Part shown: piece by piece, positions 1-64,000 of the stretch | Layout of the letters: each line of letters starts with the position of its first letter | Position numbering within the stretch: position 1 is the first letter of the stretch | From: Candidatus Dadabacteria bacterium | GTDB taxonomy: Bacteria; Desulfobacterota_D; UBA1144; Nemesobacterales; Nemesobacteraceae | DNA length: 64,000 nucleotides | NCBI GenBank assembly: GCA_028823955.1 | Contig: JAPPFE010000044.1 | Coordinates: forward strand, 1 to 64,000 | Direction: 5' to 3' | Notes under the pieces: model-generated | The model's database searches: none | What the model saw: the letters and a program-made list of their open reading frames with translations, nothing else | What the model was told of the DNA's origin: nothing | Program-made: the position numbers and the translations under genes

Positions 1-65
1 TCGATGAAGCCTCCTGGGTCACGGGTAACGTAATAGGGGTTGATGGCGGGGAAGACCTTGTCTGA
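1..65 (+). CDS. 3' end of a short-chain dehydrogenase/reductase (SDR), partial
   Basis: Frame from nt 3 reads DEASWVTGNVIGVDGGEDLV*, matching the SDR C-terminal motif (A-S-x-V-T-G-x-x-I-x-V-D-G-G). Confidence 0.8.
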   Translation, partial: DEASWVTGNVIGVDGGEDLV

Positions 66-93
66 CAGGTCTTATTAGTATAGAGTATAAAAC

Positions 94-516
94 ATGTTAA
101 GTTACGGCAGAGACAGGGACTGGGATTTAGGACTTTTTCTGCTAAGAGTGGGCTTCGGCTTCTCGATGCTTATTTTTCACGGCTACGGAAAGCTGATTGG
201 GGGTCCTGAAAGATGGGCTAAAATCGGGGGGTCACTGCAGACCTTCGGCATTGATTTTTATCCGGTTTTCTGGGGCTTTATGGCGGCTTTTGCCGAGTCT
301 TTCTGCTCGGTTTTCATAATCGCGGGGATTTTCTTTATGCCTGCGACTTTTCTCCTGTCCGTTAACATGATCGTAGCGGTTCTCTTTCACCTGTATCTTC
401 CGGAGGAGTCACCCGCAGCGGGATGGTCGGGGGCTTCACACGCGATTGAGTATCTTTTCGTCTACGTGGTGTTGATGATTTCCGGCCCCGGAAAGTACAG
501 GATAAACCTGGGCTGA
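94..516 (+). CDS. DoxX family membrane protein
   Basis: 140 aa, four hydrophobic segments, LLRVGFGFSMLIFHGYGKLIGG N-terminus typical of DoxX. Confidence 0.8.
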   Translation: MLSYGRDRDWDLGLFLLRVGFGFSMLIFHGYGKLIGGPERWAKIGGSLQTFGIDFYPVFWGFMAAFAESFCSVFIIAGIFFMPATFLLSVNMIVAVLFHLYLPEESPAAGWSGASHAIEYLFVYVVLMISGPGKYRINLG

Positions 517-600
517 CAGTCTTCGCTGTAAGCGCTTTGGCCTCTCTAAGAGAAAAATCGGCAAGTACCCGCTCTGCATAAAGGAATTATCGGCGACACG

Positions 601-3132
601 TTACTCTATATCGTCCGGTGCCCTCTCAAGATTCGTTTTTATTATCCTAAGGAAGTTCTTTCCCATTATTTTTTCCACAACTGCCCTCGGATATCCCTTG
701 CCGAGGAGATACTCGGGGAGTGCCGGGAGTTCGGATATATGTCTCATTTCTTCAGGGAAATCATTTATCGGCGCTCCGTCCATGTCGGTTCCCACTCCCA
801 CGTGGTCCTCGCCACAAACGCCTATAATGTGGTCTATGTGGGCGTATATGTCTTCGAGGGTGGCGTGACCCTCTCCTTTCCTTAGGAATTTCCCGTAGAA
901 GACAACCCCGATTACCCCGCCCCTCTCTGAGATGGCGCGAAGTTGCTCGTCACGCAGGTTTCTTGGATGATCCACAAGCGCTCTTGCATTAGAGTGGGTC
1001 GCAACGGGTATGAGATCGGTTAGTTCCACGCTTTCCCAGAAACAGCGTTCGTTGAGGTGGGAGAGATCAAGCGTGATGCCCAGGGCATTCATCTGCCGCA
1101 GAAGCTCTTTTCCCTGCTCGGAGAGTCCTTCGCTGCTTTCGGGCCCGGAGGCGTAGATGTTCCTGTTGTTCCAGGAAAGACCGATAGCCCGGACGCCCCT
1201 TTTGTTGTATTCAATAAGATGTTCCGGGTTCAAGATCGGATCCGCTCCCTCCATGAGAGTGAAGAATCCGATTTTTCTGCCTTCCCGCAGTTTGTCTATG
1301 TCCCCTCTGTTTTTTATCTGAAAAACGCTTTCTGAGTGTTCACCGTATATCTTGTCGTAGAGGTCAAGCTGGGCCATGGCTTCTGCAACGGAACCCGCGG
1401 GTTTGTGCTTCGGGTGTATGAAAACGGTGTTGAAAACAACCCTGGTCCCGCTCTGTCTGAGTCCGGGCAGGGTTATCATGCAGGGAACCTCGGGATTCTC
1501 GAAGTCCCTTTTGTAGTGACGCATATGAAAGGCTATGTCCTGATGAGCGTCGATGGTGAAAAAATTAGCCGAGACGGGCGCTCCCCATCCTCCTCCTCCC
1601 GGAGTCTCGATTCTCACAGCTTCTCCTGCCTTTGCCGCAACAGAGCATTTCGCGGGCAGCTTTTCCTCTTCCCCACCCGACACAAGCGTGTTCCGCCCGC
1701 TTTTCCCGTCTTCTCCGCCTCGGGCTCCCCAGGGCCGCTTCTCCCTTCTCTCGGTTATGAGGGAGACATGGGAGTCTTCGAGGAACCTGTATTGCCTTAT
1801 GATTCCGTCCCCGCCCGGAAACCTGCCGGCGCCTCCTGACCCCTTCCTTACGGAGTATGATTCCACCATTACAGGAAGCTCCCTCTCGATTGCCTCAACG
1901 GGGGTGTTAAGCGTGTTTGTCATGTGCGTGTGCACTGCGTTCGCCCCGTCCGCGCCCGACCGTCCTCCCATTCCGCCGGCTATGGTTTCGTAGTAGGCGT
2001 AGGAGGCATCGGAGGGTGTGTCTTGCGGTGAGCCGAACGCGAGGTTGCTCATTGTTCCCGCGCTTGCCGCCTGTATCGTTTCGGGTATTGCCTCTGCCAG
2101 CGCTCCGAACACCACGTCCACTATCCTCTGGGACGTCTCTACGTTTCCGCCTACGACCGCGCTTGGGTACCTGGCGTTAAGAATCGAGTCCTCATCGACT
2201 CTGATCTCAATCGGCCTCAGGGTTCCCGAGTTAAGAGGCGTGTCTTCGCCCGAGAGACACTGAAAACAGTACAGAACCGCGGAGGTCGTTACGCTCAGGG
2301 GAGCGTTAAGGCATCCTTTTACCTTCTTCGAACTTCCTCTGAAGTCCACCACCGCCGCGTCCCCGCTTATCTCTATCTTTACCCGTATCGGTATATTGCT
2401 CGTTCCCGCTCCGTCGTCTTCAAGGTAATCAGTAAAGACATAATCGCCGTCCGGTATTTTCTCTATGGCGTTTCTGACAAGCCTCTCCCCGTAGTCAAGA
2501 AGTCCGGAAGAGGCCTGGTTTATTTTCGAAAGAGAATATTTTTCGAGAAGCTCCCGCATCCTTTTCTCCCCGGTATCAAGCGAGGCTATCTGCGCCCGAA
2601 GATCCCCTTCTCTTTCCTCATGATCCCTGGTCGAGAGAATTATTTCCTGAAGCAGGGTTTCTTTCAGTATTCCCTCTTCCCGTATTCTTGTCGGGGGTAT
2701 TATGATTCCCTCTTCGTGGATTGTCGTTGAAAGCGGCATGGACCCCGGGGTGTCGCCCCCTATGTCAGCGTGGTGGGCCCGCGAGGCAAGCAGAAACTCG
2801 GGTTTGCCATGAACGAACACGGGCGCTACGCACGTTACGTCGGGAAGATGCGTTCCGCCGCGGAAAGGGTCGTTAAGTATAAAAACGTCTCCCGGGGAGA
2901 GGTTCTCCGTCGCTACCGATCTTGCGGCAAACGACATTGATCCCAGGTGTATGGGAATATGAGCCGCCTGAGCGATCATTTCTCCGTCTGAGTTGAATAT
3001 GGCGCAGGAAAGATCCCTTCTTTCCTTTATGTTGGGAGAGAATCCCGCCCTTACGAGAACAGAACCCATCTCCTCGGCTATTGTTCCGAGAAGGTTGTTG
3101 AAGATCTCGAGCTCAAAAAGTTTAAGTTCCAT
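601..3132 (-). CDS. Fusion protein: N-terminal hydantoinase B/oxoprolinase (HyuB-like) and C-terminal membrane dipeptidase (peptidase M19)
   Basis: 843 aa continuous ORF. N-terminal half has HyuB signatures (NDPFRGGTHLPD, SRAHHADIGG, ending RIETPGGGGWGAP). C-terminal ~315 aa has M19 signatures (DAHQDIA, FTLMEGADP, LDLSHLN, THSNARAL, GVGTDMDG). Confidence 0.88.
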   Translation of the reverse strand: MELKLFELEIFNNLLGTIAEEMGSVLVRAGFSPNIKERRDLSCAIFNSDGEMIAQAAHIPIHLGSMSFAARSVATENLSPGDVFILNDPFRGGTHLPDVTCVAPVFVHGKPEFLLASRAHHADIGGDTPGSMPLSTTIHEEGIIIPPTRIREEGILKETLLQEIILSTRDHEEREGDLRAQIASLDTGEKRMRELLEKYSLSKINQASSGLLDYGERLVRNAIEKIPDGDYVFTDYLEDDGAGTSNIPIRVKIEISGDAAVVDFRGSSKKVKGCLNAPLSVTTSAVLYCFQCLSGEDTPLNSGTLRPIEIRVDEDSILNARYPSAVVGGNVETSQRIVDVVFGALAEAIPETIQAASAGTMSNLAFGSPQDTPSDASYAYYETIAGGMGGRSGADGANAVHTHMTNTLNTPVEAIERELPVMVESYSVRKGSGGAGRFPGGDGIIRQYRFLEDSHVSLITERREKRPWGARGGEDGKSGRNTLVSGGEEEKLPAKCSVAAKAGEAVRIETPGGGGWGAPVSANFFTIDAHQDIAFHMRHYKRDFENPEVPCMITLPGLRQSGTRVVFNTVFIHPKHKPAGSVAEAMAQLDLYDKIYGEHSESVFQIKNRGDIDKLREGRKIGFFTLMEGADPILNPEHLIEYNKRGVRAIGLSWNNRNIYASGPESSEGLSEQGKELLRQMNALGITLDLSHLNERCFWESVELTDLIPVATHSNARALVDHPRNLRDEQLRAISERGGVIGVVFYGKFLRKGEGHATLEDIYAHIDHIIGVCGEDHVGVGTDMDGAPINDFPEEMRHISELPALPEYLLGKGYPRAVVEKIMGKNFLRIIKTNLERAPDDIE

Positions 3133-3210
3133 ACGGGCAGAATAATAACCAATTTTGAGGATTGCCCGCGTGATAAGCAGGATTCGGAGAGGCAGTTAAG
3201 TCTCGCGACT

Positions 3211-4080
3211 TTAGGAGATTGCGCTTTTTAGCGCTTCTCCCATTTCGGCCGGGCTTTTGCAGGTGGTGACTCCGGCGCGCTCGAGGGCACGGAACTTGTC
3301 CTCGGCGCTTCCCGAACTCCCTGAGATGATGGCTCCCGCGTGGCCCATTCTTTTCCCCTTGGGCGCCGTGGCTCCCGCGATGAACGCGGCTATGGGCTTC
3401 GTGAAGTTCTGGCTTATGTATTCGGCCGCCTCTTCTTCGTCAGACCCACCGATTTCCCCTATCATTACCACCGCGTCTGTGTCCGGGTCGTTCTCATAGA
3501 GCGAAAGCGCGTCGATAAAGGTGGTTCCGATAACTGGATCGCCGCCTATGCCTATGCACGTGGATTGTCCTATGTCGAGGTTGGTAAGCTGCCATACGGC
3601 CTCGTAGGTGAGAGTTCCGCTTCTTGAGATTATTCCCACTCTTCCAGGTTTATGTATGTACCCCGGCATTATCCCCACCTTGGCCTCCCCGGGGGTTATA
3701 ACGCCCGGGCAGTTGGGTCCCACAAGCCTTGAGTCAGAGCCCCTCATGTACTCTTTTACCCTCACAACGTCCAGGGTGGGTATTCCCTCGGTTATGCAGA
3801 TTACGAGCTTGACGCCGGAATCAAGGGCCTCCAGCATCGAGTCCATAGCAAACGCCGCTGGAACGAACACAAGGGACACGTCCGCTCCGGTTTCCCGCAC
3901 CGCTTCGGACATGGTGTCGAAAACCGGGAATCCCTCGACGCTGCTTCCGCCTTTTCCCGGGGTGACGCCGCCAACGACGTTGGTTCCGTACTCGCGGCAC
4001 TGGGTCGCGTGGAAAAGCCCGGCGCTTCCCGTTATCCCCTGCACCAGAACTTTTGAGTCTTTATTTACAAGAATGCTTAT
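3211..4080 (-). CDS. sucD: Succinyl-CoA synthetase (ADP-forming) alpha subunit; start extended to an ATA codon
   Basis: [33 protein letters not shown] and the GHAGAIISG active-site His region. Upstream of the tracked GTG (4044) the frame continues in phase as (ATA)[11 protein letters not shown], matching the canonical MSILxxKxxKV start. Confidence 0.9.
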
Positions 4081-4373
4081 TTTTTCGGTTCTCCCTTGCG
4101 AGCTTCATTGTTTTTCAAATGAGGGGGAACTATAACATGCCTGTCTGTTTTTTCAAAGTTCTCTGCTCTGGGTTTGCAGGGACGGTGGAGGATATTCCGC
4201 GGCCCTGAAGTCTCTTCTTTAGAAGGGTGCTCGGCGACAGTTCTTGGAACCTTGTCGCTTGGTTCGGGGCGGTGATCTATAAGCGGTTTTCTGTGAAGGA
4301 CGCACTGGTCCTTCTAGGCCTTACCGTTTCGTATCATATTGAAATCACTTGTAAATTGTTATAATGCGTGTTC

Positions 4374-4994
4374 ATGGCCAAGCCGCCGCCAAGAACGGGC
4401 AGGACGATACAGATATATAAAATCAGCTTTCCCGACGGATCGGCTTACGTTGGGCAGACAAGACAGCCGATTTCCTCCCGACTCGCGCAGCATCGGCGGT
4501 TGAGCCCATGCAATTCGATTCTGCACCGAAAGCTCCTGATAATGAAGCCGACCGTGGAAGTTCTCTCTCGTCACCGCAAGCAGGAGGTTGCCAACCGGGA
4601 AGAGAAAAAGTGGATCATGGGACTTGAGAAACCGATAAACAGATATGTTGACGGGAAGCAGATCAACGCGAATCCCCAAGCGCCGTCGCTGCGTGACAAC
4701 AGGTGGCCTAAAGAAAGAAACCGGCGGAAGAGGCCCAAGTATCCTCGCAGGGCCAGCGGTTATCACGTTTGTTCCTGGTGTTGGCGAAAACTTCCCGTGT
4801 CGGAGTTCTATTCGGACTGCTGCAGGTCGGTTGGTCTTTCAAGCCGGTGCAAAAAATGTGCTGGAATCGAGAGCAGGGCCCGCCGAGAGGCGATAAAGAG
4901 AAATGGGGATACTTCCATCGCTTATTTCCAAGCGAAGCTTGTGTGTCAGGCGCTACGGACGACGAAAACCCGACCGGTGGTTAAAGTTCTATGA
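4374..4994 (+). CDS. GIY-YIG nuclease-like protein with C-terminal Cys-rich zinc-binding motif
   Basis: IYKISFPDGSAYVGQTRQPISSRLAQH resembles the GIY-YIG core; C-terminal CSWC...SSRCKKC motif. Confidence 0.65.
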   Translation: MAKPPPRTGRTIQIYKISFPDGSAYVGQTRQPISSRLAQHRRLSPCNSILHRKLLIMKPTVEVLSRHRKQEVANREEKKWIMGLEKPINRYVDGKQINANPQAPSLRDNRWPKERNRRKRPKYPRRASGYHVCSWCWRKLPVSEFYSDCCRSVGLSSRCKKCAGIESRARREAIKRNGDTSIAYFQAKLVCQALRTTKTRPVVKVL

Positions 4995-5041
4995 GAAATA
5001 ATAAGGATGTCCGGGCATGAATCTCGGGACCCGGTGGAGCT

Positions 5042-5914
5042 CTATTCTATATTCTGAATCTGTTCCCGTATTTTCTCGAGTTCAAGGCGTACGCCTATTG
5101 TAAGGTGCGAGATCCCCGCGTCCTTGCATTTCGCCGATATCGTTCCCGCCTCCCTGTTCATTTCCTGGACCAGAAAGTCAAGTTCCTTCCCTACGGCCCC
5201 CTTTTTCCTGGCGGTTTTCCTGAACTTTGAGATATGAGCCTCAAGCCTTACGATTTCCTCGTCAATCTCGCTTTTCTCCGTGATTATTGCCGCGGCTTCC
5301 TGGGAGATAATGGGGTCGTTCTTGTGCTTTGAGGAGAAGATTTTCTCGATTTTTTCCTTAGTCTTTTTGTCGGACTTCTTTATGAATTCCTTTCGTTTCT
5401 TCTTTATGCCGTCAACAGTCTTTCTTATGACCTCCAGACGCCCGAGTATGGATTTTTCAAGTTTCTGTCCCTCGATTTCCCGGCTTTTGTTGAACTTTAC
5501 GAGAGTTTTTGCGACCGCTTCCTTGATTCTGGCTTCCGTCTCCCTTGAGACCTCTGGTCCGGCGTGGCTTTCAAAGGAGTTCTCCATCATGAGCAGGTGC
5601 TCAATTCCTATCTCCGTTCTGAGCCCCAGGGCGGAATTGATTCTTTTGAGGGAACTGTGATTTTCCCGGAGAACCTTTTCGGATAACCGCTGTCTTTCCT
5701 TTCTGTTTGCCTGCACGGAAAGCCTCAGGCGGAGCTTACCCCTCTGAATCGAGTTCTTCAGCCTGTCTTCAATGGTGGTTTCCATGTGGAGTAACGATTC
5801 GGGAACGCTGGCCTTGACGTCAAGGAACCTGTGGTTCTCCGACCGCATGTCCACCATGATCTTTCCGATCTCCGTGCTTACGGATGATTCCGCGAAACCT
5901 GTCATGCTTTTCAT
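5042..5914 (-). CDS. yicC: YicC/YloC family endoribonuclease
   Basis: Starts MKSMTGFA; ends ELDFLVQEMNREAGTISAKCKDAGISHLTIGVRLELEKIREQIQNIE, the typical YicC C-terminus. Confidence 0.9.
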   Translation of the reverse strand: MKSMTGFAESSVSTEIGKIMVDMRSENHRFLDVKASVPESLLHMETTIEDRLKNSIQRGKLRLRLSVQANRKERQRLSEKVLRENHSSLKRINSALGLRTEIGIEHLLMMENSFESHAGPEVSRETEARIKEAVAKTLVKFNKSREIEGQKLEKSILGRLEVIRKTVDGIKKKRKEFIKKSDKKTKEKIEKIFSSKHKNDPIISQEAAAIITEKSEIDEEIVRLEAHISKFRKTARKKGAVGKELDFLVQEMNREAGTISAKCKDAGISHLTIGVRLELEKIREQIQNIE

Positions 5915-6099
5915 GATAGTTTCCCCTTTTTCCTGTACCCTTTTTCTTTTTTCCCAAGCAGGATACCCGCAACGGGTTCCGCTTCGCAACCGCCTCCGGG
6001 TGTGCAGAGAAAACCGCGGCGCATGCCGCCGAAACTTGCCTGCGCCATTTTTCTCGTTTAACTTCTTAGTTTATTCACAGGATCTTCAGTTCCCGCTCC

Positions 6100-6576
6100 A
6101 TGAGAAAAGCTTATCTTTTCGTTCTGCCATTGCTGCTTCTTTTTGCTTCCTGCGCCATTCCCGTGCGAAGTCAAGACGCAAGAAGGCCGCAGCCGAGAGT
6201 TTCCGCCACCAGTGTGGTGAACTCTTTTCTCGAGGCGCTTAAGGAACGGGACTTTAAATCCGCTTACGACAAGATCCACATATTCAGTTCGGACCGCGAG
6301 GGTTACGTGAGCAGGTTCGAGCTTCTTTACGAGCGCTACGACATCAGGATAGTTGACTACAGGGTCTTGGCGACCCAGCTTTTCAAGGACACCGCCATAG
6401 TGGTTGCGGAAGTGGAGGTTGACTACAGGGAGCCGGGCGAAGACAAGCGTCAGAGGGCCAGATACACAAACCGCTACGATCTTTCCATACCCGAAAAAGA
6501 ATGGAAGATAATGAAGGACGAGTGCATTGAGAACTGCAGTTACGGACCGCAGGGCGGAGACGACGGAGGAGGCTAA
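6100..6576 (+). CDS. Putative lipoprotein of unknown function (possible NTF2-like fold)
   Basis: N-terminal signal with lipobox-like FASC. SVVNSFLEALKERDFKSAYDKIH resembles NTF2-like/DUF4864-type proteins; fold is inference. Confidence 0.6.
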   Translation: MRKAYLFVLPLLLLFASCAIPVRSQDARRPQPRVSATSVVNSFLEALKERDFKSAYDKIHIFSSDREGYVSRFELLYERYDIRIVDYRVLATQLFKDTAIVVAEVEVDYREPGEDKRQRARYTNRYDLSIPEKEWKIMKDECIENCSYGPQGGDDGGG

Positions 6577-6577
6577 A

Positions 6578-8508
<1,931 letters not shown>

Positions 8509-8886
8509 TTGAAAACACTAGCTTTTGCCGCTACTTCAGCCCTTTTTCTTTTATCATGCATGCCTCCCGGGACCGGGCAGGGAGGAACGGGGGGAACGCC
8601 GTTCTCGGCCATACTCCCGTTCGTTTTAATATTCGCCCTTTTTTACTTTCTTATAATAAGACCCCAGCAGCGCCAGAGCCGTGAGCGCAAGAAGATGCTC
8701 GCCGAGGTAAAAAGAGGCGACGGCATTGTTACCACCGGTGGCATATACGGCAGGGTTATAAACGTCGACGGGGACGATCTCACGGTCGAGATAGCTAAAG
8801 GCATCAACATAAAAATGGTCCGCTCCGGGATCTCGGAGAAGACCGATTCCGGGGTCGCTGAAGGCAAATCCAAAGGGGGCGGCTGA
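8509..8886 (+). CDS. yajC: Sec translocon accessory protein YajC
   Basis: Single TM then FLIIRPQQRQSRERKKMLAEVKRGDGIVTTGGIYG; TTG start; tgt-yajC-secD-secF order. Confidence 0.92.
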   Translation: MKTLAFAATSALFLLSCMPPGTGQGGTGGTPFSAILPFVLIFALFYFLIIRPQQRQSRERKKMLAEVKRGDGIVTTGGIYGRVINVDGDDLTVEIAKGINIKMVRSGISEKTDSGVAEGKSKGGG

Positions 8887-8890
8887 TTAG

Positions 8891-10492
8891 ATGAAAGGCG
8901 TGTCCCGTCTTTGGATTACCGTTATCGCTCTTTTCTCCTTTCTCTGCGTAATACTCCTTACGCCTACCTTCATGGGCGACAAGCTTCCCTCGTGGTGGGG
9001 GAAGGTTTTCTCAAGCAAGGGGATAAGCCTAGGGCTTGATCTTGAGGGAGGGATATTTCTTCTTCTGGGAGTGGAGACCGAAGAGGGCGTGGAGCAGGAA
9101 ATGCTCATAGTCGAGGAGTCCCTGGTATCGAAGTTCAGGCAGAACAGGATTCTCGTTAAGAACTCCTCTGTCTCGGACGGAACCCTCACGATCGGCCTTT
9201 TCCCGGGCGCGGATATGGACAAGGCGCTTGAGGTCGCGCGCGACGAGTTTGAAAAGGTGGCGAATATAAGTTCCGACGGCTTTCTGGTCAGGCTCTCGAT
9301 AAAACCGTCCTACGTGGATGAGCTTGAGCGAAACTCAATAGAGCGGGTTCGCCACATAATAGAGAACCGCGTTAAGGATTTCGGCCTCGTCGAGCCGAGC
9401 ATACAGAAATCAGGCGAAGACAGGATCCTGGTGCAGGTGCCGGGCGCTTCCAAAAAAGACAGGCAGAGAATAGTTAACCTGATCAAAAAGACGGCCGTTT
9501 TGGAATTCAAGATCGTAAGGGCGGCCGGGGCGTCGCAGGAGAACCTGCTTGCCGCCGCCGAAGCTGGGACCAAGAGGCAGCTCGCGGAAAAAGGCCTTGT
9601 CATCCACGAGGGAGACACCGGGAACGAGAACGAGAAGTTTTTCCTGACCGATAGGCTTGCGAGCGTGACGGGGGAATACATCTCGGATGCCCGGATAACG
9701 TTTGACAATTACGGAAACCCCGCGGTCGGATTCACGTTCAGGGGGGAGGGCGCGAGCAAGTTCGGAAAGCTTACCGAGGCTAACATCGGCGAACGTCTGG
9801 CGATAGTTCTTGACGGCGTGATAAAGTCGGCTCCCACAATCCAGGACAAGATAACCTACCAGGGCACGATAACCGGCACTTTCACCACGGAGGAGGCAAA
9901 AGACCTCGCGCTTATCCTGAGATCAGGTTCCCTTCCGGTTCCCGTGAGGGTCGAGCAGGAAAGGACCGTAGGTCCTTCCCTGGGGCAGGACTCGATAGAG
10001 AAGGGGAGATTCTCCATGATCGTCGGCGGCATACTTGTTCTGGTGTTCATGGTCTTTTTCTACAGGATGCAGGGTGTTGTAGCGAACGCCGCGCTTGTGC
10101 TCAACATACTTTTCATAATGGGTTTTCTCTCCGCTTTCGGCGTTACGCTTACGCTTCCCGGCATAGCGGGACTTGTTTTGACGCTCGGCATGGCGGTTGA
10201 CGGAAACATCATCATATTCGAGAGGATAAAAGAGGAACTCATGGCGGGCAAAACCGCGGTTCACTCCATTGAAACGGGATACGCGAGATCCGTCTGGACC
10301 ATACTTGACGCGAACGTCACGACGCTTCTTACGGCGCTTATACTTTTCTGGCTGGGCACCGGTCCCGTAAAAGGTTTTGCGGCAACGCTTTCAATCGGAA
10401 TAGTGTCGACCGTTTTCAGTAACCTGATTGTGGCGAGAGTCTTTACGAACATGCTTTACAGAGACAAGAATCTAACGGAAGTAAGTATCTGA
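8891..10492 (+). CDS. secD: Protein translocase subunit SecD
   Basis: GISLGLDLEGGIFLLLGV, LRSGSLPVPV and AGLVLTLGMAVDGNIIIFERIKEE motifs. Confidence 0.95.
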   Translation: MKGVSRLWITVIALFSFLCVILLTPTFMGDKLPSWWGKVFSSKGISLGLDLEGGIFLLLGVETEEGVEQEMLIVEESLVSKFRQNRILVKNSSVSDGTLTIGLFPGADMDKALEVARDEFEKVANISSDGFLVRLSIKPSYVDELERNSIERVRHIIENRVKDFGLVEPSIQKSGEDRILVQVPGASKKDRQRIVNLIKKTAVLEFKIVRAAGASQENLLAAAEAGTKRQLAEKGLVIHEGDTGNENEKFFLTDRLASVTGEYISDARITFDNYGNPAVGFTFRGEGASKFGKLTEANIGERLAIVLDGVIKSAPTIQDKITYQGTITGTFTTEEAKDLALILRSGSLPVPVRVEQERTVGPSLGQDSIEKGRFSMIVGGILVLVFMVFFYRMQGVVANAALVLNILFIMGFLSAFGVTLTLPGIAGLVLTLGMAVDGNIIIFERIKEELMAGKTAVHSIETGYARSVWTILDANVTTLLTALILFWLGTGPVKGFAATLSIGIVSTVFSNLIVARVFTNMLYRDKNLTEVSI

Positions 10493-10502
10493 GGGTGCGC
10501 GA

Positions 10503-11414
10503 GTGCGGATTATAGGAAAACTGAGTTACGATTTTGTGGATAAGATGGGGGGCGCGATGCGTATTTCCATCGCGCTTGTGGTTATTTCCATCGCCTCCCT
10601 TCTGTATCACCAGGGCCCTAACTGGGGAGTAGAGTTCACGGGCGGAACGGAGATACATATAAAGCTCGCAAAGAGCCTTGAGACCGAAGTTCTCAAAGGT
10701 GCGCTTGCCGAGAACGGCTTTCCTTCGGAATCGGTCCAGCGCTTCGGCCTTCCGGGCGACAACGAGCACCTGATACAGTTTGCGCCGGAACTTGCGACTT
10801 TTGACCAGATAGGAGATTTCCAGAAAAAACTGGAGGACCTCTTCGCCACGTCAGAGAATTTTGAGGGGGCCTCCATCCAGAGAATAGACTACATAGGTCC
10901 CAGGGTGGGTAAGGAGCTAATAACCAAGGCCCTTTTATCCATACTGATTGCGTGCGTCGGCATACTCGCCTACCTGGTGTTCAGGTTTGAATTCGGTTTT
11001 GCCGTGGGAGCGGTTATCGCCCTTCTTCACGATACCCTTATAACCGTTGGGGCCATATCGCTCGCGGACAAGGAGTTCACCCTTGCGATCGTAGCCGCGC
11101 TTCTGACCGTGATAGGTTATTCGGTTAACGACACAATCGTCATATTTGACAGGATAAGGGAGAACATGGGGAATTTCCCCGAAAAGGGCTTCAGGGAGCT
11201 TGTTAACGATGGAATAAGCCAGACGCTCTCGCGTACGTTGCTCACGGCTATAACGGTGTTCATAGTGCTCCTTCCGCTCTTTTTCCTCGGCGGCTCGGTA
11301 ATACACGATTTCGCGTTTACCCTTATGGTTGGGGTCGTTATAGGAACCTACTCGTCGATTTTCGTGGCGAGTGCCTTCGTGGTCTACTGGAGAAAAAGAA
11401 AGGCGGCCGGATAG
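10503..11414 (+). CDS. secF: Protein translocase subunit SecF
   Basis: GVEFTGGTEIHI, IGPRVGKEL, TVIGYSVNDTIVIFDRIREN. Confidence 0.95.
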   Translation: MRIIGKLSYDFVDKMGGAMRISIALVVISIASLLYHQGPNWGVEFTGGTEIHIKLAKSLETEVLKGALAENGFPSESVQRFGLPGDNEHLIQFAPELATFDQIGDFQKKLEDLFATSENFEGASIQRIDYIGPRVGKELITKALLSILIACVGILAYLVFRFEFGFAVGAVIALLHDTLITVGAISLADKEFTLAIVAALLTVIGYSVNDTIVIFDRIRENMGNFPEKGFRELVNDGISQTLSRTLLTAITVFIVLLPLFFLGGSVIHDFAFTLMVGVVIGTYSSIFVASAFVVYWRKRKAAG

Positions 11415-11427
11415 AAGCCGCGCTTTG

Positions 11428-11457
11428 GCGGATGGCCCCGTCAAAAGCTCCATCCGC
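11428..11457. repeat. 8-bp perfect inverted repeat upstream of pheS
   Basis: GCGGATGG (11428-11435) and CCATCCGC (11450-11457), 14-nt loop, between secF and pheS; no U-tract follows. Confidence 0.45.
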
Positions 11458-11530
11458 GCTTTGATAATCGCTCTCATAACGGTTAAATATTTCCCGTTTT
11501 GTTTCTTAAAACAGATAACTCGTTCACATC

Positions 11531-12550
11531 ATGCAAGAAGCACTTGAGCAGATAAGAAACCAGATAGATTCTGATCTTGAGGGGGTCTCTACGGAGGCCG
11601 ATCTCGTCAGGGTGAAGGCAGGCTACGTCGGGAAGAAGGGATCTCTCACACAGCTTCTGAAATCCATGAAGGACCTTCCCGCTTCCGAGCGCCGCCAGGC
11701 GGGCATTCTCATAAACGGAACCAAAAAGGAAGTCGAGGCGCTGATCGAGAGAAAATCCGACGAGATAAAGCGCAGAGCGATGGATGAAAAGCTTCTTGAG
11801 GAGGCAACCGACTTCACTCTTCCGGGGCGTGGAATGCCGGTCGGAGCCAAGCATCCCATAACCCAGGTGATGGAGCGCATCGTCTATGATTTTGAGAGGA
11901 TGGGGTTCGAAGTCGCCGAGGGTCCCGAGGTCGAGCTTGACTACTACAATTTCGAGGCGCTTAACATACCGAAAAACCACCCCGCAAGGGACATGCAGGA
12001 CACTTTCTACATAACTGACGACATGGTCTTGAGAACCCACACCTCACCGGTGCAGATACGGATCATGCAGACCCAGCAGCCTCCCGTGAAGATAATAGCT
12101 CCCGGAAAGGTTTACCGGTGCGACAGCGACGTTTCCCACACCCCTATGTTCCACCAGATAGAGGGGCTTCTCGTTGACAAGGGGATAACTTTCGGAAACC
12201 TGAAATCCGTCATAATTCAGTTCGTGAAACTCACTTTCGGCGACAATACGAACGTAAGGTTCCGCCCGAGTTTCTTTCCCTTCACCGAGCCCAGCGCAGA
12301 GGTGGACATAGAGTGTCAGATATGTTCCGGCAACGGATGCAGGGTATGCAAGGGTACCGGCTGGCTTGAAATAATGGGATGCGGAATGGTCGACCCTGCG
12401 GTTTTCTCAAGCGTTAACTACAACACTGACATCTATTCGGGTTTCGCCTTCGGCATGGGGGTTGAGAGAATCGCCATGCTTAAGTACGGAATAAACGACA
12501 TAAGGCTTTTCTTTGAGAACGATGTAAGGTTTTTGAGGCAGTTCGTATAA
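11531..12550 (+). CDS. pheS: Phenylalanine--tRNA ligase alpha subunit
   Basis: AKHPITQVMERI, LRTHTSPVQIR, KVYRCDSDVSHTPMFHQIEGL, FRPSFFPFTEPSAEVDI, GFAFGMGVERIAMLKY. Confidence 0.95.
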   Translation: MQEALEQIRNQIDSDLEGVSTEADLVRVKAGYVGKKGSLTQLLKSMKDLPASERRQAGILINGTKKEVEALIERKSDEIKRRAMDEKLLEEATDFTLPGRGMPVGAKHPITQVMERIVYDFERMGFEVAEGPEVELDYYNFEALNIPKNHPARDMQDTFYITDDMVLRTHTSPVQIRIMQTQQPPVKIIAPGKVYRCDSDVSHTPMFHQIEGLLVDKGITFGNLKSVIIQFVKLTFGDNTNVRFRPSFFPFTEPSAEVDIECQICSGNGCRVCKGTGWLEIMGCGMVDPAVFSSVNYNTDIYSGFAFGMGVERIAMLKYGINDIRLFFENDVRFLRQFV

Positions 12551-12726
12551 TTTTTTGCAGGGCCCCAGTCATGTGTGAGGCGCCGTTTTTTATGGATCGC
12601 TTCATTTTAGTGCATGAAAACCACCGGATTAGACAACGTTTCTGAGTTTTAAAAATATCTTTATATATGAGAGCAATACGAATCAGATATTAAACGAGAT
12701 TCGAGAAAACAGAAAGGAGAACACCA

Positions 12727-13290
12727 ATGGGAATCAAACCTGATCACTGGATAAGAAAGATGGCGCTTGAGCACAAGATGATAGACCCTTTTGTAGAGGG
12801 GCAGGTAAGCAAGGGCGTTATATCGTACGGCCTTTCCTCTTACGGATACGATATAAGGGTAAGCAACGAGTTCAAGGTGTTTACCAACCTGCACAGCGCC
12901 GTTGTGGACCCTAAGAATTTCGATCCCAACTCCTTTGTGGAGATAGAGAACGATTACTGCATAATTCCGCCGAACTCCTTCGCGCTCGCAAAGACCGTTG
13001 AGTATTTCAGGATACCCAGAAGCACCGTTACCGTGTGCGTCGGTAAATCCACTTACGCAAGGTGCGGAATAATCGTTAACGTCACCCCATTCGAACCCGA
13101 ATGGGAGGGATACGTGACGCTTGAGATCTCGAATACAACCCCCATTCCCGCGAAGATATATTCAAACGAGGGAATAGCCCAGGTGCTCTTTTTTGAAGGT
13201 GATGAGGAATGCCAGATTTCGTATGCGGACAAGAAGGGAAAATACCAGAAACAGACCGGAATCACGCATCCGAAAATTTCCCAGGGGTAG
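12727..13290 (+). CDS. dcd: dCTP deaminase
   Basis: [72 protein letters not shown]. Confidence 0.94.
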
Positions 13291-13355
13291 GGTTCCGCGA
13301 AGCAATTTTATCTTTGGGAGACCTGCTGGACCCACAATCTCCTAGAAAATTCTGA

Positions 13356-15932
<2,577 letters not shown>

Positions 15933-16024
15933 TAACACTCAGAACCGCTTTACTTCACCATAGTTTATAAAATTTCCGTGTGACTCTTAAGTTCGTGTGA
16001 GGACTTTTAAGAACGAGTTTTAGA

Positions 16025-17074
16025 CTAAAGGATTCCCGAAACGATAAGAAAACTTATGAGAAGCAGGTTAGCTACTGCTAGGGGGAAAAGCCTCTTCCAG
16101 CCGAGGCCCATTACCTGATCATATCTGAACCTTGGCAAAGTCCATCTTACCCAAATAAACAGGAAGAGTAAGAAAAGGACTTTGCCGATAAAGACAGCTG
16201 GCGGCAGATACCAATGTGTGTTGATATCAATGCCGAACCACCCTCCGAACGGTAAGGGATACCAACCACCCAAAAACAAACAAGTTATCATGCACGAAGC
16301 AACTATCATATGAGTATATTCAGCCATGAAGAACATTGCAAATTTTATACTGCTGTATTCGGTGTGATAGCCGGCGACTATCTCGGGCTCGGCTTCCGGC
16401 ATATCAAACGGAAGCCTGTTGGTTTCGGCAAACGCGGAAACTACGAAAACCACGAAACCTATAAAGGACGGGATTAAGAACCACATCTTCTCCTGAGCTT
16501 CGATTATGTCCCCGAGGCGAAGCGATCCCGTTATGGCGATTACCCCCAGTATGGACAGACCCAGGGCGAGTTCATAGCTTATCATCTGCGCCGCGGCTCG
16601 AAGGCCCCCCAGGAGCGAGTACTTGCTGTTGGAACCCCACCCGCCGAGCACCACGCCATATACGCTGAGCGAGCTTATTCCGAGCACGTAGAGAAGGCCG
16701 ATGTTTATGTCGGCTATCTGGAACCTTATGAATACGGGGTCCTGGAGAAATCCGAAGAGATCCGTGTGAACCCCCTTTCCTATGGGAATCACGGCGAGAG
16801 CCGCAAGGGCCGTGACAAGCGCGAACGCCGGGGCCATTATGTACATGGTCTTGTTCGCTTTCGGGGGAATTATGTCTTCTTTGAAGATGAACTTGATGCC
16901 GTCTGCAAGAGGCTGAAGCAGCCCCGAGGGCCCAACCCTATTCGGTCCGTAGCGGTCTTGTATGAAGGCGCTTAACCTTCTTTCCGCGAAGGTTAAATAG
17001 GCGACAACCGTCAGGACGACGAAAAAGACAAGCGCTATCTTTGCGACCGCTATTGATATCAGAAGTGGAGTCAT
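16025..17074 (-). CDS. nuoH: NADH-quinone oxidoreductase subunit H
   Basis: ERRLSAFIQDRYGPNRVGPSGLLQPLADGIKFIFKED; AETNRLPFDMPEAEPEIVAGYHTEYSSIKFA. Confidence 0.95.
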   Translation of the reverse strand: MTPLLISIAVAKIALVFFVVLTVVAYLTFAERRLSAFIQDRYGPNRVGPSGLLQPLADGIKFIFKEDIIPPKANKTMYIMAPAFALVTALAALAVIPIGKGVHTDLFGFLQDPVFIRFQIADINIGLLYVLGISSLSVYGVVLGGWGSNSKYSLLGGLRAAAQMISYELALGLSILGVIAITGSLRLGDIIEAQEKMWFLIPSFIGFVVFVVSAFAETNRLPFDMPEAEPEIVAGYHTEYSSIKFAMFFMAEYTHMIVASCMITCLFLGGWYPLPFGGWFGIDINTHWYLPPAVFIGKVLFLLFLFIWVRWTLPRFRYDQVMGLGWKRLFPLAVANLLLISFLIVSGIL

Positions 17075-18678
17075 CTGTCCGCGCCGTGTTCAAGAACTTT
17101 TCCGACGGCACCTATCCTGTCGTAGCTGATTCCCCCATATCCGGGGATCTTGAGGCTTATGTCATCCATCACTTCCGACGCGGAGCCGTAGCTGAAAAGG
17201 GCCTTGTCGAGCCGCTCCCCGATCATGCACAGTATTTCGCATGCGGACTTAGCATTCCCGGGAGGAGGTATGGCCTTTCTTATTCTCTGAACCCGTCCGG
17301 CGTCGTTAGTGAAAGTCCCGTTTTTTTCATAGGGACTTGCCGCTGGAAGTATTACGTGAGCGTGTCTCGCGGTCTCGGTGAGTCTGTAGTCGATGACGGC
17401 AAGGAAGCTGATTTTCTCAAGAGCCCGGGAAAGAGCGTACTTCTCGTGGCCTGAAACCATCTCGAACAGGTCTGTCTCGATGACTACCAGCGTATTGATC
17501 CTGCCGGCAAGCAGCGAGTCCATCGTAGTTTTCGTATCGTTTCCGTTTGCCTGCGTCATGAAATTCCTGGCTCCGGCGCTGTTTGGATACGGGTCGTTGC
17601 TTACGAGGTCGAATTTTTTCTCTATTTCCTCGGTTCCCACAGCGCAGATTACCGAACAATCTCCAAGTGTGGATGAAAGCTTCGCCGCAAGAAACATTTC
17701 CTCATTTGTAAGCCTGGCCGATCCCGCAATCGCGCAGGTGCCCGCGCCGCCTGACTTTATTCCAGAGAGTCTGGCACCGACGCTGTTAACCGCGTTTTCC
17801 CAGGAGGCTATCTCGTAGTCCTTACCGCTTTTCATTATGGGGTCCTTAAGTCTGGTCGACTCCTGGACCTTCTTGTAGTCGAATCTTCCCCTGTCGCATA
17901 TCCAGTGTCCGTTAACTTCCTCGTTTATTCTCGGGCGTATGCGGGAGACTTCTCCTTTTCTCGGATCGACGCCCACGGTAATGTTGCACCCGGTGCTGCA
18001 GAGAGAACACACGGAGTCTGTGAATTTCATGTACCAGACCCTCTCTTCGTGAAGGTTGTCTTTGGGGAGCAGGGCTCCGACCGGGCAGATGTCAATCACG
18101 TTCCCCGCAAGTTCATTATCGAGCGTTTTCCCGGGGAAAACGGAGATTTTCTTCCGAAAGCCTCTTCCGGTGGTCCCAAGTTCGTGGGTTTTCGTTACCT
18201 CATCCGTGAAACGCACGCATCTGGTGCACATGATGCACCTGTTGGCGTCGTACATTATGCGGTCGCTCAGGTAGCTTTTCTGCCTTACCTTCTTGTTCTC
18301 GGGACCGCCGACCCTGCTGTAGCCGGGACCGTGATCGAAAGTGGTCATCTGGAGCGGACATTCTCCGCCTTTGGCGCATATGGGACAGTCAAGCGGGTGG
18401 TTTATCAGAGTGAACTCAACGGCTGCTTTTCTGGCCTCAAAAGCTTTTTCGGTGTCCGTCTTGACCACCAGGCCGTCTCTTACGGTCGTGTTGCACGCGG
18501 GGAGCACCTTGGGAACGCCTTCCACTTCCACGAGGCATTGCCTGCACTGGGCGACCACGCTCAGCGAAGGGTGATAGCAGAAATGAGGGATCTCTATCCC
18601 GGCCACCGCGGCAGCCTGGATGACGTTTATTCCGTCGTCCACATCAAGTTCAATTCCGTCGATGGTTATCTTGGGCAT
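17071..18678 (-). CDS. nuoG: NADH-quinone oxidoreductase subunit G
   Basis: 2Fe-2S CRQCLVEVEG, HPLDCPICAKGGECPLQ, CIMCTRCVRFTDEV, CSLCSTGCNI; overlaps nuoH start by 4 nt. Confidence 0.92.
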   Translation of the reverse strand: MPKITIDGIELDVDDGINVIQAAAVAGIEIPHFCYHPSLSVVAQCRQCLVEVEGVPKVLPACNTTVRDGLVVKTDTEKAFEARKAAVEFTLINHPLDCPICAKGGECPLQMTTFDHGPGYSRVGGPENKKVRQKSYLSDRIMYDANRCIMCTRCVRFTDEVTKTHELGTTGRGFRKKISVFPGKTLDNELAGNVIDICPVGALLPKDNLHEERVWYMKFTDSVCSLCSTGCNITVGVDPRKGEVSRIRPRINEEVNGHWICDRGRFDYKKVQESTRLKDPIMKSGKDYEIASWENAVNSVGARLSGIKSGGAGTCAIAGSARLTNEEMFLAAKLSSTLGDCSVICAVGTEEIEKKFDLVSNDPYPNSAGARNFMTQANGNDTKTTMDSLLAGRINTLVVIETDLFEMVSGHEKYALSRALEKISFLAVIDYRLTETARHAHVILPAASPYEKNGTFTNDAGRVQRIRKAIPPPGNAKSACEILCMIGERLDKALFSYGSASEVMDDISLKIPGYGGISYDRIGAVGKVLEHGADR

Positions 18679-18740
18679 AGAGAGGACTCAAGGGAAAAGC
18701 GATTAGCGTAAATATTATCAGAGAAAGTGCTTTTGACAAG

Positions 18741-18956
18741 TCAGACGTTTTCGTCCTTTTTGGGTGTCTGAAACTTGGTTTTCTCGTCCATATCGTCGTC
18801 AAATTCTATGTTCTTTTTTATATCGTCCTTGGCTCTTTGAAGCTCTCTTATCCCCCTGCCAAGGGTTCTTGCGACCTTGGGCAACTCCTTGGGCCCCAGA
18901 ACCACAAGTGCGATGAAAAGTATTATGAGTAATTCAGCTGTACCGAGTCCGAACAT
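18741..18956 (-). CDS. Sec-independent translocase TatA/TatB-like protein
   Basis: FGLGTAELLIILFIALVVLGPKELPKVARTLGRGIRELQRAKDDIKK. Confidence 0.88.
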   Translation of the reverse strand: MFGLGTAELLIILFIALVVLGPKELPKVARTLGRGIRELQRAKDDIKKNIEFDDDMDEKTKFQTPKKDENV

Positions 18957-18998
18957 CGTTTCTTTCTCCCAGTGTCTAATATAACCAAAACCGGAAGA

Positions 18999-20228
18999 CT
19001 AAGTGGCGGTTTTGTTAATTTTTTTTGCGGGAGTCCTTATAAGTAGTACTAAGAAGGCCGTTATAAAAGACGCCGCCATCGCCACGATAAGGGAGTTCTG
19101 GTAGCTCTGGGTCATGTCGAAGAGAAGTCCGGAAACAAGGGGGCCGCTGATCGCGGCGAGGGAGAATCCGGTGCCAAAAATACCGAAGATGCTTCCAAGT
19201 GACTTAAGACCGTAGAATTTTCCAAGTATAGTCGGAAACATCGGCACCCACCCGCTGTAGAAAAGGCCGAACAGAAAGCCGAACAGGTAAAGCGACCATA
19301 CCTCCGCGACCGACAGAATGAGGATTATGGAGGTTGCCTGGAAGAAATAGCAGAGAAACAGTATGCGCACGTCGCTTAGGAAGTTGGTCACGACTCCCGA
19401 GAAGAAAATCCGCCCGATAATGCTTCCAACCCCTATGAAGGCGGGTGCTCCTGCCGCGACGAGAGGGGATATTCCCGCTTCTACGGAGAAGTTAAAAAGA
19501 TGTACGATAATAATGAGAAAAGTGTTAAACCCGAAGAAAAACGCGATGTACATAAGCCAGAAGCTTGAGTGTGAAAACGCTTCCTTTGCGCTCCAGTCGG
19601 AAGCTCCAGTATCCCCCGCATCCTCAGAGTTCTCTCCGTACGGTCTGAGTCCCATTTCCTCGGGACGGTTTTTCACCAGAAGCGCGGAACACAGTATCGC
19701 GGTAAAAATTACAGAGATGTAAACAAGGGCGCGCTCGTAACCGAATGATTCTATAAGCCAGGTGGTAAGCGGGTTTACCACCAGACCGCTTACAGGAACC
19801 CCCGCCGTGGCGATTCCTATTGCAAGCGCCCTTTTCTTAACGAACCACCTGCTGATGACGGTGACGGGCAGTATGTAGAGAAACCCGTCTCCTATTCCCA
19901 CCATCACGCTGTAGGTAAGGTAGAGTTCCCAAGTGGTTTCGGCATAAGCGGAGAGTAAAAAGCCGAATGACGCTATGAGTCCTCCGAAGAAAGTCAGGTA
20001 TCTCGCGTCGTGAGTGTCTATAAGCCTCCCCGCGAACACGAACGAAAAAGCCATGCATACGCATCTCAGGGAAAAAAATGACGACCCGACGGTATTTGAG
20101 AGACCGAAAGCTTCGTTCAGGTAAGGGAGAAATATCCCGAACGAGTAGAGAACCATCCCGTCAAGCGTTATGAGCAGGTGCCCCGCTATGACTATGATCC
20201 ATCCGTAAAAGATTTTGTTTCTAAGCAT
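18999..20228 (-). CDS. Major facilitator superfamily transporter
   Basis: 409 aa, ~12 hydrophobic helices, FFGWIIV/FGIFLPYLNEAFG N-terminus as in OFA/monocarboxylate-type MFS. Confidence 0.82.
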   Translation of the reverse strand: MLRNKIFYGWIIVIAGHLLITLDGMVLYSFGIFLPYLNEAFGLSNTVGSSFFSLRCVCMAFSFVFAGRLIDTHDARYLTFFGGLIASFGFLLSAYAETTWELYLTYSVMVGIGDGFLYILPVTVISRWFVKKRALAIGIATAGVPVSGLVVNPLTTWLIESFGYERALVYISVIFTAILCSALLVKNRPEEMGLRPYGENSEDAGDTGASDWSAKEAFSHSSFWLMYIAFFFGFNTFLIIIVHLFNFSVEAGISPLVAAGAPAFIGVGSIIGRIFFSGVVTNFLSDVRILFLCYFFQATSIILILSVAEVWSLYLFGFLFGLFYSGWVPMFPTILGKFYGLKSLGSIFGIFGTGFSLAAISGPLVSGLLFDMTQSYQNSLIVAMAASFITAFLVLLIRTPAKKINKTAT

Positions 20229-20270
20229 AGGTTTTTCGGTTGGAAACGGAATTTCGCCGCCTGAGGCTAA

Positions 20271-21554
20271 TCAGAGAAGTTTCCGAAAATCGCCGTGTCC
20301 CCGAAGGTCGGCGAGTGTTTTGAGGGGAAATGTTTTTTCCTCTCCGGTTCTCATGTTGCGAAGCGAAAAGACTTTTTTCCGAAGCTCGTCCTCTCCGATA
20401 ATTACTGAGTACGCCGCCCCGGTCCTGTTCGCTTTTCTCATCTGGCTTTTTAAGCTCTTGTTTTCGTATTCGGTCTCGACCCGTATGCCCTTTCTCCTTA
20501 GGTCATCGGCTATTTTCGCCGCTTCCTCTCTGGCCTCATCGCCGATATGGATAATGCATACGAGCTGTTTTTTCCCCGGAGAATTTCTCCGCGTCCCGGT
20601 TTTTTCAAGCAGAAGCAGTATCCTCTCAAGCCCAATAGCGAATCCCACCGCGGGAGTTTCCGGTCCTCCCATCCGCTCCACCAGAAGGTCGTATCTTCCT
20701 CCGGCGGCCACGGCGTTCTGGGAACCGAGCTTGTCCGTCGTTATCTCAAAGACTGTGTCTGTATAGTAATCAAGCCCTCTCACTATCCTGGGGTTGAGTC
20801 TGTAGGGTATGGATTTTCCCTCGAGAGAGGAGGCAAGAGCGTCCAGATGCTCGCTGCTTTGCTCCGAGAGATAATCCCGAATCGAGAAGGGGATCTCGGA
20901 AGTTACCTCGCGGCACGTTCCGGTTTTGCAGTCGAGTATCCGAAGGGGATTCGTGCCTAGTCTGTTTTGGCAGTTCTCGCAAAGGGAGTCCTTCTTTGGG
21001 GAGAGAAACCCGATAAGGGCCTCTTTGTACCGCTCGCGTTCAGCGGGCTTTCCTATCGAGTTAAGCTCAAGCTCCACATGATCTGAGAGCCCGAGTTCCG
21101 TGATCGCGAGCCAGAGCATCGCGATTATCTCTGAATCGGCAAGAGGGTCGCTGGAACCGAAAAGCTCGGCTCCTACCTGGTTAAAGCTTCTCTGCCTTCC
21201 TTCCTGGGGTTTTTCATGCCTGAACATCTCTCCCGAGTAGTAAAGTTTCGTCACGGGCGATTTTCTGTAGAGGGAATGCTCGATAAAGGCCCTTACCACT
21301 CCGGCCGTTCCCTCGGGTCTCATCGAGACCCATTCTCCACCCTTGGTTTCAAATGCGTACATCTCCTTCTGGACGATGTCTGTGGTATCGCCGAGACCTG
21401 TTGAGTAGACCCCGGAGAGTTCCAGAATCGGAATGATTATCTCGGAAAAACCGAAGCGCTCGAACACTTCCTTGGTTTTGCTCTCTACGAGTCGCAGTTT
21501 TTCCGTTTCGGGGTGAAATATGTCCTTGAATCCGTGAAGACGGGCCGCTTTCAT
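20271..21554 (-). CDS. hisS: Histidine--tRNA ligase
   Basis: RPEGTAGVVRAFIEH, YYSGEMFRHEKPQEGRQRSFNQVGAELFG, RIVRGLDYYTDTVFEI, AAGGRYDLLVERMGGPETPAVGFAIGLERI. Confidence 0.95.
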   Translation of the reverse strand: MKAARLHGFKDIFHPETEKLRLVESKTKEVFERFGFSEIIIPILELSGVYSTGLGDTTDIVQKEMYAFETKGGEWVSMRPEGTAGVVRAFIEHSLYRKSPVTKLYYSGEMFRHEKPQEGRQRSFNQVGAELFGSSDPLADSEIIAMLWLAITELGLSDHVELELNSIGKPAERERYKEALIGFLSPKKDSLCENCQNRLGTNPLRILDCKTGTCREVTSEIPFSIRDYLSEQSSEHLDALASSLEGKSIPYRLNPRIVRGLDYYTDTVFEITTDKLGSQNAVAAGGRYDLLVERMGGPETPAVGFAIGLERILLLLEKTGTRRNSPGKKQLVCIIHIGDEAREEAAKIADDLRRKGIRVETEYENKSLKSQMRKANRTGAAYSVIIGEDELRKKVFSLRNMRTGEEKTFPLKTLADLRGHGDFRKLL

Positions 21555-21605
21555 AGTATGTTTTCCCGGGTGAGCAGTTATCCCCGCGGGTTGGTTAAGG
21601 TTATA

Positions 21606-21646
21606 CGCTCTTCGATTAAAAATAAAGTTTCCGGTACCGAAGAGCG
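21606..21646. repeat. 9-bp perfect inverted repeat (hairpin 1) upstream of hisS
   Basis: CGCTCTTCG (21606-21614) ... CGAAGAGCG (21638-21646), 23-nt loop. Confidence 0.7.
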
Positions 21647-21671
21647 CCCTTCTGGAAACACTTGGGAGAGT

Positions 21672-21734
21672 GAGGTCGGTGAATACCGCTGATGGGCCTG
21701 AAACCTATGGAAACCTGGGTTTTCGACCGACCTC
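21672..21734. repeat. 9-bp perfect inverted repeat (hairpin 2) upstream of hisS
   Basis: GAGGTCGGT (21672-21680) ... ACCGACCTC (21726-21734); loop contains a further GAAACC/GGTTTTC complementarity. Confidence 0.7.
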
Positions 21735-21750
21735 TTAGAGCTGTTTTTCC

Positions 21751-21776
21751 AAGCCCGTCGCGAACAATACGGGCTT
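21751..21776. repeat. 8-bp perfect inverted repeat just past the SBP stop codon; possible terminator stem
   Basis: AAGCCCGT (21751-21758) ... ACGGGCTT (21769-21776). No good U-tract on either strand, so terminator role is uncertain. Confidence 0.5.
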
Positions 21777-21789
21777 GTTGCCGAGGGAG

Positions 21790-23055
21790 TTAATTCGTGT
21801 TCGCTTCTTCGCCCTGAAAATCAAGATATACTCTTTGCGCTACGCCCTGAGCGTCGTATGTGTCGACCGCGTAGAGTCCGTCCGTTATATCTCCATTTTC
21901 GTTAAGGTCGATCGGACCCGAAAGCCCCTCGTAGTCAATGTCGTCGTTGATCGTGGTTTCGTCGGTAAGCGCCGCGGCGCAAGTAGCGTAACTGTGGCAC
22001 TTTGTTCCACCTCTCGTGACCTCCTGGACTTTGGAAACATAAACGGAAGGGTCGTTGCTTCCGGCGCTTAAGGCCGCAAGGCGGAGTATGACCACCGCAT
22101 CGTAGGCGTGTGCCGTATAGTCACTAAAGTTGAACCGTTCTTTGAATTCTTCGAGCCTTGTGCCCGGAGGTGGAGTTGAAATTACCTGCCTGAATCCTTC
22201 AATTTCGCCGTTTTCCTCATCCACATGCGGAAAAAGATTGGTACTGAACACGAGCCCGTCCCCGACGTAATACCCGGTTCCCTCGGGGATCACCGAAGAA
22301 TCAAGCAGGCCTCTGATTATCTCTCCTCCCTCACTAAAAACAAGCAGCACTATAGATTCTACGTCTGGGATTTGCTGCACTGCCGCTTCAACACGTGAGA
22401 CCACATCGGCAGCTGGAGGAGACGGCTCAGAGTTATAGCTAACGACCTCGACCTGTCTGCCGTCAGACGTTATCTCTTTTTCGACAATTGCCGCAAGGGC
22501 TTCTCCCCATGCGTCATCACGATTCACTATAACCGTGTTGCCCCGAGCCTGCTTCGCCAGTATTGGCCCCTGAAAGAGGTCAGAAGGGGATACTCTAAAG
22601 AAGAAAGGCTGACCTCCAGCGTCAACGACGCTTTTGTTTCTATCTGTAAGGGTGGGGGAAGTGGCTGAGGGTGAAATAGCGACTATTTCATTTTCGCTTA
22701 GAAAAGGATGAACCGCCACAGAGTCCGAGGAGTATGAAGGTCCCACTATGCCACGGACGCCCATTTCAAGAAGTTCCATAGCGCTCGCGACAGCTTCTCC
22801 CGCTCCCGCCTGGAAAGAGTTCCCACTTATGATCTCTATATTCCCCCCTGCCTTGTTAATGTCATCTTTCGCGAGATCCACGGCTTCTATAAGAGGCATA
22901 TTGAAATCTTCGCCTTCAGCCAGAAGTGTTCCTATGCAGAAAGTTTCCGCACAATCCACCCCTGCCTCATCTTCTTCTTCGTCCAGACACCCAGAAGAGA
23001 ATACTCCCATGGAAACCAAAAGCAGTACAGAACCCAGAACGATTAATCTTTTCAC
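21790..23055 (-). CDS. Branched-chain amino-acid-type ABC transporter substrate-binding lipoprotein
   Basis: Lipobox FSSGC; IGTLLAEGEDFNMPLIEAVDLAKDDINKAGG, GVRGIVGPSYSSDSVAVHPFLSENEIVAISPSATSPTL (periplasmic binding fold type I). Confidence 0.88.
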   Translation of the reverse strand: MKRLIVLGSVLLLVSMGVFSSGCLDEEEDEAGVDCAETFCIGTLLAEGEDFNMPLIEAVDLAKDDINKAGGNIEIISGNSFQAGAGEAVASAMELLEMGVRGIVGPSYSSDSVAVHPFLSENEIVAISPSATSPTLTDRNKSVVDAGGQPFFFRVSPSDLFQGPILAKQARGNTVIVNRDDAWGEALAAIVEKEITSDGRQVEVVSYNSEPSPPAADVVSRVEAAVQQIPDVESIVLLVFSEGGEIIRGLLDSSVIPEGTGYYVGDGLVFSTNLFPHVDEENGEIEGFRQVISTPPPGTRLEEFKERFNFSDYTAHAYDAVVILRLAALSAGSNDPSVYVSKVQEVTRGGTKCHSYATCAAALTDETTINDDIDYEGLSGPIDLNENGDITDGLYAVDTYDAQGVAQRVYLDFQGEEANTN

Positions 23056-23224
23056 GGCTAGAAACCTCCAAATAAAATATGTATTGCCATCACCGAATCT
23101 CCGGTCCGTTGATGTACTTTATGACTATACACCAAAATGGAACTGAGCGGTCCAGTTTTTTTACGATGATTTATATATCGGTAAAAAAGCTTCTTATCGT
23201 TTAATGCTCAGGGGAAAGGATGGG

Positions 23225-23515
23225 CTATTCGTTTATCAGTTTCTCTTCGAATTCGCCTATGGGGATTGCGGCAAGGGTCTCTATGTGGACTGTGCCCCTT
23301 GAACCGAGTTCTATTACGATTTTCGTGATCGTTTCGTTATCCGGAGCTTCCACTATGTTGACGAAGTCGTAAGGACCGAGCGCCGCGTACTGGGCTTCAA
23401 CCTTGGCGCCCATCTCTTCAAGCTCCCTGTTAACCTCGTTTATCCTCTCGGGCCTCATCTTTATGGTCCTTCTGCCCTCGTCGGTGAGGTTGCTAAGCAT
23501 GATGTATTTGCCCAT
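23225..23515 (-). CDS. GYD domain-containing protein
   Basis: MLSNLTDEGRRTIKMRPERINEVNRELEEMGAKVEAQYAALGPYDFVNIVEAPDNETITKI. Confidence 0.85.
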   Translation of the reverse strand: MGKYIMLSNLTDEGRRTIKMRPERINEVNRELEEMGAKVEAQYAALGPYDFVNIVEAPDNETITKIVIELGSRGTVHIETLAAIPIGEFEEKLINE

Positions 23516-23540
23516 TTTTTGCGTCCGTGCCCGGAACCTG

Positions 23541-23873
23541 TCAGTCCAGGGCCTTGTTCAGTACCTTTTCTATTTCACTTTTCGGGACGGCGCCGACTAT
23601 CTGTTCGGCGACCTCTCCGTCTTTAAAAACTATCAGCGTGGGAATGCTTCTTATGCGGAATTTCATGGTTGTCTGTGGGTTTTCGTCCACATTCACCTTT
23701 CCCACTTTAACGCTGCCTTCGTAGTCATTGGAGATCTCCTCGATAACAGGCGAAAGGGCCCTGCAGGGACCGCACCAGGGAGCCCAGAAGTCGACCAGGA
23801 CTGGGACTTCGCTTTCCATTACTTCCTTATCGAACACGGAATCTACTACTTCGACTATGTTTGAGGATGCCAT
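23541..23873 (-). CDS. trxA: Thioredoxin
   Basis: VPVLVDFWAPWCGPCRALSPVIEEI active site WCGPC; FRIRSIPTLIVFKDGE. Confidence 0.95.
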   Translation of the reverse strand: MASSNIVEVVDSVFDKEVMESEVPVLVDFWAPWCGPCRALSPVIEEISNDYEGSVKVGKVNVDENPQTTMKFRIRSIPTLIVFKDGEVAEQIVGAVPKSEIEKVLNKALD

Positions 23874-24081
23874 TTTAATCTCCTTTGGGGCTTTTATGCC
23901 TATATGCTAATACCAATTTGGAATAATACAAGGAGAGGGCCGGAGATGTTTCTCGTCTATAGTACCAGTTGTCTAGTCATGTATAATTTACGGGATTCCG
24001 AAACGTGTCGGCGCCGCCCCGCGCCTTTAAATAGGATGTGTGCGGGTTATTCGCGGTTATTCTGAAATGGATGTTTGATAT

Positions 24082-25164
24082 ATGGAGAATGAAGCCGTGG
24101 TTATGCGAATAACAGTCTTAATGCTTTTTTTAACTGTCTGTTTTTTCCCCGGGCTCTCGCCCGCTCAGCCTCCAGACGCTCCAGTGGTGGTATCCGCGGT
24201 TGTCGAGAGGGAAGTGAAAAAGCCCCTCAGGCTTGTCGGCGCAACCTTTCCTGCCAGAAAATCCACCATATCAAGCGAGGTCGAAGGAGTAGTCGGGAAA
24301 ATGAACGCCGAGGAGGGTCAGTACGTAAAGAAGGGTGAGACCCTCGCCGAGATAAAGAACGACAAGATCCGTTTTGCCCTTGAGCAGCTTAAAAACGAGA
24401 GAAAGGAAGCCCTTGCGAGGGCCGAGCTTTCGGAAAAAGATTTTGCAAGGATGAAAGAGCTTTATGACAAGGGAATTATTTCTGACGGAGATTTTGACAG
24501 GGCGAGGACCCAGAGGGAGTCCGGCCAGGCCGGGCTGCTCAGCCTTGAAAGCCGCATCGAAATCGCCGAATACGATCTTGCGGCATCGAGAATTGCCGCC
24601 CCTTTTAACGGCTACGTGACTAAGCATCACGCCGAAGCGGGACAGTGGCTCGGCGTGGGGGACCAGGTGGTTTCCTTTGTGGACATAGACACGATAGAGG
24701 TAATGGCGGGGGTCCCCGAGAGGTACGTAGACGACATAAGCGAGGGCATGGAGGTCGAGGTCATACTGCCCTCTCACAATCGGCTTACCATTCCCGCAGA
24801 GATCTCTTCAGTCATCCCGGACGCGGACCCGAGAACCGTATCCTTCCCGGTAAGGGTGGTGCTTGAGAATCCCAACCATACGATAAAATCCTCAGCTTCG
24901 GCCGTAATCATGGTAAGGATCGGCGAAACCGAGAAAATAAAGCTCGTACCGAAAGACTCCATAGTCAGATCTCCCCAGGGCACCATGGTTTTTGCCGTGA
25001 GGGAAGGCCTCGCGCACCCTGTGCCGGTAGAAGAAAAGGGCTGGTATGAGGGCTTCACTCACGTTGAAGGGGGAATAAGCGTAGGCGAGAGTGTGGTCGT
25101 AAGAGGAAACGAGAGACTCAGGCCCATGCAGAAAGTCAGGATCACTGACACCATAGAGCAATGA
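24082..25164 (+). CDS. RND efflux system periplasmic adaptor (membrane fusion protein)
   Basis: Signal peptide; GVVGKMNAEEGQYVKKGETLAEI and AGQWLGVGDQVVSFVDIDTIEVMAGVPERYV. Confidence 0.9.
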   Translation: MENEAVVMRITVLMLFLTVCFFPGLSPAQPPDAPVVVSAVVEREVKKPLRLVGATFPARKSTISSEVEGVVGKMNAEEGQYVKKGETLAEIKNDKIRFALEQLKNERKEALARAELSEKDFARMKELYDKGIISDGDFDRARTQRESGQAGLLSLESRIEIAEYDLAASRIAAPFNGYVTKHHAEAGQWLGVGDQVVSFVDIDTIEVMAGVPERYVDDISEGMEVEVILPSHNRLTIPAEISSVIPDADPRTVSFPVRVVLENPNHTIKSSASAVIMVRIGETEKIKLVPKDSIVRSPQGTMVFAVREGLAHPVPVEEKGWYEGFTHVEGGISVGESVVVRGNERLRPMQKVRITDTIEQ

Positions 25165-28100
25165 ATCTTGTCGAGACCTCTATAAAAAATCCCGTAACCG
25201 TAGCCGTCGGCGTTATATTCCTTGTTATTTTCGGGATTATCTCGCTCTTTAGAATTCCCGTTCAGCTTACCCCGGACGTCGAGACGCTCAGGGTTACCGT
25301 GAGCACCTTCTGGAGAGGGGCAAGCCCCTTTGAGATGGAAAGCGAGGTGGTAAACGAGCAGGAAGACGAGCTCAGGGGAATAACGGGACTCAGAAGGCTT
25401 GACAGCGAGAGCTCGGAGAATTCCTCCGAGGTAATACTCGAGTTTGAAGTTGGCGCCGACATTGACTCCAAGGTGGTCAAGGTGTCGAACAGGCTTGACC
25501 AGGTAAAGGAATACCCGGACGAGGTCGAGCGGCCCGTGATAACCACCGTCGATCCCAGGGCAAACGCCATGGCGTGGTTTATCCTGAAGCCTCTTCCTGA
25601 CAATCCAGCTGATATAAATCTCTACTACGATTTCGCGGACGAGATAATCCGCACCAGGCTTGAGAGGGTTCCCGGAGTCGGGGCCTCAAACGTGTTCGGC
25701 GGAAGGGAGCGGCTTATAGAGGTTCTTTTCGATCCCGCCGCGCTTGCCAAGAGGAATATTACGATAGCTGGGCTTGCCGCCTCCATTGACAGGGAGAATG
25801 AGAATTTCAGCGCCGGTTCCTTTAACGAGGGCAAAAGGCAGTATCTCGTTCGAACCGTCGGAGAGTACAGAACCATGCGGGATATAGAAAACATAGTAGT
25901 GGCTACTGCGCAAAGCGGTCTTCCCGTTTACCTGAGGGACGTTGCCACTGTCCGCATCGGGTACGAGGATCCGGGCTACACCGTGAGGCAGAACGGAGAG
26001 CCCTGCATTGCCGTTAACGTGCTTCGCGAAAGCGGGGCGAACTCAATAGAGGTTAAGGAGGGCATCTTTGCGGCCGTTGAAGAACTGAATGAGGGAGTCC
26101 TCAAGGAAAACGGACTTCGCCTCCGGAATGTCTACGAAGAGACCGGGTACATAAAAAACGCGATAAAGCTCGTGAGGGGAAATCTTATTATAGGCGGTGT
26201 GCTTGCCATAACGGTTCTTCTTCTTTTCCTGAGAAGCGCGAGCAGCACGATGATCGTGGCAATCGCCATACCGTCAAGCGTCATAGGGACTTTCATAGTT
26301 TTCGAGGCGCTCGGGCGCACCTTAAACGTGGTCAGTCTCGCGGGGATGAGTTTCGCCGTCGGCATGGTCATAGACAACTCGATCGTGGTTCTTGAAAACG
26401 TGTACCGCCACATGCAGATGGGAAAATCGAGGATGAAGGCAGCCTATGACGGCACGACCGAGGTCTGGGGGGCGGTGCTTGCAAGCACCCTCACCACGGC
26501 CGCCGTGTTCATTCCGATCATGTTCATTCAGGAACAGACGGGACAGCTGTTTCGCGACATAGCCATAGCGATCAGCGTCTCCGTCATACTTAGTCTTCTT
26601 GTTTCCATAACCGTCATACCGTCTGCGTCTTCAAAGTACCTCTCCGCGAAGGGCGCGGAATCCCTTGAACGCCTTCATATCATGTCGCGGCTGTTCAGTT
26701 TCGCGGGAAGGGTATCCGGCTTTATAAACCGCTTTACCGAGGAGATAATGACAAGCGTCAGGAAAAGGGCGGTTCTCGTGGGTTCCTTCACCCTCTTGTC
26801 GATAGTGCTTATAATCGCCGTCTTTCCCAAGACCGAGTACCTGCCCACGGGAAACAGGAACCTGCTTTTCGGGATACTTATCCCGCCTCCCGGATACAAT
26901 GTCGAGGAATATACTGCCATCGGAAAGCAGCTTGAGGCTGACCTCGAACCCTACATGAACGGAAAGACCGCGACCGGGAAAGATCTCCCGCGGATAAAGA
27001 ATTTTTTCTACGTCGCGAGGGGAAAACAGATTTTCATGGGCGCGGTCGCCGAGAACAGAAAGGAACTCAAGGAACTTTTTCCCGTTCTTCAACGGGCCTT
27101 ATCCAAGGTCCCGGGAACGTTCGGCGTGATAATCCAGCCCAGCATCTTTAACGCCAACATAGGCGAGGGGAGGTCGATAGACGTTAACGTCACGGGAGAT
27201 GATCTGGATGAGATACTGAGGACCGCCAGGAGCGTGTTTTTCATGTCGATGGAGAGCATTCCCGGGGCGCAGATAAGACCGATTCCGAGCCTTGATCTCG
27301 GGAACCCCGAGCTCAGGATCGTTACTGAGCGGGAGGCGGCTTCCCGGGTCGGGATCACCAACAGCGAGCTCGGGTTTACGGTGAGATCCCTGATAGACGG
27401 CGTCCAGGCAAGCGAGTTTAACCTTGAGGGACAGGAGGTCGACATAGTCTTGCGGGCGGAGCAGGATTTCTCCGAGAGAACCCAGGATATTGAGAACATA
27501 ATGATCACTTCTCCGAGCGGGCAGGTAATTACCGTGGGAGCCCTGGCCAGGGTCAGTCTTGAAAACGGCCCGGAGCAGATAAATCACTACGAAAGACAAA
27601 GGGTTATAACGATACAGATAACTCCTCCCGAGGAAGTTGCGCTTGAGGAGGCGATAGAGACCGTTAACGACGACATAATCTCCGTGCTTCGGCAAAGCGG
27701 CCAGGTGGGGGAGCGAACCGGTTTTGTCCTTGCCGGGACAGCGGACAAGCTCGCAACGGCAAAAGACGCGCTTCAGTGGAACTTTTTTCTGGCCGTGGTG
27801 ATATCGTTTCTGCTGATGGCGGCTCTTTTCGGGAGTTTTCTCCATCCGCTTGTTATCCTGGTCACGGTTCCGTTTGCCTCCCTCGGAGGGTTCCTCGGGC
27901 TTTTCATCCTTAACCTGTTCACGTACCAGCCGCTTGATATACTGACGATGCTGGGCTTTGTGATTCTCATAGGAATAGTCATTAACAACGCCATACTCAT
28001 AGTCCACCAGGCGCTTAACAACATCCGGGCGGGCATGGAGCAGCAGGAGGCCATACGCGAATCGGTAAGAGTGAGGATCAGGCCGATCTTCATGAGCACC

Positions 28101-28283
28101 CTCACGAGCGTATTCGGCATGCTTCCCCTTGTGCTTGCCCCGGGGGAAGGCTCTGAGCTCTACAAGGGCCTTGGAAGCGTCGTGGTCGGCGGACTTGTTC
28201 TCTCCACGGTCTTCACCCTGTTTCTGATCCCTTCCGTTTTCAGCCTAATGCTAGAGTTCCGAAGAAGGCCCTCCTTCTTATGA
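25161..28283 (+). CDS. RND efflux transporter permease (AcrB/HAE1 family)
   Basis: 1040 aa; SLAGMSFAVGMVIDNSIVVLENVYRHMQMG, ILTMLGFVILIGIVINNAILIVHQALNNIR, IRPIFMSTLTSVFGMLPLVLAPGEGSELYKGLG. Confidence 0.94.
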   Translation: MNLVETSIKNPVTVAVGVIFLVIFGIISLFRIPVQLTPDVETLRVTVSTFWRGASPFEMESEVVNEQEDELRGITGLRRLDSESSENSSEVILEFEVGADIDSKVVKVSNRLDQVKEYPDEVERPVITTVDPRANAMAWFILKPLPDNPADINLYYDFADEIIRTRLERVPGVGASNVFGGRERLIEVLFDPAALAKRNITIAGLAASIDRENENFSAGSFNEGKRQYLVRTVGEYRTMRDIENIVVATAQSGLPVYLRDVATVRIGYEDPGYTVRQNGEPCIAVNVLRESGANSIEVKEGIFAAVEELNEGVLKENGLRLRNVYEETGYIKNAIKLVRGNLIIGGVLAITVLLLFLRSASSTMIVAIAIPSSVIGTFIVFEALGRTLNVVSLAGMSFAVGMVIDNSIVVLENVYRHMQMGKSRMKAAYDGTTEVWGAVLASTLTTAAVFIPIMFIQEQTGQLFRDIAIAISVSVILSLLVSITVIPSASSKYLSAKGAESLERLHIMSRLFSFAGRVSGFINRFTEEIMTSVRKRAVLVGSFTLLSIVLIIAVFPKTEYLPTGNRNLLFGILIPPPGYNVEEYTAIGKQLEADLEPYMNGKTATGKDLPRIKNFFYVARGKQIFMGAVAENRKELKELFPVLQRALSKVPGTFGVIIQPSIFNANIGEGRSIDVNVTGDDLDEILRTARSVFFMSMESIPGAQIRPIPSLDLGNPELRIVTEREAASRVGITNSELGFTVRSLIDGVQASEFNLEGQEVDIVLRAEQDFSERTQDIENIMITSPSGQVITVGALARVSLENGPEQINHYERQRVITIQITPPEEVALEEAIETVNDDIISVLRQSGQVGERTGFVLAGTADKLATAKDALQWNFFLAVVISFLLMAALFGSFLHPLVILVTVPFASLGGFLGLFILNLFTYQPLDILTMLGFVILIGIVINNAILIVHQALNNIRAGMEQQEAIRESVRVRIRPIFMSTLTSVFGMLPLVLAPGEGSELYKGLGSVVVGGLVLSTVFTLFLIPSVFSLMLEFRRRPSFL

Positions 28284-28351
28284 AACCGGTTTTGTTTGTG
28301 GCATAATAAATTCCCTGACTGAAATTGACAATCATTTGGAGGGAATCTTAA

Positions 28352-29740
28352 ATGGCTAAGACGAAATACAGGGTGGAATCCGACTCGATGGGAAAGATGA
28401 AAGTTCCCTCGGACGCTTATTACGGGGCGCAGACGGCAAGGGCGGTTGAGAACTTTCCCGTGAGCGGACGCACTCTTCCAAGGGAATTCATAAGGGCGAT
28501 GGGTCTTGTGAAACTGGCCGCCGCGCATACAAACGCAGAACTCGGATTCTTGAAGAAGGGTGCCGCGCGGGCCATAGGGAGAGCCGCGCAGGAGGTTGTC
28601 GATGGAAAGCTTGACGATCATTTCGTGGTGGATGTTTTTCAGACGGGTTCTGGCACCTCGACAAACATGAACACGAATGAAGTGATAGCAAACAGGGCGA
28701 CCGAGATACTTAAGGGAAAGACCCGGGTGCATCCGAACGACCATGTGAACATGGGTCAGTCAAGCAATGACGTGATCCCCACGGCCATGCATGTCTCTTC
28801 CCTTGAGGCGATAGAAAAAGACCTTATACCGTCGCTTGAGTATCTTCGCGACGCGCTCTCGAAAAAGGCAAAGGAGTTTGATCACATAGTAAAGATAGGG
28901 CGCACCCACCTTATGGACGCTACCCCTATACGGCTCGGCCAGGAGTTCAGCGGGTACGCGAGCATGGTTGATCACGGAATCTCGAGATTAAAGAGGACAA
29001 GAACCGACCTTTCAGAACTTGCCATAGGAGGGACTGCGATTGGCACGGGGATAAACACCCACAGGGATTTCGGAAAGAAGGTTGCGGCAAGGATAACCGA
29101 GGCTACGGGGGTTAAGTTCAGGGAGGCTAAAAATCACTTCGAGGCCCAGGCGTCAAAGGACGCGGTTGTTCAGGCAAGCGGAGCACTCAAGACGGTATCT
29201 GTGAGCCTCATTAAGATAGCAAATGACATACGGTGGCTTGGAAGCGGCCCGCGCTGCGGCTTCGGGGAGATCCTTCTGCCCGCTATACAGCCGGGTTCGT
29301 CCATTATGCCGGGGAAGGTTAACCCGGTGATCGGCGAGTCGGTTACGCAGGTCGCGGCCCAGGTGATCGGGAACGATGCGGCGATAACGATCGGAGGGCA
29401 GTCGGGGAATTTCGAGCTTAACGTGATGATGCCCATGATGGCGGACAATCTCCTTCAGTCGATAAGGCTTCTCTCGAGGGTATGCACCGTGTTTGTCGAC
29501 AAGTGCATCTCTGGTATAGAGGCGGACGAAGAGCGCTGCGGGGAAACCATCGAGCAGAGCCTCGCCATGTGCACCAGCCTCGCGCCGATCATAGGTTATG
29601 ACAATGCGGCTGCGATTGCGAAGGAAGCCTACGCTTCGGGGAGCACCATCAGGGAAGTTGCAAGGAAAAAGGGAGTGCTTTCAGACGAGGAACTTGACAG
29701 GGTCCTTGACCCGCTGTCGATGACAAAGCCGGTTTCGTAG
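28352..29740 (+). CDS. fumC: Class II fumarate hydratase
   Basis: YRVESDSMGKMKVPSDAYYGAQTARAVENFP, GSGTSTNMNTNEVIANRA, GSSIMPGKVNPV. Confidence 0.95.
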   Translation: MAKTKYRVESDSMGKMKVPSDAYYGAQTARAVENFPVSGRTLPREFIRAMGLVKLAAAHTNAELGFLKKGAARAIGRAAQEVVDGKLDDHFVVDVFQTGSGTSTNMNTNEVIANRATEILKGKTRVHPNDHVNMGQSSNDVIPTAMHVSSLEAIEKDLIPSLEYLRDALSKKAKEFDHIVKIGRTHLMDATPIRLGQEFSGYASMVDHGISRLKRTRTDLSELAIGGTAIGTGINTHRDFGKKVAARITEATGVKFREAKNHFEAQASKDAVVQASGALKTVSVSLIKIANDIRWLGSGPRCGFGEILLPAIQPGSSIMPGKVNPVIGESVTQVAAQVIGNDAAITIGGQSGNFELNVMMPMMADNLLQSIRLLSRVCTVFVDKCISGIEADEERCGETIEQSLAMCTSLAPIIGYDNAAAIAKEAYASGSTIREVARKKGVLSDEELDRVLDPLSMTKPVS

Positions 29741-29796
29741 CGCCTTGGGCCCGGACGGCTGTTTGGTGGTACAGAGTATTTTCGACGGTTGGAAGA

Positions 29797-30255
29797 ATGA
29801 GGAAGATTCTTTTAGTTTTTCTGCTTTTTTTGGCGGTTCCGGTTTCTTCTTACGGAAAAGAAGAGGTTTACAAGACCTATACCGATATCGGAAAACTTGA
29901 ACCGCCGGCTGTAACCATTTCGCAGGTTCTCTCCTCACGTGATGAGTTTGACAGAAAGATATTCACCCTTGACGGGCAGGTGGGCGAACTGCGGTTCAAG
30001 AAGATGGTGAACGGAAGGAAGTTCACCCTGTTTCAGTTTTTTGAGAATGATCCGGAGAGAAGAATAAACGTTTACGCCAGAGGGTTCGTGGAAGGTATTG
30101 AGAACGGGAGCAAGATAAGGATCTGGGGCCGCTACAGCAAGCATAAAAGGTATTTTCTTTCCAAGCGCAAGAACATTATGAAGGCGAAAAAAATTCAGAT
30201 CGATGGGGTTCCGGAATCGGTACAGAGTGGAACTGAAGAGGAAAGTTCTTCTTAG
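29797..30255 (+). CDS. Exported protein of unknown function, possible OB-fold
   Basis: Signal peptide MRKILLVFLLFLAVPVSSYG; DEFDRKIFTLDGQVGELRFKKMVNGRKFTLFQF...GSKIRIWGRY resembles OB-fold tRNA_anti-like pattern (inference). Confidence 0.55.
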   Translation: MRKILLVFLLFLAVPVSSYGKEEVYKTYTDIGKLEPPAVTISQVLSSRDEFDRKIFTLDGQVGELRFKKMVNGRKFTLFQFFENDPERRINVYARGFVEGIENGSKIRIWGRYSKHKRYFLSKRKNIMKAKKIQIDGVPESVQSGTEEESSS

Positions 30256-30352
30256 TGAGTTGGTGTGTCAAGGCTAACTTTCATTGCATAAGGCACTCAA
30301 CTCATTTACTTGTAGTATTAACGCTATAATAGCGACGTTAGGACATTTTTTT

Positions 30353-31516
30353 TCAAGAATTTTTTCTGACTTGATCCCAGACCCATATACTCCATTTTGG
30401 AACTCCTCCACGGGCCCCAGAACTAAGCGATAGACGAATCTCCTTCACGTTCCAAAAAAGACCTTCAACCGCACGGACTGCTTTAGTTGCATCATCTTCC
30501 TCTGGTACGCACATTCTATGTGCCCAATCATTTCTAGATTTTCGAACATCTTCGAGCAACTTATATAGGTCATAATCGAGTCGGTTATTTGTCTCCAGAA
30601 ATTCTATAATTACTGATGTTGTATAATCTCTTCCTTCCAACTTCTTTTTTCGTTTGCGAGTCATACGATTGCTAACCTTTATGTCTTTCTGCAGAGTATC
30701 CCAAGCTAATGAAAGAAGCTGTTCGCAAACAGTCCATGCTAAAACTACGGCTTCTCCATACCGTTTCTCAGCGCATCTGCATGCAGCTATGTAAGCCGCT
30801 TCAATCCACTGGATTAGATTGGCGTCCTCTAGAGAAAGTATTTGATCGAGCAGCTTAAATGAATGTTCGATGACTTCTTTTTCCAGAATGCGGCGCGGGA
30901 AAGGCTGAATTCGTTGTACTCGATCTTTATTATTTAAAACGTTGCGCCCAAGGGCCCGTATATCTTCAATGTCGTCCCTGTAAGAAAAAACCGTGTCGAA
31001 AGTGAGTGCTTTGAGTGTGTTCCAAGAAGTTACAGGTAATCCCATCGCCGCGCTACGTCTTTTCACGGTTTTTTCCGAAGTCGTCAAGCACACTTGGTGG
31101 ACATTCATGACTTGCGCCCTAAAAACTGCATAGTTCTCGGCTTCATCTTCGGCGTTGGATGTTTCTAGGGGTATGCGATGAGGATTTCCCGGATCCGGAA
31201 TTCGATACCCAGGAATTATAACTAGTGGTGCAAGTGGCCAATAGGAGAAATCAAAAAGAAAAGTTCCATCGCGTTGTACACGAACCTCAATGCCACAATT
31301 CAGTATTGTCTTGAAAACTACAGCGTGGTGAATATCTGGATTTAGAATCGATACCGAGTCGGGATCAGGTTCTTCACCGACCCACACCGCTGGTATTCGA
31401 AAATAACCCTCAACCCCGGGTGAAACCCTGTCTGGCTTAATGGAAGGATCATCTGTCGGTTTCTTGAATAGTGATTCATCGTCTGTTGATCGATATGCCT
31501 GTGGGGGTTTGTCCAT
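30353..31516 (-). CDS. Hypothetical protein with C-terminal HEPN-like motif (putative ribonuclease/toxin)
   Basis: 387 aa; all-helical-looking C-terminus with LLEDVRKSRNDWAHRM = R-X4-H (RNDWAH) HEPN signature. Confidence 0.6.
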   Translation of the reverse strand: MDKPPQAYRSTDDESLFKKPTDDPSIKPDRVSPGVEGYFRIPAVWVGEEPDPDSVSILNPDIHHAVVFKTILNCGIEVRVQRDGTFLFDFSYWPLAPLVIIPGYRIPDPGNPHRIPLETSNAEDEAENYAVFRAQVMNVHQVCLTTSEKTVKRRSAAMGLPVTSWNTLKALTFDTVFSYRDDIEDIRALGRNVLNNKDRVQRIQPFPRRILEKEVIEHSFKLLDQILSLEDANLIQWIEAAYIAACRCAEKRYGEAVVLAWTVCEQLLSLAWDTLQKDIKVSNRMTRKRKKKLEGRDYTTSVIIEFLETNNRLDYDLYKLLEDVRKSRNDWAHRMCVPEEDDATKAVRAVEGLFWNVKEIRLSLSSGARGGVPKWSIWVWDQVRKNS

Positions 31517-31859
31517 TCTTTACCCTTTGACTGGCCCTGTAATGCGGTAGTCCAGTATACACAACCATAGCTCTGGTACATAATCTCCAAATCACCTTCT
31601 TTAGCAGACTTGAATTACAAAGTGACCTAGCTAAAGGTGTCAAAAAACGGTTGGTTTGTGAAAGCAACCTTCAGTTCCTAAATGAATGTGGCGATTCTCT
31701 TCGGACGAAAAAATTGTGTAGAATTAAATATTTAAAAGGTCTTACCAACTGTACCGTACGAATTTCGGGTCAGTATATCTGAATCGGTTTTTTATAAACC
31801 TGACTTTTAAGAAAACACTCACAAAAAAAGTAATGTCGGGGAAAATATTTTAAAAAATT

Positions 31860-33119
31860 ATGTCATCCAATGATAAGTTTGATTGGGGAGATGGGCTCCC
31901 TAAGCTTGAAATCCATAGTCGGGCCAAGCATGAAATTCTTCGAGAATATATAATTTCATATCTAAAAGTTGTTTGTCAGCCACAACGAATGCCCGAATTT
32001 AAAATTGCTCTAGTTGATGGATTTGCAGGAGGCGGAAGATATGAAGGTGGGAAGGTAGGTTCTCCTTTTGTTCTAATGCAGTCAGTAGATGAAGCCGAAT
32101 ATCTTATAAACTGTTCGCGTAATCCAACAACTCAGGTCAACATAAGAGCGAACTATTATTTTGTAGAGAAAAACAAGAATAACTACTTATATTTGCGACA
32201 AAGCATAAATGATAGCGAATACAAATCGAAACTTGGTGAAACCTTGTTCTTATTTAGGGGGGAATTTAAAGATTATCTTAAGAAAATAGTAGAAAGCATT
32301 AAAAGAACATCTCCTAGGGGAGGGGGAGGAGCAATATTTTTCCTTGATCAAACCGGATACACAGATGTCTCTATAGAGGATATGCAATATATCAGAAAGA
32401 ATCTTCCTCAGTCAGAAATCATTGTTACTGTTAGTATTGACTGGTTAATTGACTTTATTGAAGATGAAGAGAGCTTGAAAAGGACAACTGATAGTATTGG
32501 AATTACTCAATATTTGGACATAGATGAAATAGTAAGAATCAAGAAAGAAAAGTCAGTTGAATGGAGATCAATTATAGAATCAAAATTTTCAGTCGCATTT
32601 CAGAAAGCCGCTGAATACCGATTTTTCATACCGTTTTTCATAGAACCACTATATGGTCATAGAGGGTACTGGTTACTGCATCTCTCATCTAATGTTCGAG
32701 CTCATAATGTTATGATGCAATGTATATGGGACAAGGGTAATTTCATGAAGCATTATGGCAAGACTGGGCTGGACATATATAAAATTGCTTACAAGCCTTC
32801 TAACGGGGCAATACTGCCGGGAATGTCCTTTACGGAAGTGGAAAGAAAGCATCATAAAAAGGGGCTTATAGAAAAGATGCCCAGTTACATATGGGAAAAT
32901 GGGGGTGGATTATTGAAGGAGATTGTGGAGGATACTTGCAACAATACTGCAGCTGATTTGTCGCTGTATAAAGAGAGTTTGTCGGAAATTTGGGATCAAG
33001 GAGATATAGATGTTCGCGGCAAGGGCGGTGGAAAGAAGAAGAAACGGGAAATACACGACAGTGATATAATAATTCCCAATAGACAAAGATCATTTTTGTT
33101 TTTTCGAAACGGAGATTGA
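31860..33119 (+). CDS. tcmP: Three-Cys-motif partner protein TcmP
   Basis: KLEIHSRAKHEILREYIISYLKVVCQ...KIALVDGFAGGGRYEGGKVGSPFVLMQSVDEAE; next to a three-Cys Gp37/Gp68-like gene. Confidence 0.85.
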   Translation: MSSNDKFDWGDGLPKLEIHSRAKHEILREYIISYLKVVCQPQRMPEFKIALVDGFAGGGRYEGGKVGSPFVLMQSVDEAEYLINCSRNPTTQVNIRANYYFVEKNKNNYLYLRQSINDSEYKSKLGETLFLFRGEFKDYLKKIVESIKRTSPRGGGGAIFFLDQTGYTDVSIEDMQYIRKNLPQSEIIVTVSIDWLIDFIEDEESLKRTTDSIGITQYLDIDEIVRIKKEKSVEWRSIIESKFSVAFQKAAEYRFFIPFFIEPLYGHRGYWLLHLSSNVRAHNVMMQCIWDKGNFMKHYGKTGLDIYKIAYKPSNGAILPGMSFTEVERKHHKKGLIEKMPSYIWENGGGLLKEIVEDTCNNTAADLSLYKESLSEIWDQGDIDVRGKGGGKKKKREIHDSDIIIPNRQRSFLFFRNGD

Positions 33120-33122
33120 CTC

Positions 33123-33890
33123 ATGGGTATATCAAAGATTGAATGGACAGAGCAAACTTGGAATCCTGTTACAGGATGCACCAAGATATCTGCAGGTTGT
33201 AAAAATTGCTATGCGGAAGTGATGGCAAAAAGGTTGCAAGCAGCGAAGGTTCCTGGATACGAATCTGGATTCGAAGTCAAGCTTCACCCCGGGCGATTAA
33301 ACCAGCCACTTAATCGTAAAATAGCGACCATGTATTTTGTCAATTCAATGAGCGATTTATTTCACCCTAAAGTTCCATTTCATTTCATAGATAGAGTTTT
33401 TAAGGTCATGAGCGAAACCCCGCAACACATCTATCAGATACTGACCAAAAGACCAGACAGAATGAAACGTTATTTTAATGCAAGGGAAGTTCCTCAGAAT
33501 GCTTGGCTTGGTGTCTCAGTGGAAAATCAAAAGCATGGACTACCCCGCATTAATGTTCTAAGAGAGATTAAGGCAGACATACTTTTTCTTTCGATTGAAC
33601 CCTTGCTTGAAGAGTTGGGGGAAATAAATCTATCTAACCTCCACTGGGTAATAGTTGGAGGGGAGTCTGGATCTAAGGCTCGTCCCATGAAGCCGCAATG
33701 GGTGGAGTCTATTCAGGTTCAGTGTAAGGATCAGAACATCCCTTTCTTTTTTAAGCAGTGGGGAACTTGGGGGCCTGATGGTATACGCCGAAGTAAAAAA
33801 GCCAATGGCAGACTCCTTAATAACAGAATGTGGAATGAAATGCCTGTTCTATCAAAATATAAAGAGAATCAACTACTAAAATTCTTTTAA
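33123..33890 (+). CDS. Phage Gp37/Gp68 (DUF5131) family protein with three-Cys motif
   Basis: SKIEWTEQTWNPVTGCTKISAGCKNCYAEVMAKRLQ, LTKRPDRMKRYF, NAWLGVSVENQ, WVIVGGESGSKARPM, FFFKQWG. Confidence 0.9.
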   Translation: MGISKIEWTEQTWNPVTGCTKISAGCKNCYAEVMAKRLQAAKVPGYESGFEVKLHPGRLNQPLNRKIATMYFVNSMSDLFHPKVPFHFIDRVFKVMSETPQHIYQILTKRPDRMKRYFNAREVPQNAWLGVSVENQKHGLPRINVLREIKADILFLSIEPLLEELGEINLSNLHWVIVGGESGSKARPMKPQWVESIQVQCKDQNIPFFFKQWGTWGPDGIRRSKKANGRLLNNRMWNEMPVLSKYKENQLLKFF

Positions 33891-34145
33891 CCAAGAGAGA
33901 TTATGCTCAAGTTCTCTGGGCACTCGGTTTGAGAATAAATCGGATAAGTGTGGAAAGTCCCTGAGAAAAGCCATGACCGAGATAGAAAAACCAGAGGTAA
34001 TTCACAGGAGAAATTGTTGCTGCCTCTGCCTTCCTATTGACGGCCTCTCTTTGCTGCTTGTATCATTTCAATATCTGCACCAGTAAACGACCTTGAAAAA
34101 AGATACAAACCATCCGGGTTTATGTGGTGACTGGAAAAGACTACC

Positions 34146-37100
34146 TTGAGCCAGAAACCTGAAAACAGCAACGGAACCGGCGGGAGTTCCGAATCCGCAA
34201 AAGCCCTTAACAGTGCTCTTGCTAGGTGGCGAGTTGATGCGAGCGGGCCTCTTTTAAAAAGGGAATACGACAAGGGTAAGGCGTTTGAGCGGCTCTGCGA
34301 AGTATTCCTTACCCACGACCCTGTTCAGTCAATGCAGTATGAATCTCCGGTTCCGTGGGAGGACTGGGCGGAGCGGCACGGTATGCTCAAAATGGATACC
34401 GGTGTTGATCTTGTTGCGAAACTGCGAAACGAAGACGGCTGGTGCGCCATTCAATGCAAATTTTACGCGGAAGGAAAAACAATTCCCAAGGCCGAGATCG
34501 ACTCATTTCTTTCCGCGTCAGGTTCAGAACATTTCCGCAGACGTCTCATCATAGACACTACGGGTCGTGGGTGGAGTAAAAACGCGGAAGATACACTCCG
34601 CAGGCAGGCGGTGCCCGTAAGCAGAATAGGTCTTTCCGATCTGCGCAGAACCAGCATCAGATGGGAGGATTACCTTTCTGCGGAGAAAATCCAGTTTAAG
34701 CCGGAAAAGACTCTTAGAGGATACCAAAAGAAAGCTTTGGAAAAGGCCACCTCGGGGCTTTCAGAACCCCAAAGTCGCGGGAAGATGATCATGGCCTGCG
34801 GCACCGGAAAAACGCTCACGTCGCTTCGCGTCGCGGAAGAAATTGCGGGACCTGGCTGCCGCGTTCTCTACATGGTGCCAAGTCTGGCACTTATGTCTCA
34901 GACCGTAAGAGAGTGGGCGCAGGACAAGGAGATTCCCATTCGCGCTTTTGCCGTGTGTTCGGATTCCCAGGTTGGCAAGAGAAGAATCAGACAGGACGAT
35001 CTTGCCGATATAGACGCGCTTGATCTTGTTTTTCCGGCTACCACGGATCCGGAGAAGCTTGCTGAAAAAACGCAAGCCGCGGCAGCAGACGCTCCTGAAG
35101 CGATGATTGTTGTCTTTGCCACTTATCAGTCAAGTTCTGTTATTGAACAAGCGCAGAAAGATTGTGGGCTCCCCAATTTTGATCTTGCCGTCTGCGATGA
35201 GGCTCATCGTACCGCCGGGGCTTTTTCCAGTGACACCGAACAGAGCAACTTTGTAAGAATTCACCGTGATGAATACATAAAAACAGAACGCCGTCTCTAC
35301 ATGACGGCAACGCCCAAAGTCTACGCGGAGAGTGCGCGCACACGTGCGGGAAATCTGGAGGCAGAACTGTGTTCGATGGAGGATGAGTCGATTTACGGCC
35401 CCGTTCTTTATGAAATCGGTTTTGGTGATGCGGTGGAACTGGGATTGCTGAGCGACTACAAGGTGCTTGTGCTTGTGGTGGGGCAGGACGAGGTATCGCG
35501 GGTAATCCACCGAAGCTTGGCGAACGAAGAAAACAAGCTTGAGCTTGACGACAACGCCAAGCTTTTAGGATGCTGGCGGGCGCTTGCAAAGATTGATAAG
35601 GATGAATTTCCCGAAGAAGAAAGAAAGCCGATGCGTCGCGCAATTGCTTTTTGCAACAGAATCAAGACCTCAGAGCAGGTTGAAAGGAATTTTGCGAATG
35701 TGATAGACGAATACCGGGAGCATAGCGGTCTTTCCGAGCACAGAATCTCCGCAAGACATGTGGACGGTAGTTTCAACGCTTCGCGCCGCTCGGAACTGCT
35801 TGACTGGCTTGCGGATGAGGGGGGATGGGATGAATGTCGGGTGCTTACAAATGCCAGGTGTCTTTCAGAAGGAGTCGACGTTCCCACGCTTGATGCTATC
35901 CTGTTCATGCATCCGAGAAAAAGCCAGATAGAAGTGGTTCAGGCGGTCGGACGCGTAATGCGCACGTCCCCCGGAAAGAATATGGGCTACGTGGTTCTTC
36001 CCGTGGTAATTCCCTCGGGGGTTGCCCCGGAAGACGCACTTTCGGACGATAAACGGTTCCAAGTGGTATGGCAGACTCTTAACGCGATAAGAAGTCATGA
36101 TGAACGCTTTGAAGGAATTCTGAACCTTATCGAACAGGGAAGCGAAGGAGACCGTATCGGGATAATCACACTTTCGGGCTGGACGGAACCGAGACCGGAT
36201 TCTCCGGTTCCTAGGAACGGAAGAGGGGATGATACGAATGGCAGGCCGAATAACGTTCACCCTATACCCATACTGTTTGAAGGACTTCCCGAAGCCATCC
36301 GTGCAAAGATTGTTGAGAAATGCGGAGACCGCAAGTACTGGGATGAATGGGCTTCTGATGTAGCAGACATAGCCGGAAGCCATATAGCGCGCATACGGGC
36401 AATAGTAGAGTCGGGAGATGCCGAGCGGGAGATATTCCGGGAGTTTGTGACGGAACTGCGGGATGATCTGAATGAGGGAGTCACAGAAGACGACGCTATT
36501 GAGATGCTGGCGCAGCACATGGTCACTGGACCTGTGTTCGATGCTCTTTTCGGAGACGCTGCGTTTGTCTCGCGCAATTCGGTGAGCCGTGGCATGCAGA
36601 CGGTTCTTGATGTTCTTGAACCGAAGAACATCAAGAAAGAATCGGAAAATCTTGACGATTTTTACGCAAGCGTCCGCAGACGCGTGGAGGGGGCTTCAAC
36701 GGCTGAAGCCAGACAGAAAATAATTGTTGAGCTTTACGACAAGTTTTTCCGAAACGCTTTCCCGCTTGCAACTCAGAAACTCGGAATCGTCTACACACCC
36801 GTTGAGATAGTGGATTTTATAATACGTTCTGTAAACGATGTGCTTTCGGATGAATTCGGCTCGTCCCTGGGCACAGAAGGAGTGCATATATTGGATCCAT
36901 TCACCGGCACTGGAACTTTCATCACCCGGCTGCTTCAGTCAGAGCTCATTGCTCCCGGGGATATTCAGCGCAAATATGAAAACGAGATTCACGCAAACGA
37001 GATAACGCTCCTTGCCTACTATATAGCGGCTGTAAACATAGAGTCCGTATATCATTCCGTTGCGAACCGAGAAGACTATGAATCATTCAAAGGCATATGT

Positions 37101-39260
37101 CTCACAGACACATTTGAGATGCACGAGGGGAAGCCGGATCTTTACGCGCAGATAATGCCCCAGAATTCTGATCGCAGAACAAGACAGAAAAAAACCGACA
37201 TACGAGTGATCATGGGGAATCCGCCGTGGTCGGCGGGGCAGAAAAGTGCAAATGACAATGCTCAGAATCAGTCCTATGAAACACTTGACGGCCGCATTGC
37301 GGAAAGCTACGCGGCGCATTCAAGTGCCACCAACAAAAACAGCCTTTACGACAGTTATATCCGCGCTATCCGCTGGTCAAGCGACAGGATCGGAAAAAGC
37401 GGTGTCATAGGGTTTGTTACTAATGCCGGATGGCTTGATGGCAGCGCAATGGACGGAATGCGCAAGTGTCTTGCGGAGGAATTCAGCAGTGTTTACGTGT
37501 TTCATCTGCGGGGAAATGCGCGCACTCAGGGAGAGCAGCGTCGCAAGGAAAAGGACAATGTTTTCGGGGGAGGCTCCCGCGCTCCTGTTGCAATTACAAT
37601 CCTTGTAAAGAATCCGGAAGCGGAAGAGCGGGGCAGGATATTTTTCCATGACATAGGTGATTATCTGAGCCGTGAGAAGAAAACAGAGATCATCAGCAAA
37701 TTCAGAAGCATAAAGGGAATCTATGAAAATAGAGGGTGGAGCCGTATACTGCCCGACAAAACCCACGACTGGATCAACCAGCGCGACCCGGAATTTAACA
37801 GGTTTCTGATGATGGGGAGCAAGGATAAAGAACAGAATTCGGAATCCAGGGCTTTCGCAAATTACTCAAGGGGTATTGCCACTGGCCGGGATGCCTGGTG
37901 CTACAATTTCTCAGCAGAAACTCTCAAGACGAATATTCAAGCGATGATTGAGTTCTACAATTCGGAACTTGCCCGCTACGAGACTGAACGGCCTGGAACA
38001 TCGAAACAGGCAGTTGATAATTTCGTCAACAATGATCCGAAAAGAATCAGTTGGACAACAAATCTTAAAAACGATCTCAGCAGAGCGAAAGTGCTGGATT
38101 TTTCCGAGGGCAGAATCGCAAGTTCAATCTACAGACCCTTCACCAGACAGTGGCTTTACTTCAGTCGTCGTCTCAACGAGAGGGTTTACCAGATTCCGCA
38201 CATATTTCCGCATGAGGATGCGGAAAACAAGCTTATATGCGTGACCGGGGTCGGAGCGGGGGGTGGTTTTTCCGCTCTTATGGTTGACTCTATGCCAGAC
38301 ATTCAAACTGTTTTCAACGGGCAATGCTTCCCGCTTTATCTCTATGAAAAACCGCAGGAAGGAAGTCTCCTCAATCAGAAAAAAGAAAAAACTGACAGGC
38401 ACGGTTATGTCCGCCGAGACGCGATAACTGAGGATACTCTTTTGATATTCCAAGAAGCATACGGTACTGAGATCACAAGACCGGAGATATTCAATTACAT
38501 CTATGGACTGCTTCATGTTCCCGTCTACAGAGACCGCTTCGCGAACAATCTCTCCAAACAGCTTCCTAATGTTCTGCTAGCTACTGATAAAAAACATTTT
38601 TACGCACTCACAGAAGCAGGAGAGAAACTCGGCAATCTCCACACGGGATTTGATCGCGTAGAACCATGGCCGATTGAATTCTCAAAAGGAGGGTGGAAAG
38701 TTCCGGAGGAAATATTGCCTGATAAATGGTTTCGGGTGAATAAGATGAAGCTTGCGGGCAGTCAGAACTCTCCTGACAGAACATCGATTTTCTACAACGA
38801 CAACATAACCGTCTGCGGAATCCCGGAAGAGGCCTGGGAGTATGAAGTGAATGGGAAACCTGCTCTCAAGTGGGTTATGGAACGACAATGCGTAAGCCCA
38901 GACGCAAAAAGCGGTATTATGAACGACGCTAACATTTACGCGACTGAGACTGCGGGCGATCCTTCTTATCCGCTCAAGCTGCTTGCTTGGGTGATCCGCG
39001 TCAGCATTGAAACTACACAAATCATCAAGTCGCTTCCAGGACCCAAATGGCGAGAAATTGACCCTGAAAAAGTGACTAAAAAAGCCGACGACAAACTTCT
39101 GACTGCTCTGGATAGTGATGAGCATGGAGGCTCTCCGGCCACAGCTTCCGTCGAGGAGAAACCCCGCTTTAAAGTTGCTGATTCCGATGAAGTTGATGCG
39201 GCTATTGCAAAGCGCAAAGGCAAGATACAGCCAATTCTAGATTATCTAAAAGATAAGTAG
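34146..39260 (+). CDS. Type ISP-like single-polypeptide restriction-modification enzyme (Mrr-like nuclease, SF2 helicase, N6-adenine methyltransferase, target recognition)
   Basis: 1704 aa; N-terminal GVDLVAK...WCAIQCKFY nuclease motif; Walker A MACGTGKTLTS; DEAH box (VCDEAHRTAG); MTase motif I DPFTGTGTFITRLLQ and motif IV NPPW. Confidence 0.88.
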   Translation: MSQKPENSNGTGGSSESAKALNSALARWRVDASGPLLKREYDKGKAFERLCEVFLTHDPVQSMQYESPVPWEDWAERHGMLKMDTGVDLVAKLRNEDGWCAIQCKFYAEGKTIPKAEIDSFLSASGSEHFRRRLIIDTTGRGWSKNAEDTLRRQAVPVSRIGLSDLRRTSIRWEDYLSAEKIQFKPEKTLRGYQKKALEKATSGLSEPQSRGKMIMACGTGKTLTSLRVAEEIAGPGCRVLYMVPSLALMSQTVREWAQDKEIPIRAFAVCSDSQVGKRRIRQDDLADIDALDLVFPATTDPEKLAEKTQAAAADAPEAMIVVFATYQSSSVIEQAQKDCGLPNFDLAVCDEAHRTAGAFSSDTEQSNFVRIHRDEYIKTERRLYMTATPKVYAESARTRAGNLEAELCSMEDESIYGPVLYEIGFGDAVELGLLSDYKVLVLVVGQDEVSRVIHRSLANEENKLELDDNAKLLGCWRALAKIDKDEFPEEERKPMRRAIAFCNRIKTSEQVERNFANVIDEYREHSGLSEHRISARHVDGSFNASRRSELLDWLADEGGWDECRVLTNARCLSEGVDVPTLDAILFMHPRKSQIEVVQAVGRVMRTSPGKNMGYVVLPVVIPSGVAPEDALSDDKRFQVVWQTLNAIRSHDERFEGILNLIEQGSEGDRIGIITLSGWTEPRPDSPVPRNGRGDDTNGRPNNVHPIPILFEGLPEAIRAKIVEKCGDRKYWDEWASDVADIAGSHIARIRAIVESGDAEREIFREFVTELRDDLNEGVTEDDAIEMLAQHMVTGPVFDALFGDAAFVSRNSVSRGMQTVLDVLEPKNIKKESENLDDFYASVRRRVEGASTAEARQKIIVELYDKFFRNAFPLATQKLGIVYTPVEIVDFIIRSVNDVLSDEFGSSLGTEGVHILDPFTGTGTFITRLLQSELIAPGDIQRKYENEIHANEITLLAYYIAAVNIESVYHSVANREDYESFKGICLTDTFEMHEGKPDLYAQIMPQNSDRRTRQKKTDIRVIMGNPPWSAGQKSANDNAQNQSYETLDGRIAESYAAHSSATNKNSLYDSYIRAIRWSSDRIGKSGVIGFVTNAGWLDGSAMDGMRKCLAEEFSSVYVFHLRGNARTQGEQRRKEKDNVFGGGSRAPVAITILVKNPEAEERGRIFFHDIGDYLSREKKTEIISKFRSIKGIYENRGWSRILPDKTHDWINQRDPEFNRFLMMGSKDKEQNSESRAFANYSRGIATGRDAWCYNFSAETLKTNIQAMIEFYNSELARYETERPGTSKQAVDNFVNNDPKRISWTTNLKNDLSRAKVLDFSEGRIASSIYRPFTRQWLYFSRRLNERVYQIPHIFPHEDAENKLICVTGVGAGGGFSALMVDSMPDIQTVFNGQCFPLYLYEKPQEGSLLNQKKEKTDRHGYVRRDAITEDTLLIFQEAYGTEITRPEIFNYIYGLLHVPVYRDRFANNLSKQLPNVLLATDKKHFYALTEAGEKLGNLHTGFDRVEPWPIEFSKGGWKVPEEILPDKWFRVNKMKLAGSQNSPDRTSIFYNDNITVCGIPEEAWEYEVNGKPALKWVMERQCVSPDAKSGIMNDANIYATETAGDPSYPLKLLAWVIRVSIETTQIIKSLPGPKWREIDPEKVTKKADDKLLTALDSDEHGGSPATASVEEKPRFKVADSDEVDAAIAKRKGKIQPILDYLKDK

Positions 39261-39262
39261 GC

Positions 39263-39634
39263 ATGAAATATTTATCACCTGAGAGGGTGATTGCCATGCA
39301 TGAGCAGGTTGTTGGACCTGACGAGCTGCAAGGCATAGCCCTGAATAAATCCATTGAGTCCGTTTTGGCTCGTGTCGAGAACCGCGTAGCCTATGAAATG
39401 ATTGAGGATGTGTTTGAGCTTGCTGCTTGTTACGCATGTTGTATCGCAGTTGGTCATGCGTTCAATGATGGTAACAAGAGAACCGCATTTAAGGCAATGG
39501 ATACTTGCTTGACCGTAAACGGCATAGAATTGGATTTTGACACGGTGGAAGCGGGTGAGATGATGATTAAAGTTGCCCAGGGTATTGTTGATGAAAAAGA
39601 ATTGGCGGAGTGGCTTAGAACTCTGGTTCGATAA
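39263..39634 (+). CDS. doc: Death-on-curing (Doc) family Fic toxin
   Basis: GHAFNDGNKRTAFKAMDTCLTVNGIELDF = Fic motif HxFxDGNKRTA; starts 2 nt after the RM stop codon. Confidence 0.88.
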   Translation: MKYLSPERVIAMHEQVVGPDELQGIALNKSIESVLARVENRVAYEMIEDVFELAACYACCIAVGHAFNDGNKRTAFKAMDTCLTVNGIELDFDTVEAGEMMIKVAQGIVDEKELAEWLRTLVR

Positions 39635-39697
39635 AGTTTCCGAACTCAAGGTGTTTAGAATGACTGTGGATAGTGATTGTTCGTGCCACAAGCCTCT

Positions 39698-40537
39698 CTA
39701 AGAAAGTAGGCGGGCGAGTTTACGATAGCAATCCAGTGCTTTTCTTTTCTCATTTTTAGGGAGCTTTCTGGTCACCATCTTGAATGCATTGTCTAGACCC
39801 CATGCGTATCCGATGTCCACTATTATTTCCCCAGATTCCTCCGCAGTTCTTCGAGCGGGGATTTTGTTACGGTTAGATAGCTCGACCAATTCGTGAATCT
39901 TGTTTTTGTCCGAGATCAGCACCGGCGCACAGCATTCAATTGCTCTGCCCATAACGAGTGTTGCTAGACGTGCCGGATCGGTTGGAATCTCATCCCAGAT
40001 GTACCAGATGATTGGAGCACAATTCTTCTGTTTTGCTTGCTCTAAAATGTGGAAGCACTCGGTTGCGTCCAGAATCCGTTCTTTTGGTATCAATCCTACA
40101 TATACTAATCCTTGATCAGTCTCTACATAACACCTAGGTTTCTCCAAGATTTGCCAACCCGAACGCCCCAAGACTGCTGGTTGTTCGTTGATCAACTTAA
40201 TACGGATGGGTTTTCTAGGAGTTCCACTCCGGTCTTTTTGTGATTTTTTTGGGCATGGAAGTTTAGACCAATCCAGCGGTTGGCCAACCATACTCATATC
40301 AAGATTGACTATGTAAACGATTCCCGACTCGTTGCATTGCGAGAGGGGCTGTGCGACCTCAGAGCCTGCTTTTCTTCCTGCGAGCTCTCTACCGTCTGGA
40401 GAAAAGGCAAAAGGATGAGTTCGGCTTCCACCTTTGTCATGTAGCGTGCACAGGGCAAAGAAACGATTCTCTACCGCCCTTAGACGCAGCATTGAAGACC
40501 ATTTGATGTCTTTGACATTGTCGAAACTTGGATTTAC
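39698..40537 (-). pseudogene. Downstream part of the same nitrilase-fusion gene, in the same frame after the TAG
   Basis: Conceptual translation across the stop is ...LASRGARV[TAG]VNPSFDNVKDIKWSSMLRLRAVENRFFALCTLHDKGGSRTHPFAFSPDGREL..., the expected nitrilase continuation; no frame change and no further stop until 39698. Confidence 0.75.
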
Positions 40538-42010
40538 CTACACACGAGCGCCACGTGAAGCCAGAAAGCGGGGAAGTAAGCCTAGGTATTGATCGTGACA
40601 AATAGTGGCTCCGACTTTGACGTTTCCCAATTCGAAAGTTGGAAGCATGGTGTTCGGTTCCCAATCTGGCTTCTCGAAGGCAACTGCTTCCGCGGTGGAG
40701 TGTTTTGTGTATAAATGGCGACAAGAACCGTCGGGATCAATGCGAAGGAGGATTTGCCAGTCGGCTGAATCTCCTGCTAAATTGAAATTCTTTTCAACAG
40801 CACCTACTAACAATGGAGCATCTAGGTCTGATGCGAGTTTCAGCAACAGTTTGATACGTGTATTGTCAACTGAGGAGATGTAGCTTTCTGGAAAGAGTAC
40901 AAAATCGACGGTTTCACCAGCGAATGAGGCGAGGGTAGGTATGTCAGGTTCCTGGGCTCCTGCCCCGCTTGGTGGAACACCGTTTAAAGTTGTTGCGTTC
41001 ACTTTAGGAAAGACTAAAGCCACCCGTAGAGTGGAGTGCTCGGTAGCAAGCTGAGTGTCGGTCTTCTCCATCGCTTGACTGGACGGAGCACTGTCCTGAA
41101 ATGCGATATTCAAGAAACGCCTGCGGTCGTCGTTGCTATCGGGATCAAGTAAACACCATGCGAAATCGCGGGCGTACAGTCTTAAAGTTGGCAGAAAACC
41201 TTTGAGTGATGGGATAATATCTCGGAGGGTGTCATACCAAGCCCGTTGTTCGTCGCGGTAGGGTGGGTTGTTATCTTTTGCATTATGCTGTTCACACAGA
41301 GCGGTCCAGCGCGATCTGGAGAACCCTAGGGGGTTGGCATCTGGATATTTAGAAAGTGAGAGCTTCCGTAGTTTTGTAAAATGTTGACTTTCGTCAAACT
41401 CAACGATGAATCCAGGGTCGGGGACCCAGAAGTCACAAGGTGGCAAAGTTTTGGCTCTTACAAAGTTTTCGAACCCGAAGCCACGGTATCCTTCCAAGGC
41501 GGTAGCCACTTTCTGCAAAGCGTGAAAGATTGAAGTCTCCGAGTAAGAGGAAATACGTGTCGACCACTGGAATTTGTGTTCTCGCACGCATTCTCCGTAG
41601 ATTCGCTCCAGAATCTCGTGAACCCGTATTTTGCATTCAGGACACCGCTCGTCGGAGTGACGTATAAGTTTGCTTGTGGGTTCCGTCTCCATCTTTGGAT
41701 CAGACGGAAGTATGGATAGCTTAGTCTTATTCTGGCTACCACAAGTGCACTCGATAATATCAAATCCAAGAGATTCGAGAAATTTGTTGGACTCGGAGCC
41801 ACCTTCAAACTCATCTGACCGCAAGAATCGTCCGGTGGCTATCTTATGAGCCAATGCAATGGTGTATTTCGGAGGAAAGTGATCCCCGTCTTTTGCCAAA
41901 CAGTAATCCCTGCTTTTCCTCCGAGAGGGAACACCATCTCGTCTGATATGCTGAATGGCTTCTAAGATACAAGACTTCGTTATGAATGAAGGGATCATGG
42001 TTTTTCTCAA
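40538..42010 (-). CDS. Upstream part of a multidomain protein: 'PPKY' module + nuclease-like segment + carbon-nitrogen hydrolase (nitrilase) domain, ending at an in-frame TAG
   Basis: FPPKYTIALAHKIATGRFLRSDEFEGGSESNKFLESLGFDI; CDFWVPDPGFIVEFDESQHFTK; nitrilase triad context FPESYIS (Glu), LYTKHSTAEAVAFEKPDW (Lys), VGATICHDQYLG (Cys). Confidence 0.72.
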   Translation of the reverse strand: MRKTMIPSFITKSCILEAIQHIRRDGVPSRRKSRDYCLAKDGDHFPPKYTIALAHKIATGRFLRSDEFEGGSESNKFLESLGFDIIECTCGSQNKTKLSILPSDPKMETEPTSKLIRHSDERCPECKIRVHEILERIYGECVREHKFQWSTRISSYSETSIFHALQKVATALEGYRGFGFENFVRAKTLPPCDFWVPDPGFIVEFDESQHFTKLRKLSLSKYPDANPLGFSRSRWTALCEQHNAKDNNPPYRDEQRAWYDTLRDIIPSLKGFLPTLRLYARDFAWCLLDPDSNDDRRRFLNIAFQDSAPSSQAMEKTDTQLATEHSTLRVALVFPKVNATTLNGVPPSGAGAQEPDIPTLASFAGETVDFVLFPESYISSVDNTRIKLLLKLASDLDAPLLVGAVEKNFNLAGDSADWQILLRIDPDGSCRHLYTKHSTAEAVAFEKPDWEPNTMLPTFELGNVKVGATICHDQYLGLLPRFLASRGARV

Positions 42011-42152
42011 TTACACTTAGCGTACTGAATTTGCCTCGATTTTCTTTTCTTTTTTCAGTTTGGATATACTGTTATCCAACAGGTTTTAATTTCCTGAAGG
42101 TTCTTAGCAGCAAAACCGACCTTTCTTGAAGTCTCCGGCATTTTTTTGCTAG

Positions 42153-45100
42153 ATGAAGCTAATTTATCATCCTAAACAATCCACTTTCAAAAATCTTTTC
42201 AAAAAATACGGGCTTAACCCAAGTGATGAGACAATCCTTTTCCTTCTCCCCGGCGTCTCGGTTGTGCAGGAAATAGAAGATTATTACTCTGGCGAGGGGG
42301 TATGGGGAAAAAACCTGCTTACGTTCAATGAACTTTCGGATTTTGTAAACGAGGCGTCTCCGAACCTAAAAAAGAAAAGGATATCAAGGACTCAGGCCCT
42401 ATCTGTAACCAGGAAAGCAGCGGAATCAGTCTCGGGAGACCTTGAGATCTTCAAGGAATTTTCGAAGAATCGGGATTTTCTTGACTCCGTAGCTTCCATT
42501 GTTTCAAAACTGAAACAAACCAAAGTTTCTGTAAAGGAACTTGTCGGGTCTCCCAAGAGAATCAAGGCTCGGAGCTTGCGGAAAAAACTCTCGGATATAG
42601 GGCTTGTCTACGAAAAATACGAAGCGCTTGTCGCCGAGAGAGACTTTCTTGATGATGCGGATTCTGCCCGTGTCGTTTCAGAAGAGTTAGAGAGGGAAGG
42701 GCTTACCCCGTTTTTCCCATCCGCGAAAAAGCTTGTTATTTTTGGATTTTCCGATTTTACGATTTGTGAGCTTGATGTGATAAAGAGCCTTTCCTCGGCG
42801 GTTTCAGGAACCTTCTTTTTCGTAAGCGACTTCGGCGAGCTGGATGAATACAGAAGCTATTTTCTGGAAAAGCTTCGCGAAGCTTCCATAGTTTATGAAG
42901 AAAATTCCGCAGTGACAGATGAAGTCCTCGAAGCTAAGACTCAAAGCGAGTTCGGTGAGTTTCGGGACTCTCACGATGAAATTGAGTACGTCTCAAGGAA
43001 GATTAAAAAGCTCATTGTGGATGAGGAGTGTAAAGCCTCCGATTTTAAGGTTCTTGTCAGGTCATCGCAGAAACGCGGGCGCTCCATAGCCAATATATTC
43101 GAGAAAAACGGAGTTGCGGTCGACCTCAGAAACTCCGGGACCTTGGCCGGGAGCGTATACGGGCGCCTTGCGGGTGATATCCTTCGCCTCAAATCAGGCA
43201 ATTTTCACAGAAACGACCTGATCGGACTTCTTTGCAACCCGCTTTTTGCCCTCTATCTGGGAGAGTCTGAGTTCTCGCAGCGCAGCGCCAATCTCGTAAA
43301 GGAGATTTCCTCCGCAAGCGTTTCCTCCGAAGACAGGAAATACAGGACCGTAAGCGGTATCTCGGGTTGGAAGAGGATCCTGGAACACATAGTGGAACGG
43401 GATGCCCAGCTGTCCGCGGTCGCCCATGATATAGGCTCGGCACTTGATTCGGTATCGTCAAAGTTCGGAAAAAGAACTTTTGCCGCGATGACTTCTGATC
43501 TGAGAAAGATTTTTTCAGAACTCAGGGTTTCTGAGAGTTCGGCACTGCTTATAGAGAGAAATCAAACCACCAGGGAGTGTTTCGATGAATTTTTCTCTTT
43601 TCTGAGGGAGCTTTCCTTTTCTTACGGAGAGTTCGATTTCCGGGTTTCAGACCCCGGAGAGTATCTTCTTTTTCTGGATGAGTTCATGGGAGAGAGAACG
43701 GTTCTCTATAAAACTCCCTGCGATGGCGATTCGGAAAGGGTGAGCGTTACTGATTTCTCCGTAGCCCGCGGAATAAACCCGAAGTTTCTTTTTCTGGCCG
43801 GTCTTTCGGATACTTGTTTTCCTTCGCCTCTTCCTGCGGATCCCGTGCTCAAGCCCAGGGAGAAGGCGGAAATAAACCGGGCGCTTAAAAAAAAGGTGTT
43901 TGATGAGGAAGGTCTTCATTATGAAAAGGAAAAACATCTTTTCTCCACCCTTAGCACTGCCTCTTCTGAGAAGGTCTTTCTTTCCTGCTTCCGCTACGAC
44001 CAGAAATCAAGGGATGTAATCCGCTCTGACTTTCTTGAGGAAATGGGGATCTCTCCTCCGGCGCGGCGCTCTGAAAACTTCTCGGAACCTGGAGAGATAT
44101 TCTCTAGGGAAGATGTCTTGTTTTACTGTTTTTCACCTTCGAGGATACCGGATGTCGACCCTAAGATCGCCGAGGTCATAAGAGAGCACTACGGTTCGGA
44201 TATGGTTGGTTATCTCTCGGGTGGTATTTCCGCCGAGAGAAAAAGACTTGATCTTGAGGGGAATTATACGAATTTCGAAGGGGTTCTCCGTAACGCCCCT
44301 CCGTACCCGGACACTTTTTCACCCACAAAGCTCGAAACCTACGGGACATGTCCCTTCATGTATTTTTCGAAGGAAACGCTGAAACTGGATGTGGTCGGGG
44401 ATCCCGACGAACAGAAGGCCTCGCAGCTTGACCTTGGCTCACTTGCCCACGAGATCCTCAAGGAGTTCATGGAGACAGTTTTCGCCGATGGCTCCGACTG
44501 GCCAGAAGCGAGCCGTATTGCGGAGGTCTATGAGAAACTCAGAAGGAAGTACGAAACGAAGCCCGGGATTTTCTCCCATCTCCCAAAGAATGTAGCGGAG
44601 ATTGGAAAGAAAAGGTTTTTTGACTGCATTTTACCGAACTTCATCACCGATGAGATTCAAAGAATCGGAAAGGATGAATTCATCCCCTGGGTTTTCGAAC
44701 AAAAAGTCAATTTTCGCATCGGGAATGCAGAAATCAGTGGAAAAGTGGACAGGGTAGATGTCCACAGAGACGACAAGAAGAAAACCGCGGTTATCGATTA
44801 CAAGATCGGAAGCGTAAAAGGGAGAAAATATTTTGATTTTGAGAATCTGCAGCTTCCCCTTTACCTAAAGGCGCTGTTTGATGAAGGGGCTGCTCCCTCC
44901 AGGGGATCTTATCTTTCAATCGGAAGACCGGGAGAAAGCGTTTCTTCCAAAGACCCTTATCTTGATGAAGCGGCTTCGCTTGCGGAGTACTACGTGGAGA
45001 ACATAAAGAAAGGGTTTTTTCCTCCCTATGTGGGGAAAAAAGAGAAGAACCAGGAAGCCCACTACCTCGAGATGTCCAAGGGTCGTCCCTGTTCTTACTG

Positions 45101-45167
45101 TGATTACGCTGACCTTTGCAGGGTAAAAGACGGGGTGGTAAGGAGAACCGGGCATTCGCGAGGATAA
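42153..45167 (+). CDS. addB: AddB-like PD-(D/E)XK nuclease/helicase subunit
   Basis: 1004 aa; C-terminal GKVDRVDVHRDDKKKTAVIDYKIGS nuclease motif and YGTCPFMYFSK ... CSYCDYADLC (AddB-type Fe-S cysteines); followed by addA. Confidence 0.83.
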   Translation: MKLIYHPKQSTFKNLFKKYGLNPSDETILFLLPGVSVVQEIEDYYSGEGVWGKNLLTFNELSDFVNEASPNLKKKRISRTQALSVTRKAAESVSGDLEIFKEFSKNRDFLDSVASIVSKLKQTKVSVKELVGSPKRIKARSLRKKLSDIGLVYEKYEALVAERDFLDDADSARVVSEELEREGLTPFFPSAKKLVIFGFSDFTICELDVIKSLSSAVSGTFFFVSDFGELDEYRSYFLEKLREASIVYEENSAVTDEVLEAKTQSEFGEFRDSHDEIEYVSRKIKKLIVDEECKASDFKVLVRSSQKRGRSIANIFEKNGVAVDLRNSGTLAGSVYGRLAGDILRLKSGNFHRNDLIGLLCNPLFALYLGESEFSQRSANLVKEISSASVSSEDRKYRTVSGISGWKRILEHIVERDAQLSAVAHDIGSALDSVSSKFGKRTFAAMTSDLRKIFSELRVSESSALLIERNQTTRECFDEFFSFLRELSFSYGEFDFRVSDPGEYLLFLDEFMGERTVLYKTPCDGDSERVSVTDFSVARGINPKFLFLAGLSDTCFPSPLPADPVLKPREKAEINRALKKKVFDEEGLHYEKEKHLFSTLSTASSEKVFLSCFRYDQKSRDVIRSDFLEEMGISPPARRSENFSEPGEIFSREDVLFYCFSPSRIPDVDPKIAEVIREHYGSDMVGYLSGGISAERKRLDLEGNYTNFEGVLRNAPPYPDTFSPTKLETYGTCPFMYFSKETLKLDVVGDPDEQKASQLDLGSLAHEILKEFMETVFADGSDWPEASRIAEVYEKLRRKYETKPGIFSHLPKNVAEIGKKRFFDCILPNFITDEIQRIGKDEFIPWVFEQKVNFRIGNAEISGKVDRVDVHRDDKKKTAVIDYKIGSVKGRKYFDFENLQLPLYLKALFDEGAAPSRGSYLSIGRPGESVSSKDPYLDEAASLAEYYVENIKKGFFPPYVGKKEKNQEAHYLEMSKGRPCSYCDYADLCRVKDGVVRRTGHSRG

Positions 45168-45170
45168 GCC

Positions 45171-48100
45171 ATGGAGAAAGTTTCCAACTTCTTAGATCTT
45201 AACGAAGAGCAGTCCCTGATACTTCGCCCGGCAAGAAAAGTGGCGGTCAGGGCGGGGGCGGGTTCGGGAAAGACAAGAGCCATAATAGCTAGGTATCTGG
45301 GGATTCTGGAGGGGGGAGAAGCGGATATTCCTCAAATTGTGGCCGTTACCTTTACGGAAAACGCCGCTGCAGAACTGAAATCCAGAATAAGTTCCGAGAT
45401 TACGAAGTATATCGAGGATTACGGCCACAGAGGAAATATAGCCGAGGGGTGGCGCAGGAAGTTTTTCTCCGCTCCCATAGGAACTATCCACAGTTTCTGT
45501 TCAGGGATACTGAGAGAAAACGTCTTTGATTCGGGGCTCCCGCTTAATTTCTCCGTGATTGAAGGTTCCGAGGAGAATGCTTTTTACGAACAAAATATCG
45601 GCAAGTTTCTTCTCATGAAGATCGAGGAGGGCGACCCTAGGCTCCAGAGACTTCTCGAGATGGAATCTTATGATTATGCCCAGATTATGAAGATCATGGC
45701 GATGATACTGAAAGAAGCGGCAAGGCTCCATCTGATCCCTCCTTTTTCCTATTACGGAGAGAACCCCGGCCCCAAAAACCCCGATTCAGAAGCGCTTGAA
45801 TCCATGGATGAAAATCTTCACATGAGGATTGGGGACTATATTTCCGTTCTTTCGTCCCAATCCAAAAGGAGAAAGCAGGTTCTGCAGGATCTAAGCGGGA
45901 AAATAGACATGACTCTGGGCCTTGACCGGAATATTCGCTACCTGAGGGCCGTTTATGAAGAGGCAAAAAAGGAGATGACGAAGTCTGAGGTTGAGCAGTC
46001 GAGGCTTGCGCTTGTTGATGCGGTCTTTTCAGTAATGGGACATTACGATTCGGAAATCAACTCTATCTATCTTGATTTATCCGGCGACGCGTATCGTTTT
46101 CTGAGAGAGAGGAAGATCCTTGAGGAGAAAATAGAGTATGAGGACATGATACGTCTCACAATTGAACTCCTCGAGAAAAATCCTGAAATATTAGGCTATT
46201 ACAGGAATTTCCTAAAGTTTATTATAGTTGATGAATTCCAGGATACCGATTCCCTTCAGCTCAGGTTGATGAATCTTCTCACCGACGGTGACTCTGGAGG
46301 CAGTCTTGTTGTAGTCGGTGACGTGAACCAGTCCGTTTACGGTTTCAGGGGAGCCGAGCCAGAGACGTTCGGGAAGATACTTCAGACTGGGGATTTCGAG
46401 AAAATATCCTTTGCGGCCAACTACCGCTCCAGCGGCAGTCTCATAGATTTTTTCAATGTTTTTTTCGCCGGCAGCTTCCCCGAAGGATATTACGAAAAGA
46501 TGACAGTTCCCATTTCGCGGCCCGATCCCGGTATTTCGGTGGAAATAATCGCTTGTGAAGGTGCGAAGGCTGACGAGTCGATCGAACTTGAAGCCCGTGC
46601 CGTGGCGTCAAGGATAAAACAGATACGGAAGGAATCCTCAGAAGAAATTGCTCTTCTGTTCAGAAGGTCTTCAAACGTCTCCGTATACGAAAAAGCGCTT
46701 GCGAAGGAAGGGATAAGGTTTCAGTCCCGTATTGGGCGCGGTTTCTACGACCTTCCCGAGGTAAGGGACGCTATGTGCATGCTCACATACTTTCTTGACC
46801 CTCAGGATCTATTGGCTCGGGCCTCGGTGCTCAGATCTCCTTACTTCGGAGCGTCGGATGACGAGCTTTTCTCCCATTTCCGGGGAGAGGGAAGAGAAAA
46901 CGGCTCCCGAGTCGGGCAATATATTCGTTTTCTTGATGAAAAGAGAAGGGAATACGTTAACGGAGATGCCTTCAGGGCGGTCGATTTCGCTGTAAACGGG
47001 CTTGGCTATTCCTCAGCAGTTCTGGGGCTTCCGGATGGAAAGGCCAAGTATCTGAACCTGAAGAAGGTTCTCCTGATGACAGAAAATCTGGTCTCGCACA
47101 AGGGGTACGGGCTTCGGCAAGTGGTTGAGCACTTTGATTCCATGCGTCGAACTTACGAAGAAGAGCAGGTCTTTGAGGAAATAAACGACAGCGGGGTAGT
47201 GAAACTCTTGACGGTTCACGGGGCGAAAGGGCTTGAATTTCATACCGTTTTTCTCTGCAATACTAACTACAGAAAGGTGACGCCGTCTGAAAGGGTGATG
47301 GCCGATATCAAAAAAGGTTTTGTAGTCAGATACCCGGCTTCCTCTTCGGATAATTGGGAGGACCTTAAATCCCGCGTTGAGAAAAAAGAGGCCTGGGAAG
47401 AGAGAAGGGCGCTCTATGTGGCCATGACCCGGGCCGAGGAAAGACTTTTCATATGTTTCAGCGGACGCCGTCTGGCCAAAGAGGAGCGGATACAGGTGGA
47501 AAAAGGAAGCTTCGCCGAGCTCATTGATTCAAGACTTTCCCTCTCTTCCCGGTGTCTTGAAATGCCGAAAGGGTTTACAGACGATACTTGGGGAATTTCT
47601 TTTCCGGGCTTCTACGAGGGGGGAACTTCAAAAGGACCCGACTCCCCGGATACTTCCTCCTTGGGAACGGAAGTTCCTCTGCAACTTAAATACATGGAAC
47701 CCACATACGGCAGGGAGGATAAGCCAAAGCGGGCGGAGATCTCCCCGCTTCCAGACCTGTTTTCTCCTACTGACCGCTTAAAGGATCCGGAGAGAGTGGG
47801 AAGCATAATGCACAGGTTCCTTGAGGTTTGGGATTTCAGGGAGGAAACGGCCGAGAAAGAGATTGAGTTCGTTCTGGGGGAATTTCTCGTTTCAAACCCG
47901 AATATGAAGGAACTGCTGCTGGAACTTTCCTCGAATTTTCTAGAGTCCGAGCTCTTTTCCTTTATAGGCGAGGCTCGGGAAATCAGAAGAGAGCTTAAAT
48001 TTGTCTTTGATCCCGGTAAGGGTGCTTCGAAAAGGGGCAGAATAGACCTTCTGACGGAAGAGGATGGGGGAATGCGTCTTTTTGATTATAAGTACAGAAA

Positions 48101-48239
48101 ATCGATGAATGAAGACACCCGTGAGGCTTACGAAGAGCAGATGGACGGTTACTGCGAAGCCATACGCTCAAGATTCGAAAAACCACTGCTTTCGCGCCAC
48201 ATAGTTCTTATCCCGCAGGTTGAGCTTGTCTCCATATAA
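45171..48239 (+). CDS. addA: AddA-like UvrD/Rep helicase-nuclease subunit
   Basis: AGAGSGKTRAIIARYL, VTFTENAAAELKSRI, IIVDEFQDTDSLQLRLM, LTVHGAKGLEFHTVFL, YVAMTRAEERLFICFSG, C-terminal GRIDLLTEEDGGMRLFDYKY. Confidence 0.88.
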   Translation: MEKVSNFLDLNEEQSLILRPARKVAVRAGAGSGKTRAIIARYLGILEGGEADIPQIVAVTFTENAAAELKSRISSEITKYIEDYGHRGNIAEGWRRKFFSAPIGTIHSFCSGILRENVFDSGLPLNFSVIEGSEENAFYEQNIGKFLLMKIEEGDPRLQRLLEMESYDYAQIMKIMAMILKEAARLHLIPPFSYYGENPGPKNPDSEALESMDENLHMRIGDYISVLSSQSKRRKQVLQDLSGKIDMTLGLDRNIRYLRAVYEEAKKEMTKSEVEQSRLALVDAVFSVMGHYDSEINSIYLDLSGDAYRFLRERKILEEKIEYEDMIRLTIELLEKNPEILGYYRNFLKFIIVDEFQDTDSLQLRLMNLLTDGDSGGSLVVVGDVNQSVYGFRGAEPETFGKILQTGDFEKISFAANYRSSGSLIDFFNVFFAGSFPEGYYEKMTVPISRPDPGISVEIIACEGAKADESIELEARAVASRIKQIRKESSEEIALLFRRSSNVSVYEKALAKEGIRFQSRIGRGFYDLPEVRDAMCMLTYFLDPQDLLARASVLRSPYFGASDDELFSHFRGEGRENGSRVGQYIRFLDEKRREYVNGDAFRAVDFAVNGLGYSSAVLGLPDGKAKYLNLKKVLLMTENLVSHKGYGLRQVVEHFDSMRRTYEEEQVFEEINDSGVVKLLTVHGAKGLEFHTVFLCNTNYRKVTPSERVMADIKKGFVVRYPASSSDNWEDLKSRVEKKEAWEERRALYVAMTRAEERLFICFSGRRLAKEERIQVEKGSFAELIDSRLSLSSRCLEMPKGFTDDTWGISFPGFYEGGTSKGPDSPDTSSLGTEVPLQLKYMEPTYGREDKPKRAEISPLPDLFSPTDRLKDPERVGSIMHRFLEVWDFREETAEKEIEFVLGEFLVSNPNMKELLLELSSNFLESELFSFIGEAREIRRELKFVFDPGKGASKRGRIDLLTEEDGGMRLFDYKYRKSMNEDTREAYEEQMDGYCEAIRSRFEKPLLSRHIVLIPQVELVSI

Positions 48240-48246
48240 AAGTCCC

Positions 48247-48939
48247 ATGGAAAAGACGGTTGTTATAATCCCTGCCTTAAACGAAGAGCGCTCCATAGGA
48301 CAGGTAATTGCGGATATTCCCCAGGACCTCGTTACGGAGATAGTGGTCGTTAACAATGGTTCGACCGACTCCACGGCGAGCGTTGCCTCGGGCTGCGGAG
48401 CTACGGTCATAGACGAAGAGAGAAGAGGGTACGGGCAGGCTTGCCTTGCGGGGATAGATTACATTAAGAACTCTTCGTATCCTCCTGATATTATAGTGTT
48501 TCTGGATGGAGATTATTCTGATTATCCGGGAGAAATGAAAACCCTCATTTCACCGATAACCGAGGGCGGATATGATCTCGTCATAGGGTCAAGAACCATC
48601 GGTGAAAGACAGAGGGGGGCGCTTTTGCCTCAGGCCCTTGTGGGCAACTATGTGGCGACCAGGCTTATAAAGCTGTTTTACGGAGTGAGCTTTACCGACC
48701 TTGGTCCCTTCAGGGCCATAAGATACGACAAGCTCCTTTCTCTCGGCATGAGAGACAGGACTTTCGGATGGACGGTTGAGATGCAGGTGAAGGCCGCCAA
48801 GAAAGGGCTTCGCTGCACAGAGGTTCCGGTGAGTTACAGGAAGAGAATAGGAACTTCAAAGGTAACCGGAACAATCACGGGAAGCTTTATGGCCGGGGTG
48901 AAGATCATCTGGGTGATATTCAGGCAGCTTTTTTCGTAA
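48247..48939 (+). CDS. Glycosyltransferase family 2
   Basis: MEKTVVIIPALNEERSIGQVIADIPQDLVTEIVVVNNGSTDSTASVA, FLDGDYSDYP. Confidence 0.9.
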   Translation: MEKTVVIIPALNEERSIGQVIADIPQDLVTEIVVVNNGSTDSTASVASGCGATVIDEERRGYGQACLAGIDYIKNSSYPPDIIVFLDGDYSDYPGEMKTLISPITEGGYDLVIGSRTIGERQRGALLPQALVGNYVATRLIKLFYGVSFTDLGPFRAIRYDKLLSLGMRDRTFGWTVEMQVKAAKKGLRCTEVPVSYRKRIGTSKVTGTITGSFMAGVKIIWVIFRQLFS

Positions 48940-48954
48940 GGTTTCTTGCTGGCG

Positions 48955-49028
48955 CGTCCCCGGCAGGATTCGAACCTGCGGCCTCAGGATTAGGAATCCT
49001 GCGCTCTATCCAACTGAGCTACGGGGAC
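48955..49028 (-). tRNA. tRNA-Arg (anticodon CCT)
   Basis: Minus strand GTCCCCGTAGCTCAGTTGGATAGAGCGCAGGATTCCTAATCCTGAGGCCGCAGGTTCGAATCCTGCCGGGGACG folds as a cloverleaf; anticodon loop TTCCTAA; 7-bp acceptor stem. Confidence 0.95.
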
Positions 49029-49067
49029 ACAGAAGGGGAAATGAGTCTACCCGCTTGGGTTTCCGCT

Positions 49068-49883
49068 TCAAGGGAAAGGGAAACCGAATCTTATCTCGAA
49101 GACCTCGGACCAGTTCTTTCCGGTGATAAGGAAAGTGCGGGAGTAGGGTTTCCAGGCGATTCCGTTCAGCACTCCCGCTTTGTCCGGAAAGCTCAGCCTT
49201 TCTCTGAGTTCCCCCAAGTTTATCCGTCTCTCCACCATGCCGCTGTAGGAATCTACAACCACTATATCGTCCGAGTTCCATATGTTGCAGTAGATTTTTC
49301 CCTCCACGTATTCAAGCTCGTTAAGCATGGTAACTGCCGACCCATTCTCCTTTACGCTTAAGACTTTCGTTATCCCGAAGTTCCTGGGGGAAAGAAAATA
49401 CAGTTTTTCGGTCCCGTCGCTCATTATGAGTTGAGTTCCGTCGTCAGTAAGTCCCCAGCCTTCGGTGAAATAGGTAAACGACCCTTTCTGCTGCAGGCTC
49501 TCCTTGTCGTATATGAGGCCCTGCCTGGATTTCCAGGTGAGCTGGTATATGCTGTCGCCTATTATGGTAAGACCTTCGCCGAAAAACCTTGCAGGAAGGT
49601 ACACCCTAGCAAGCACCGCTCCCGTGAACGGGTTGATTTTTCTAAGAGATGAGCTTCCGTAAAGCCCGGTACTTTCATAAAGGAACCCGTCTCTGTAGAC
49701 AAATCCCTGAGTGAAAGCGGTCGGGTCGTGGGGGAAAGAATAAAGCACATTGAAGGCGGTCCCGCCGGGATAATACCCCGTGTTTTCCGTCGTGAGACAT
49801 GAGGAAAGAATAAGGAGAAAGAGGCAGACAAGACCTGCCATGGCCGCAAGAGGATTTATTCTTTTATGATACTGTTTCCGCAT
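49068..49883 (-). CDS. Glutaminyl-peptide cyclotransferase (plant-type glutamine cyclotransferase)
   Basis: SFPHDPTAFTQGFVYRDGFLYESTGLYGSSSLRKI, FGEGLTIIGDSIYQLTWKS, EGWGLTDDGTQLIMSDGT, LNELEYVEGKIYCNIWNSDDIVVVD. Confidence 0.9.
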   Translation of the reverse strand: MRKQYHKRINPLAAMAGLVCLFLLILSSCLTTENTGYYPGGTAFNVLYSFPHDPTAFTQGFVYRDGFLYESTGLYGSSSLRKINPFTGAVLARVYLPARFFGEGLTIIGDSIYQLTWKSRQGLIYDKESLQQKGSFTYFTEGWGLTDDGTQLIMSDGTEKLYFLSPRNFGITKVLSVKENGSAVTMLNELEYVEGKIYCNIWNSDDIVVVDSYSGMVERRINLGELRERLSFPDKAGVLNGIAWKPYSRTFLITGKNWSEVFEIRFGFPFP

Positions 49884-49932
49884 AGGGCTTATTCTAAGCC
49901 ATAAATATCTCTTTAGAAACCCCGCTCTTTTC

Positions 49933-49960
49933 TTGACAGCGGATTTGTTTTTGCTAGAAT
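49933..49960 (+). promoter_or_regulatory. Sigma70-like promoter for the mntR/ABC operon
   Basis: TTGACA (49933-49938), 16-nt spacer, TAGAAT (49955-49960). Confidence 0.6.
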
Positions 49961-49970
49961 TAAAAACAAA

Positions 49971-49986
49971 TTTAGACAAGACTAAA
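49971..49986. promoter_or_regulatory. Candidate MntR/DtxR-family operator
   Basis: Inverted repeat TTTAG-ACAAGA-CTAAA just downstream of the -10 box and upstream of a DtxR-family regulator gene. Confidence 0.55.
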
Positions 49987-50043
49987 ATATTTTTTTGTCT
50001 ATTTGAATCTTAAGCGGTTTTTGCTTGGATAAAGAGAAAAAAG

Positions 50044-50703
50044 ATGCTTTCGCAATCAATAGAGGATTATCTGAAGGCCATTTACGAGGTTGAGACTTCC
50101 GAGGGAAAAGTTTCGACCAGCGCGCTTTCAGAAAAACTGGGCGTGTCTCCGGCTTCGGTAACGAGCATGATGAAAAAGCTCTCGGAGAAAAAGCTCATAA
50201 CCCACAAGCGCTACCAAGGGGTGAAGCTTACTCCCGCGGGCAGGAAAATAGCTCTTGAGATAATCAGACATCACCGGCTTATCGAGCTTTACCTCAAGGA
50301 GGCGCTAGGCGTTCCCTGGGACCAGGTGCACCAGGAAGCCGAGAAATGGGAACACGTGCTCTCAGAGGATCTTGAAGACAGGATCGACAAGTTTCTTGGT
50401 TATCCGGTCACCGACCCGCATGGTTCGCCGATCCCGCGCCGAGACGGCACCATGATCGTGAGGGAGTGCGATGCTCTTGTGGATGTGGAGCCTGACACCT
50501 TGGTGAGAGTGGTTGAAGTGAGCGATCATGACCCGGAACTGCTTCGTTACCTGGGCGGGATAGGTCTTTATCCCGAGACCGAGATGACAGTTGTTTCGAA
50601 GCAGCCTTTTAAGGGCCCCATAATCGTCGAGCTGACCGGGAAGGAATATCCCATAGGGCGAAACGCTGCCAAGTACATACTGGTTGAGAAAGCGAACAAC
50701 TGA
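50044..50703 (+). CDS. DtxR/MntR family metal-dependent transcriptional regulator
   Basis: SIEDYLKAIYEVETSEGKVSTSALSEKLGVSPASVTSMMKKLSEKKLITHKRYQGVKLT; C-terminal FeoA/SH3-like domain. Confidence 0.93.
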   Translation: MLSQSIEDYLKAIYEVETSEGKVSTSALSEKLGVSPASVTSMMKKLSEKKLITHKRYQGVKLTPAGRKIALEIIRHHRLIELYLKEALGVPWDQVHQEAEKWEHVLSEDLEDRIDKFLGYPVTDPHGSPIPRRDGTMIVRECDALVDVEPDTLVRVVEVSDHDPELLRYLGGIGLYPETEMTVVSKQPFKGPIIVELTGKEYPIGRNAAKYILVEKANN

Positions 50704-50714
50704 GAGAGAAAAGA

Positions 50715-51698
50715 ATGAAAATGATAACGGGCATGAGGTTCTTTCTGCTTTCTGCATTGCTGGTGCTCTGCGGAGCCTGCGCTGAAAGCAGCGGGAGCGT
50801 AAAAAGAGAAGGCACGATAAAAGTGGTTACTACCACCGCTATGATCGGAGACCTGGTCAAGAACATCGCAGGGGAAAAAGCGGAGGTCATCTCCCTCATG
50901 GGAACCGGTGTTGATCCGCATCTTTACAAGGCGAGCGCCGGGGACGTGGGAAAGCTTGCCGGGGCCGACATGATTTTTTATAACGGCCTTCACCTTGAGG
51001 GAAAGATTACGGATGTTCTTGCGCAGATGAAAAAAAGCGGGATATTCACCGTGGGCGTCGCGGAGGGAATCGACAAATCCCTGCTTCTTTCTCCCGAGGA
51101 ATACGAAGGATACTACGATCCGCATATATGGTTTGATGTCGCTCTGTGGAAAAAAGCGGCCAAGGTTGTCATGGAGGCTTTCTCACTCTACGATCCGCAA
51201 AACGCCGGTATCTACAAACAGAACGCCGAATCCTATATCAAAGAACTGAACCTCCTGCAGTCTTACATACAGAAGAAGATAGCCTTGTTGCGTCACGAAA
51301 GAAGGGTGCTTATAACGGCCCACGACGCTTTTAATTATTTCGGAAGAGGTTACGGGTTTGAGGTAATGGGGCTTCAGGGGATAAGTACCGATTCTGAAGC
51401 GAGCGTTGCGGATATACAGAATCTCTCAAAGGTAGTCGCCGAGCGAAAAATTCCGGCAGTTTTCGTTGAAACTTCCATCTCTCCCAGATACATGCGTGCC
51501 CTTCGGGCCTCGGTGAAGGCAAGAGGTTTTGATGTCCGGATAGGCGGCAGTCTTTACTCGGACTCGATGGGCAGTCCGGGAACAGAAGAGGGCAGCTACA
51601 TAGGGATGTTCAGAAGCAACGTGGATACTATCGTGGAATCCCTCAGCCGGAGTATCGAGGTTGCCGATTCTAAAGCCGAAGCCGCCGGAGATGGGTAA
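50715..51698 (+). CDS. Metal (Mn/Zn) ABC transporter substrate-binding lipoprotein
   Basis: VVTTTAMIGDLVKNIAGEKAEVISLMGTGVDPHLYKAS, DPHIWFDVALW, LITAHDAFNYFGRGYGF. Confidence 0.93.
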   Translation: MKMITGMRFFLLSALLVLCGACAESSGSVKREGTIKVVTTTAMIGDLVKNIAGEKAEVISLMGTGVDPHLYKASAGDVGKLAGADMIFYNGLHLEGKITDVLAQMKKSGIFTVGVAEGIDKSLLLSPEEYEGYYDPHIWFDVALWKKAAKVVMEAFSLYDPQNAGIYKQNAESYIKELNLLQSYIQKKIALLRHERRVLITAHDAFNYFGRGYGFEVMGLQGISTDSEASVADIQNLSKVVAERKIPAVFVETSISPRYMRALRASVKARGFDVRIGGSLYSDSMGSPGTEEGSYIGMFRSNVDTIVESLSRSIEVADSKAEAAGDG

Positions 51699-52474
51699 TG
51701 AGCAGCGGAGAGCAGAATCCGGCCGTTCCGGCAGTCCGTGTGACGGACCTTACCGTCGCTTACGGCGACAAGACCGTTCTCTGGGATATAGACCTTGAGA
51801 TTCCAAGCGGGTCGATGGTCGCCGTCGTGGGACCAAACGGCGCCGGCAAGACAACCCTGATAAAATCCATCCAGGGACTTGTTCCGCGCGTTGCGGGAGT
51901 CGTCTCCATCCACGGCAAACCTTACGAGAAACAGAGGAAGGAAGTGAGTTACGTTCCCCAGAGAGGTTCTGTGGACTGGGATTTTCCCACCTCCGTAGTG
52001 GATACGGTGAAAATGGGGAGTTACGGAGACCTGGGATGGATAAGGCGTCCCGGAAAAAAGGAGCATGAGAAGGCGCTCAGCGCCCTTGAAAAAGTCGATA
52101 TGCTTGGGTTTGCCCAGAGGCAGATAAGCCAGCTCTCCGGAGGGCAGCAGCAGAGAGTTTTTCTCGCAAGAGCCCTTGTTCAGAGCGCGTCGGTTTACCT
52201 TCTGGATGAACCTTTCCAGGGAGTTGACGCTACGACCGAAAAAGCGATAGTCAGGATACTGAAAGAGCTTACCGCCGGGGGAAAGACTGTGCTTGCGGTT
52301 CATCACGATCTTAACACCGTTTCCGAGTACTACGAGCGGATCGCCATTCTGAACGTGGGGCTTGTGGCTTCGGGGAGGGTGGATGAGGTCTTTAATTCCG
52401 AGAATCTCATGAAGGCTTACGGAGGCAAGACCTCCTTTTTCCCCGAAAGAAAATCGGCCAAAAGGGCAGTGTGA
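51698..52474 (+). CDS. Metal ABC transporter ATP-binding protein
   Basis: VGPNGAGKTTLIKSIQGL, QLSGGQQQRVFLARALVQ, YLLDEPFQGVD. Confidence 0.95.
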   Translation: MSSGEQNPAVPAVRVTDLTVAYGDKTVLWDIDLEIPSGSMVAVVGPNGAGKTTLIKSIQGLVPRVAGVVSIHGKPYEKQRKEVSYVPQRGSVDWDFPTSVVDTVKMGSYGDLGWIRRPGKKEHEKALSALEKVDMLGFAQRQISQLSGGQQQRVFLARALVQSASVYLLDEPFQGVDATTEKAIVRILKELTAGGKTVLAVHHDLNTVSEYYERIAILNVGLVASGRVDEVFNSENLMKAYGGKTSFFPERKSAKRAV

Positions 52475-53598
52475 TGCTTGAATTTGCAGTTGAGCTTTTC
52501 TCTGACTATACGGCCAGGACCATTCTCTTGGGAGCGGCTTCCCTGGGCATTGTAAGCGGCGTGGTCGGCTCTTACGCGGTGCTTAGAAAGCAAAGCCTCG
52601 TAGGCGACGTCATGTCGCACGCGGCCCTTCCCGGAATAGTGCTTGCCTTCCTCATAATGGGAGTAAAGGAACAGCTGCCGATCTTTATCGGGGCTGCGCT
52701 CTCAGCCGTCCTGGCGGTTTTTCTGATCAACCTGATTACCAGCAACTCGAGGGTAAAAACCGACAGCGCGATGGGGATGGCGCTTTCTGTCTTTTTCGGG
52801 CTTGGCCTTGTTCTTCTTACCTACGCGCAGAAGATGCCGGATGCCAACCAGGCGGGGCTTGATAAGTTTCTTTTCGGCCAGGCGGAAGCGCTTGTCGGAA
52901 AAGACGTTCTTGTTATAGGTGTTACGGGGCTTTTTGCCCTTTTGGTTGTGGGACTTTTCTGGAAAGAGTTCAAACTTCTTTGCTTCGATCCGGATTTCGG
53001 AGGCACTATGGGTTTTTCCATGAAGTCTCTGGATCTGCTTGTTACGGCCGTCATAGTTTCGGCGATAGTGATCGGGCTGCAGACAGTAGGGGTCGTGCTT
53101 ATGAGCTCAATGCTCATTGCCCCCGCGGTTGCGGCCAGACAGTGGACCGGCGGTATGGGTTCGATGGTGATTCTTGCGGCTTTGATAGCGGCCGTCTCCG
53201 GCGTAACGGGTGTTGCGCTGAGTGCCGGGCTTGAGAACGTGCCGACGGGACCTGCGGTTATAGTCTGCGTGAGCGTTATCGCTTTTTTTTCGGTTCTTTT
53301 CTCGCCGAACGGGTTTTTCACCCTGAGATTCAAAGACGCCAGGAGCAGAAGGGAGATAAAGAAGGATTACGTCTTAAAAGCCCTGCACGATCTGGCTCTT
53401 GAGCATGACGACCCCGGCTACGCGCATTCCGAGAAGCTGCTTGCGCTTGGAAGCGAGAAGGGGTTTAACGTGAGAAAAAGTCTTTTGCAGCTGCAGGAGG
53501 CGGGGCACGTGGAGAGAGCGGGGGAAGAGAACTGGCGGCTTACTCCAAGCGGTATTCGCGAGATCAGAAAGCTTTCACCGGTGGGGAGTAACGGATGA
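52471..53598 (+). CDS. Metal ABC transporter permease with C-terminal winged-helix-like tail
   Basis: RTILLGAASLGIVSGVVGSYAVLRKQSLVGDVMSHAALPGIVLAF; tail RREIKKDYVLKALHDLALEHDD...SLLQLQEAGHVERAGEENWRLTPSGIREIRKL. Confidence 0.92.
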   Translation: MMLEFAVELFSDYTARTILLGAASLGIVSGVVGSYAVLRKQSLVGDVMSHAALPGIVLAFLIMGVKEQLPIFIGAALSAVLAVFLINLITSNSRVKTDSAMGMALSVFFGLGLVLLTYAQKMPDANQAGLDKFLFGQAEALVGKDVLVIGVTGLFALLVVGLFWKEFKLLCFDPDFGGTMGFSMKSLDLLVTAVIVSAIVIGLQTVGVVLMSSMLIAPAVAARQWTGGMGSMVILAALIAAVSGVTGVALSAGLENVPTGPAVIVCVSVIAFFSVLFSPNGFFTLRFKDARSRREIKKDYVLKALHDLALEHDDPGYAHSEKLLALGSEKGFNVRKSLLQLQEAGHVERAGEENWRLTPSGIREIRKLSPVGSNG

Positions 53599-54695
53599 GC
53601 CCGCATCAGTTTGATATACAGCTGGTAGCCGTCATAGTTGCGGCTTCATGCGCCATACCGGGGGCGTTTCTTGTTCTGAGAAGAATGTCCATGATGACTG
53701 ATGCGATCAGCCATTCCATTCTGCTCGGCATAATCCTCGCTTTTTTTCTCGTGAAGGATCTTTCATCGCCGATTCTCATAGTAGGAGCTGCCGCAAGCGG
53801 GGTGCTTGCGATTTCGCTCATAGAGGCGGTTAACCGCGCAAGGCTGGTTAAAAAGGACGCGTCGATAGGGATAGTTTTCCCGTTTCTTTTCAGCGTGGCG
53901 GTCATACTGCTTTCCAAGTATGCGCGAAACGTGCATATTGACACCCACTCCGTGCTTCTCGGAGAGATAGCGTTCGCTCCTTTTAACCGCTTGATTCTCT
54001 CGGGTATGGACTTGGGACCCAAGTCGGTTTACGTAATGGGTTCGATTCTTCTTCTGAACCTGCTTTTCATTTCCCTTTTCTACAAGGAGCTTAAGGTGTC
54101 GACCTTTGACGAGAGCTTTGCGTCGTCAATAGGATTCCGTCCCCGGCTCATCCACTACCTGCTTATGGCTGTCGTGTCGCTTACATGCGTCGGGGCGTTT
54201 GACGCCGTGGGCTCGATACTTGTTATAGCGCTTATAGTGATTCCGCCGTGCTGCGCCTATCTTCTTACGGATTCGCTTTTCAGGATGATTCTCCTGAGCG
54301 TGGTCTTTGGAATCTCGGCAGCCGTTTCAGGGTTCTGGGTCGCCAACTGGCTTGACGTTAACATAGCGGGTTCAATGGCTTTTGTGTGCGGGGTGTTTTT
54401 TCTCGTGGTTTTTCTCCTTGCTCCCCAAAGGGGACTCTTCGGCATAATGAGGGAAAAAAGAAGACAGAGGATGGACTTTGCCGAGGCTTCGCTTCTCGTG
54501 AGTCTTTACAACCAGGAGATAGGGGAGACGGTAAAGAACCACCCCGACAGCAGAGGTATGTTCCGATCGGCTGATTTCGCCTCAAAAGTGGTCGAATTTC
54601 TGAAGCGGAAAGGAGAAATAGCTGTTGCGGGCGGAAAGCTTTTTCTTACGGAGAAAGGAAGAGAGAGGGCACGGATGACTGTGGAGGGGAGGTAG
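53595..54695 (+). CDS. Metal ABC transporter permease with second C-terminal winged-helix-like tail
   Basis: CAIPGAFLVLRRMSMMTDAISHSILLGIILAFF; tail MDFAEASLLVSLYNQEIGETV...VVEFLKRKGEIAVAGGKLFLTEKGRERARM. Confidence 0.92.
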   Translation: MSPHQFDIQLVAVIVAASCAIPGAFLVLRRMSMMTDAISHSILLGIILAFFLVKDLSSPILIVGAAASGVLAISLIEAVNRARLVKKDASIGIVFPFLFSVAVILLSKYARNVHIDTHSVLLGEIAFAPFNRLILSGMDLGPKSVYVMGSILLLNLLFISLFYKELKVSTFDESFASSIGFRPRLIHYLLMAVVSLTCVGAFDAVGSILVIALIVIPPCCAYLLTDSLFRMILLSVVFGISAAVSGFWVANWLDVNIAGSMAFVCGVFFLVVFLLAPQRGLFGIMREKRRQRMDFAEASLLVSLYNQEIGETVKNHPDSRGMFRSADFASKVVEFLKRKGEIAVAGGKLFLTEKGRERARMTVEGR

Positions 54696-54712
54696 TTTGT
54701 TGCGGAGTGGGC

Positions 54713-55393
54713 TCAGAGTATTTCAACTAAATCTGCTTCTACGGTCTCGCCTATGCCCAGTTTCCCGTCTACCTTAACTTTGCGTCCCTCGACTATTTCT
54801 TCGCAAGGGAGATCCTCTTCGTCCCCTCTTTCAATATCGGTTCTTGATGTCAGATTGACTGTTACTTCCGTTTCGTTACCTTCAGATAATATTACTACCC
54901 TCATGGTTCCACTTGGTGTGGTGTCGTTGACACAGTTCTTCGAATCTACCTGCCCCTCGAAGCTTATATTGATGTAATCATACCTTGGGACTCTATCCTC
55001 AATTATAATATCCGCAATATCGATCGTAGCTCCTGGGAAAACGGGAATTCTTATTGTGCCGAGCGAGGAGTTTCCGTTCTCAAGAAATTCAAGTTCTGCT
55101 TTTGGATCGAGGTTGTTTTCTATGCGGAAATCATCTCTTACAGATGTCGTATCTTCACAGCAAAATACTGTCTCATCTTTTACTACGCTTGCCCTTACAA
55201 CAACGTTTGAGTCCGTACCTATATCAGGAATTATCTCCTCGATAAATCCCGTGATTATCTCATTTTCTTCCACGTCCTCATTTTCGTTTCCGCCGAACTC
55301 GACATCCAGACCGCATCCCGAAACTGCGAATAAGGAAATAAAGAGGAAAAACAGGTAGATTTTCACGGCGCTTGCGCAGGTTTTTGTGTGCAT
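54713..55393 (-). CDS. Acidic lipoprotein of unknown function (possible DUF5666-like repeats)
   Basis: Lipobox FAVSGC, then acidic stretch; beta-rich repeats ITGFIEEIIPDIG... / GRKVKVDGKLGIGETVEADLVEIL. Confidence 0.55.
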   Translation of the reverse strand: MHTKTCASAVKIYLFFLFISLFAVSGCGLDVEFGGNENEDVEENEIITGFIEEIIPDIGTDSNVVVRASVVKDETVFCCEDTTSVRDDFRIENNLDPKAELEFLENGNSSLGTIRIPVFPGATIDIADIIIEDRVPRYDYINISFEGQVDSKNCVNDTTPSGTMRVVILSEGNETEVTVNLTSRTDIERGDEEDLPCEEIVEGRKVKVDGKLGIGETVEADLVEIL

Positions 55394-55508
55394 TAAGATT
55401 CCTCGATTTTTAATTTGCCTGACATAAAAGATAACATGAAATTCATATTAGTTTATTTTTCTTTTCCGCTTTGACACTCCGGGGGATTTTACCGCAATAT
55501 CAGCCGAT

Positions 55509-56717
55509 ATGGAAAAAACAAACGTGCTTTTCATCAATCACTCGGTAAGGGACGGAGGACCGGGAAGAAGCCTTCTCTACATACTGAAGTACATCGACCG
55601 GGATAAGATAAACCCTTTTGTGCTCGTGCCGAAACACGACATATTCTCTGAGGGTCTGAAATCCGAGGGCATCTTTGAAAACGTCATAGTCGACCCCAGG
55701 TTTCCCGAGAACATACAGAAATCAACAATGGTGGCGGACACCACACGGGCCCCTGGTCTTATGAGAGTTTTCTCCGTAATCGTAAACATAGTGAATATGC
55801 TCCGCCTGCTTTGCGGTTCCCCTAAGATAATCAGGGAAAACGGAATCGACATTGTCTACTGCAACGGAACCCTTGCAAAAATCGTGGGAACTCTGATCGG
55901 GAGGAAAAACAAAAAACCCGTTATCTGGCACGTAAGGAACATACAGCAGACGCGGTTTATGAAATCTTTAATGGAAACGCTCTCGGGGTTTCAGTGCGTG
56001 AAGAAGATAATATGCGTTTCCCGCGCCACGGCCAAACCGTTTGAGAGGGCAAAAAGCAAGGTTCACGTCGTCTATAACGGCATTGACCCCGCGGATTTCG
56101 ACAGGGATTCCGTTCGGGGTTCTCTAAGAGAGGAGTTCTCCATCCCCCCGGATACAGTGCTTGTCGGAAACACCGGGAGGGTAGTTCCGAGAAAGGGCTA
56201 CGTGGAATTCATCGACACTGTAAGCCGACTTGTCTCGGACGGCAATATCAGGGAGAAAACAAAGTTCGTTATAGTCGGAGATACTCCGTGGTTCTTTCCG
56301 AAAAACCATCTCCGGGAGCTTGAGGATCATGCGGAGAGGCTGGGGGTGCGGGATAGCTTTATCTTCACCGGGTACAGAAAGGACGTAAGGCCGTATCTTA
56401 AGGATTTTGACCTCTTCGTTATCCCGTCCAATTACCCGGATCCTTTCCCGAGGTCAGTGATAGAGGCGATGGCGTTCAGTCTCCCCGTCGTGGGTTTTTC
56501 AATAGGGGGAATAGCGGAGGCCATTGAGGACGGAAAGACCGGTTTTCTCTGCGCACCGGGGGATTTTCAGAAGATAGGGGAGAGCGTCTCGATTCTTGCA
56601 CGGGACGCTGAGGCCCGAGGTGAAATGGGCCGAAACTCAAGGCGCAGGGTAATGGAAATGTGTTCCGCCGCCGAGCGAACCGCGGACGTACAGAAAATAA
56701 TACTCGAGGCCCGGTGA
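55509..56717 (+). CDS. Glycosyltransferase family 4 (GT-B)
   Basis: SVRDGGPGRSLLYILKYI, VYNGIDPADFDR, VIPSNYPDPFPRSVIEAMAFSLPVVGFSIGGIAEAIEDGKTGFLC. Confidence 0.93.
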   Translation: MEKTNVLFINHSVRDGGPGRSLLYILKYIDRDKINPFVLVPKHDIFSEGLKSEGIFENVIVDPRFPENIQKSTMVADTTRAPGLMRVFSVIVNIVNMLRLLCGSPKIIRENGIDIVYCNGTLAKIVGTLIGRKNKKPVIWHVRNIQQTRFMKSLMETLSGFQCVKKIICVSRATAKPFERAKSKVHVVYNGIDPADFDRDSVRGSLREEFSIPPDTVLVGNTGRVVPRKGYVEFIDTVSRLVSDGNIREKTKFVIVGDTPWFFPKNHLRELEDHAERLGVRDSFIFTGYRKDVRPYLKDFDLFVIPSNYPDPFPRSVIEAMAFSLPVVGFSIGGIAEAIEDGKTGFLCAPGDFQKIGESVSILARDAEARGEMGRNSRRRVMEMCSAAERTADVQKIILEAR

Positions 56718-56718
56718 T

Positions 56719-58062
56719 CTAGACTTCCTTTCCTTCCCTGTCCCGAAACAGAAGCCTGAGGGGAGATCCTTCGAAGTCCGCGTACTCCCTTAACTTGTTC
56801 TCAAGGAACCTTCTGTAGTTCTCGGGGATACCCTTTGCCGAATTCGTGAAGATCGTGAATGTCGGCGGTGCGGTGAAAGGCTGCGAGATGTAGAAAAGCT
56901 TGATCTCCTTTCTTCTGTAGACCGGGGGAGGATGGCGTTTTGTAAGGTCTTCAAGGAACCTGTTTAGCTTTCCCGTGGAGATCTTTCTTCTGAAATTTTC
57001 CTCCACCCGCTCGACAGCGTCGAAAATTCTCCCGACTTTCTTGCCGGTAAGAGCGGAGATGGTCAGCACGGGGGCGTAGTCAAACCCGGTCAGTTTCTCC
57101 TTTGTAACCTCTTCAACTTCTTTGGGGTCCGCTATGTCCTCGGGAGCGAGGTCCCATTTGTTAAGCAGTATTATAAGGGCCCTGTTTCTGCTTTTAATCA
57201 GTTCCGCGAGGCGCGAGTCGTGGTGGGTCGGGCCTTCTTGACCGTCTATCATCAGCAGCACGATGTGGGCTCTTTCGATGGACCTTATTGCCCGGAAGAC
57301 GCTGTGTTTCTCAACCGGGGCGTCTATTCTTGACTTTCTTCTTATGCCCGCGGTATCAATAAAGACGTATCTCTTCCCGTCTTTTTCATAGATGGAGTCA
57401 ATGGAGTCACGTGTCGTGCCGGGCGTGGAACTTGTTATGAGTCTCTGTTCTCCGAGTATTCTGTTCACCAGAGTGGATTTTCCCACGTTGGGTTTGCCGA
57501 TAACGGCGATTCTCGTCTCTTCTGATTCTTCCGGTTCTTCCGGTTGTCCGGAGGTTTCTATGCAGGAAGCGATCTGCTCCACGAGTTCATAGATATTTTT
57601 GTTATGAAGCGCGGAAATCGCCATGAAGTCATCCGTGCCCGTTCCGTAGAATTCGTATGTCTTCAGCACCTGTTTTATGTTTCCATGGTCGATTTTGTTT
57701 ACGGCGTAGATGACTTTTTTTTCGGTCTTTCGAAGATACCGTACTATCTCGGAATCCTGAGGCAGGACCCCGTCCCTGCCGTCAAAAAGCATCACCACGA
57801 GATCCGCTTCCGAGATAGCCACGTCTATCTGCTCTTTTATGAGTGAGTAGTCCTGGTCGTCTTCGCCGAGAGAAAGTCCTCCGGTGTCAACCAGGGTGAA
57901 CTCCTTTTCCTTCCATCGGGTGTCTTCATAGACCCTGTCTCTCGTGACGCCGGGGATATCCTCTACTATCGTCTTGTTCCACCCTATTATTCTGTTAAAA
58001 AGGGTGGACTTGCCGACATTTGGTCTTCCGACTATGGCTACGACCGGCTTTTGCCCGTTCAT
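56719..58062 (-). CDS. der: Ribosome biogenesis GTPase Der (EngA)
   Basis: Two G domains (VGRPNVGKSTLFNRI and IGKPNVGKSTLVNRILGE) plus KH-like C-terminus. Confidence 0.96.
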   Translation of the reverse strand: MNGQKPVVAIVGRPNVGKSTLFNRIIGWNKTIVEDIPGVTRDRVYEDTRWKEKEFTLVDTGGLSLGEDDQDYSLIKEQIDVAISEADLVVMLFDGRDGVLPQDSEIVRYLRKTEKKVIYAVNKIDHGNIKQVLKTYEFYGTGTDDFMAISALHNKNIYELVEQIASCIETSGQPEEPEESEETRIAVIGKPNVGKSTLVNRILGEQRLITSSTPGTTRDSIDSIYEKDGKRYVFIDTAGIRRKSRIDAPVEKHSVFRAIRSIERAHIVLLMIDGQEGPTHHDSRLAELIKSRNRALIILLNKWDLAPEDIADPKEVEEVTKEKLTGFDYAPVLTISALTGKKVGRIFDAVERVEENFRRKISTGKLNRFLEDLTKRHPPPVYRRKEIKLFYISQPFTAPPTFTIFTNSAKGIPENYRRFLENKLREYADFEGSPLRLLFRDREGKEV

Positions 58063-58113
58063 TGCGTTTCTCCGTTATCGCTTCTGGCAAGAGTATGACC
58101 GAAGCCCTGTCTT

Positions 58114-61100
58114 TTAAAAATTGAAATTGTAGAAAAAATCGACTCCGGGGTTTTCTCCGCCCATCTGGCTTTCAATCGAGAATCTTCTGTTCAGTCTCCA
58201 TTCAAGGTTGAGCTTGTTGTGCATCTGCGCCGTGTGGTCAAGCGAGGTCTTGGAAGGCGACCTCTCGTAGCCGACGAAGATGTCCCTTGTGACGTAGGAG
58301 CCGACTTTTAGCGTGCTGTCCTCAAACCCTCGGTCTCCTTCCTGTATGCTCAGCAGGTCAAGGCCGATCTCAGAGCTTAAAAGCTCAGAGATTCCGCCTG
58401 CGGCAACCGCGGTCGCGAATTTCCCCACAAAGGCCCTTTGCTGGCTCTGGAGCCTGTTGCTCGAAGCTCCGAAGACTATATAGGAGATTATGTCGACTTG
58501 TTCAAGATCAGGAGTGCTTGAGAGAGACAGGTCCGGTTCCCTCAGGTCTCCCGTGACGTTTACGTACACGTCAACATCGCTGGCGTCGTAATAGGCCTTG
58601 ACGTTGAGATCCGGGTTGTTCGATGCCCCCGTAAAATTAAGCGTGGCGTCCTCTATGTCGAAAAGTTTTCCGAAGACCGCGTAATATCCCTCGGATGACA
58701 CTATGTTTCCCTGCATGTTAAGGTCGCCGCCCGGTTCTTTCCTAAGCCTCAGTTTTCCTCTTGTATTGAAGTTGGCCTCCTTGGTTTTGATCCACGTGCC
58801 CGAGGAGATGTCGACTGAGATATCCATCGCGGTTTTTTCTCTGTAAAAGCCGGTTTCATTCTGTGCCTCAAGTGAAAACTCGTCGGCCAAGCTTTCGGTC
58901 TTCTCTATGAAGCTGATGTCTTTTATGCTTTTTACCCTGCCCGGGTACAGGCGAATTCTTCCCGCGGTGACCTTGGTCTTTCCCGTTACTTTAAGAAATT
59001 CGTCTTTTTTCTCTATCTTGAGATCGCCGGAGAGATCCGTTTTTATCGAATGAGGATTAAAACGGACTTTCTCCATTTCAAGATCCGCGCGGTAGGTGAA
59101 ATCGGAGATGTTCATTTTGCCTTTCAGGTGGGCTTTCCCCTGTTTTGAACGGATTTCGGTCCTTGGCAGGGAGAGTTTTGTCCCGCTGAACGAGAGCTTT
59201 GCATGCTCGGTGAACAGGCTGTTTCTGAGCTGGGTAAGAGACAGTCTTACGTCATTTAGTTCAAGGTTTCCTTTTACACGCGGTCTTGAGAGAGTGCCGT
59301 TTAGAGAAAGACTGCCGGATGAAAAGTCGCCATCGATTTTCTCTATCGAATTTGAGAAAATTTTCACGAAACCAAGGCCGTATCCGTCCGACTTCAATTC
59401 AAGGTCCATCGAAGTTCCCATTACCGCTTCCAGCGGGCTCTGCGCATTTCGCGGAACCAGCAGATCTCCCCGTAAGCTCAGGCTTTCCTTCTGCCCCAGT
59501 GAGGATAGCAGGTCCAGAGAAAGTCTTCCTTCTTTGCCACCGAGTCTGATTCTCATATCTCCCGATGCCGGGAATCCGTAAGAGAAGCCTTCCGATTTTA
59601 TTTCGGCCTGAACTGAAGGAGCGGTAAAAGAACCGCTGGCCCGGACTTTCCCGTTGAGAGTCCCTCCCAAGTCGTGTCTGAGATTAAGAACCTTCGATAT
59701 GATCAGCGGATTAAAGTTTGTTATGTCGGCCCGCAGGTCGATCGTTTTTTCTTTCCTGTCGATTTCTCCCAGAAAACCGGAGATTTTCCCCTCTCCGTAG
59801 GTAAGTTCATCTCCCCGAATGCTTGTTCTGTCAGAAGATATGTCAAGGAGGATATCTCCTTTGTTTTTAAACAGCTTTTCGTCCAGAAGACCTTCAAGAT
59901 ACGTGATCCTTAATCTTTTCTCGTGTTCCATGGGGTCGCTGACGCTGAATTCTGAAGAGGCGTAGGAACCGTCTTTCTTGCTCAAAAGAACTCCCGCGTC
60001 AAAGCGAGTTTCTGTTCCCCGAAGCTTTGCCTCGATCGTGTCCGAGTAATTGCCGAGAACGCGGGCCCGCTCTCCCTGAAGATATATATCAAGTGATACC
60101 TTGGGGGTGTTTTTTAAATCAATCCGGGTGCTTGACCTAACGGACATGTCCTGGGCTATGAAATCTTCTTCATAGGCGAAGTTCTCTACGCGCGAGTTCG
60201 CCTCGATAAGCGGGGTGGAAATGTCTCCGCTTATCTTTCCGCTTGAGTCTATTTTCCCTAAAACCAGAGGGATCCTTTCGTCAATCTCGGAGAGAAAGCT
60301 CAGGTCCCGCGTTTTGAATTCAAAAACGCAGTCAATGCCCTTCTGCGTTACTTTGGTTTTTTCCGCGGACAGGGAAAATTGATCGGACAGGACGTTAAGC
60401 CTGTTTACTGTCAGGGTTCCTTTCTGAATGCTGCCGTCTATCCGGGAGCTTATGCTTGTTATTCCGTATAGTTCGTCTGTTTTAAGATCGGCGTTTACGC
60501 GCAAGTACTTGTTTTCAAAGAACTTACCTTTTTTCGGTATCGCCCCCTTAAAAGTCGCGCTTCCGTCAACATAGTTGTCAATTGTGATATCCGGGAATTC
60601 GAATTTCAGCTTGAATCCTTTTGCCTTTGAGGTCGAATCGAAATCCATACCGTCGTTTCTGAACGTCATGTAACCTTCGATCCGAAGGCTGCTCTGCTCG
60701 CTGTCTATTACGTCGAGATAATCGGGTTCGATCCGAAGGGAATAGATTTCCCTGCTCGCCCAGCTGCCGCTTACCCTGAGCTTCGAGTTCAGCCTTGAGT
60801 CGTTTCCGAACTTAAGCGGGTAGGGGGTGCGGTTAAGTATCTCGGTCAGTTCATCCGTGTTCGCCCCGCTTAGCTCCGCGGTGAAATCAAACCAGTTCTT
60901 CTCTCCTCCCGCAAGCCATTTCTTAAAGTCGATGCTGCCCTTCAGGCTTGACTCCCCGAATCCTCCGCCTGCCGTGCCTTCCATAAAAGCCTTTGTCCCT
61001 TTAATGGTTACAGGTCTGAGGTCCATCCGAAACGGCTTTCCGTTAAGAAAAGAATCGGGTGTCGAGAGCTCCATCGTGCCGACCATGTTGTCTAGGGAGT

Positions 61101-61929
61101 GCATCTTCAGCTTCGTTTTTGCCTTGAGGTTTATTTCTCCCTTTTCGGTTATTCCGAGCGTGTCGAAAAACACGGTCATGTCGAATTCAGGGTTCCTCAG
61201 GCCTCTCGCGATCCCGCTTCCCCTGACCGGCACGCCCTCGACCTTGAATCCCGCGTCTTTGAATACGCAGTCCCAGGAAGCTATATCGATTTTCCCCTTG
61301 AGGTTTCTTATCCTGATTCTGGGGGACACGTAGTCGAAATTTATGTCCTTCGCGTCAAGTTCGACCTTTTTCGTCAGTTCAATGATGTTTATCGAGAACA
61401 GAGACTCCTCAACCAGGTCAAATTCCCAGACCTTGTCTCTGGTGCGGTCAACAATCGTAATGCGGGAATCGCGGATTCTGTTATTCGAGAAAATGAGGCT
61501 TATTCTTTCCCCTTGCGGGCCCTTGGCGGTTTTGTCCTTGTTCTTCAGCTTCTTGAAATCCCATACCCCGCGGCTGTCCTTTGCGAGAAAAACCCTGAGA
61601 CCCCGTATCTCCGTGTCGGACAAGTAGAGCTTCTTTCTCGAGATCATTGAGTAAAGAAGCGGGATCGAGTAGTTCGTCGAGAGTTTTTCGATCTTCATGT
61701 AACTCTCTCCGGCTATTTTTACTTCAATATCGTTTATCTCCAGTGTGGAGATTATGCTTCCCTCGATATCTCCGAGGCTGATATGGAAATTGGGGATTGA
61801 GTTTAGCCTTCGCTCTATGAGGTTTTTTGCGTACTGGCGGCTTCCCTCGGTCTGGGAGAACAGAAAAAGCCCCAGGACAAGGCCGCAGATTACTGCCGTG
61901 AATATAAAAAAAATCGTTCTTCGACGCAC
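58114..61929 (-). CDS. TamB-like translocation/assembly module protein (DUF490)
   Basis: 1271 aa with N-terminal TM; C-terminal GNIVSSEGYYAVFGKLFDIEDATLNFTGASNNPDLNVKAYYDASDVDVYVNVTGDLREPDLSLSSTPDLEQVDIISYIVFG. Confidence 0.9.
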   Translation of the reverse strand: MRRRTIFFIFTAVICGLVLGLFLFSQTEGSRQYAKNLIERRLNSIPNFHISLGDIEGSIISTLEINDIEVKIAGESYMKIEKLSTNYSIPLLYSMISRKKLYLSDTEIRGLRVFLAKDSRGVWDFKKLKNKDKTAKGPQGERISLIFSNNRIRDSRITIVDRTRDKVWEFDLVEESLFSINIIELTKKVELDAKDINFDYVSPRIRIRNLKGKIDIASWDCVFKDAGFKVEGVPVRGSGIARGLRNPEFDMTVFFDTLGITEKGEINLKAKTKLKMHSLDNMVGTMELSTPDSFLNGKPFRMDLRPVTIKGTKAFMEGTAGGGFGESSLKGSIDFKKWLAGGEKNWFDFTAELSGANTDELTEILNRTPYPLKFGNDSRLNSKLRVSGSWASREIYSLRIEPDYLDVIDSEQSSLRIEGYMTFRNDGMDFDSTSKAKGFKLKFEFPDITIDNYVDGSATFKGAIPKKGKFFENKYLRVNADLKTDELYGITSISSRIDGSIQKGTLTVNRLNVLSDQFSLSAEKTKVTQKGIDCVFEFKTRDLSFLSEIDERIPLVLGKIDSSGKISGDISTPLIEANSRVENFAYEEDFIAQDMSVRSSTRIDLKNTPKVSLDIYLQGERARVLGNYSDTIEAKLRGTETRFDAGVLLSKKDGSYASSEFSVSDPMEHEKRLRITYLEGLLDEKLFKNKGDILLDISSDRTSIRGDELTYGEGKISGFLGEIDRKEKTIDLRADITNFNPLIISKVLNLRHDLGGTLNGKVRASGSFTAPSVQAEIKSEGFSYGFPASGDMRIRLGGKEGRLSLDLLSSLGQKESLSLRGDLLVPRNAQSPLEAVMGTSMDLELKSDGYGLGFVKIFSNSIEKIDGDFSSGSLSLNGTLSRPRVKGNLELNDVRLSLTQLRNSLFTEHAKLSFSGTKLSLPRTEIRSKQGKAHLKGKMNISDFTYRADLEMEKVRFNPHSIKTDLSGDLKIEKKDEFLKVTGKTKVTAGRIRLYPGRVKSIKDISFIEKTESLADEFSLEAQNETGFYREKTAMDISVDISSGTWIKTKEANFNTRGKLRLRKEPGGDLNMQGNIVSSEGYYAVFGKLFDIEDATLNFTGASNNPDLNVKAYYDASDVDVYVNVTGDLREPDLSLSSTPDLEQVDIISYIVFGASSNRLQSQQRAFVGKFATAVAAGGISELLSSEIGLDLLSIQEGDRGFEDSTLKVGSYVTRDIFVGYERSPSKTSLDHTAQMHNKLNLEWRLNRRFSIESQMGGENPGVDFFYNFNF

Positions 61930-62244
61930 TGTCCTTAGTAAAAACGCAGGGAACTTCTCTTCTGTTACGCTGTATGGATCTGGATTTTCCTAACAAGCCT
62001 ATTATACTTAAAAGCCGCCAAATAAAAACAGAACTCACTTGAGGTGCCCGGAAGGTCCTTTCCAAAGAAATGTTCTGTTCGCTGCGGGCTTTTCCCCGTA
62101 AAACCGGATCGTGCGAGAGGCAAGTTTGAGATTCCCGAGGCGGTGCGGAAACAGGGTTTCTTTCAGGTTCACTTACGCTATCCGGGCTGCTCTTATGATG
62201 TTATAAGCGAAGCTGCTACGGTAATTCGAAGGAGGTTGTTTTAA

Positions 62245-63627
62245 ATGCTAAAGGTGTCCGGAAAACAGGTTGCGGCTGTTTTTGGGATTGTGCTTCTGAT
62301 CATTGCTCTCATAAAAGTCATCTCCATTGCCGAGATGAGCCCTCCCGTCATATCCTTTGAGCGGGATGTTAAGAGTCTCGGCTTAAAGCCCCTTGAGGTG
62401 ACGGTGTCTGACAAGGGCACAGGGCTTTCCAAGGTGCGCATTTCTCTGCTTGACGCTTACGGGGAATCCGTTCTTGTTGAAAAAGAATACGAGAAAGGAA
62501 CTAAAAGCGATGTAATAAGCGTGAGAATCAACCCCGAGAAGCTTGGCATAAAAAGCGGCGCAGCGGAACTTTTAATAGAGGCGACTGACCGTTTCATGAA
62601 TGGTCTTCTCCCCGGGAAAAAAGCTGTTTTCAGCCAGAGAGTCACCCTGGATTTCATCCCTCCCGAGATACAGGAACTCTCGCCCGCGCTGTACATAAGA
62701 CACGGGGGCGCGGGAGTTGTCATCTACAAGGTTTCTGAGGACACGGTCTCAAGCGGCGTTGAAATAAAAGATCTCTTCTTTGAAGGCTACACGGGATACT
62801 TCGAAGACCCCTCGGTATACCTTGCCTTTTTCGCCTACCCGTATAATGCGGAGAAGGGCGAGAAGATAGAAATTCTTGCGGCCGACGCGGCCGGCAACGA
62901 AGCGAGGGAGTCTGTTTATTACAGGCTTCTTCGGGCCTCGTACGTAAAGGATGAGATAGGCCTCTCCGAGTGGTTTCTTAAAAGCAAAGTGCTTCCGCTT
63001 TTCACCAAGGTTTACGGCTATTCCCCGGTCGGAGATGACGGGAAACCTGATTTGCGTAAGGCGTTTCTGAAGATCAACAGCGAAACGAGAAAGGAAAACG
63101 ACAACAGGATATATGAGATTGGAAGACAAAGCGGGGAGGAGATTCTCTGGAAAGGGAAGTTCAACCAGCTTCGCAATTCCAAGGTGGGCGCGACATTTGC
63201 GGACCACAGGAAATACCTGCTGGACGGCAACGTGATCGACAATCAGTATCACCTCGGCTACGACCTCTCGGTTACTAAAAAATACCCTGTTCCCGCCTCC
63301 AACACCGGAGTGGTGGTCTTCGCTGAGCACCTCGGCATATACGGCAATACGGTCATCGTCGACCATGGAATGGGAGTTATGAGTCTTTACTCCCACCTGA
63401 GCTCGATGGATGTGAGCGTCGGGGACAGCGTGGGGAAAAAAGATATCGTGGGGAGGACGGGCACTACCGGGCTTGCCGTTGGAGATCATCTGCACTTCGG
63501 GGTTTACGTCCAGGGAGTTCCGGTGAGGCCGCTTGAGTGGTGGGACGCCAAGTGGATCAACGACAACATACTGTACAAGGTTAACTACGTTAAGAAGAAT
63601 TTCGGGGTCGTGGAGAATCCGCGTTGA
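62245..63627 (+). CDS. M23 family metallopeptidase
   Basis: HLGYDLSVTKKYPVPASNTGVVVFAEHLGIYGNTVIVDHGMGVMSLYSHLSSMDVSVGDSV...GTTGLAVGDHLHFGVYVQG. Confidence 0.93.
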   Translation: MLKVSGKQVAAVFGIVLLIIALIKVISIAEMSPPVISFERDVKSLGLKPLEVTVSDKGTGLSKVRISLLDAYGESVLVEKEYEKGTKSDVISVRINPEKLGIKSGAAELLIEATDRFMNGLLPGKKAVFSQRVTLDFIPPEIQELSPALYIRHGGAGVVIYKVSEDTVSSGVEIKDLFFEGYTGYFEDPSVYLAFFAYPYNAEKGEKIEILAADAAGNEARESVYYRLLRASYVKDEIGLSEWFLKSKVLPLFTKVYGYSPVGDDGKPDLRKAFLKINSETRKENDNRIYEIGRQSGEEILWKGKFNQLRNSKVGATFADHRKYLLDGNVIDNQYHLGYDLSVTKKYPVPASNTGVVVFAEHLGIYGNTVIVDHGMGVMSLYSHLSSMDVSVGDSVGKKDIVGRTGTTGLAVGDHLHFGVYVQGVPVRPLEWWDAKWINDNILYKVNYVKKNFGVVENPR

Positions 63628-64000
63628 TTGTCTACGGCAAGAACTCGGTCACAGAACTTCTCCGCAACTCTCCTCGGGAGATAAAGAAAATCATGGTCTC
63701 GGAGAATTTCGACGTTTCTTCTGACCCGAGGATTAACGCCTCGATCAGGAAATTCCGCATAAAACTCACCCATCTTCCCAGAAACGCGATTACGGACATA
63801 TGCAAAAGCCCGAATCACCAGGGCATAGCGGCTGAAATCTCTGATTTTACCTACAGTTCGGTTGAGGAGATTCTCAGTGTGGCAAGGGAAAGGCAGGAGA
63901 AGGTTTTTCTTCTTGTTCTCGATCATATAGAAGACCCGCAGAATCTCGGCGCCATAATAAGGACCGCGGATTTTCTCGGAGTCCATGGGATCGTGATACC
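63624..64000 (+). CDS. TrmH/RlmB-family rRNA/tRNA 2'-O-methyltransferase, partial (runs off window)
   Basis: From a TTG overlapping the upstream stop: LIVYGKNSVTELLRNSPREIKKIMVSE...NHQGIAAEISDF...VFLLVLDHIEDPQNLGAIIRTADFLGVHGIVI. Confidence 0.88.
   Translation, partial: MIVYGKNSVTELLRNSPREIKKIMVSENFDVSSDPRINASIRKFRIKLTHLPRNAITDICKSPNHQGIAAEISDFTYSSVEEILSVARERQEKVFLLVLDHIEDPQNLGAIIRTADFLGVHGIVI

Follow-up and report, generated by a model that had tools for sequence, protein, structure and literature searches.

A gene for a large four-part protein lies on the minus strand of the window, the 64,000-nucleotide stretch of a Candidatus Dadabacteria contig (JAPPFE010000044.1, assembly GCA_028823955.1) analysed here, between a Doc gene and addAB (Table 1). 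It can be read from the ORF list and its translation that positions 39698-42010 (-) hold a single frame of 770 codons plus stop with one in-frame TAG, by which the frame is split into 490 amino acids and a downstream open stretch. Judged from the sequence, the start codon is likely the ATG at codon 5 (41998), since its Met is invariant in the alignments and starts two of the relatives; the TTG at 42010 is an alternative start.

The island around this gene also carries a type ISP restriction-modification (RM) enzyme, a TcmP/DUF5131 pair and a HEPN-like protein. The TcmP-like and DUF5131 proteins (31860-33890, +) match the two components of PDC-M30, a PADLOC candidate system. A 387-residue protein encoded at 30353-31516 (-) is without a Pfam match; over its C-terminal half it shows weak similarity to Csx1/Csm6 CARF-HEPN models (E=1.3e-5). 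The ISP ORF (34146-39260, +) ends in ~65 residues that are those of the C-terminal part of a Phd-like antitoxin, the one encoded ahead of Doc in sister genomes, and the RM gene thus seems to be fused in frame to the antitoxin.

Table 1. Window positions of the fusion gene, its parts and its island neighbours.
Feature	Positions	Strand	Basis or remark
Whole gene, interrupted by one TAG	39698..41998	-	ORF list, translation, alignment with uninterrupted relatives
In-frame TAG, codon 491	40538..40540	-	Sequence and translation
ScoMcrA-type N-terminal head domain, residues 5-92	41735..41998	-	BLASTP and profile comparison
Nuclease-like domain, residues 117-310	41081..41662	-	Alignments with stand-alone relatives
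Putative catalytic motif D193-x10-E204-x-D206-x2-Q209-H210	41381..41434	-	Motif scan, HHalign register with DUF559
Carbon-nitrogen hydrolase (nitrilase), residues 328-585	40256..41029	-	PF00795, E=1.8e-13
Triad codon E375	40886-40888	-	Alignment with relatives
Triad codon K436	40703-40705	-	Alignment with relatives
Triad codon C471	40598-40600	-	Alignment with relatives
C-terminal domain, residues 600-770	39701..40213	-	Seen only in this fusion family
Type ISP RM enzyme and Doc/Fic gene	34146..39634	+	Neighbours in the same island

Relatives and their distribution

A scan of GTDB genomes yielded four relatives (L007, L008, L009 and L010), and L027 was added by a profile search. The sequenced relatives are few and come from metagenome-assembled genomes (MAGs). 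L010, from Candidatus Dadabacteria, is a 770-residue uninterrupted copy at the same chromosomal site with 93% identity; the copies of Nitrospira bin75 (L007, 67% identical) and of two Latescibacterota genomes (L008, 65% identical; L027, 769 aa and 56% identical) are likewise uninterrupted, and L009 from Nitrospira RHO3_bin_20 (659 aa) is devoid of the head domain. The four-part architecture which the earlier note had read from the window alone recurs, then, as uninterrupted copies of 759-772 aa and 56-93% identity in three phyla, and its occurrence in Dadabacteria, Nitrospira and Latescibacterota indicates that it is real and not a product of chance.

The family is present in two of the 58 genomes of the window's own phylum and in 2/396 Nitrospirota genomes, and the 64 Latescibacterota genomes hold two full-length members and one stand-alone relative of the nuclease part. 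Such sporadic distribution points to a horizontally moving accessory gene, and the close similarity across phyla together with the patchy presence suggests horizontal transfer. Searches of phages, plasmids and viral contigs yielded no full-length relative, and viral contigs yielded no relative of the nuclease part or of the C-terminal part either.

Domain composition and the internal stop

The head domain follows the pattern FPPKYTIALAH..ATGRFL...F.GG...FLESLGF and, in a single pairwise BLASTP comparison, is 30% identical over 84 positions to a Rhodococcus HNH endonuclease (E=4e-8). A profile that includes this Rhodococcus protein matches residues 4-93 of ScoMcrA (5zmm) with E=1.8e-6, whereas the profile built from the family only reaches E=1.1 over the same span, so that the link to ScoMcrA depends on the intermediate sequence. 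With this bridge, the "PPKY" module, which had been associated with McrA/HNH-like restriction proteins, proved to be the head domain of that enzyme type. In common with ScoMcrA and other head-domain HNH modification-dependent restriction enzymes, the fusion has an N-terminal head of ~90 residues, which in ScoMcrA is small and flexible with a function described as unknown (PMC6224610); however, the fusion differs from these enzymes by its nitrilase, and no SBD, SRA, EVE or HNH domain was detected in it with Pfam.

The nuclease-like domain carries an N-terminal CxxC (C123, C126), and alignments with stand-alone relatives show invariant residues including D193, E204, F205, D206, E207, Q209 and H210. 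Stand-alone relatives that align along this domain are a 228-residue protein of a Mucilaginibacter plasmid (E=0.004 in the database search, 1e-10 pairwise) and a 334-residue Latescibacterota protein (L028). Both lie above the 27-bit Pfam gathering cut-off of DUF7255 (PF23913), a family of unknown function, with 38.2 and 29.4 bits recorded for the stand-alone entries P0009 and P0012, whereas the fusions score 11.9-20.1 bits (18.9 for the window fusion) and fall under it. In Nitrospirota, the DUF7255 search returned sub-threshold noise only. A truncated stand-alone relative from Nitrospirota (L035, 1876-2184) was also seen, in which the homology ends abruptly after the QHF motif.

A scan of open frames amounting to 359,843 aa located the D-x10-E-x-D-x2-QH pattern only in DUF559 proteins and in this fusion family. 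HHalign against DUF559 aligns the two motifs in register and outscores each of 150 column shuffles, but at a probability of only 13-38% and with a head-domain control scoring nearly as high. The DUF559/Vsr-type endonuclease-like proteins also have, as judged by eye, a similar downstream DExR..L plus R strand pattern, but the fusion carries a longer insert between the parts of the motif and the Pfam DUF559 model does not match it. Weak endonuclease-like hints were obtained from PHROGs (E about 0.1), and the PDB search with the nuclease profile returned nothing notable.

The AlphaFold models gave no usable fold, with mean pLDDT of 39.7 for the full protein (4 sequences) and 37.9 for the nuclease segment (8 sequences), and structure searches with the full-protein model brought up, for the most part, weak matches to nitrilases of the PDB and, from the viral library, noise. 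Since both models are of low confidence, the nuclease assignment rests on the motif, register and family evidence. The resemblance to Vsr/PD-(D/E)XK-type nucleases put forward in the earlier note is thus partly borne out, by the motif shared with DUF559 proteins, and residues 117-310 are a likely candidate for a Vsr/DUF559-like nuclease.

The PF00795 match to the nitrilase domain (50.8 bits, cut-off 23.2) and a Glu-Lys-Cys triad that is invariant among the relatives leave the carbon-nitrogen hydrolase of the initial reading as a real one. At E446, the position of the second conserved Glu in the usual tetrad, L027 has Gly instead. With reference to solved structures, the nearest are Nit2 (2w1v, E=3e-7) and NitFhit (1ems, E=3e-6), with which the triad is held in common; the fusion nitrilase differs from that branch in being divergent, embedded in a 770-residue protein and variable at the second Glu. 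This genome has five further nitrilase-superfamily genes, and those alignments to them that are significant show 24-27% identity; the sequence marks the domain as divergent rather than as a recently copied metabolic gene from the same genome.

For the C-terminal domain, no Pfam, PHROG or convincing PDB match was obtained, in keeping with the unknown type first assigned to it. It was not found outside the fusion family in the genomes searched, and the 396 Nitrospirota genomes hold no stand-alone relative of it. Predicted secondary structure had raised the possibility of a PIN, TIR or RNase H-like fold for it, which was abandoned as unsupported.

The internal TAG lies 20 codons past the catalytic Cys, within the nitrilase domain, where a sense codon stands in the aligned relatives. 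Besides terminating this gene, TAG does so in at least five of the 18 window genes inspected; being a normal terminator here, it is to be taken as a true stop at 40538-40540, and stop-codon reassignment was ruled out. The nitrilase domain whose triad context was described as apparently intact is thus interrupted in this copy, and the gene is probably non-functional. Comparison with L010 gave a dN/dS of 0.17 overall, 0.07 for the nitrilase, which is under the strongest purifying selection within the protein, and 0.04 for residues 492-585 past the stop. Constraint therefore runs along the whole protein and persists beyond the TAG, which indicates either a very recent interruption or an assembly error.

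It is consequently quite likely that the window copy, and this copy only, is a recently broken pseudogene, without function if truly broken, or else an intact gene bearing an assembly error. A lone TAG in an otherwise open frame, its ordinary use as a stop in the window and the selection signal downstream of it all speak for this reading, while a head-nuclease product of 490 aa is still possible against it. In our estimation the copy is probably newly broken and not functional; the question concerns the copy and not the family, and its answer is compatible with every explanation of the family given below.

Genomic neighbourhoods

In the genus of the window genome, the interval from a 152-aa lipoprotein-like gene to addB is a variable insertion site (29797-42153 in the window; L051-L061). 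There, PD-T7-4 (E=1.9e-73) occurs together with a ThsA-like SIR2 protein in one sister genome, and other genomes of the genus have a SulP permease, a Gp49/HTH toxin-antitoxin pair, IS110, or Phd-Doc only. In L010, which lacks the counterpart of window positions 30256-39059, the fusion gene is kept along with the Doc region and the 3'-terminal part of the ISP gene. It is likely but not certain that an ISP restriction enzyme was formerly present in L010, the uncertainty arising because some of this retained 3' sequence is the former antitoxin gene that belonged with Doc. The doc frame of L010 (12314-12951) has an early stop, and most of the RM island is missing.

Beyond the genus, a SIR2-like gene lies directly downstream of the fusion in Nitrospira bin75, the fusion of the Latescibacterota locus L008 is preceded by an Mrr-like gene and followed by a D12 methylase, and on the Mucilaginibacter plasmid the stand-alone nuclease relative has GmrSD on one side and a Z1/PLD/methylase cluster on the other. 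For L027 and L009, no neighbour with a clear link to defence was seen, a MazE-like gene excepted. Overall, the context is defensive in five loci, namely the window, the same site in the sister genome with PD-T7-4, Nitrospira bin75, L008 and the plasmid of the stand-alone relative, and neutral in two. The uninterrupted architecture stands beside defence genes in several places. In L009, a MazE/AbrB-like ORF immediately precedes the headless version of the gene (5151-7330).

The neutral loci bring up a distinctly unlikely explanation, in which the protein is an accessory metabolic or signalling amidase that has captured a DNA-binding head and is unrelated to phage defence. Besides these two loci, the genuine Nit2-like character of the nitrilase and the ordinary cargo that is also taken up at the own-genus site, such as the SulP permease, are in its favour. 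However, the nuclease-like module and the restriction-type head are conserved together with the nitrilase, the stand-alone nuclease relative adjoins restriction genes, and the low identity to the genome's other nitrilase-superfamily genes and the sporadic distribution are likewise at odds with such a role.

The position beside addAB in Dadabacteria could be taken to indicate a DNA-modifying or repair enzyme, of which the Vsr/DUF559-like module would nick at particular bases and the nitrilase fold would transfer or remove an amide or acyl group on the base. Some members of the nitrilase superfamily act as acyltransferases (Lnt), and a Vsr/DUF559-like motif would suit such an enzyme. Nevertheless, a modification operon is absent nearby and the addAB-side site is a variable insertion site, not a conserved operon, which renders this explanation very improbable.

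Proposed mode of action

At E<0.01, the fusion protein is without a match in PADLOC-DB 2.0.0; matches to DpdD and REase_II (E about 0.05) were too weak and were not counted as evidence. The earlier note had held that the arrangement is not a recognised system and that no reverse transcriptase (RT) is present, and both statements stand, with no PADLOC-DB 2.0.0 model matching and no RT in the Pfam, PADLOC and NCBIfam scans. In the literature covered, outside which most subscription journals lie, nitrilases in defence were found only fused to reverse transcriptases, and the fusion appears to combine parts of known kinds in an undescribed way.

A published defence protein to which the fusion can be likened is DRT1, the class 3 UG-Abi RT-nitrilase, also a large protein in which a DNA-directed part is joined to a nitrilase (PMC13275509). 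The nitrilase domain of DRT1 has been proposed as a phage-activated effector of abortive infection that is controlled by oligomerisation, and all contacts of the DRT1 tetramer come from it (PMC13275509). The fusion differs by having no RT and by its restriction-type head, its nuclease-like module and a private C-terminal domain after the nitrilase.

Given the two enzymatic modules and the genomic context, a defence protein is favoured, and the fusion is probably a so far unrecognised phage-defence protein. Within this reading, we tentatively prefer a single-protein anti-phage factor in which the DNA-facing head and nuclease-like part would switch on a nitrilase effector, leading to abortive infection; the switching-on and the abortive outcome are proposed by analogy with DRT1 (PMC13275509), and DNA-triggered abortive infection is plausible. 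The head and the DUF559/Vsr-like module (residues 5-310) would probably recognise, and perhaps cut, incoming DNA. Once the DNA-facing part is engaged, the nitrilase (328-585) would become active as an amidase-type effector, most likely via oligomerisation, and would destroy an amide- or amine-bearing metabolite or make a toxic product, upon which the infected cell would stop growing. A part in completing or gating the nitrilase site, or in assembly, may fall to the C-terminal domain. The architecture, its recurrence, the conserved nuclease-like motif and triad, the purifying selection and the defence neighbourhoods in several loci are seen directly in the sequences; that the protein acts as a nuclease, is triggered by DNA, uses its nitrilase as effector and defends against phages is what we infer.

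The tetramer contacts of DRT1 (PMC13275509) also lend themselves to an unlikely alternative, namely a restriction-type nuclease whose effector step is DNA cutting and whose nitrilase fold serves mainly as an oligomerisation core. The head and the nuclease-like motif do match restriction enzymes; against this, the nitrilase keeps an invariant triad and is more constrained than any other part of the protein (dN/dS 0.07), which is beyond the needs of a scaffold. The preferred reading, that of a nitrilase effector, can be narrowed to a one-protein system without RT, where a DNA-sensing restriction-type module directly activates a nitrilase that depletes or poisons a cell metabolite; in this specific form we consider it somewhat doubtful.

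If true, nitrilase chemistry would have been recruited to phage defence a second time and independently, here together with a private C-terminal domain; nitrilases are described as uncommon in such defence. A recurring restriction-nitrilase fusion free of RT would be a simpler protein in which to look for the target that a defence nitrilase cuts and for the signal that activates it, and would also offer a setting in which to study the ScoMcrA head domain (PMC6224610).

As regards the origin of the relatives, Nitrospira bin75 (MPMZ00000000) comes from the sponge Aplysina aerophoba (PMC5649159), and the names of the remaining MAGs suggest a possible sponge or reef origin for them.
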